Shown here in pieces: positions 1-32,728 of a DNA stretch of 32,728 nucleotides. The DNA is taken from positions 1 through 32,728 of the forward strand of contig JAJTFE010000007.1 in NCBI GenBank assembly GCA_021298375.1. Direction: 5' to 3'. A program made the position numbers and the translations under genes. This DNA comes from Blastopirellula sp. Its GTDB lineage: Bacteria; Planctomycetota; Planctomycetia; Pirellulales; Pirellulaceae. Position 1 is the first letter of the stretch, and each line of letters starts with the position of its first letter. A model generated the notes under the pieces. That model did no database searches. It was not told the DNA's origin and saw nothing but the letters and a program-made list of their open reading frames with translations.

Positions 1-1029
1 CGTCGCAGACTGACGGGCGAATACGCGACCGACGTGAGCGATGCCAGCGGCATGCTGCTGCTGGATGTGGCCAAGCGCGACTGGTCGAAAAAACTGCTCA
101 GCGCCCTGCAACTCGATATCGATCTGTTCGGCAAGTGTTACGAGTCGGAAGACGTCACGGGCCAACTGACGGCCGCTGCCGCCAAGGAGTTGGGGCTGAC
201 CACGGATTGCCTCGTGGTCGGCGGGGCAGGGGATTGTGCCGCCAACGGCGTCGGCACCGGCGTCGTCAACAGCGGGACCTTGTCGACTTCGGTCGGGACC
301 AGCGGAATCATGTTCGTGCACAGCGATGAGGTGAAGATCGATCCGCTGGGGCGATTGCATACGTTTTGTCATGCCGTTCGCGGCAAGTGGCACATGATGG
401 GTGTCTCACTGACCGGGGGCGGAGCACTTGACTGGTTCCGCGACCGCCTCTGCAATGAACTGGGGAACCGCAAACGCTCTTTTGAAATCCTCAACGAGGA
501 AGCCAAAGCTGTTTCGCCTGGCTGCGAGGGTTTGTTCTTCCTGCCTTATCTTGCCGGCGAGCGGACACCGCATGCCGACCCCGATGCACGCGGCTGCTGG
601 ATCGGCTTGACTCTCAAACATGGTCGCGGCCATTTGGCCCGGGCCATCATGGAAGGAGTCGCCTTTGCCATGCGCGACAGCCTGGCGATCATCGAGGACC
701 TTGGCGTGCCGGTGCGGCAGATCCGCGCTTCGGGCGGCGGGTCCAAGAGCCCGCTCTGGAGGCAAATCCAGGCTGACATGTTCGGCCAGCCAGCCGTCAC
801 CATCAACGCCGAACAGGGTCCCGCATTCGGCGTTGCCCTGTTGGCAGCCGTCGGCGCCGGCGAGTTCAAGAACGTTGAGGAAGCTTGCCGGGCGACGATC
901 TCGGTCGTGGCTCGCACCGCCGTTCAAAAGCCAGCCCAAAAAGTCTACGACCGGATGTTCCCTCAGTACCAACAGCTTTATCGCTCCTTGAAGCAGGACT
1001 TCAAAGCAATCTCTGCCCTCGGACTCTAA
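1..1029 (+). CDS. xylB: Xylulokinase, 5'-truncated by the window edge
   Basis: This is the C-terminal part of a FGGY-family sugar kinase, the enzyme that phosphorylates D-xylulose to xylulose 5-phosphate in the cytoplasm. The frame is open from base 1, and the residues before the first possible internal start (GTG at 34) read [16 protein letters not shown], a typical xylulokinase stretch, so the gene begins outside the window. Visible family features are the glycine-rich [15 protein letters not shown] and SVGTSG segments and [18 protein letters not shown], which matches the second FGGY signature region. The gene ends with TAA at 1027-1029. A ribose/xylose-type ABC importer lies downstream on the same strand, which fits pentose use. 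Family assignment is firm; exact substrate (xylulose rather than a related ketose) is inferred from similarity by eye. Confidence 0.9.
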
Positions 1030-1045
1030 CCCGCAAAGAAGCCCT

Positions 1046-1075
1046 GGATTCCGTCGGCCCCGGATTCCGTCGGCC
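1046..1075. repeat. Direct tandem repeat, 16-bp period, two copies
   Basis: The 14-mer GGATTCCGTCGGCC occurs at 1046-1059 and again at 1062-1075, in the short gap after the xylulokinase stop codon. It is one of several short tandem repeats with unrelated unit sequences in this window. Confidence 0.75.
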
Positions 1076-1159
1076 GGAGACCGACCCGATCAGCGAGTGC
1101 GGAAAACTGTCGACTTCCAAACCAAAATTGCCTCCCCCTTCCTCTTTCCCTCCAACTCC

Positions 1160-2239
1160 ATGGCTGCAGTTGAACCACGCAGTGACCGCACCCCGAAGTG
1201 TCACTGCCCCATTGGTTTGGCGGAGTGGTCCTGGCACTTGTCCCGCTGGCGACTGTTTGGCTTGTGGCTGACGGTCGCCGCGCAGGCTGTCACCGTCGCA
1301 ATCACCTGGCCGCTCTGGCAAGCTCGTTCCGAGCCACCGCAGTTGCCACTACTTCCCCAACTTGCTGAATGGCCATTTGGGTTGCTGCTCTGGGCGTCAC
1401 TGGCGCTGACGCTGATCACGCCGCGTTGGGGCTGGGGCAGTCATCTCGCCCTGCTGCTGCTGGGAATCGCGGGCGATCAGTTTCGACTCCAACCTCAATT
1501 CATTGGACTCGCGTTGCTGATTTGGGCCACTGCCAGTCCGCTCGGCTGGCGAATCGTCCGCTGGTACCTGGTCTCGCTTTGGCTCTGGGCCGGTCTGCAC
1601 AAGGTGCTCTCGGCGGACTGGTGGGGCGATTATCCCTGGAGCCTGCTGTCTCAGGCGGGAATGGATCCGGAGGGGAAGACGTTGCTCTTTGCCTCGGGGA
1701 TCATTGCGGTTGAGTTGGCTTTGGGGCTGTTCGCCATCTGGCGACCGCGGTGGGGAATTCCGCTCTGCCTGCTGGTTCACTTCGGCGTGCTGGTGCTGTT
1801 CTCGCCTTGGCTGGCCAATCGAAATTACAGCGTGCTGCCTTGGAACGTTGCGATGGCCTTGATCGGTTCCGGAATTCTCTGGACGAGCTCCGCCGGCCTG
1901 CCTCGCGGTGGCAAAGAATTTTGGACCGCGCTGTTTTTGCTTTTGCTTCCCGGTTTGTACTACACCGGCTGGCTCGACCGCGGGCTGGCCCACGTCCTGT
2001 ACGCGGGCAATGTTCCCCGCGGGATTATCGCCACGGGTGGCGAGGCGCGTGAGATTGAAGGCTGGGGCGAGTTGGCCGTCCCTTTTCCAGCCCAAGAGCG
2101 ATTGCTTATCGAGTATTTCCGGCTGGTGGCAAAGCCGGCCGAGCGTTTGCTCATTCGCTCCCCTTTTACCGGCGGGCGAGAGCGCTATTTCCGGGCCGAT
2201 GCGGTGTTCAGCTTCTGCGGCGCTCGCCGGAGGAGATGA
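1160..2239 (+). CDS. Multi-pass membrane protein of unknown function
   Basis: The product (359 residues from ATG 1160) has many hydrophobic segments, for example FGLWLTVAAQAVTVAITW, WPFGLLLWASLALTLI, LALLLLGIAGDQF and FWTALFLLLLPGLYYTG, so it is an inner-membrane protein with about eight helices. Segments such as WLWAGLHKVLSADWWGDYPW and ANRNYSVLPWNVAMAL recall HTTM/DoxX-like membrane proteins, but this is only an impression. I chose ATG 1160 over GTG 1097 because the extra 21 residues look non-coding; neither has a Shine-Dalgarno sequence. The last residues (FCGARRRR) look unnatural, and the +1-shifted frame continues sensibly into the next feature, so the true protein may be longer. The biochemical role is unknown. 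Confidence 0.75.
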   Translation: MAAVEPRSDRTPKCHCPIGLAEWSWHLSRWRLFGLWLTVAAQAVTVAITWPLWQARSEPPQLPLLPQLAEWPFGLLLWASLALTLITPRWGWGSHLALLLLGIAGDQFRLQPQFIGLALLIWATASPLGWRIVRWYLVSLWLWAGLHKVLSADWWGDYPWSLLSQAGMDPEGKTLLFASGIIAVELALGLFAIWRPRWGIPLCLLVHFGVLVLFSPWLANRNYSVLPWNVAMALIGSGILWTSSAGLPRGGKEFWTALFLLLLPGLYYTGWLDRGLAHVLYAGNVPRGIIATGGEAREIEGWGELAVPFPAQERLLIEYFRLVAKPAERLLIRSPFTGGRERYFRADAVFSFCGARRRR

Positions 2240-2475
2240 TTTACGCAGCCGAAATCCCGGCGGAAAACTTCCAGCGACGCGCTTTGGAACTCCTGCCAAG
2301 GTTGCCCAATCTGGAACAGTTGCAATTGCGGAATTGTCCGCTCGAGGAACGAGACCTCCCGAGCCTGCTCCGGCTCAACAGGCTGCGCGGACTGGGACTG
2401 GAGGGAACGCAGTTCAGTGCCGAGGCGATCGAGCAGCTGAAACAATTGCCGAGGCTGGAAGTGATCGAACGCTGA
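2236..2475 (+). CDS. Small leucine-rich-repeat protein or frameshifted C-terminus of the preceding gene
   Basis: The 79-residue frame contains two to three leucine-rich repeats of the planctomycete type (LPNLEQLQLRNCPL, LNRLRGLGLEGTQFSAEAIEQL, LPRLEVI). Its ATG overlaps the stop codon of the membrane-protein gene in an ATGA arrangement, which could give translational coupling. The purine-rich GGAGGAG runs straight into the ATG with almost no spacing, which is poor for a ribosome binding site. Upstream of the ATG the same frame reads QLLRRSPEE, which looks like real protein and would join smoothly to RADAVF of the membrane protein. A one-base frameshift in a single gene is therefore as likely as a separate coupled gene. 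Confidence 0.6.
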   Translation: MIYAAEIPAENFQRRALELLPRLPNLEQLQLRNCPLEERDLPSLLRLNRLRGLGLEGTQFSAEAIEQLKQLPRLEVIER

Positions 2476-2632
2476 GCCCCGCGGCGCAGCCCCTGTAGGC
2501 CGAGCGCTTTGGCCTTGCCATTAGCTGCGAGAGGACGAGCACACCCACCGGTTGTGTGGCCCCTATCCCGCCCAGACTCTTCCTGCGTTGCTGCACCGTT
2601 TGGGCAGCGGCGTCGGCAATTCCCCTCGCTGC

Positions 2633-2662
2633 TTGCGGATCGATTTCCGGGCTGATTAGAAT
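2633..2662 (+). promoter_or_regulatory. Candidate sigma70-type promoter for the sugar importer
   Basis: TTGCGG at 2633-2638 and TAGAAT at 2657-2662 are separated by 18 bp, about 190 bp upstream of the binding-protein gene. The match is moderate, and planctomycete promoters are poorly defined, so this is tentative. The rest of 2476-2730 shows no convincing gene. Confidence 0.35.
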
Positions 2663-2730
2663 AGCGGCACGGTCGGTCACAATTCCGCTCCCTTGGCACT
2701 TTGGCAAGGGCCCGCAAATTCGAAGCCCGG

Positions 2731-2798
2731 CCACGTTGTTTCGAGAGCCACGTTGTTTCGAGAGCCACGTTGTTTCGAGAGCCACGTTGTTTCGACGG
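2731..2798. repeat. Direct tandem repeat, 17-bp unit, four copies
   Basis: The unit CCACGTTGTTTCGAGAG occurs at 2731-2747, 2748-2764 and 2765-2781, with a fourth copy at 2782-2798 that diverges at its last bases. It lies between the candidate promoter and the binding-protein start codon, so it would be in the 5' untranslated region if that promoter is used. Confidence 0.9.
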
Positions 2799-2849
2799 CC
2801 GCGTTGGGGCCTCGACAAATTAAATCCGCGTCCTTCATCAGGGTGAAGC

Positions 2850-3914
2850 ATGAAATCAGTCTTCTTTGGCAACCGGTTGTTTGCTGGCGCGACTTGGCTG
2901 GCGGTTGCCCTGTTGCTCCATGTTTCAACGTGGCTGAATCCGGCGAAGGCCGAAGACTCTGGCAAGGATGGCCAACCGGCCAAACGGAAAGTCGCCTTTG
3001 TGACGAACCAGCAAGCCGACTTCTGGAACATCGCGGAAAAAGGTTGCCGGGCTGCAGAAAAGGATTTTGATGTCGAAGTTGATGTGCGCATGCCGGATAC
3101 CGCCAACGCCACGCGGCAGAAGCAGATTGTCGAGGACCTGATCGTCAACGGCATTGAAGCCTTGGCAATCAGCCCGATCGACGCGACCAACCAGACAGCC
3201 ATGCTCAATGACTGGTGCAAGAAGATCCCGGTCTTGACCCATGATTCGGATGCTCCCCAGTCCAATCGGCTGGTCTACATCGGCATGGACAACTATGCGG
3301 CTGGCCGGATGGTTGGCAAGCTGGTCAAGCAGGCGATTCCCGACGGCGGCAAGGTCTGCCTGTTTATCGGCCGACTTGAGCAGGACAATTCCAAGAAACG
3401 CCGCCAAGGCGTGATCGACGAGTTGCTGGACCGGCCGAATCGCGCCGAGGACGATCCTTACGAAGAGGTTGAAGGCGAGATCGCCAGTGACAAGTACACC
3501 ATCGTCGCGACCCTGACCGACCAAGGCGCGATGGAAGTCTCCAAGCAGAAGGCCGAGGACGCGTTGACGGCCTACCCGGACTTGAACGTGATGGTGGGAT
3601 TGTTCGAATACAACCCGCCCGCGATCCTGCAAGCGCTCAAGCAGAGCAACAAGCTGGGGACGATCAAGGTCGTGGGCTTCGATGAGAACTCGGCGACCCT
3701 GCAGGGTATCAAGGATGGCCATGTGATTGGGACAGTCGTCCAGAACCCGTACGAGTACGGGTACAAGTCGGTCGAAGTTCTGACCAAGTTGCTGGACGGA
3801 GACAAGTCGGTGATTCCGGCTTCGAAGTATATCGACATCGCTCCCCGATCGATCACCAAGTCCAATGTGGACGAATTCTGGGAAGACCTGAAGCGGCTCT
3901 CCAGCGACAACTGA
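2850..3914 (+). CDS. Periplasmic sugar-binding protein of a ribose/xylose-type ABC importer
   Basis: This 354-residue protein is a class-B (Peripla_BP_4, RbsB/XylF-like) solute-binding protein that delivers a sugar to the importer encoded just downstream. It starts with a secretion signal ending near NPAKA|ED. The mature part begins RKVAFVTNQQADFW, followed by NGIEALAISPIDATNQ and PVLTHDSDAP and a late KVVGFDENSATLQGIKDG, all typical of this fold. AGGG sits 7 bases before the ATG as a short ribosome binding site. The gene is followed by a strong intrinsic terminator before the ATPase gene, consistent with higher expression of the binding protein. The nearby xylulokinase suggests a pentose ligand, but the ligand cannot be read from the sequence. 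Confidence 0.9.
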   Translation: MKSVFFGNRLFAGATWLAVALLLHVSTWLNPAKAEDSGKDGQPAKRKVAFVTNQQADFWNIAEKGCRAAEKDFDVEVDVRMPDTANATRQKQIVEDLIVNGIEALAISPIDATNQTAMLNDWCKKIPVLTHDSDAPQSNRLVYIGMDNYAAGRMVGKLVKQAIPDGGKVCLFIGRLEQDNSKKRRQGVIDELLDRPNRAEDDPYEEVEGEIASDKYTIVATLTDQGAMEVSKQKAEDALTAYPDLNVMVGLFEYNPPAILQALKQSNKLGTIKVVGFDENSATLQGIKDGHVIGTVVQNPYEYGYKSVEVLTKLLDGDKSVIPASKYIDIAPRSITKSNVDEFWEDLKRLSSDN

Positions 3915-3971
3915 TTCGCGAGTCGGGACGGTTGGCTCTTTCCAGCCCGTCGATTGGATTTTTGCCTTTTC

Positions 3972-3997
3972 CCAGCCGCCCGAGCGGCTGGTTTTTT
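3972..3997 (+). terminator. Intrinsic terminator between binding-protein and ATPase genes
   Basis: CCAGCCGC (3972-3979) pairs perfectly with GCGGCTGG (3984-3991) around a CCGA loop and is followed by six T (3992-3997). It ends only 31 bases before the ATPase start, so the downstream genes are reached by partial read-through or by a promoter not recognised here. Confidence 0.9.
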
Positions 3998-4027
3998 GTT
4001 GCCCGGCCCTGAACCGTCCGTTGCTTG

Positions 4028-5596
4028 ATGGCCCACATTTCCCCCACTTCCAACTGCAGCCTGCCTGACCAGGGCAACCCGGGCAATTGCCTGCTGGAAG
4101 TCCGGGGGCTGAGCAAGAGCTTTCCCGGCGTCAAGGCCTTGGATGATGTCAGCCTGCATTTGCGGGCCGGTGAAGTCCTCGCGGTGATTGGCGAAAACGG
4201 CGCAGGCAAAAGTTCTCTGATGAAAATCCTCGCCGGTGTGCAAACGGCTGACACCGGCCAGATTCTCCTGCATGGAGCGGAGGTGCGATTTGAATCGACC
4301 CGCGCCGCCCTCGATGCGGGTGTCGTCCTGATTCATCAGGAACTGAATCTCTGCGAGAACCTGAATGTGGGGCAGAATATCTTTCTGGGTCGCGAGCCGC
4401 GGATCGGTCCGTTTATCCTGAGCCGCGAGATCGAGCAACGCTCGACCCAATTCCTGAATGCCGTCGGCTTGCAGACCTCTCCGCGGACTTTGGTCAGCAA
4501 ATTGAGCGTGGGCCAGCAGCAGATGGTTGAGATCGCCAAGGCCCTTTCAGTCCAGGCCAAAGTGATCATCTTTGACGAGCCGACCTCCAGTCTCTCGGCG
4601 AAGGAAACCGAATCGTTGTTCGCAATGATTCGTTCGCTCCAAGAGCAGGGCGTGGGGATTATTTATATTTCTCATCGGCTCGAGGAGGTCAAACACCTGG
4701 CCAGTCGCGTGACGGTGCTTCGGGATGGACAAAACGCGGGAGAACTCTCGGGAGACGCGATCACTCACGACAACATGGTCAGCCGGATGATCGGGCGCGA
4801 TGTCACCCGGGTTTACAGTCGGACTCGACATCAGCTCGGCCCGGTGGTGCTCGAGGTCCGGGACGCCGTGACAACGGCTTATCCCGAGCAGGCGGTCTCT
4901 TTTTCAGTCCGAGCGGGAGAAATCGTCGGGATCGCTGGCCTGGTTGGGGCCGGGCGAAGTGAATTGCTCCGCGGCATTTTCGGCGTCGACCAACTGGTCC
5001 GGGGGACCATTGAGATCAATGGCCAGCCCCAATCGATTCACTCAGCTCGCGCAGCCCAAGCGGCTGGTTTGGCACTTGTACCCGAGGACCGCAAGCAGCA
5101 GGGACTGATCGTCGAGTTCAACATCCGCAAGAACGTCGGACTGGCAAAACTGCGGGACGCTGCCGGGCCCGGTGGCTGGATCAATTTCGGCGGCGAGAAG
5201 ACTGCGGCCAGTGAAGCCATTCAACGGCTGAACATCAAAACCAGTTCCGACCTCAAGCTGGCCAAGTTCCTCTCGGGAGGTAATCAGCAGAAGGTGGTAA
5301 TTGGCAAATGGCTGGCAGTTGGCCCGCGTGTGCTCTTGCTGGACGAGCCAACTCGAGGAATCGATGTGGGAGCCAAACAGGAGATTTACCGGTTGATTGA
5401 ATCGCTCGCGGCCAAGTCGCTGGCGATTCTGTTTGTCTCCAGCGAGATGGAGGAAGTTCTCGGCTTGTCCGACCGGGTGCTGGTGATGCACGAAGGCCGA
5501 CTCGCGGGGGAACTCGCCCAGAATCAAATCAGCGAAGCTAACATCATGCGGCTGGCGACCGGACAGGGTTTGCCGCCCAATCCCTCGGCGAATTGA
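4028..5596 (+). CDS. Sugar ABC importer ATP-binding protein with two nucleotide-binding domains
   Basis: This 522-residue RbsA/XylG/MglA-type ATPase powers sugar import. The first nucleotide-binding domain has Walker A GENGAGKSS (residues 55-63), signature LSVGQQQMVEIAKAL and Walker B VIIFDEPTSSLS. The second has a degenerate Walker A GLVGAGRSELL, signature LSGGNQQKVVIGKWL and Walker B VLLLDEPTRGIDVG; the degenerate second P-loop is normal for this family. The length is also normal. ATG 4028 is preferred over TTG 4025; no clear Shine-Dalgarno sequence precedes either. It sits between the binding-protein and permease genes and ends 34 bases before the permease start. Confidence 0.93.
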   Translation: MAHISPTSNCSLPDQGNPGNCLLEVRGLSKSFPGVKALDDVSLHLRAGEVLAVIGENGAGKSSLMKILAGVQTADTGQILLHGAEVRFESTRAALDAGVVLIHQELNLCENLNVGQNIFLGREPRIGPFILSREIEQRSTQFLNAVGLQTSPRTLVSKLSVGQQQMVEIAKALSVQAKVIIFDEPTSSLSAKETESLFAMIRSLQEQGVGIIYISHRLEEVKHLASRVTVLRDGQNAGELSGDAITHDNMVSRMIGRDVTRVYSRTRHQLGPVVLEVRDAVTTAYPEQAVSFSVRAGEIVGIAGLVGAGRSELLRGIFGVDQLVRGTIEINGQPQSIHSARAAQAAGLALVPEDRKQQGLIVEFNIRKNVGLAKLRDAAGPGGWINFGGEKTAASEAIQRLNIKTSSDLKLAKFLSGGNQQKVVIGKWLAVGPRVLLLDEPTRGIDVGAKQEIYRLIESLAAKSLAILFVSSEMEEVLGLSDRVLVMHEGRLAGELAQNQISEANIMRLATGQGLPPNPSAN

Positions 5597-5630
5597 GCCG
5601 AGCCCCAATCTAGAGCGAATTCAGGAAGTC

Positions 5631-7160
5631 ATGAACGAGAACTTGACCGGATTAATCAAAATTGTCGGAATCAGCATTTTGCTGGTGACGCTCTGGATCA
5701 TCCTTTCTGTCTATGTCCCCGAAAAATTCCTCAGCCCCAACAATATCGAGAACTTGCTGCGGCGAACCGCTCTGTACGGCATCCTCGGGGTGGGGGTGGC
5801 GTTTGTAATCATGACGAGCGGGATCGACCTTTCACTCGGTTCCCTGGTCTGCCTCTGTGGCTGCCTGCTGGCGATTTTTCTGCGGGTCGAATACCAGCCG
5901 ATCAACCAAGCCGATGTTTGGGCCATTTCGGCCGAAAACCGTACGCTGCTCGTACCCTCGGAGACGTCGCTGGAGAGCGGCCAATCGCTGCGGCTGTTCA
6001 ATGCGCGGAAGGCACGCAACCTGCTCGCCCGGATTGAGTCGGTGCGGACTACCGAATTCAATGGCCGACCAGCCAAAGAACTGACCCTTGACCAAAAGCC
6101 CTCTCGCGACGACGCCTTGGATGGATCGCTCACCGCGATCGGAAAAGTGGTCCCGGTATATCCTCTGGAGTCAATCAGGACCCCTGCGTCCGACGACTCG
6201 GGCAACGCGAGGCCCAGCGAGTTGACCATAGCGGCTGGAGCGCTAGGGCTGCAGCCGCGCGACCGCCTGGTGCTCGTCTCATCTAAGGGAGGAATTCAGG
6301 AAAAGACGATCGCAACGGTGAGTTCCAGTGGACAACAGACCAAAATTCAGCTCAAGGATGCGGCCAGCGAAGTTGACAATCAATGGCAAGCGATCCCGGT
6401 CAAGCGGGTTCAGCGGATGAGCGTACCGAGCGCTGTCGGACTGGTGCTGCTGATTGCAGCCGGATTGGGGCTGCTCCACGGGCTCCTGATTACCCGGCTG
6501 GGGCAACAGCCGTTCGTGGTGACGCTGTGCGGATTGCTGATTTACCGCGGACTCTCCCGCCGGCTCTCGAATGATCAAGTGCTCGGCTTCGGCGATGAGT
6601 ATGCGGACTCGTTGAATGCCTTGGCAACGGGGCGCTGGGTCCTCTGGGAAGCGGCTGACGGGAGCGGCTCCTTTGGCATCCCCTATGTCTTCTTCATCCT
6701 TCTGGGGGTCGCGCTGTTGGCGGCGATTTTCCTCAACCTGACCATTTGGGGCCGTTATATCCTGGCTCTGGGAAAGAACCAGGAAGCCGCCCGGTACTCC
6801 GGAATCAACACCGGGCGGATGATCTGCCTGACCTACCTTCTCTGCGGCCTGATTACCGGATTGGGCGGCATTCTCCACGCCATCGACGCCAACTCGATCT
6901 CTCCCAGCAGTTTTGGGAACTGGTTTGAACTCTGGGCGATCGCTGCGGCGGTCCTCGGTGGTTGCTCCCTGCGAGGCGGCGAAGGCGGAATTATCGGCGT
7001 GATTGTCGGAACCGCCCTGATGCAGACCCTCTACAACATGATCGTGCTGCTCAAAATTCCAAGCGAACTGGAGTACGTCATTATCGGAGCCGTGATTCTG
7101 ATCGGGGTCGTCTCGGATGAATTGATTCGACGGGCGGCCACGGCCGTTCGCACGCGGTAG
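5631..7160 (+). CDS. Sugar ABC importer permease with a large hydrophilic insert
   Basis: This is an RbsC/XylH-type permease that forms the membrane channel of the importer. AGGAAG lies just before ATG 5631. Family segments include VGVAFVIMTSGIDLSLGS (about residues 54-71), GQQPFVVTLCGLLIYRG, GKNQEAARYSGIN and AAAVLGGCSLRGGEGGIIG. The protein has 509 residues, against about 320 in RbsC. The excess is one block from about residue 88 to 264, inserted after the early helix SLVCLCGCLLAIFLRVEYQ and before VPSAVGLVLLIAAGLGLL. The block is hydrophilic and contains beta-like segments such as DRLVLVSSKGGIQEKTIATV. Without it the length is 332 residues, normal for the family. The frame is uninterrupted, so this looks like a true domain insertion. 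Confidence 0.92.
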   Translation: MNENLTGLIKIVGISILLVTLWIILSVYVPEKFLSPNNIENLLRRTALYGILGVGVAFVIMTSGIDLSLGSLVCLCGCLLAIFLRVEYQPINQADVWAISAENRTLLVPSETSLESGQSLRLFNARKARNLLARIESVRTTEFNGRPAKELTLDQKPSRDDALDGSLTAIGKVVPVYPLESIRTPASDDSGNARPSELTIAAGALGLQPRDRLVLVSSKGGIQEKTIATVSSSGQQTKIQLKDAASEVDNQWQAIPVKRVQRMSVPSAVGLVLLIAAGLGLLHGLLITRLGQQPFVVTLCGLLIYRGLSRRLSNDQVLGFGDEYADSLNALATGRWVLWEAADGSGSFGIPYVFFILLGVALLAAIFLNLTIWGRYILALGKNQEAARYSGINTGRMICLTYLLCGLITGLGGILHAIDANSISPSSFGNWFELWAIAAAVLGGCSLRGGEGGIIGVIVGTALMQTLYNMIVLLKIPSELEYVIIGAVILIGVVSDELIRRAATAVRTR

Positions 7161-7477
7161 GCCCGTTCCCAGGCTCGCCTCGCGGTTGGCTTTGATGCAT
7201 CCTCGATTCCCTGCATCCGCCGGCGAACAAACGGCCCCCAAGACCTCGGGTTTACCCGCCCGAGCAACTGCGACCGGGCCCCGTACCCCATCTCAATCCT
7301 TCGGCCAAGTTCCAGCCGGAACTCTGGCATCCAGCCCCCCGCCAGCGGCTTTAGCAATTTTCTTTCCGCCCGCTTGCGAAGTCGCAATGCGTACGAGCGT
7401 CATTTGTTGCCAAGCTTCCCAAGCTGCAGGGGAAGGGCGGACGATACTCTGTGCTACCGGGTGGAACTCCCCCGGAC
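7161..7477. other. Intergenic region without recognised features
   Basis: About 317 bases separate the permease stop from the chosen start of the kinase-like gene. I see no convincing gene, terminator hairpin or promoter. Open frames here lack any recognisable protein character. Confidence 0.5.
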
Positions 7478-8458
7478 ATGTTTCAGGAACTACTCTCTCG
7501 GCCAGCTTTCTGTCCTGTGAATTCAGTCGGCACTTCCCATCCCGAACCGACCTCCCAGCCAACCCGGCAGGTTCCCGATCACTTTCAGTGCTGGGCCCCG
7601 CAATCGCTGCTGGGTCGCAGCCGCTGGTTTGACTACTACCTGGCAGCTCCCCGCACGCGCGGCCAATCGGAGGGGGGAGCTGCCCGGACCGAAGGAACCC
7701 AACGCAGTTCCTACTTTCTCCGCGTCGTTCGCCAGGACCTGGAAGAAGCACGGCGCTGGCAAGCTATTGATCGGCTGAGCCGCAGGCTGATTGCCGCCGA
7801 GGCATTCAGCCACCCTCAAGCCGTTCCCGTCCTGGACGCCGAACTCGATCGCTCGCCTTTTTTCGTGGTCGAGCCATTCGTTCCAGGACTCTCACTGTTG
7901 CAGTGGCGCGACGCGGAAAAAGAGAGCTGTACGGTTTCCAGAATCATCTGGACGCTTCGGCAAGTCGCCGAGCTGATCAACGCGGCTCACGAGCATGACC
8001 GCGTGCATCTGGGGATCTCGCCGCAGCACCTGCTGATCGGGTCCGATGGCAAGGTAACCCTTACCGGCTGGTGTCAAACTCATCAAACCCAGCAACGCAC
8101 CTGGCTGCCTCAGGAGACCATCGACGACATTATCTGCCAGGCACCGGAGACAGCGATTGGTCCTTACCGCGCCCACTCCGCCAGCGACGTGTACTCCTGG
8201 GGCGTTCTCGCTTACTGGCTGATGAGCGAACACTGGCCGTTCGCAAGCGAGACTGTGGAAGGGCTTCAGACCGCACATCGCCAGCAACTGCCAGCCGAAT
8301 TACAGGTCCGGCAACCGCATTGCCCCGGACCTCTGAATCAATTGGTCACTCAAGCTCTTGCCAAAAACCCGCTCCGCCGCCCCGGCCCCAAGTTTCTGCT
8401 CGACTGCCTGATTTCAATTGAAATCGATCACCTGCACGACCTGCGCCGCGTCGCCTGA
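7478..8458 (+). CDS. Protein kinase-like protein, predicted pseudokinase
   Basis: The 326-residue product follows the Hanks-type Ser/Thr kinase layout but has lost catalytic residues. The glycine-rich loop is replaced by LLGRSRWFDYYLA (residues 44-56). The catalytic loop reads VHLGISPQHLLI (176-187) in place of HRDxKxxN, so the base Asp and metal-binding Asn are missing. The DFG position reads TGW (196-198). Subdomains that hold the fold remain: QAPE at 221-224, SDVYSWGVLAYWLM at 236-249 and NPLRRP near the end. No membrane segment is seen. A scaffold or regulatory role in signalling is inferred. ATG 7478 was chosen; a GTG at 7451 would add nine residues and neither has a strong ribosome binding site. 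It converges on the DinB-like gene 66 bases downstream. Confidence 0.8.
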   Translation: MFQELLSRPAFCPVNSVGTSHPEPTSQPTRQVPDHFQCWAPQSLLGRSRWFDYYLAAPRTRGQSEGGAARTEGTQRSSYFLRVVRQDLEEARRWQAIDRLSRRLIAAEAFSHPQAVPVLDAELDRSPFFVVEPFVPGLSLLQWRDAEKESCTVSRIIWTLRQVAELINAAHEHDRVHLGISPQHLLIGSDGKVTLTGWCQTHQTQQRTWLPQETIDDIICQAPETAIGPYRAHSASDVYSWGVLAYWLMSEHWPFASETVEGLQTAHRQQLPAELQVRQPHCPGPLNQLVTQALAKNPLRRPGPKFLLDCLISIEIDHLHDLRRVA

Positions 8459-8524
8459 CCGGCCGAAATTTCCCGGCCTCTGAAGCGCCGACAGCGAAAA
8501 CGGTCGCAGCTCGCGTCCGAGGAA

Positions 8525-9181
8525 CTATCGCTGCGGACCGCTTTTAAGAGCCCCCCAAGAAAGGCAGCCAGTACCGACTCCGCGCCGGTGCGTTCCGCTG
8601 CAACAAGGCTCCCCAGCCTCCTGAGCCACTTTCGCCCAGTCGCGGTCTCGGGTAGTTACCGCGAGATACCGAATGCGCAGGTGGTGTTCAACGTGTCCGA
8701 CCAAGACGTAAGCACAAGCCCGGGCTGAAATCGGCTTGCCATCGGCGACACCGATCCGTGCCAATTGCTCTGCGTTCAGCCGATCAAACAGGTAAGAGTT
8801 GGAAAAGCGGAGATAGAGTAATTCCTCGACCAGCGAGGCGAGGGTGACGTCGCGATAATCCAAGCCAGCGACAAGCGCATTTTCATCAAATCCGGGAAGC
8901 CAAGTCTGATCCCCGGCCGCCACGCGATTGGCGCGGTAACCAAAGACCCGTTCGGTGTCGAGCATGTGACCCAACACCTGCTTGAATGTCCAGCGATAAG
9001 GCGAATCAACAATCGCCGCGCGTTCTTCACTCACGCCAGAGCAGAATTCCCGAACCTCTTCCAACTGTTCGTGAAACAACTGGGCGAGAGGCCGAGCTGG
9101 CACGAGCTCGATGTAGCGACTGAAGTAGGGGGCATGTTCATTCGGCTGGGGACGTTCGTTCAACAAGAGATTACCAGTCAT
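8525..9181 (-). CDS. DinB-like (YfiT/DinB_2) putative metal-dependent protein
   Basis: The 218-residue product resembles the DinB/YfiT four-helix-bundle family, whose members bind a divalent metal and often act as thiol-dependent transferases or hydrolases. The expected histidines are present: H72 in GHMLDTERVF, and H163 and H167 in GHVEHHLRIR, the usual H...HxxxH triad. The C-terminal tail after about residue 185 (GEPCCSGTHRRGVG) is basic and Cys-rich and has no family counterpart known to me. ATG at 9181 is preferred over TTG at 9190 because AAGGAAGG lies about 10 bases before the ATG but directly against the TTG. The gene is 54 bases downstream of the receiver-like gene on the same strand. 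Its substrate is unknown. Confidence 0.8.
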   Translation of the reverse strand: MTGNLLLNERPQPNEHAPYFSRYIELVPARPLAQLFHEQLEEVREFCSGVSEERAAIVDSPYRWTFKQVLGHMLDTERVFGYRANRVAAGDQTWLPGFDENALVAGLDYRDVTLASLVEELLYLRFSNSYLFDRLNAEQLARIGVADGKPISARACAYVLVGHVEHHLRIRYLAVTTRDRDWAKVAQEAGEPCCSGTHRRGVGTGCLSWGALKSGPQR

Positions 9182-9235
9182 GCGCAGCAAGCCTTCCTTC
9201 GTTTAACCCTTTAAAAATCTGGCGACCGCAGGTTC

Positions 9236-9577
9236 TCAGTTGCCGCCGATCAATTTCGAGACCGACCGGGAGAACTGACCTCGGGTCATGACACTGACTC
9301 CAGGCAAGTTCGCAGCAAAGCTCAACAATTCCTCGTTCACATGCTGGGCGTACATCACCACCGGCGGCAAAGCAGGCTGGGAAACCAGCGATTGCAATCG
9401 CTGCAGATCAAGCCCCGGCGTTTGCAAGTCAATCAGCACCTTGTCCAAACCACCCGCCTGAAGCGCGGTTGCCAAGTCGTCCAGATTACGGCTGAACTGA
9501 ACTTGGGTTCCAGCCTGGTTGGCCGCGGCTCGGACGGCTGAAGAGAGCATCAAATCGTTATTCAAGTGAAGAATCAT
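9236..9577 (-). CDS. Stand-alone receiver-like domain, probably degenerate
   Basis: The 113-residue product looks like a CheY-type receiver with no output domain. The N-terminal strand MILHLNNDLM has NND where receivers have an acidic pair. The strand KVLIDLQTPGLDL keeps an aspartate (D50) at the phosphoacceptor position. The conserved Lys near the end is not obvious: the region reads SVMTRGQFSRSV where TKPF is usual. Phosphorylation is therefore uncertain and a phosphorylation-independent role is possible. ATG at 9577 was chosen because the fold begins there; ATG at 9622 would add 15 residues, and neither has a Shine-Dalgarno sequence. The gene lies between those for PII and the DinB-like protein on the same strand. 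Confidence 0.6.
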   Translation of the reverse strand: MILHLNNDLMLSSAVRAAANQAGTQVQFSRNLDDLATALQAGGLDKVLIDLQTPGLDLQRLQSLVSQPALPPVVMYAQHVNEELLSFAANLPGVSVMTRGQFSRSVSKLIGGN

Positions 9578-9720
9578 TTGTTTTAAACCAGAGAACCAAT
9601 CGACTTCATGAAGTGAATGCATCGGCGAGCGGGACTTGGGGGTTAGCACGCTTCCCGTTAAGCGGCCGCTCACCGCTCAGAAAATCCCGAACTCGCTTCT
9701 CGCCTCCCGCTCCTACCCAT

Positions 9721-10068
9721 TTACACTGCGCCAGGGCCGCGTTTTTCAGGCCAAAACTCGATCGCGTCGAGGGCTGGCAAGACAAAAATCTTTCCGTCCC
9801 CGTCGTTTCCGTAGGCTCCTGTCCGGGCCATTTCCTGAATCGTGGCCACGGTCCGTTCAAGGTAATCATCGTTGACGACAATCTCGATCGTGATTTTGCG
9901 CAAAATCGCAGTGCGGTATTGAACCCCGCGGTAAATCGGAATGCGACCGGTCGACTTGGCAAACTCCTGCGAATCGCAAATCGTGATCCGCTCGACGCCG
10001 ATATTTTCCAAAGCGGCCTTGAGCGCTCTCAGTTTGGTCGGCTGAATCACCGCTACGATCATCTTCAC
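9721..10068 (-). CDS. Nitrogen regulatory PII-family protein
   Basis: This 115-residue protein belongs to the GlnB/GlnK family, trimeric cytoplasmic sensors of ATP/ADP and 2-oxoglutarate that control ammonium transport and nitrogen assimilation. It starts at GTG 10068 with GGGAGAAG five bases before it. The T-loop has the E. coli length and keeps both tyrosines, Y46 and Y51, in IYRGVQY; Y51 is the uridylylation site in E. coli GlnB. The B-loop, TGAYGNDGDGKIFV, is three residues longer than TGKIGDGKIFV of E. coli. The C-loop reads AIEFWPEKRG where E. coli has VIRIRTGE, so arginines 101 and 103, which contact ATP phosphates, are replaced by Glu and Trp. No amtB or glnA is adjacent. Family assignment is firm; ligand behaviour may differ. 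Confidence 0.88.
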   Translation of the reverse strand: MKMIVAVIQPTKLRALKAALENIGVERITICDSQEFAKSTGRIPIYRGVQYRTAILRKITIEIVVNDDYLERTVATIQEMARTGAYGNDGDGKIFVLPALDAIEFWPEKRGPGAV

Positions 10069-10240
10069 GTCGCTTCTCCCTGCCCAAGCTTCCGGCAACC
10101 GGAAAATCCAAAACCTAATCTGCCAGCACTTCGAATGATAGCATTCTTGCCGAAATCCCGAGCAACTGGGATTGGGGCGTTGCCGGGACCTTGATATCGT
10201 CCCGGCAAGCTGGCGAAGAGCGGCCGGGTTCCATCCCGCC

Positions 10241-10285
10241 TGTTCTTTTCCCATGTGTTCTTTTCCCATGTGTTCTTTTCCATGG
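10241..10285. repeat. Direct tandem repeat, 15-bp unit, three copies
   Basis: TGTTCTTTTCCCATG occurs at 10241-10255 and 10256-10270, with a shortened third copy at 10271-10285. It lies in the 244-base divergent gap between the PII gene (minus) and the DsbD-alpha-like gene (plus). Confidence 0.85.
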
Positions 10286-10312
10286 ACCGGTAATTGAGAG
10301 AGGAATTTCGAG

Positions 10313-10924
10313 ATGATTGCACGGTTGGAGAAGGGGTCGCGATTAGCGCTGGTGGGACTCGCCATGGGATGGCTGAGCCTCCTGATGGGTGGATTCCCCT
10401 CAACTCTAGCCGCGCAGCAAGTCGAGCAAATACCGGAAATCGGCGAGGCCGAAGTGGCGGCTCCTTACCAACTGTCCGCTCAGTTGGCGGCCGCGTCCGG
10501 CTCCGACACCGCCTATTTGATTGTGCAGGTCGAGTTGCCTGCTGAAAGCTACCTCTATTCCCTGACGCAACCTGGAGATTTGGCCACAAAAGTCGAAGTT
10601 GCCTTGGGCGAGGATGGCAAAATCGCCGGCATCATGCGACCGGTAACCTTGCCAACGGTCAAGGAAAAGGACGAATTTCTGGGTGGCCGTTCCGAAAAGC
10701 ACTACGGTACGATTCAGTTCGTGCTGCCGGTCCAGCGGCTCACCGCGCGCCCTGTGGAACAGTGGCAAGTGGCAGTTCGATTCAATGGTCAGGTCTGCTC
10801 CGAGCATGGCTCCTGCCAGTTGATTCGCAACGAAGTATTCTCCGCCAAGTGGACTCCGATGGACGAGAGGCTGGGAGCCTTGCTTCGCCAGGCTGAGGAG
10901 AGCCATCGCCCGCTCGTTCGATGA
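10313..10924 (+). CDS. Secreted DsbD N-terminal-domain-like protein
   Basis: This 203-residue protein carries an N-terminal signal (hydrophobic core LALVGLAMGWLSLLMGG, processing likely near TLAA) and then a domain like the periplasmic alpha domain of DsbD. The cysteine pair C162 and C168 in VCSEHGSC has five residues between the cysteines, the same spacing as the C103/C109 active-site pair of E. coli DsbD alpha in GCADAGFC. It likely takes part in disulfide exchange outside the inner membrane. AGAGAGGA lies about seven bases before ATG 10313. A full DsbD-type protein is encoded 194 bases downstream, so this may be an additional alpha domain acting with the same membrane electron carrier. That partnership is an inference from position. 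Confidence 0.82.
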   Translation: MIARLEKGSRLALVGLAMGWLSLLMGGFPSTLAAQQVEQIPEIGEAEVAAPYQLSAQLAAASGSDTAYLIVQVELPAESYLYSLTQPGDLATKVEVALGEDGKIAGIMRPVTLPTVKEKDEFLGGRSEKHYGTIQFVLPVQRLTARPVEQWQVAVRFNGQVCSEHGSCQLIRNEVFSAKWTPMDERLGALLRQAEESHRPLVR

Positions 10925-11064
10925 GTTCCAAGGCTCGGTGGCGCTGGAAAGCGTTTCTGGAGTGATTCCAATCATGAGATTCAGGCTGTCAAAACCATTC
11001 CCCAAGACTGTCTGCATTGGATTCCACGAGCCTGTTTCCCGATGGAGCGTCACGGCATTTGCTC

Positions 11065-11070
11065 TATAAT
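11065..11070 (+). promoter_or_regulatory. Candidate -10 element before dsbD
   Basis: A perfect TATAAT occurs at 11065-11070, giving an expected transcription start near 11077, about 40 bases before ATG 11119. No good -35 hexamer is seen at 16-18 bp. Its position argues against the longer reading frame that begins at 11017. Confidence 0.4.
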
Positions 11071-11118
11071 TGGGGTTTCATTCCCAGTCCTCTGGTATCA
11101 CCAGCAAATAGATTCCCG

Positions 11119-13140
11119 ATGAACCAAGAACTCCCATTTTCCGGACAGCGAAGTCGACTTTCTGATTCGCTCGTCATTCCTCTCCTTGCACTGCAGGACA
11201 GAACCCGCTCGGCAGGCCCTCTGGCGTTGCTGCTGCTGGTGCTGAGTCTGTTCTTTCCCAACTCGGCCGCCTGGGGCCAAGTTGATTTGGGACAGGACTT
11301 TGGGCTGGGTGGCTTGGGGCAGGCTGCCGAGAGTGACCCGATCCTTTGGAAGGCTGAGTATCGGCTAACCCCCGACAAGCAGCAGGGCCAATTGAAACTG
11401 ACTGCGGACATCAGCCCCGACTGGGTACTTTACGCCTTGACCCAAAAGCCCAAGCAAGGCCCCATTCCGCTTGCCTTCACGCTCAAGAGTGGCAAGGAAA
11501 TCATCGAACTCGACAGCTTTCAAGTCGATCCGGCACCGCACGTTTACGCGGGAAGCGATCCGAGCTACCCCGAGAAAGAGGTACAGAAGCACGATGGAAA
11601 AGTGATTTGGACAGCCCGTTTCAAAGTAGTCGACGCGGAAAAACTGGCGGCAGGTCCGCTGGAAATTGCCGTCAAAGGACAGACCTGCAAAATCGATCTC
11701 TCGTCCGGGATGACATCTACCTGCATTCAGGTCAGCGAAAAGCTTAAGGCAGCCAGCGCCGGCGAAATTCAAGCTGACGCTCTGGCGGCGACTCCCGTCC
11801 CGGTCGAGTCCGTTTCGCCGGCCAGTGCCCAGAGTGCGGCTCGCGACGCGGGTGAGTGGAAAAACTATCCGCTGGCCCTCGTGCTCTCGCTGGCCTTTCT
11901 CGCCGGGCTCATCCTCAATGTGATGCCGTGCGTCCTGCCGGTGATCGGCCTGAAGATCATGTCGTTTGTGAATCAGGCGGGGGCCAATTACGGCCGGATC
12001 GTGCTGCTGAATCTGGTCTTCTCGGCCGGCATTGTGTCGGTCTTCCTGGTGCTCGCGACGCTGGCCGCTTTTTTCCAACTCGGTTGGGGCGGACTGTATC
12101 AGCAACTCGGATTCACGGTGCTGATGATCAGCGTCGTGTTTGTCTTTGGTTTGAGCTTTCTCGGTGTTTGGGAAATTCCGATTCCGGGGTTTTCCGGCAG
12201 CCCCAGCGGCGGACAACAGGAGGGACTCCTGGGAGCATTTATCAAAGGCGTGTTGACGACCTTTCTCGCCACGCCCTGCAGCGGTCCCCTGCTGGTCCCG
12301 GCCGTGGTCTGGGCGATGGCCCAGCCGACGTTCATCACGTATCTGGTATTTTTTGCGATGGGTGTCGGGATGGCCGCACCGTATCTCTTGTTTGGGATGT
12401 TTCCCCAATTGGTCCGAACCTTGCCGCGCCCCGGAAACTGGATGGTGATATTCAAGCAATTGATGGGCTTTGTGCTGATGGCCGCCGTCGTGTTCTTCCT
12501 CAGCGCGGTCCCACCCAAGTATGAGACCAGCACCTTGGCGCTGCTGGTCTTCCTCTCGATTGCCTGCTGGCTGGTCGGGCAAATCTCGATCTCCGCCGAG
12601 ACGCCAGAGAAACTTCGCGCATGGGGTTTCGCCCTGGCGGTTGTCGGCTTTGGAATTTACTTCAGCTTTTATCTGCTGATTTCCAAGCATGAACTGAATT
12701 GGCAGCCTTATTCCAAGGCCAAATTGAATCAACTTCTGGAAGCCGGCCAGCCAGTCTTTGTCGACTTCACGGCGGAATGGTGCGGAACCTGCAAGACCAA
12801 CGAACGCCTCGCCCTCAATTCAAAATTGATGAAATCCTATTTCGAGGAACGGGGCGTCGTCACGCTCAAGGCTGACTTCACGGAAAACCTGCCGGAGGGG
12901 GATGAACTGCTCAAGGCTCTGGGTAACGAGGCGACGGCGATTCCCTATTACGCTTATTACCCCAAGGGCGAAAAGTCTCCCGTCCATTTCAATGGCCTGT
13001 TTTTGACCCCGCAGAGTTTTGTGAACAAGCTTCAATCGGAACAAGAACTCCGCAAATCGACGGCCACACAGCCGACCAATGGTTCGGTCGCACCCGGCGT
13101 GCCGACAGCAGCCAGTCCATCGATGCTGGTTCCGCGGTGA
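11119..13140 (+). CDS. dsbD: Thiol:disulfide interchange protein DsbD
   Basis: The 673-residue protein moves electrons from cytoplasmic thioredoxin across the inner membrane to exported thiol proteins. In order it has a signal segment (LALLLLVLSLFF, about 36-47), an alpha-type domain with C190 and C202, an eight-helix membrane domain with C271 in NVMPCVLP and C387 in ATPCSGPLL, and a C-terminal thioredoxin-type domain with the CxxC motif C555/C558 in EWCGTCK. All catalytic cysteines of the membrane and thioredoxin parts are present. The alpha-domain cysteines are 12 apart, rather than the usual 6, in GQTCKIDLSSGMTSTC. ATG 11119 was chosen over an upstream frame start at 11017 because the extra residues look non-coding. 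The stop codon lies in the first unit of a tandem repeat. Confidence 0.9.
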   Translation: MNQELPFSGQRSRLSDSLVIPLLALQDRTRSAGPLALLLLVLSLFFPNSAAWGQVDLGQDFGLGGLGQAAESDPILWKAEYRLTPDKQQGQLKLTADISPDWVLYALTQKPKQGPIPLAFTLKSGKEIIELDSFQVDPAPHVYAGSDPSYPEKEVQKHDGKVIWTARFKVVDAEKLAAGPLEIAVKGQTCKIDLSSGMTSTCIQVSEKLKAASAGEIQADALAATPVPVESVSPASAQSAARDAGEWKNYPLALVLSLAFLAGLILNVMPCVLPVIGLKIMSFVNQAGANYGRIVLLNLVFSAGIVSVFLVLATLAAFFQLGWGGLYQQLGFTVLMISVVFVFGLSFLGVWEIPIPGFSGSPSGGQQEGLLGAFIKGVLTTFLATPCSGPLLVPAVVWAMAQPTFITYLVFFAMGVGMAAPYLLFGMFPQLVRTLPRPGNWMVIFKQLMGFVLMAAVVFFLSAVPPKYETSTLALLVFLSIACWLVGQISISAETPEKLRAWGFALAVVGFGIYFSFYLLISKHELNWQPYSKAKLNQLLEAGQPVFVDFTAEWCGTCKTNERLALNSKLMKSYFEERGVVTLKADFTENLPEGDELLKALGNEATAIPYYAYYPKGEKSPVHFNGLFLTPQSFVNKLQSEQELRKSTATQPTNGSVAPGVPTAASPSMLVPR

Positions 13141-13220
13141 ACCTGTTGTAGTGAACCTGTTGTAGTGAACCTGTTGTAGTGAACCTGTTGTAGTGGACCG
13201 GTTGTAGTGAACCTGTTGTA
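13137..13220. repeat. Direct tandem repeat, 14-bp unit, six copies
   Basis: GTGAACCTGTTGTA is repeated exactly at 13137, 13151, 13165, 13179 and 13207, with a variant (GTGGACCGGTTGTA) at 13193 and a decayed copy from 13221. The TGA stop of dsbD (13138-13140) is within the first unit, so the array begins in the last codons of the gene and fills the gap after it. Confidence 0.95.
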
Positions 13221-13331
13221 GTGAACTTGGTTCAGTCGCGCTCACGCGGACCGCTGGGCCGGTCAGAACGGGAATCGGCCTTGGGTGAAGGCTCGCCGGA
13301 CGCGGGCCCCCCCGGAAAAGAAATTTCGTTT

Positions 13332-13532
13332 ATGAATCGAAACAGTCGGCTGTTCCAACTTATTTTTCTGGCGGCGGTCGGGTTGGTGCTGGGAACACTC
13401 GCCCAATTTGTGTTTGGCCCCCCCAACTCGCGATCGACCGAGCCACCCCGGGCATTTTCAGTCCCTCTCGAATCGGCACCATCGGCAGGCCCCGCCCAGG
13501 CAACCGCGGCTGGGGCCGATCAATCCAAGTGA
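13332..13532 (+). CDS. Small single-pass membrane or signal-anchored protein
   Basis: The 66-residue product has a basic start (MNRNSRLF), one hydrophobic segment (QLIFLAAVGLVLGTLAQFVF, about residues 9-28) and a Pro/Ala/Ser-rich tail, so it probably crosses the inner membrane once with its tail outside. ATG 13332 is chosen because the frame upstream runs back into the tandem repeat and looks non-coding; GGAAAAG lies about 11 bases before it. It sits between dsbD and the HtrA-type protease gene on the same strand. I do not recognise a family, and the size makes the call moderate. Confidence 0.5.
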   Translation: MNRNSRLFQLIFLAAVGLVLGTLAQFVFGPPNSRSTEPPRAFSVPLESAPSAGPAQATAAGADQSK

Positions 13533-13694
13533 CGAATGCCGCCGCCTGACGCCGGCCGCCTGCTTCCCCGATTCCTGCTTTCCCTAAATAAAATTTCCCG
13601 TGAACCCTCAAATTCCGCCTTTTCACCGGCGCGAATTTGACAAAAAAGCGGCCGGAAGTCGACGCACCTTTAGCCCTCAAAATAACCTGACTCG

Positions 13695-13833
13695 TATAAT
13701 CAAGAGGGCAGTTCAAGAGGCTCCGCCAAGAGACGGGCCGCCTCGGTAAACTCGCCGGCAACGCAAAGTTGCCGGCCAAAGTCCATGCCGAAGGTTCAGC
13801 TGCAAGTTTTCCGCAAATGAATCCGGAAAACTT
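13695..13833 (+). promoter_or_regulatory. Candidate -10 element and two-hairpin leader upstream of the HtrA-type gene
   Basis: A TATAAT at 13695-13700 (no clear -35) is followed by two strong hairpins. The first has GCCGGCAAC (13754-13762) pairing with GTTGCCGGC (13768-13776) around a GCAAA loop. The second has AAGTTTTCCG (13804-13813) pairing with CGGAAAACTT (13824-13833). Neither has a T-tract, so they are not ordinary terminators. A structured 5' leader is inferred. The rest of the gap 13533-13918 shows no gene. Confidence 0.4.
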
Positions 13834-13918
13834 CGCGGCAATCAATGAATGTCGCCCAGCAATCGCTGTGATGCTGAATTGAGTTTGAGGACGAGATTCA
13901 TCACTCCAGATGAACTGC

Positions 13919-13984
13919 ATCGTCATTCGCATCGTCATTCGCATCGTCATTCGCGTCCAGCCGAGGCGCGTCCAGCCGAGGCGC
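13919..13984. repeat. Two adjacent tandem repeats, 12-bp x3 and 15-bp x2
   Basis: ATCGTCATTCGC occurs three times (13919-13954), followed immediately by GTCCAGCCGAGGCGC twice (13955-13984). An open frame from ATG 13910 passes through both and would encode IVIRIVIRIVIR, which resembles no protein domain, so I regard this as untranslated sequence before the protease gene. Confidence 0.9.
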
Positions 13985-14029
13985 TTCGCCTCGTTTCCCC
14001 TCGGCCATCAAGAAACGGGCTTCGATCAA

Positions 14030-15484
14030 ATGGGCTTAGAACATCCAGGCGAAGAGAGTTTGGGCGGAGCGCATCCCCGTTCAGAGGCCCCAGGCAATGG
14101 AGCCCCAGGCAATGGTGTCCCGCGCAGCGGTCATGCCGCTGACCCAATTTCCAATCTCCCTTGGTCGACGTCCCCCGGGCAGGACCAAGTCACCACGGCA
14201 GAGAGCACAGTGGGTGAGCCCGCCAACAGCCACCGCCCTCAGTCACCCCTCACAGGGGCGAACGCACTCGACCTTGCCACCGATTCACCTCTGGCTCGAC
14301 GCTCCGCTCAACTCCGCCCGGCTGAGACCTTCGCGGGCGAAGCAGTCAATAAACTCTTCTGGCTGCTTTGCCTGGCGGCCCTGATTTTCGGCACCATGCA
14401 GCTTGGTCCTTATCTCGTCGAAAAGTATCAATACGCTGCAACCGCCGGACGCGTTAAGGCTGAGTACGAGAATGCCGTCAACATCCTGAAAAACAACCCC
14501 CTTGCAGGGATTTCCAAGGCCTACCAACTCGTCGCCCAAGCAGTCAAGCCGAGCGTCGTCAGCATCAAGTGCATCAAAGTCGCTTCTGTCGGCCGTCGCT
14601 CGCAAGCCATCATCGGAGCAGGGCAGGGGAGCGGAGTGGTCATCTCAGCCGACGGCTACATCGTCACCAATGCTCACGTGATTGAGGACTCCGGTGACAT
14701 TTTGGTAAAGCTCTCGGACCGGCGGGAGTTTCCGGCAGTCGTTGTCGGAACTGACCCGTTGACCGATGTCGCCGTTCTCAAGATCAAGGCGGACAAGCTG
14801 ATACCGGCCCGGTGGGGAGACAGCGAACTGCTTGAGGTCGGTTCGATTGTCTGGGCAATTGGAACGCCCTACGAATTGGAACAGACAGTCACCAGCGGAG
14901 TCGTCAGCGGGAAGAATCGCTATGAACGGGAGGGCGACCAGGAACGCGTTCAGCAGGAATTGATTCAAACAGATGCCGCAGTGAATCCCGGCAACAGCGG
15001 CGGTCCGCTGATCAACACGGAAGGACTGGTCGTTGGCATCAACACTTCAATTTACGGCGACAAGTTCCAAGGGATCAGTTTTGCCGTTCCCAGCCAGATT
15101 GTCCGCTATGTTACCGACCAGCTGATCACGAACGGAGAAGTCCGGCGCGGCTTTCTCGGATTTGTCCCGCATCCAGTCAGCGCCGCGCAGGCCGCGGTTC
15201 TTTCGCTTCCCGATTTTGACGGCGCGCGCATCGGCCAAGTCACCCCCAACTCACCAGCCGACCTGGCAGGGCTGCGAGTCGACGACGTTATCCGGCGTTG
15301 GAATGACGTCAAAATCAAGGACCACCGGGACGTTTTCCGGCTGGTGGCCACCACTCCACCCAACTCCAAAGCCCGGGTGGAGATCATTCGTGAGGGGCGA
15401 CCCATCAATCTGGAAGTGGTCACCGGTGACCGGAAGCAACTTCAGCAGAGCTTCCCCCCCGACGGATTTCAGAATCCGCAGTAA
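14030..15484 (+). CDS. Membrane-anchored HtrA/DegP-type serine protease with one PDZ domain
   Basis: This is a trypsin-fold protease of the HtrA family, acting in envelope protein quality control. From ATG 14030 it has 484 residues: a Pro/Gly/Ser-rich N-terminal region of about 105 residues, one membrane helix (LFWLLCLAALIFGTMQLG, about 109-126), a protease domain with H216 (VTNAHVIED), D246 (DPLTDVAVLKI) and S323 (NPGNSGGPL), and a PDZ domain (GFLGFVPH to about residue 470) with GARIGQVTPNSPADLAGLRVDDVI. The catalytic triad is complete. The start is uncertain because the frame is open back to ATG 13910 through tandem repeats; no start has a ribosome binding site. The long cytoplasmic low-complexity tail is unusual for HtrA. 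Confidence 0.87.
   Translation: MGLEHPGEESLGGAHPRSEAPGNGAPGNGVPRSGHAADPISNLPWSTSPGQDQVTTAESTVGEPANSHRPQSPLTGANALDLATDSPLARRSAQLRPAETFAGEAVNKLFWLLCLAALIFGTMQLGPYLVEKYQYAATAGRVKAEYENAVNILKNNPLAGISKAYQLVAQAVKPSVVSIKCIKVASVGRRSQAIIGAGQGSGVVISADGYIVTNAHVIEDSGDILVKLSDRREFPAVVVGTDPLTDVAVLKIKADKLIPARWGDSELLEVGSIVWAIGTPYELEQTVTSGVVSGKNRYEREGDQERVQQELIQTDAAVNPGNSGGPLINTEGLVVGINTSIYGDKFQGISFAVPSQIVRYVTDQLITNGEVRRGFLGFVPHPVSAAQAAVLSLPDFDGARIGQVTPNSPADLAGLRVDDVIRRWNDVKIKDHRDVFRLVATTPPNSKARVEIIREGRPINLEVVTGDRKQLQQSFPPDGFQNPQ
14087..14116. repeat. In-frame tandem repeat, 15-bp unit, two copies, within the protease gene
   Basis: GCCCCAGGCAATGG plus one variable base occurs at 14087-14101 and 14102-14116 and encodes APGNG twice in the low-complexity N-terminal region of the HtrA-type protein. 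Confidence 0.8.
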
Positions 15485-15752
15485 TCACCGGCCCGGGCGT
15501 GGTGATGTCCCCTCGGGACTCGCGCGGGCGGAGACCCCTTCGCTGGGTCATCTTCCGGGAGGGCGTTGCCCACCCTGCGGCTCCGATTTCCCCAGTCTCC
15601 TCGATAAAGTTTGGCTTGTTCGCTAGCAGTACAGCTCAATCCAGCTCGCCAGAGGCCGATTCGGATTGACGAAAAACTGTCTTTCGCTCCAAATCAGGGT
15701 CGCTGTCGCGCGAGCAGCTCAGTTCGGACAGCGATTCACATGGAGGTGAAGC

Positions 15753-17666
15753 ATGGCCATTCGACAAATCGGTTCGTTATTGTTCCAGGTAATGGTACTG
15801 GCTTGCTGCTGGGAGCCACTGTCCGTTTTCGGGCAAAGTGAGTTGCCGCCGATTGTCCCTGCCAATTCTCCGACTGAGGAATTTCCCGCGCGGCGCAGTT
15901 TTCCTTCCCTGCCCCTGAACGACTTGCGATCGCCAGCGGTTGTGCCCAGCAGCAATTCACAGGAATTGCAACCGCAGTTTGCGCCGCCCAATTCGCCCCC
16001 TGCTGCCGTCGTGGCGCCAGCTCAAGCAGGCACGACCAGTGGCGTGTTTCTTCAGCCACAAGCCGCTCCGTCCGCGAACAACGCTCCGCTGAACCGGGCG
16101 CTTAACCCGGCGTTGAATCCAGTCACTCCAAGCGCGAGCGATCCTGCTGCCACCGCGCTTCAGGACCCAGCCCGTTCACGACCGCTCGGCTTGATTCCCG
16201 AGCGCGTTCAGGAACAGAACCGCGAGCCCGCCGCTCAACCGCTCAGCCGACCGGTCGAGTTGATCTCAGAGCCACTGATTCAAGACAATCAAGTCAGGCT
16301 CGCGTCCGGTATTGAGTCGGGGATCGGTCTGCCCAATCAGCTTTCCCGCGGGCCGGCGGGCGGCTCAATGGAACTGGCTCGGCAACTGCTCGAGCGCTAT
16401 GACGTGCAGCGGGCCCCGGACCCTTTGCCGGGACGCCCAATTCGGCTGGAGGATGCCCTGCAAAACTCTCCCCCGGAGAGACGTCGCGCGATCGTCCGGC
16501 AGTATTGGCAGACTTATGCTGCCTGGGCCAGCTACCTCAACCGCTGCGAACGCTGCACTGAGCTGGCCCGACTTCATTCCGGTTCCGATCTGCAGCAATC
16601 GCAATTGCTCGAGAATAGTCGCCTGCTGGCAGAAGACGAGCGATTGCAGGCTGAAATTCGGCTGCAATGGGCCCAGCAGGAACTGGGCGGGTTAATTCCC
16701 TCCGCCGGGTCTGAGCTCTTGCCTTTGCCTGCGGACCAGCCTCTGGCTCAAGCCTACGAGACACACTCTGACTGGTATGTTGCCAATGGCTCACTTCCGC
16801 CGCAGCTGCAGACGATCGCGCGGGCATTGCCGAAACAATTACAGTTGCTGCAGCACCGGGCGCTGACCGCCGAAGCGGCCATGAACGGCGCCAATCGCAG
16901 CGGAGGCCAACTCGGCAGCGGGTTGCAGGATTTGCCGACACAATTGGCTGCGATTGCATTAGCGGGACAAGCGCAGCAGGCATTCCTGCAGTCCGTGGTG
17001 GACTACAACCAGTGGATCGCCGACTACTCGCTGAGCATCTCGCCGGCAGGACAAAACTCGAACTCAGTAGCCGCAATGCTCGTGGCGCCTCGTCGTCCGC
17101 TTCTGGAGACGACTCCCGCCGCGCTCGTACAAGGAATGCGCGGAGCCGCAGGGAGCCGAGTGGACGATCGCCCCCGTTTGACAACGGAACCAACCAGTGT
17201 GATTGAGCCGCAGGGCTTTGCTCCTCAGCGACAACCGATTGAACGCGTATCCGGATCGGAGCCAGCTTGGTCGCAAGGCGAGAGAGCTCTGCCTGTGGTA
17301 ACCCCGGCGTTTGGTGGAAGCGGTTCAGGAGCAGCGCCGCAAGCGGGAACGGGGTTGACGCCTCCGAGCGGTGCTCCCGCTTCCTTCGCTCCCCCCCCGT
17401 CCGCAGAGAAGTTCCAACCTCAAACAGGCAACGCGGCTGGAGCCGGCAACTCCGCCCCGGTCGGCGGGAGCTTCTCGCCCCCCGGTTCGTTCACTCCGCC
17501 ACCCAAGATCCCCTCCTTCGACTCACCACAACCCCAGCCCACCGCCGGCCAGCCCCCCGCTCAGTCGCCGCAGCCGCTCCCTCTGACGCCCTTTCAGGCG
17601 CCCCCGCAGACACCACCTCAGACGCCACCGGGCAGCAGCGGCACCGGCTTCAAGCTGGGTGGTTAG
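15753..17666 (+). CDS. Secreted Pro/Gln-rich protein with a helical core, possibly TolC-related
   Basis: The 637-residue product has a strong ribosome binding site (GGAGGTGAAGC before ATG 15753) and a signal peptide (VMVLACCWEPLSVFG). Residues 27-210 are low-complexity, rich in Pro, Ala, Asn and Gln. Residues about 215-440 are helical, with heptad-like runs such as QSQLLENSRLLAEDERL and LQAEIRLQWAQQEL, and then VVDYNQWIADYSLSI, which resembles the last helix of TolC-family proteins. The last 150 residues are Pro/Gly-rich and end TGFKLGG. The beta-barrel strands of a true TolC are not evident, so this may be a coiled-coil periplasmic protein derived from that family. The 268-base gap upstream (15485-15752) has no recognised gene. 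Function unknown. Confidence 0.7.
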   Translation: MAIRQIGSLLFQVMVLACCWEPLSVFGQSELPPIVPANSPTEEFPARRSFPSLPLNDLRSPAVVPSSNSQELQPQFAPPNSPPAAVVAPAQAGTTSGVFLQPQAAPSANNAPLNRALNPALNPVTPSASDPAATALQDPARSRPLGLIPERVQEQNREPAAQPLSRPVELISEPLIQDNQVRLASGIESGIGLPNQLSRGPAGGSMELARQLLERYDVQRAPDPLPGRPIRLEDALQNSPPERRRAIVRQYWQTYAAWASYLNRCERCTELARLHSGSDLQQSQLLENSRLLAEDERLQAEIRLQWAQQELGGLIPSAGSELLPLPADQPLAQAYETHSDWYVANGSLPPQLQTIARALPKQLQLLQHRALTAEAAMNGANRSGGQLGSGLQDLPTQLAAIALAGQAQQAFLQSVVDYNQWIADYSLSISPAGQNSNSVAAMLVAPRRPLLETTPAALVQGMRGAAGSRVDDRPRLTTEPTSVIEPQGFAPQRQPIERVSGSEPAWSQGERALPVVTPAFGGSGSGAAPQAGTGLTPPSGAPASFAPPPSAEKFQPQTGNAAGAGNSAPVGGSFSPPGSFTPPPKIPSFDSPQPQPTAGQPPAQSPQPLPLTPFQAPPQTPPQTPPGSSGTGFKLGG

Positions 17667-17698
17667 GGTGCCATCACCACGGTGCCATCACCTCGGTG
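17667..17698. repeat. Short direct repeat, 14-bp unit, two copies plus a fragment
   Basis: GGTGCCATCACCAC (17667-17680) is followed by GGTGCCATCACCTC (17681-17694) and GGTG, starting directly after the stop codon of the preceding gene. The remainder of the convergent gap to 17857 shows nothing recognisable. Confidence 0.75.
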
Positions 17699-17857
17699 AG
17701 AAAAGAAGCGGGGCGAGAGCTGAGCCGGAAAAGGACCGTGCCGGAGGAGTGCGGCTGGAATGGTTCGCCGGACTGCAGGATAAGCTCGCCGGGCCGCATG
17801 GCACCGACAGAGCCTCCCGCAGGAAGCAACCGCCCTGTGTGCCGCGCGGTGTAGTCT

Positions 17858-18064
17858 TTACCTACCCTGCGAGTCATTTGGCTCGTCGGGCGAGCCGCGT
17901 AGTCCCGGTTCTGGCTCGCGTCCGATCCGGCGGCGCACAGCCTCGCGCAGCAAGTATTCGATCTGGCCATTGACGCTGCGCATTTCCTGATCAGCCCAGG
18001 ACTTCAGCTGGTCAAAAAGCCCTTTCGAGATTCTCAGCGGAAACGCCTTGCGCTCGTCGTCCAT
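17858..18064 (-). CDS. Arc-type ribbon-helix-helix DNA-binding protein
   Basis: The 68-residue product, starting at ATG 18064 ([11 protein letters not shown]), matches the small Arc-like ribbon-helix-helix family: a short strand KAFPLRIS, helix [15 protein letters not shown] and helix [15 protein letters not shown]. Such proteins dimerise and contact DNA through the strand. GAGAG lies about five bases before the ATG; a longer frame to 18175 exists but adds basic, low-quality sequence. It is encoded 140 bases downstream of the SPFH gene on the same strand. As I recall, a small Arc-type gene next to an SPFH/band 7 gene recurs in many bacteria, so a functional link is likely, but its DNA target is unknown. 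Confidence 0.78.
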
Positions 18065-18204
18065 TCCTTCTCTCTGCAATCTCTTTCGCTGAATGCCGGG
18101 CTGAACCCTGCCCCAGCCTCGGCTTGCGTTAGCCGTCTTACCGGGTCCCTGCGTTATCGGCAAAGGGCGGGTCACTCAGCTCGAGCCAGCAAACTTTTGG
18201 TCAA

Positions 18205-19113
18205 TTAGTTATGCAACGTGCCGGTGTTGATGACCGGATGAGTCTCATTCTCGCTGCAGAGGACCACCAGCAGGTTGCTGACCATTGCCGCACGTCGTTC
18301 GTCATCGAGTTTGACCACTTGTTTGTCGGCCAGTTCCGTCAAAGCCATCTCAACCATCGAGACTGCGCCATGAACAATTTTCTGCCGGGCGGCGATCACC
18401 GCTTCCGCTTGCTGTCGGCGCAGCATTGCCTGGGCAATTTCGGGGGCGTAGGCCAAGTGAGCGAGGCGGGCTTCTTCGACAACGACGCCCGCGTTTGCCA
18501 AGCGGTTTTGCAACTCGGCCTGTAAATCGTGCGAGATTTCATCGAGTCCGCTCCGCAGCGTGATTTCGCCTGCCTCGCCATCATCGTAGGCGTAGCGACT
18601 GGCGAGCAGTCGAACGGCTGATTCGCTCTGCACGGAGACGAACTCTTCGTAATTATCGACATCGAACAATGCTTCCGCGGTGTCGGCAACGCGCCAGACC
18701 ACGACCGCGCCAATTTCGATCGGATTTCCGCGTTTGTCGTTGACCTTCAGCTTTGGTGTGTTGAAGTTGCGCGCTCGAACGGAAATCCGCTTTTTGGTGT
18801 TGAACGGATTCGTCCAGTGGAATCCGCTGCGGCGCTCCGTCCCCACGTAATCGCCAAAGAGAATCAGAGCGCGAGCCTCGTTCGGCTGGAGTGTGAAAAA
18901 GCCTCCCATCCAAATCAGGTTGAGGATGGTGTGGAGAATCGCCAAGCCCAGCAGCCAGAAGTTCGGATAACCAACCGCTTCGAGTCGGGCCTCCGTGTCT
19001 CGGGCAAACCAGACCCAGAGCGCGACGTTTGCGGCGATGCTGAGAAACATCAGCAGCAACATCAACCAGCCGCTGAGGGTTTTTACTGGAACTTCTTTGG
19101 TGTGCGTGTGCAT
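18205..19113 (-). CDS. SPFH/band 7 domain membrane protein
   Basis: The 302-residue protein has two membrane helices ([20 protein letters not shown], about 18-37, and [20 protein letters not shown], about 52-71) followed by a band 7/SPFH domain. Typical segments are [62 protein letters not shown] and the late helical [41 protein letters not shown] proteins form large ring or cage assemblies on membranes and help organise proteases and lipids. It starts at ATG 19113 with a weak GGAG about 12 bases upstream. The Arc-type gene follows it, and a divergent Tat-exported propeller gene is on the other side of a 587-base gap. The specific role is not known. Confidence 0.9.
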
Positions 19114-19700
19114 GCGTCATCAACTCCAAAAAGGGAACGGTCTGCTCGGCTGTCAGGGGGATACCCGCCCCACAGCCCATTCCAGGCTGCCGAGAGACAA
19201 TTCCCGAGCAACTCCTGGCCCCCCCCAGCGATGTCCCATGCAAGGCTGGGGTGAATGGGAAGCTGGTTCCCATCGCGAGAAGATATTCGAATGATATCAT
19301 AAAGATATTGGCAAAAAAGAGCCGACCGAAAAAAAACCGTAAACCATTGAAAATCAGGGACTTAAGACCGATCCCCAAATTCCGTCCCGCCACTTAGCGA
19401 CTGTTTTTCGGGTCTGGACGGTGCCGGACCAGGCGATTTGGTTCCGGTCGCTCCGCCGCCTCGCCCCCCCGCCCAAGGGGAGGAGCTGAGCGTTGCCGCC
19501 GGTCTGGATGCAGGACGGAACGGCTTGCTTCCACAATTCGCATCGGGTGGCTTTTTCAGTGTTCCCGAGTAGCGTGAGTTGCGCGCGCAGTCCTCGGCGA
19601 AATCGGCTGGCTTGCAGCGGCGCATTCTGGTGCGGAGAGCGTTAAACTGGAGGCCGGTGAATTCTGAACTTATTTGCTTTGAGACAACTCGGGAGCCGCG
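19114..19700. promoter_or_regulatory. Divergent intergenic region with an AT-rich symmetrical element
   Basis: This 587-base gap separates the SPFH gene (minus) from the propeller gene (plus). Most of it is featureless and GC-rich with homopolymer C runs. Positions 19282-19309 are AT-rich and contain GATAT three times around the perfect palindrome ATGATATCAT (19291-19300). This is a plausible operator or promoter core, but no -35/-10 pair could be fixed. Small minus-strand frames at 19354-19625 do not look like protein. Confidence 0.35.
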
Positions 19701-20786
19701 ATGACAGCCTCTTCTGGAAAACCATTAGCACCCGCGCAGCAAACTGCCCCTACTCGGCGCGAGTTCGTCCAAAGCGCGACGGCTGCCGCCGCGACCTTGG
19801 TCGCTGCCCCTACCCTGCTGCTTCCCAAGCGAACTGCCTCGGACCACCCCGTGATTGGAGCAGGGGAGTATCGCTTTGAGTGCCATCATCAATGGGGCGA
19901 GCTCCCCAGCGGTCACCACTACGGCGACGCATCTCACGGGGTTTGCATTGACAAGCAAGGCTGCTTTTACATTTCTCATCAAGGCAAACCTGGGTCGATT
20001 TTCGTCTTTGACCCGGATGGCAAATTCATCAAATCACTCGCTCCCGAGTTCGAAGGCAACGGGCACGGAATCGATATTCGGGAAGAGAACGGCCAGGAGT
20101 TTCTCTATCTGTCGCCGGCCTTCGATCAAAACGGCTTTGCAAAAATTGACCTCAACGGCGAGTGGGCCTGGCGGAAGCCGCTCAAGGTGATTCAGGAAGA
20201 AACGGGGCTTTACAAGGAAAAGATGCCCTTTCGCCCAACCAACACCAGCTTCGCCCCTGATGGCGGCTTTTTCCTCGGCGATGGCTACGGCAGCAATCTG
20301 ATCCACCAGTACGACAAGGACGGCAAGTACATTCGGTCGATTGGTGGCACCGGTCAGGCCGACGGTCAATTCCAGACCCCTCACGGCCAATGGCTTGATG
20401 CGCGGGATGGCCAACCCAAATTGGCTGTCTGCGACCGGGCTAACAAACGGTTGCAGTTTTTCGATATGGATGGGAAGTTCCTGAGTAAACTGGATGGATT
20501 CCTGTTCCCGGCGGATATCGATATCCAAGGCGACCTGATGGTAGTGCCTGACTTGCATTGCCGCGTGACGCTGCTCGACAAGTCCAACAAGGTTCTGGCT
20601 CAATTGGGTGACGATCCCCAGTGGCGACAGCAAGCTCTGGATGGCTTCAAGATGCGTGGCACCCCCGCCGAATGGCGTCCGGGTAAATTTGTTCATCCTC
20701 ATGATGCCTGCTTTGATCACCAAGGCAACATCATGGTCACCGAATGGGTCACCACGGGCCGCGTGACCAAGCTTCGCAAAGTCTGA
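19701..20786 (+). CDS. Tat-exported NHL-type beta-propeller protein
   Basis: The 361-residue product has a twin-arginine signal (TRREFVQSATAAAATLVAAP, about residues 17-36) and is probably exported folded. The mature part consists of NHL-like blades: GVCIDKQGCFYISHQGKPGSIFVFDPDGKFIKS, HQYDKDGKYIRSIGGTGQADGQF, RANKRLQFFDMDGKFLSKL and HPHDACFDHQGNIMVTEW. This fits a six-bladed propeller used for binding or for hydrolysis of extracellular substrates. GGGAG lies five bases before ATG 19701. No catalytic residues can be assigned by eye. The next gene follows after 132 bases on the same strand without a clear terminator. Confidence 0.82.
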   Translation: MTASSGKPLAPAQQTAPTRREFVQSATAAAATLVAAPTLLLPKRTASDHPVIGAGEYRFECHHQWGELPSGHHYGDASHGVCIDKQGCFYISHQGKPGSIFVFDPDGKFIKSLAPEFEGNGHGIDIREENGQEFLYLSPAFDQNGFAKIDLNGEWAWRKPLKVIQEETGLYKEKMPFRPTNTSFAPDGGFFLGDGYGSNLIHQYDKDGKYIRSIGGTGQADGQFQTPHGQWLDARDGQPKLAVCDRANKRLQFFDMDGKFLSKLDGFLFPADIDIQGDLMVVPDLHCRVTLLDKSNKVLAQLGDDPQWRQQALDGFKMRGTPAEWRPGKFVHPHDACFDHQGNIMVTEWVTTGRVTKLRKV

Positions 20787-20918
20787 GAACATTCCGGGCC
20801 CGCTGGTGAATTCCGGCTGAGGCAGCGGGTGACTCCGTTCCCCTCGTGCAGCATTCCGCCGGAGGACAGGTCCGGGCCGGGAATCCTGTTGGGCAACCTG
20901 AGCAAACAAGGCAATCCG

Positions 20919-21368
20919 ATGACCCCAACCCACGAGCCCATTCCACGACCAGCCAAGTGGGGAGTCTACTCCACTTGGCCCGAGGAAGGCTTGCACAATG
21001 TGCATCCGGAGGATTACTGGTTGGCCGAGCGGCTGTTGCCCGGAAACAGGATATTCCAGCGCAGCGATTTGGATGACGATTACAACTTGCTGATTTATGG
21101 TCGGCATCAGGTCCGCGTTCGCCCGACGCTGTGGGTGGAAACGCCCGAGCCGCCGTTCAAATTGGGCGAACAAGTGGAAGTTCGTTCCCAGTTGGGCCGG
21201 TTAACTCCGCAAATCGCCCGCATACATCAGGTCCTCTGGAACCCGCGTTCCCGGCGAATCGAGTATGAATTGGCCGCGTTTGGCCGAAAAATCCCGGGCC
21301 GTTTTCTGATCGCCGATCTCCGCTCCACCAAGCGAATGGCTGGAGCGCTGTCCCTTTTGGGAGGCTAG
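20919..21368 (+). CDS. Conserved-looking hypothetical protein
   Basis: The 149-residue product starts at ATG 20919 (MTPTHEPIPRPAKWGVYSTW); a longer frame to 20829 reads through sequence that looks non-coding. It has no signal peptide or membrane segment. Aromatic and acidic motifs such as WPEEGLHNVHPEDYWLAERLLPGNRIFQ look like a compact globular protein, and VRVRPTLWVETPEPPFKLGEQVEVRS may form a beta barrel. I do not recognise a named family with confidence. It follows the propeller gene on the same strand. Confidence 0.65.
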   Translation: MTPTHEPIPRPAKWGVYSTWPEEGLHNVHPEDYWLAERLLPGNRIFQRSDLDDDYNLLIYGRHQVRVRPTLWVETPEPPFKLGEQVEVRSQLGRLTPQIARIHQVLWNPRSRRIEYELAAFGRKIPGRFLIADLRSTKRMAGALSLLGG

Positions 21369-21440
21369 TTTCAGAGCCACCGAAACGACTCGCGGCTCGC
21401 AGCATTCGCGTGAGCAGGCGGAACGGCAACTTGCCTGCCC

Positions 21441-21515
21441 AGCGCAAGTCTCGTCAGCGCAAGTCTCGTCAGCGCAAGTCTCGTCAGCGCAAGTCTCGTC
21501 AGCGCAAGTCTCGTC
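21441..21515. repeat. Direct tandem repeat, 15-bp unit, five exact copies
   Basis: AGCGCAAGTCTCGTC is repeated without change at 21441, 21456, 21471, 21486 and 21501. The array is flanked by GAACGGCAACTTGC (from 21421) and GAACGGCAAGTTGC (from 21533), so the flanks are also similar. It lies between the hypothetical gene and the secretin gene. Confidence 0.95.
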
Positions 21516-21807
21516 AGCATGCGCGCTCCGTTGAACGGCAAGTTGCTCCAAGGCGGGGCGCTTTTCGGCTCTGTTTCCCCCCGAAGATTTGCTGCTTGCT
21601 GTTATCGATCAGAACGCTCGTAAGCGATCGGCGCTCCGCCTTCCGGATTTAGGATGCCGCGCGCGTCAAACTCGCTGTTAATCTGCGCAGCCTACCAGCG
21701 ATGCCGCAATTCTGGGTAATTTGCGAAGGCAATTCTGCCAGCAGTTTGGTGCCAGCAGCCCGCATATTTTGCCAAAAAAGAAGATCTTGCCACGGATCCG
21801 TTTGATA

Positions 21808-21836
21808 TTGACCGCGCCCTCTGCCGTTCCTTAATT
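21808..21836 (+). promoter_or_regulatory. Candidate promoter upstream of the secretin gene
   Basis: TTGACC (21808-21813) and TTAATT (21831-21836) are 17 bp apart. A perfect TTGACA also occurs at 21930-21935 but has no matching -10. Within the gap 21369-22045 I see only the 15-bp array and these elements, which would give a leader of about 200 bases. Confidence 0.35.
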
Positions 21837-22045
21837 ACAGCCCACGAAAACTTTAATGCCGTGCGCTGTCTTCGGACTCGTCGCCGGTTCTGCGCTTTGG
21901 GTACGCAAAGAATCGGAGACGACTTGGAGTTGACAACAGCTCCACAGAATCGTGGCTGACAGGCCTCCCCCCGGGAAGTCTGGATCCGGCTGGCAGCGAT
22001 CCGTTTTTTATTGGGTATCCAGCGTCACGTCACAAGGAGAGATGC

Positions 22046-25000
22046 GTGAGAGTCTCCGATTTTTTCAGCAAGCGCTTTTGGTCTGCGGGCTTGATCGTCG
22101 TGATCACCGCGGGTCAAGCCATTGCAGTCGCTCAGGGGCAAGCTCCCCAGCAGCCTGCAACTGCCAGCCAGCCGGCTCAAGCCGGGACGGATCGAATCCA
22201 GTCCTGGTTGCGAGATGCCGAGCAGGCGATGAGCCAAGGCAAGAAGGATCTTGCCGGCCGCTACCTTGAAGTCGCGACCGCAGTCGCGAAGCAACCCGGG
22301 CAGGATCCTGCTGCAATGCAGCAGATCGAAGCCCTCCGTACAAAAATGGGGCTTCCCGCCCCGGCAGCTCCGGCAACTCCGGCTGCTGCTCCCGCCGTCA
22401 ACCCCGCGATGCAATCGCTGGCCCAGGCCCGCAAGGCACTGGCCGCCGGTGATTTGGCAGCTGCCTCTCGACACCTGCAACAGGCTGAACAGCTGGGCGG
22501 TGACTTTACCGCTTGGGGTGATTCACCTGCCAAGGTCGCGACCATGATCAAGCGACAGGGCGAACTGGTCGAGATGTCCAAGAATGGCGATGCCAACCAG
22601 TTCAACCTGCAAGCCGCCAAGTTCCTCATGGAGCAAGCGGACCAGATGCTGGTCCACAAGGACTGGAGTTCGGCTGAGCAACTCGTCCAGCAGGCTGGCA
22701 AGTTCCCGGTCGACTTCAAGACTGTGGGAATGGACCCGCAGATGATGCTGACCAAAATCAGTGTGGCTCGCGGCGACGCCATGCCGGCTCCGCAGACTGC
22801 GGCAGCACCGATGAACGCGGCTGGCGGAAATCTGAACGAGTGCCTCAAGCTGATGTCTCAGGCTCAACTGGCTGTCGACCAGGGTCGCTGGGAAGAAGCC
22901 GCTTCGCTGGTTGCCAAGGCCAAGGCGATGAACGTCCCTGAATCGGCCTTCACTGCCGAGCAGGTCCGCCCCTGGCAACTCGAGTTGACCGTGCAAAAGG
23001 CAATGAAGACTCGCGGCTCCGCGGGGACAGTTGCTCCGGCCAGCTTCACTGACGGCGCTCCCGCCATGGTCTCCAATGCGGGCTACGTTCCCGAGCAGGA
23101 TCAAACCAAGGTTGCTCCGGTCTCGGCGACGGAAGCCAAGTCTCAGGAGTCGGAAGAGATCGACCTCAGCGCCCTGAACGACACCGAACAGGCGATGTTC
23201 CGCCAGCTCCACGGCAGCGTCTTCAAGACTCGCGCCGAAGCCGAGCGGATCATCTCCAAGGATCCGCAGGCCGCTCTCTCCAAGATGATGGAACTCCGCA
23301 GCGAGGTCTCCGCCAGTGCCTTGTCCGAAACCAACAAGGGTCCACTGCTGACGATTGTCGATCGCGACATTCAGGAGATGCAGCGCTACATCCAGCAGAA
23401 TCTGCCGGACATCCAGAATCAGCAGGCCAATTCAGAGCGTCTGGAACAAGTCGAGCTGACCCGCGAACAGCGGTACCAGGTCGAAAAGCAAATCCAGAAG
23501 CTGGTGGAAGACTTCAACCGTCTCCTCGACCAGAAGCGTTACGCTGAAGCCGAGCAGGTCGCTCGTCAAGCTGCCGAACTCGACCCGGACAGCGAAGTCG
23601 CTTCGCTGCTGTTCGAGAAGGCCAAGATGAGCGCCCGGATGGGTGAGCTTGATGCTCTGGCTGACGCGAAGGAAAGCAATATCCAAAAGGCGATTGGCCG
23701 CGACATGGAGGAACTCGGAACTCCCATGGATGCAGCCGTGCCGATGCAGTTCGGCGACGCCGAGATGTGGAACCGTCGGACCCAAATGCGGCTGAAAGCC
23801 CTCGGCGACCGCCAATATGGTTCGGATGCCGAACGGAACATCTGGAATGCCCTGAAGAACACCAAGGTTCAGGGCGACTTCCGCGGTCCGTTGTCAGAAG
23901 CGATTGACCAACTCTCCCAGCAGGGTGGAGTGAATATCGTGTTCGACCAACTGGCTCTGGCCGCTGAAAATGTCGATTCCAGCCGTCCAGTGGACGTGCC
24001 GATTCGTGAACCAATCTCCCTGCAGAGCGCCCTCAACGTGGTGCTCGGCTCGGTCGGTCTCGTCTTCACCGTCGAAGACGAAGTGATCAAGGTCACCAGC
24101 CGGAATGCTCAGCGGAAAAACGTGGAACCCAAGACCTACTACGTGGGTGACTTGGTAACTCCGATTACTCCGCAGCAAACGCCTTCCCAGATGAACTTTA
24201 TCACTCCTCAACCCTCGCTGAATACCCAAAACTCGATTTTGGCTCAAAACCAGCCGCAGCAGCCTACTCAGCCAACCAGTGTGGCTGCGATGGCCCAGCA
24301 GTTGCCTGGTGGAATGATGGGCCCGGGTGGTTGGGGCATGCTTGGCCGGAATGACTACAACAGCGGTCCGCAAACGGGCATGCCGGTTTACAACTCGATG
24401 GGGGCTCCCCAACTCGGCGGTGTGACCGAAGCGGACTTCCAACCGCTGATCGACCTGATTCAGAGCACCATCGCTCCGGATGAATGGTCGGAAACCGGAC
24501 AGGGTGACGGTACCATTCAGCCGTTCGTCCCCAACCTCAGTTTGATTGTCTCGCAAACCCAGGACATTCAGGACCAGATTCAAGATCTCTTGAAGCGGTT
24601 GCGGGAGCTGAACGACGTTCAAATCGTCGTCGAAGTCCGGTTCGTCACCTTGCGGGACACCTTCTTCGAACGAATCGGTATCGACTTCGACTTCAATATC
24701 AATGAAAACTCGGGACTGACCCAGCCAATTGGCGATACGGTCAACCCCAGTACGGTCATTGGTCTTGATCCGACGGGCGTTCCGACAGCTGATCTCGACC
24801 TGCAGTTCAATCAGGGCAGCTTCTCGTCTGCGGTCCCAACCTTCGGTGGATTCGACCCTTCGACGGCCGCCAACTTCGGGTTTGCGATTCTCAGCGATAT
24901 TGAAGTCTTCTTCCTGATTCAGGCAGCCAAGGGCGACCAGCGGACCAACATCTCGCAGGCTCCGACCGTGACCATGTTCAACGGTCAAAGCGCGAGCGTG

Positions 25001-25606
25001 TCAGACTTCCAGGCTCGTCCGTTTGTCACCTCCGTCATTCCCATCGTGGGCGATTTCGCCGTGGCTCACCAGCCCGTGATCTCGATTCTTCCTGATGGAA
25101 CGACCCTCAACGTTCAGGCGGTCGCTTCCGACGACCGTCGCTTCATCCGCATGTCGCTCGTGCCGTTCTTCAGCACGATTACCGATGTCAAAACCTTTAC
25201 CTTCGATGGCCGACGCCGCGTGCGTCGAACCTCCGACAACCTGCTTCAGGACCTGTTGGACTTGGGTAACGGCGATAACAACGATAATAACGATGGCGAA
25301 AACAATGAAATTGAAACCGAGTCGCAAGGCGTGACCATCCAGCAACCGGTGATCGCCGTCACCACTGTCAGCACAGTGGTCAGCGTTCCGGATGGTGGTA
25401 CGGTTCTGCTCGGCGGGATCAAGCGAATGCAGGAAGGCCGCATCGAACGCGGTGTTCCAATGCTCAGCAACATCCCGTACATCAATCGACTCTTCAAGAA
25501 CGTTGCTGTTGGCCGCGAAACCTCGAACCTGATGATGATGGTGACTCCACGCATCATTATTCAGGAAGAGGAAGAGCAGGCCCAAGTTGGACCAGTAGGT
25601 AACTAA
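22046..25606 (+). CDS. Secretin-domain outer-membrane protein (GspD/PilQ-like) with a long helical N-terminus
   Basis: This 1186-residue protein should form a large outer-membrane pore. GTG 22046 is the start, with AAGGAGA six bases before it; an ATG at 22042 is in another frame. A signal segment (LIVVITAGQAIAVAQG) precedes four degenerate helical modules (about residues 50-95, 125-170, 195-240, 270-315), each with the pattern A..L..gdw..A. Residues 608-690 resemble a secretin/TonB short N-terminal domain (ALNVVLGSVGLVFTVEDEVIKVTS). After a Gly/Met/Gln-rich linker comes an N-domain (SLIVSQTQDIQDQIQDLLKRL) and the secretin core with VPDGGTVLLGG (about 1114) and GVPMLSNIPYINRLF. No other type II secretion or pilus gene is adjacent, so its partners are unknown. 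Confidence 0.9.
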   Translation: MRVSDFFSKRFWSAGLIVVITAGQAIAVAQGQAPQQPATASQPAQAGTDRIQSWLRDAEQAMSQGKKDLAGRYLEVATAVAKQPGQDPAAMQQIEALRTKMGLPAPAAPATPAAAPAVNPAMQSLAQARKALAAGDLAAASRHLQQAEQLGGDFTAWGDSPAKVATMIKRQGELVEMSKNGDANQFNLQAAKFLMEQADQMLVHKDWSSAEQLVQQAGKFPVDFKTVGMDPQMMLTKISVARGDAMPAPQTAAAPMNAAGGNLNECLKLMSQAQLAVDQGRWEEAASLVAKAKAMNVPESAFTAEQVRPWQLELTVQKAMKTRGSAGTVAPASFTDGAPAMVSNAGYVPEQDQTKVAPVSATEAKSQESEEIDLSALNDTEQAMFRQLHGSVFKTRAEAERIISKDPQAALSKMMELRSEVSASALSETNKGPLLTIVDRDIQEMQRYIQQNLPDIQNQQANSERLEQVELTREQRYQVEKQIQKLVEDFNRLLDQKRYAEAEQVARQAAELDPDSEVASLLFEKAKMSARMGELDALADAKESNIQKAIGRDMEELGTPMDAAVPMQFGDAEMWNRRTQMRLKALGDRQYGSDAERNIWNALKNTKVQGDFRGPLSEAIDQLSQQGGVNIVFDQLALAAENVDSSRPVDVPIREPISLQSALNVVLGSVGLVFTVEDEVIKVTSRNAQRKNVEPKTYYVGDLVTPITPQQTPSQMNFITPQPSLNTQNSILAQNQPQQPTQPTSVAAMAQQLPGGMMGPGGWGMLGRNDYNSGPQTGMPVYNSMGAPQLGGVTEADFQPLIDLIQSTIAPDEWSETGQGDGTIQPFVPNLSLIVSQTQDIQDQIQDLLKRLRELNDVQIVVEVRFVTLRDTFFERIGIDFDFNINENSGLTQPIGDTVNPSTVIGLDPTGVPTADLDLQFNQGSFSSAVPTFGGFDPSTAANFGFAILSDIEVFFLIQAAKGDQRTNISQAPTVTMFNGQSASVSDFQARPFVTSVIPIVGDFAVAHQPVISILPDGTTLNVQAVASDDRRFIRMSLVPFFSTITDVKTFTFDGRRRVRRTSDNLLQDLLDLGNGDNNDNNDGENNEIETESQGVTIQQPVIAVTTVSTVVSVPDGGTVLLGGIKRMQEGRIERGVPMLSNIPYINRLFKNVAVGRETSNLMMMVTPRIIIQEEEEQAQVGPVGN

Positions 25607-25709
25607 CACCTACGGAGCTGAGAACTTCGTCGGCCACAGCTTCTCACGCGGTCGTCGTGGCCCGACGTTGGTTCCAGCAAATACTACCCAAAAGAAAACG
25701 GCATCTCTC

Positions 25710-25743
25710 AAACCGCTGGCGAGAAATCGTCAGCGGTTTTTTT
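25710..25743 (+). terminator. Intrinsic terminator of the secretin gene
   Basis: AAACCGCTG (25710-25718) pairs perfectly with CAGCGGTTT (25731-25739) around a 12-base loop, and the T run covers 25737-25743. It is about 100 bases after the secretin stop codon. Confidence 0.92.
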
Positions 25744-26143
25744 GTTTCACTCCACAAAGCGATCGCTATCCCTCAACAGAGTTGCCAACCTCTGTCTCGA
25801 CCCGAAGTGCAAGGTTCGCCGTAAAAGCCTGGAAACAGCTTTCCCGCGCTGAAGAGAAAGCTCGGGATCATTTATCAAGGACCGCCGAAAGACGATTCGT
25901 TTGGGATCCGCAGTGGGCCCGCTTGCTGCCAGTCGAGTCGACGCAGATCATCCTGCCGAGCTGCTTGCATCTTCTCCCCAGCATCGCAGCCGAAAGCGTG
26001 GCCGAAGTTGCAAGTGCGAATTCCGCAATGGCGAAGGCTGAGTGCAGTCGTCGCAGCGTCGCCTGAAGCAAAGGGAAATCCCCACGTCCTTTTTATCAGA
26101 CCGCTTGCCCATCAAGCTTTGAGGGAGCCCCCGCCGGAATGCA
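25744..26143. other. Convergent gap without recognised features
   Basis: About 400 bases lie between the secretin terminator and the end of the minus-strand TolC-family gene. An open frame crosses the terminator and has no protein-like character. No terminator for the minus-strand gene was recognised. Confidence 0.5.
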
Positions 26144-28540
26144 CTACTCGATTTCGCGGAGCGGGGCGGTCGCTCCGTCCTCTGCCGGAAGACTGGAAAC
26201 AGGGGGCTGCGTTGTGCCTCCAGTGCGATACTCGATCTGTGGCAAATCATCAATGCAGCTGGTTTCCGCGTTTACCTGATAGTAATCCAGCACAACCCCC
26301 ATCGCCCGTCTGAGGTTGATTTGAGCCCGCTTCAACTCCAACTCGGCCAGCGTCACCTCTCGCTCCTGGTCGGTAACTTTTTGCTGGGCAGCCAGCAACT
26401 GATCCAAAAGCAAGCTTTGAGTTTGCCCCTCAAACCAATCTCCCTCAACCAGCGGAAATGCGTCCCAGCGGACTTCCAATTGCTTGAGCTCGGCCAGGAC
26501 TGCATCGAGCGCGATCTGGGCGGAATCGAGCGTTTCTATTCCCGAATTGAGGGTCCTGAAGCCCTTCTGCGTTTCGGCAATCACGGCGATCGTGGCCCGC
26601 TCCAATTCATTTTGATAGCGGACGTATTCCAGACGGTTCTGGCGGTTGCGGCTGGTTGCGGCCCGATTCCACCAAGGGAACTCATATTGCAATCCAGCCG
26701 AGTAGCCGGGAGTCGAATTGACGAATTGCTGCTCCCAAGCTTGCCCCAGAGCCGAGTCACCCTTCAGACCCTTGACATAAGTCCCGAATAACAGGGACAA
26801 GTCTGGCAGCATTTCGTTCCGCGTCACATCATTGCGGACAGCTGCTGCCTTGAGCTTGTTCATCGCCTCACGAATTTCCGGGCGATTTGCCAAAGCCACT
26901 TCGACCGTTTGCGAGAGTTCCAGTGGCTCGACCACCTCTTGTGGCGGTTCCACGGTAAGCAATTCAATCTGATCCGAATCGATGAGCTGGGTATCGCCGA
27001 CAATCTGGCGAATTTCAGTCTCTGCATTGCGAACATCCCGCAAAGCGTTGGCCAACTGGACCCGTCGCGACGTAACGGCCGCGCGAGCCTGCGCGAGCTG
27101 CAGGGCCTGAACGTCAAAATTGGCTCGCGCTTCAAGCCGCTTGAGAATCGCCTCGCTCCGCTGCAGATTTCGCAGCATCTGCAAGTAGATTGCCCGCTTG
27201 GCATACAAATCCCAATAAGCACTGACGGAACGAGCCAGTTCCTCCTGAATCCTCCAGGAAACCTGATCCCAGGAAGCCCCGGCGTTCAACTGGGCAATCA
27301 CGATTTGTGAACGGTTGTAAGTCTGGCCGGCCCCACGCAACAGCGGTTGCTGAAGATTGATCGCCAGTGTCGCAGTTCCCTGATCCTGAGGCACAAAGAA
27401 TCGCGAATTGCTGTTTTGGAATCCCAACAGCTGCGACGCTTCAATCTTTCCACCCGTGAAGTATTTGCGGCGAATTCCCGCCTGCCCCGTCCAGATGTTG
27501 TCTTTGAGAAACGGCAAGCCACCGGTAGTCAACGTATTGCCCACCGGGTCGGTGCGGTCGTCGTACAAGGTTCTGGCAAACAAAACCGGGTCAAATCCGG
27601 CCCGAGCGATCGTCGCGTCCTCCTCCCGTACCAATGGCTCCTGGCTGATCGCCTGCAGGTAGGGCGAGCCACGCAGCGTCAACTGAATCAACGCTCCCAA
27701 GTCCAGCGGTTCGTTTTGAGGCAAACCGCAAAATGGATTGGCAACTTCCACTCGCCACCACGTTTCCGGGGTCACCTGCTCCAGCGTGACTTGCTCTGGA
27801 GTTGCTTGTCCCTCAGTTGCTTGAGTTGTTTGCCCCGCTTCCTGCGCGACTTGCTCTGATGCCAAACGACTGGGGAGAGCCTGGTTGCGCGGGGCAGTCT
27901 CACTCGGAATTTCGGCAGATGGTCGAGCTACCGCAGTGGGCAATTCCGCTGGCAAACCTTGAAAACTCAACTCTGGGGGCTCAGCGTTTTTCCCGGGGAG
28001 TTCGCTCTCTGGTTCTCCCTCCTGGTTGGCCGGCAGGTTTCGAAGCTGAATCCCATCGAGCTGGGCCACTTGCCTTTCAGGCAGCGGCAAATCCCGGATG
28101 AGCACCACGCCGGAACCCGAAGACCGTGGTTGCTCGCTCTCGCGCCCGCCCCAAGCCTCCGTTCCTAAGCTTGTTTTCGCTGGAATAGCGGGGGGACTCG
28201 CAGACGCGGTGGCCAACTTCCGCAGCGGATTCTCGGGTTTGGCCGAAATCCGCAGTCCTTCGGAAGCGAGAGACCACTCACGAGAAGTCAGGGACCAGTC
28301 GTTTATCCCGTAAAAACTTCGCAAGTCCGCGGTCACTGCGCTGGGTTCGGCATCCAAGTCAAACTTCAGAAGCGCCGGCTCTTGAGCCGTCAAGCTACCC
28401 AAACAAACCCAGCCGCACGCCAACGAGCAGGCCTTCAGCCACGCCGCTCGCTGCGCTCGCCAGCCAGCTGTTCGCCGGACTTGGATTGGGTTGTTTAACT
28501 TGGTTGCAGTCACAATTGTTCTCGCAATGGTAACGGTCAT
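26144..28540 (-). CDS. TolC-family outer-membrane efflux protein with a long N-terminal extension
   Basis: The 798-residue protein starts at ATG 28540. A signal-like segment (ACSLACGWVCLGSLTAQ) is followed by a Pro/Glu/Ser-rich extension to about residue 280, ending with pentapeptide repeats (TPEQVTLEQVTPE). The rest is a TolC fold with two similar halves: NEPLDLGALIQLTLRGSPYLQ, GYSAGLQYEFPWWNRAATSR, the long helices EAILKRLEARANFDVQALQLAQARAAV and LAELELKRAQINLRRAMGVVLDYYQ. TolC proteins form the outer channel of type I secretion and efflux systems. No membrane-fusion protein or ABC exporter is in the window. It is divergent from the giant surface-protein gene, which may be a substrate. Its first half is longer than in classical TolC. 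Confidence 0.88.
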   Translation of the reverse strand: MTVTIARTIVTATKLNNPIQVRRTAGWRAQRAAWLKACSLACGWVCLGSLTAQEPALLKFDLDAEPSAVTADLRSFYGINDWSLTSREWSLASEGLRISAKPENPLRKLATASASPPAIPAKTSLGTEAWGGRESEQPRSSGSGVVLIRDLPLPERQVAQLDGIQLRNLPANQEGEPESELPGKNAEPPELSFQGLPAELPTAVARPSAEIPSETAPRNQALPSRLASEQVAQEAGQTTQATEGQATPEQVTLEQVTPETWWRVEVANPFCGLPQNEPLDLGALIQLTLRGSPYLQAISQEPLVREEDATIARAGFDPVLFARTLYDDRTDPVGNTLTTGGLPFLKDNIWTGQAGIRRKYFTGGKIEASQLLGFQNSNSRFFVPQDQGTATLAINLQQPLLRGAGQTYNRSQIVIAQLNAGASWDQVSWRIQEELARSVSAYWDLYAKRAIYLQMLRNLQRSEAILKRLEARANFDVQALQLAQARAAVTSRRVQLANALRDVRNAETEIRQIVGDTQLIDSDQIELLTVEPPQEVVEPLELSQTVEVALANRPEIREAMNKLKAAAVRNDVTRNEMLPDLSLLFGTYVKGLKGDSALGQAWEQQFVNSTPGYSAGLQYEFPWWNRAATSRNRQNRLEYVRYQNELERATIAVIAETQKGFRTLNSGIETLDSAQIALDAVLAELKQLEVRWDAFPLVEGDWFEGQTQSLLLDQLLAAQQKVTDQEREVTLAELELKRAQINLRRAMGVVLDYYQVNAETSCIDDLPQIEYRTGGTTQPPVSSLPAEDGATAPLREIE

Positions 28541-28990
28541 GACAATTCATCGCCCTGAAACAATCGGATCGATAATCCCCAGCCAATCAAATGTGCTGAT
28601 TTCGCTCACGGCCCGCGGCACATTGGGCACGACCGGAATAGCTTGACATACGCGCTTCAGAGAAGACTCAGAGCAGGCCAGAGGTCGACGATAAGCGCTC
28701 GCTTTAGAGGCAAATCCGTTAAGTTCGCTGTCATTTGCCAATCTGATCACCGTCTCCTCAAACGCCGGACCAGACCAGGCCCTCCCACTCCACCGCGCGG
28801 ATGGTATTGCTGCCCCTGCGCGGGGGATAAATCCAGCCAACTCGACTCTAACGATTGCGCGGCTTGGAAAGCTTCGGCAAACAAAAATCACTAGGAAATA
28901 CCGGCAGTTTGGGCAGCTTTTGAGCGATACAGTTAACGTGGCTCGATCTGATCAACGAGCTGTTAGCTTGCGCGCAAATCTCAAATTCCC
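28541..28990. other. Divergent gap between the TolC-family and giant surface-protein genes
   Basis: About 450 bases presumably hold both promoters. TTGACA occurs at 28643-28648 on the plus strand but no fitting -10 is found. A minus-strand frame at 28547-28891 (114 codons) has no recognisable protein character and was not called. Confidence 0.4.
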
Positions 28991-30397
28991 ATGAACGAAC
29001 GCAAATTCAATCCGCGAACCTCGCGTTGGATCCCCCGCCGTGTGCGGGTGCTCTATCGCTTGCTGCGCACTGAATTCGCGAAGAAAACCAGCCAGCCCGT
29101 CGACCGGATTTTCGCCCACGAACTCGAGCCGCGGGTCCTGTACGACGCTTCCCCGCTGGCAGTCGCCTTCCCCGGTGACTCCCTCGATGTAAATGAGCAA
29201 CCGGAACAAAACCTGTTTCCGGACACTCAAATCCAACCGCTGTTTGATTGGGCTGATGTTCCCCTGACACCGGAACTCGTCGAGCCCTCCTCCCCTCACC
29301 AAGCCGCCGTCGGCAGCGAACTCTCGAGCCTTTATGCTGAACAAGCCTCCTCCTCTGTCGAGTTACTGGCAATCGACTCCCGCATTCTGCAGAGCGAGTC
29401 GCTGCTCGATCAGTTGACATCGCTCGATCACGGCTATCGCAACCTGGAGGTAATTGTCGTCGACCCTGATTCCAGTGGGGTTAATGTCTTAAGCGAGCGC
29501 CTCAAGACATTGAAACATGTTGGTGCCATCCACCTCGTTGCCTGGGAACAGGAACAAGGCACCTGGCTTGGGCAATCCGACCTTGGTTCTGCTGCCGTTT
29601 CCGGGTTGAGTTCAACCTTTACACTGTGGCGACAATCGCTCGATCCAGACGGCTGCATTCTGCTCTATGGCTGGCCGGATGCATCTGCATCAAATCCGCT
29701 TCAACTGGCGGAGCAAACCTTGCTCTGGAGCGAGCCCGGGATCGAAGAATCCCTGTCACATGCCGAATCATGCACGATTCAGCTCACCGCCGGCTTCTAC
29801 GGGGAAGCCGAAAATCACGACCCAGCTGACACTCTCGAACGGGACCTCGAGACTCTGCTCGGGGTCAGCACGCAATTGGCAACGGGTTGGCTCGACGCTC
29901 CCTCGGTTGCCGTCAATGGAGACTGGTCGGACGCCTTTCAAGAGGCGGAACTGGCCGAATGGAACGCACTCCCATCCACCTCCACTTTTGGAACTCCTCC
30001 CCGCGAGGAAGTGGTTTTTATTGACGGCTCATTGGCCGGCGTCGATTCCCTGGTTGCTGCCTGGAGCATGGAGGCCGACCCATGGCGAAATATCACCATT
30101 GTGGTGATCGATCACGGCGATGACGGAATCAACTTCATCGGCCAGTACCTCGCTGAGTCGCAAACCCGATTCTCCGCCGTACACCTCGTCTCACACGGCT
30201 TCGCTGGTGGCTTCCATTTGGGCTCGGCAGTCTTGACCGGAGGCAGTCTCGACTTTTATCAGGAGTCCCTGGCCAACTGGCAGCTCAATCTGACCGATCA
30301 TGCGGATCTGCTACTCTATCTACCGGCTCGACCCGAGTGGGCGGCGATTGGAACCTTGAGTTTCAGGTCGGCCAGTTCACTGCAGATAGCAGCTTGA
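28991..30397 (+). CDS. LEPR-XLL and DUF4347 N-terminal part of a giant surface protein, frame broken
   Basis: The 468-codon frame encodes the N-terminus of a large planctomycete surface protein. It begins with a basic stretch and the LEPR-XLL-type motif HELEPRVLYDASPL (about residues 43-56). Two DUF4347-type domains follow: a divergent one (about 110-260, EVIVVDPDSSGVN, CILLYGW) and a clearer one (about 340-443, EEVVFIDGSLAGVDSL, ITIVVIDHGDDGIN, AVHLVSHGFAGGF, ADLLLY). After LLLY (tat at 30317-30319) this frame runs through 25 unnatural codons to TGA 30395. The expected continuation is found in another frame, so the stop is probably due to mutation or a sequence error rather than the true end of the protein. 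No ribosome binding site precedes ATG 28991. The TolC-family gene is divergent from it. Confidence 0.8.
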   Translation: MNERKFNPRTSRWIPRRVRVLYRLLRTEFAKKTSQPVDRIFAHELEPRVLYDASPLAVAFPGDSLDVNEQPEQNLFPDTQIQPLFDWADVPLTPELVEPSSPHQAAVGSELSSLYAEQASSSVELLAIDSRILQSESLLDQLTSLDHGYRNLEVIVVDPDSSGVNVLSERLKTLKHVGAIHLVAWEQEQGTWLGQSDLGSAAVSGLSSTFTLWRQSLDPDGCILLYGWPDASASNPLQLAEQTLLWSEPGIEESLSHAESCTIQLTAGFYGEAENHDPADTLERDLETLLGVSTQLATGWLDAPSVAVNGDWSDAFQEAELAEWNALPSTSTFGTPPREEVVFIDGSLAGVDSLVAAWSMEADPWRNITIVVIDHGDDGINFIGQYLAESQTRFSAVHLVSHGFAGGFHLGSAVLTGGSLDFYQESLANWQLNLTDHADLLLYLPARPEWAAIGTLSFRSASSLQIAA

Positions 30398-32728
30398 GGG
30401 CAGACGCATCTTGGGAGCACTTGCTTCTCACTTACACCGTTGCCGACGACTTCGGCACTGCCGCCTACAGCAACAATTCCGGGACGAACAATTGGGCCGC
30501 AAACTGGACGGAAAATGACGGAGGCTCCGGTCCGACAGCGGGCTCAATCTACATTTCGGGAGGTGGGTTGATTTTCCGCCCCGAGACTAACGGGGAATGG
30601 ATCTCGCGACAGGCAGACCTATCCGGGGCGCACTCGGCGACGCTGAGTTTCACTTTTGATAACACGATGGACAGCCAAGGGGACGCTGTCCAGATCGACC
30701 TGCAAATTTCGGCCGATGGCGGAGCAACCTGGTCGACTTTGGATTCGTTCAGCAACACAGTCAATACAGCGGCAGGCTCCAAGAGCTACGATATCACGTC
30801 GTCCATCGCGTCGAATACAACCGTCCGGTTCATTGTGACGGACAATGACGGCAGCCCGGTTTATCTTTATCTGGACAACTTCCAGATCTCTTACCAAATC
30901 AACGCAGCCCCGACAGCTGTCGCGGATACAGCGATCGCCGTCGAAGCAGGCGGGGTCAGCAACGGGACCGCTGGCACCAATCCCAGCGGAAACGTACTCA
31001 CGAATGACACCGACCCCGATGCCGGCGATACCAAGACTGTCACCGGGGTCGCAGCTGGTACAGTAGGCAGCGCCAGCGGTAACGTCGCCTCGAATGTGAC
31101 CGGTACCTACGGCTCTATCAATATCAGCGCGAGCGGCGCCTACACCTACACGGTCGACAATAGCAACGCCGCTGTGCAGGCCCTCCGCACCAGCGGCAAT
31201 ACCCTGACCGACACCTTCACCTACACGATGCGGGACGCGCTGGGCCTGACCAGCACCACCCAAGTCACGATCACCATCCAAGGCGCCAACGACGCGCCGC
31301 ATGACCTGCTGGGCGCCCTGAGCATTGCCGAAAACGTCGCCAATGGCTCGGCGGTCGGAACCCTTACCCGCAGCGACGTCGACACGGGCGATACCGCGAC
31401 TTACTCGCTGCTCGACGATGCCGGCGGACGCTTTGCAATCAACAGCTCGACGGGCGTGGTCACCGTCGCCAACGGCTCACTCCTCGACCGGGAGGCTGCC
31501 GCCAGCCACAACATCACCGTCCGCGTCACCGACACGGCCGGCGCAACTTACAGCGAGGTAATGACCGTCACGATCACCGACGTCGACGAGTTCGACGTCG
31601 GAGCGGTCAGCGACAGCAACGCTGCCGCCAACTCCCTCGCCGAAAACTCGGCCAACGGCACCGCCGTCGGGATTACGGCTTCGGCCTCCGATGCCGATGC
31701 CACCACCAATACGATCACGTACACCCTCGACAACAACTCGTTCGGACGCTTTGCGATCAACAGTTCGACCGGCGTGGTCACGGTCGCCAACAGCAGCCTG
31801 CTCAACTACGAAGCCGCCACCAGCCACTCCATCACCGTCCGGGCCACCTCGGCTGACGGCAGCTGGTCAACCCAGACCTATACGATTAGCCTCACGGACG
31901 TCGACGAGTTCGACGTCGGAGCCGTTACTGACACCGAGACGGCCGCCAATTCGGTTGTCGAAAACTCGGCCAATGGGACGACAGTCGGGATCACCGCCTC
32001 GGCCTCCGACGCTGACGCCACCACCAAGACGATTACCTACACTCTGGATAACAGTGCCGGTGGACGGTTCGCCATCAACAGTTCCACCGGCGTGGTTACG
32101 GTTGCCAATAGCTCATTGCTCGATCGCGAAGCAGCCGCCAGCCACTCGATCACCGTCCGGGCCACTTCCGCCGACGGCAGCTGGTCGACTCAGAGCTTCA
32201 CCATCAACCTCACCGACGTCGATGAGTTCGACGTCGGCGCAGTCACCGACGGCAACGCTGCCGCCAACTCCGTCGCCGAAAACTCGGCCAATGGCACAGC
32301 CGTGGGCCTCACCGCTTCGGCTTCTGACGCCGACGCCACTACCAATACCATCACCTACACCCTCGATGACACCGCCGGCGGACGCTTTGCGATCAACAGC
32401 TCGACCGGCGTCGTCACCGTCGCCAACGGTAGCCTGCTCGATTTCGAAACAGCGACCAGTCACAACATCACCGTCCGGGCCACTTCGGCCGACGGCAGCT
32501 GGTCCACCCAGACCTTCACGATCAACCTCACCAACGTTAACGAAACTCCTACTGCCGTTGCGGACACGGCGATTGCGGTCGAAGCGGGTGGGGTCAGCAA
32601 CGGGACCGCCGGTACTAATCCCAGCGGAAACGTGCTCACGAACGATACCGATGTCGACGCTGGTGATACCAAGGCCGTCACGGGCGTCGCAGCTGGCACG
32701 GTGGGCAGTGCCAGCGGTAACGTCGCCT
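30319..32728 (+). CDS. VCBS/cadherin-repeat continuation of the giant surface protein, runs off the window
   Basis: This frame is open without a stop from before 30319 to the window end. It resumes with STGSTRVGGDWNLEFQVGQF, the usual end of a DUF4347 domain. About 30430-30900 then encode a jelly-roll-like domain (SATLSFTFDNTMDSQGDAVQ, VYLYLDNFQISYQ). A VCBS-type domain (30901 to about 31287, with GNVLTNDTDPDAGDTKTVTG and GSINISASGAYTYTVDN) is followed by a cadherin-like unit, three further units of exactly 318 bp, and a second VCBS-type domain from 32539. Asp-rich motifs such as DADATTNTI and DVDEFDVG suggest calcium binding. It has no plausible start of its own and is taken as the rest of the gene beginning at 28991. 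Adhesion or matrix binding is inferred from domain type. Confidence 0.8.
30901..32728 (+). repeat. Dispersed VCBS-type domain repeat within the giant gene
   Basis: The segment beginning at 30901 (APTAVADTAIAVEAGG) recurs from 32539 (TPTAVADTAIAVEAGG), 1638 bases later, with nearly the same protein sequence to the window end (32728). A larger repeating block of one VCBS unit plus four cadherin-like units is suggested. Confidence 0.85.
31579..32532 (+). repeat. Three tandem 318-bp coding repeats (cadherin-like units of 106 residues)
   Basis: Units begin with DVDEFDVGAV at 31579, 31897 and 32215, exactly 318 bases apart, and the third ends at 32532. Protein similarity is very high (ENSANGTxVGxTASASDADAT, GRFAINSSTGVVTVAN), while many third codon positions differ. 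A shorter divergent unit precedes them (about 31288-31578). Confidence 0.93.

Follow-up and report, generated by a model that had tools for sequence, protein, structure and literature searches.

The locus analyzed here raises the question of which machine, if any, is served by a giant secretin whose contig carries no pilus gene. The window, meaning the whole 32,728-nucleotide stretch of Blastopirellula sp. contig JAJTFE010000007.1, encodes this protein in a single open frame of 1186 residues, which begins with a GTG codon six bases past an AAGGAG motif; both the motif and the GTG start are kept in three further species of the same genus.

22034..22039, + strand: Shine-Dalgarno sequence AAGGAG of the secretin gene, read directly from the sequence
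22046..25606, + strand: giant secretin gene (PilQ-type, probable Amuc_1098 counterpart), 1186 residues; open frame, Pfam Secretin match (9e-23), homologs in 40/40 sampled Pirellulales genomes

A profile of this secretin family finds a match in 117 of the 118 sampled Planctomycetota genomes, although outside Planctomycetia many of the matches are weaker and roughly 750-1200 residues long, and some could be other secretins. Family members range from 941 to about 1700 residues, the shortest being without most of the helical modules described below. In Planctomycetales (loci L191-L194), the secretin of ~1400-1700 residues is preceded by a gene of 375-424 residues whose N-terminus looks like that of a lipoprotein and which carries a PV(V/L)GPPPPR motif. 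In the window itself, a short sequence, CAAGTCTCGTCAGCG, is repeated in tandem about five times upstream of the secretin gene at ~21440-21520. Convergent with the secretin gene is that of a 798-residue TolC-like outer-membrane efflux protein (PF02321) with an unusually long N-terminus (26144-28540, -), and beyond it a DUF4347 protein whose LEPR-XLL motif is near threshold (28991-32727, +) is overlapped by a cadherin-rich open frame running off the contig end. An Rfam search of the window gave no match. The TolC-like channel and the DUF4347 protein were considered as functional partners, as were HtrA, DsbD-like and SPFH proteins, and all were rejected: none is conserved next to the secretin in relatives, where the scattered HtrA-type, kinase-type and ABC-type matches are non-orthologous genes.

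The domain order of the protein was established from Pfam searches and AlphaFold models, with 28 family members used both for the Pfam domain counts and for the AlphaFold alignment. Its C-terminal half is organized as follows.

23831..24121, + strand: N0 (STN-like) ring domain, residues 596-692; structure comparison, with STN found by Pfam in relatives
24122..24421, + strand: disordered linker rich in Q, G, M and P, residues 693-792; pLDDT about 30
24422..24613, + strand: weak N3-like Secretin_N domain, residues 793-856; Pfam E=0.02, below the cut-off
24614..25588, + strand: secretin β-barrel domain, residues 857-1181; Pfam 9e-23 and structure comparison

The C-terminal domain lies well above the Pfam PF00263 cut-off (81.1 vs 27.5 bits; E=9e-23), and PF00263 is matched in 28/28 family members. 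The predicted barrel fold (residues ~853-1181), of low local model confidence, gives Z scores of 10-12 to the GspD, PilQ and InvG barrels. Ahead of it, the predicted N0 domain aligns with EscC N0 (Z 9.5, 84 residues, rmsd 2.7 Å) and XcpQ N0 (Z 8.2), and residues 601-695 align with the N0 of Neisseria PilQ (Z 8.6, rmsd 2.9). Pfam detects STN in 4 of the 28 members and Secretin_N, at E<0.01, in 5 of the 28. Thus the suggestion that helical repeats had replaced the usual N0-N3 domains did not hold: N0 is present, followed by a segment that is probably a single N3-like domain, while N1 and N2 appear to be absent. These data correct the idea of lost ring domains, since the barrel and N0 are retained and the helical modules have been added or multiplied ahead of them.

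The N-terminal part of the protein is mostly helical over about 560 residues, so that the long helical stretch which the earlier note had placed ahead of the ring domains is borne out.

22046..22135, + strand: putative signal peptide, residues ~1-30, with a probable cleavage site after AVA and without a lipobox cysteine; sequence inspection only
22172..22363, + strand: helical module 1, residues 43-106; AlphaFold helices 43-63, 67-81 and 88-101, homologous to modules 2-4
22400..22588, + strand: helical module 2, residues 119-181; AlphaFold, profile-profile homology
22592..22780, + strand: helical module 3, residues 183-245; AlphaFold, profile-profile homology
22820..23023, + strand: helical module 4, TPR-like, residues 259-326; AlphaFold, profile-profile homology
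23180..23716, + strand: second helical/coiled-coil region with weak TPR, residues 379-557; AlphaFold, weak TPR matches at 492-519

The four modules claimed from the sequence are real: the AlphaFold model contains four three-helix units (residues 43-101, 120-180, 183-242 and 259-324), and profile-profile comparison with hhalign finds them mutually homologous (probability 95-98%, E 2e-8 to 6e-13). When the modules were compared with control segments in the same way, nothing comparable was found except a weak TPR-like signal at 480-556. Aligned pairwise without profiles, the modules reach only partial significance, and one pairwise match, between M5 and H540, was discarded as an overlap artefact. 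Pfam TPR matches in the protein are weak and confined to 492-519, while the repeat profile and structure of the modules are TPR-like; in the predicted structures, 56 residues of module 4 superpose on Hop TPR2A with an rmsd of 1.9 Å, and secretins from other planctomycete classes have recognizable TPRs in their N-terminal part. The predicted helical units thus resemble TPR proteins, but we use "TPR-like" as a description and not as proof of descent, because helical repeats commonly resemble TPRs.

The gene neighborhoods of relatives place this secretin in a pilus context. In eight Pirellulales genomes (G037, G025, G036, G039, G008, G024, G005 and G020), pilM, two membrane-protein genes labeled here C0 and C2, and the secretin follow one another in that order on one strand, and in a ninth (G007) the four genes lie within about 7 kb in a different order. 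Named-genome neighborhoods were also inspected for the best 80 loci, all planctomycete, of which 52 had enough upstream sequence to judge. C2 lies directly upstream of the secretin in 19 of these 52, and pilM was also seen in 14 of the 19. The C2-linked loci include Botrimarina hoheduenensis and four genomes of the Mariniblastus group (46-57% identity), the latter being among the closest to the window. As a simple proportion of genome length, a pilM-cluster neighbor would be expected by chance within 5 kb of a given gene in well under 1/100 genomes. Two observations touch the same cluster. In a distant class (G105, L202 5260-15084), one intact cluster comprises pilM, a C0-like gene, a gene of 264 residues, a TPR-bearing secretin of 844 residues and pilin-like genes. 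Moreover, a large conserved gene lies divergently upstream of pilM (L073 13148-15988 and homologs; full-length copies ~840-1110 residues), with a sub-threshold Glyco_hydro_38N match (6.9e-5) and often a cytidylate-kinase-like gene beside it.

The cluster partners were identified by profile and by fold. PilM scores above the cut-off of the TIGR01175 PilM model (1.8e-44) and matches the Amuc_1101 family model at 4.7e-57, below that model's cut-off. Searching the PDB by sequence with C0 and C2 returned nothing useful, and for C0, which had no sequence match, the likeness to Amuc_1100 comes from the predicted fold: its ten best Foldseek matches are all Amuc_1100, followed by PilO, and its model aligns at Z 10.4 over 168 of the 171 residues that make up the Amuc_1100 core. 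C2 is equated with Amuc_1099 by position. With C0 predicted to adopt the Amuc_1100 fold and PilM resembling Amuc_1101, the four genes can be equated with Amuc_1101, Amuc_1100, Amuc_1099 (by position) and Amuc_1098 of the Akkermansia pilus and mucin-use locus. From this gene linkage, the folds of the partners and the domain order of the protein, we conclude that the secretin very probably works as the PilQ of a PVC-type pilus system. It is highly probable, in our estimation, that it is the outer-membrane PilQ equivalent of a type IV pilus-like machine common to Planctomycetota and Verrucomicrobiota.

This assignment has to be reconciled with the arrangement in the window genome, where pilM, C0 and C2 lie on contig C16, apart from the secretin, with C2 running off the contig end; in two genomes of the same genus (G001 and G002), the secretin is likewise apart from pilM. 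Thus the view that the gene is isolated from any machinery is accurate for the window contig, but not for the family, whose secretin sits in the pilM cluster in relatives. The genome encodes three secretins. That on C293 has six Secretin_N matches and a GspD model match of 1e-87, and that on C261 adjoins RcpC/CpaB, which marks it as the Tad secretin. PilB, PilC, pilins and a partial PilT at the contig end are found on C187, and T2SS genes on C102. Since the other two secretins are those of the T2SS and Tad systems, this secretin and the pilus machine, each otherwise without a counterpart, fit each other, and the count of paralogs leaves no other secretin for PilB, PilT, PilC, the pilins and PilM. 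This elimination argument is weaker than the linkage argument, because the assembly, at only 78% completeness, could lack a fourth secretin, and because relatives carry 2 to 10 secretins.

The best-surviving alternative, which we nevertheless regard as improbable, is that the protein forms an independent pore or collar in the planctomycete envelope, with no relation to pili and with the barrel acting as a giant porin across the wide periplasm. It would account for the contig without pilus genes and for the very long helical N-terminus, as well as for the many genomes in which secretin and pilM are separated, and for G026, a 99% complete genome in which the secretin and pilus motor genes are present and PilM was not found. 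Against it stand the direct pilM-C0-C2 linkage in many relatives, the close Mariniblastus group among them, the presence of PilM alongside the secretin almost throughout the phylum (PilM in 116 of the 118 sampled Planctomycetota genomes by Pfam search) and the retained N0 domain. Of the distinct planctomycete envelope pore proposed in the earlier note, what survives is a planctomycete-specific, long-collared outer-membrane secretin; the isolated pore without pilus machinery does not, as most of a type IV system is encoded on other contigs of the same genome (PilB, PilC, partial PilT, pilins, and PilM with its two partners).

Curated family models do not by themselves settle the class. The protein scores 75.9 bits against the NCBIfam PilQ model TIGR02515 (cut-off 284.35), 53.8 bits against the Amuc_1098 model NF042912 (cut-off 750) and 73.2 bits against the GspD model TIGR02517 (cut-off 351), in each case below the cut-off. 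The near-equality of the GspD and PilQ scores is what could favor a T2SS secretin, or a pore common to the T2SS and the pilus, yet we consider this very unlikely: the same genome has the separate GspD-like secretin with six Secretin_N matches, whose counterparts end gsp operons (gspE to gspD) in G030, G036 and G008.

We therefore describe the protein as a longer variant of the known PVC-type PilQ that scores below the curated thresholds for PilQ and Amuc_1098. In Akkermansia, immunogold labeling places Amuc_1098, a PilQ, in the outer membrane; its secretin domain spans 650-876 and its three N-terminal TPRs lie at 71-239 (PMC4960237), and the Amuc_1098-1102 region has been described as a cluster of type IV pilus genes (PMC10688800). 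Like the window protein, Amuc_1098 combines a C-terminal secretin barrel with N-terminal helices, which are TPRs in Amuc_1098 and TPR-like in the window protein; it is linked to PilM (Amuc_1101) and Amuc_1100-fold genes, as the window family is in relatives, and, going by locus numbers, in the same order of pilM, Amuc_1100-like gene, third gene and secretin. It differs in length (907 vs 1186 residues, against a family range that begins at 941) and in having three TPRs where the window protein has four three-helix modules and a second helical region. The comparison was made through the NCBIfam model and the published description, and the model similarity, 54 bits, lies in the barrel only. In Akkermansiaceae, a related pilus locus has been proposed to act in glycan attachment or uptake; the Akkermansia cluster is also described as the MUL2 locus, whose four named genes do not include the secretin (PMC13174399).

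Type IVa PilQ (TIGR02515; Pseudomonas, Neisseria, Vibrio, Thermus) shares the order of N0 then barrel and the same barrel fold, and has PilM/PilO-type partner genes, a linkage seen for the window family in relatives and not on this contig. Unlike type IVa PilQ, the window protein has helical modules instead of AMIN domains and falls below the curated score. AMIN domains had no Pfam match at E<0.01 among the 28 family members, and in the AlphaFold models the helical modules occupy the N-terminal place that AMIN domains take in other PilQ proteins. PilF, PilW and Tgl are TPR pilotins that work with PilQ as separate lipoproteins, whereas the window protein carries its TPR-like part within the secretin chain. 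The helical modules could be a built-in pilotin or a periplasmic spacer, both of which are possible; a built-in pilotin has been suggested for Amuc_1098 (PMC4960237). In Planctopirus limnophila, one report calls Plim_0794, Plim_3284 and Plim_3688 pilQ-like and describes their deletion without loss of viability (PMC11958385). These planctomycete genes can be likened to the window family by name.

In the proposed mechanism, 12-15 secretin subunits would form a ring in the outer membrane, with the N0/N3 domains contacting an inner-membrane complex of PilM/Amuc_1100/Amuc_1099 type (PilM/C0/C2), and PilB and PilT would drive a pilus out through the pore and back. The TPR-like modules would form a periplasmic collar doing the work that AMIN domains and a separate TPR pilotin do elsewhere, in assembly or in peptidoglycan or partner docking. 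As proposed for Akkermansia, the likely use would be surface attachment and glycan capture.

A pore of this type also bears on the crateriform structures of planctomycetes, enigmatic outer-membrane complexes whose description names no protein for them (PMC5394234). The large pits of P. limnophila bear 12-nm pili-like fibers that bind dextran, and they look like press-studs joining the outer and cytoplasmic membranes (PMC5394234). Being pilus-type, paired with an inner-membrane complex and present in nearly every planctomycete sampled, the secretin is an obvious, and we think good, candidate protein for these structures, through which planctomycetes may take up large molecules. Only tentatively, and as a reading we hold to be on balance unlikely, we propose that the secretin and the PilM/Amuc_1100-type inner-membrane complex are the crateriform core itself: the pit would be the secretin with its helical collar and the 12-nm fiber the pilus, whose retraction would carry polysaccharide bound to it into the wide periplasm, and the whole would be homologous to the Akkermansia pilus locus for mucin use. 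Cryo-tomography speaks against a need for a collar long enough to span an enlarged periplasm, since it places the pits at points of close approach between the two membranes (PMC5394234). If true, this link would name a phylum-wide gene set (secretin, PilM, the Amuc_1100-fold protein and one more) and tie macromolecule uptake in planctomycetes to an Akkermansia pilus locus implicated in mucin use. Recruitment of the gene away from the pilus where it lies out of the cluster, so that it forms the pits as an outer-to-inner membrane connector without pilus function, would suit the press-stud appearance of the fiber-bearing complexes (PMC5394234) and the separation of secretin and pilM in this genus, but is most unlikely given that the genome keeps PilM, C0, C2, PilB and PilC and that a pilus pore would explain the fiber coming out of the pits no less well.

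Sequences resembling the secretin also occur in other settings. Giant von Willebrand-A proteins of 1354-1451 residues in Pirellulales (L037 8045-12400, -; L038 8020-12084, +) share secretin residues about 400-707 at 28-30% identity, as well as a motif of 46-55 residues near the C-terminus that corresponds to window protein residues 999-1053 (45-48%). In one such giant tested, the Pfam secretin match was not found; these proteins may be degenerate secretin-derived partners. In G051, a member of another class (L205 5866-18328), a TPR protein, an ExbB/MotA-type proton channel and a pair of ExbD-type genes, of which Pfam confirmed one, lie between two secretin genes that carry TPRs; this arrangement suggests a proton-driven module beside the secretin.
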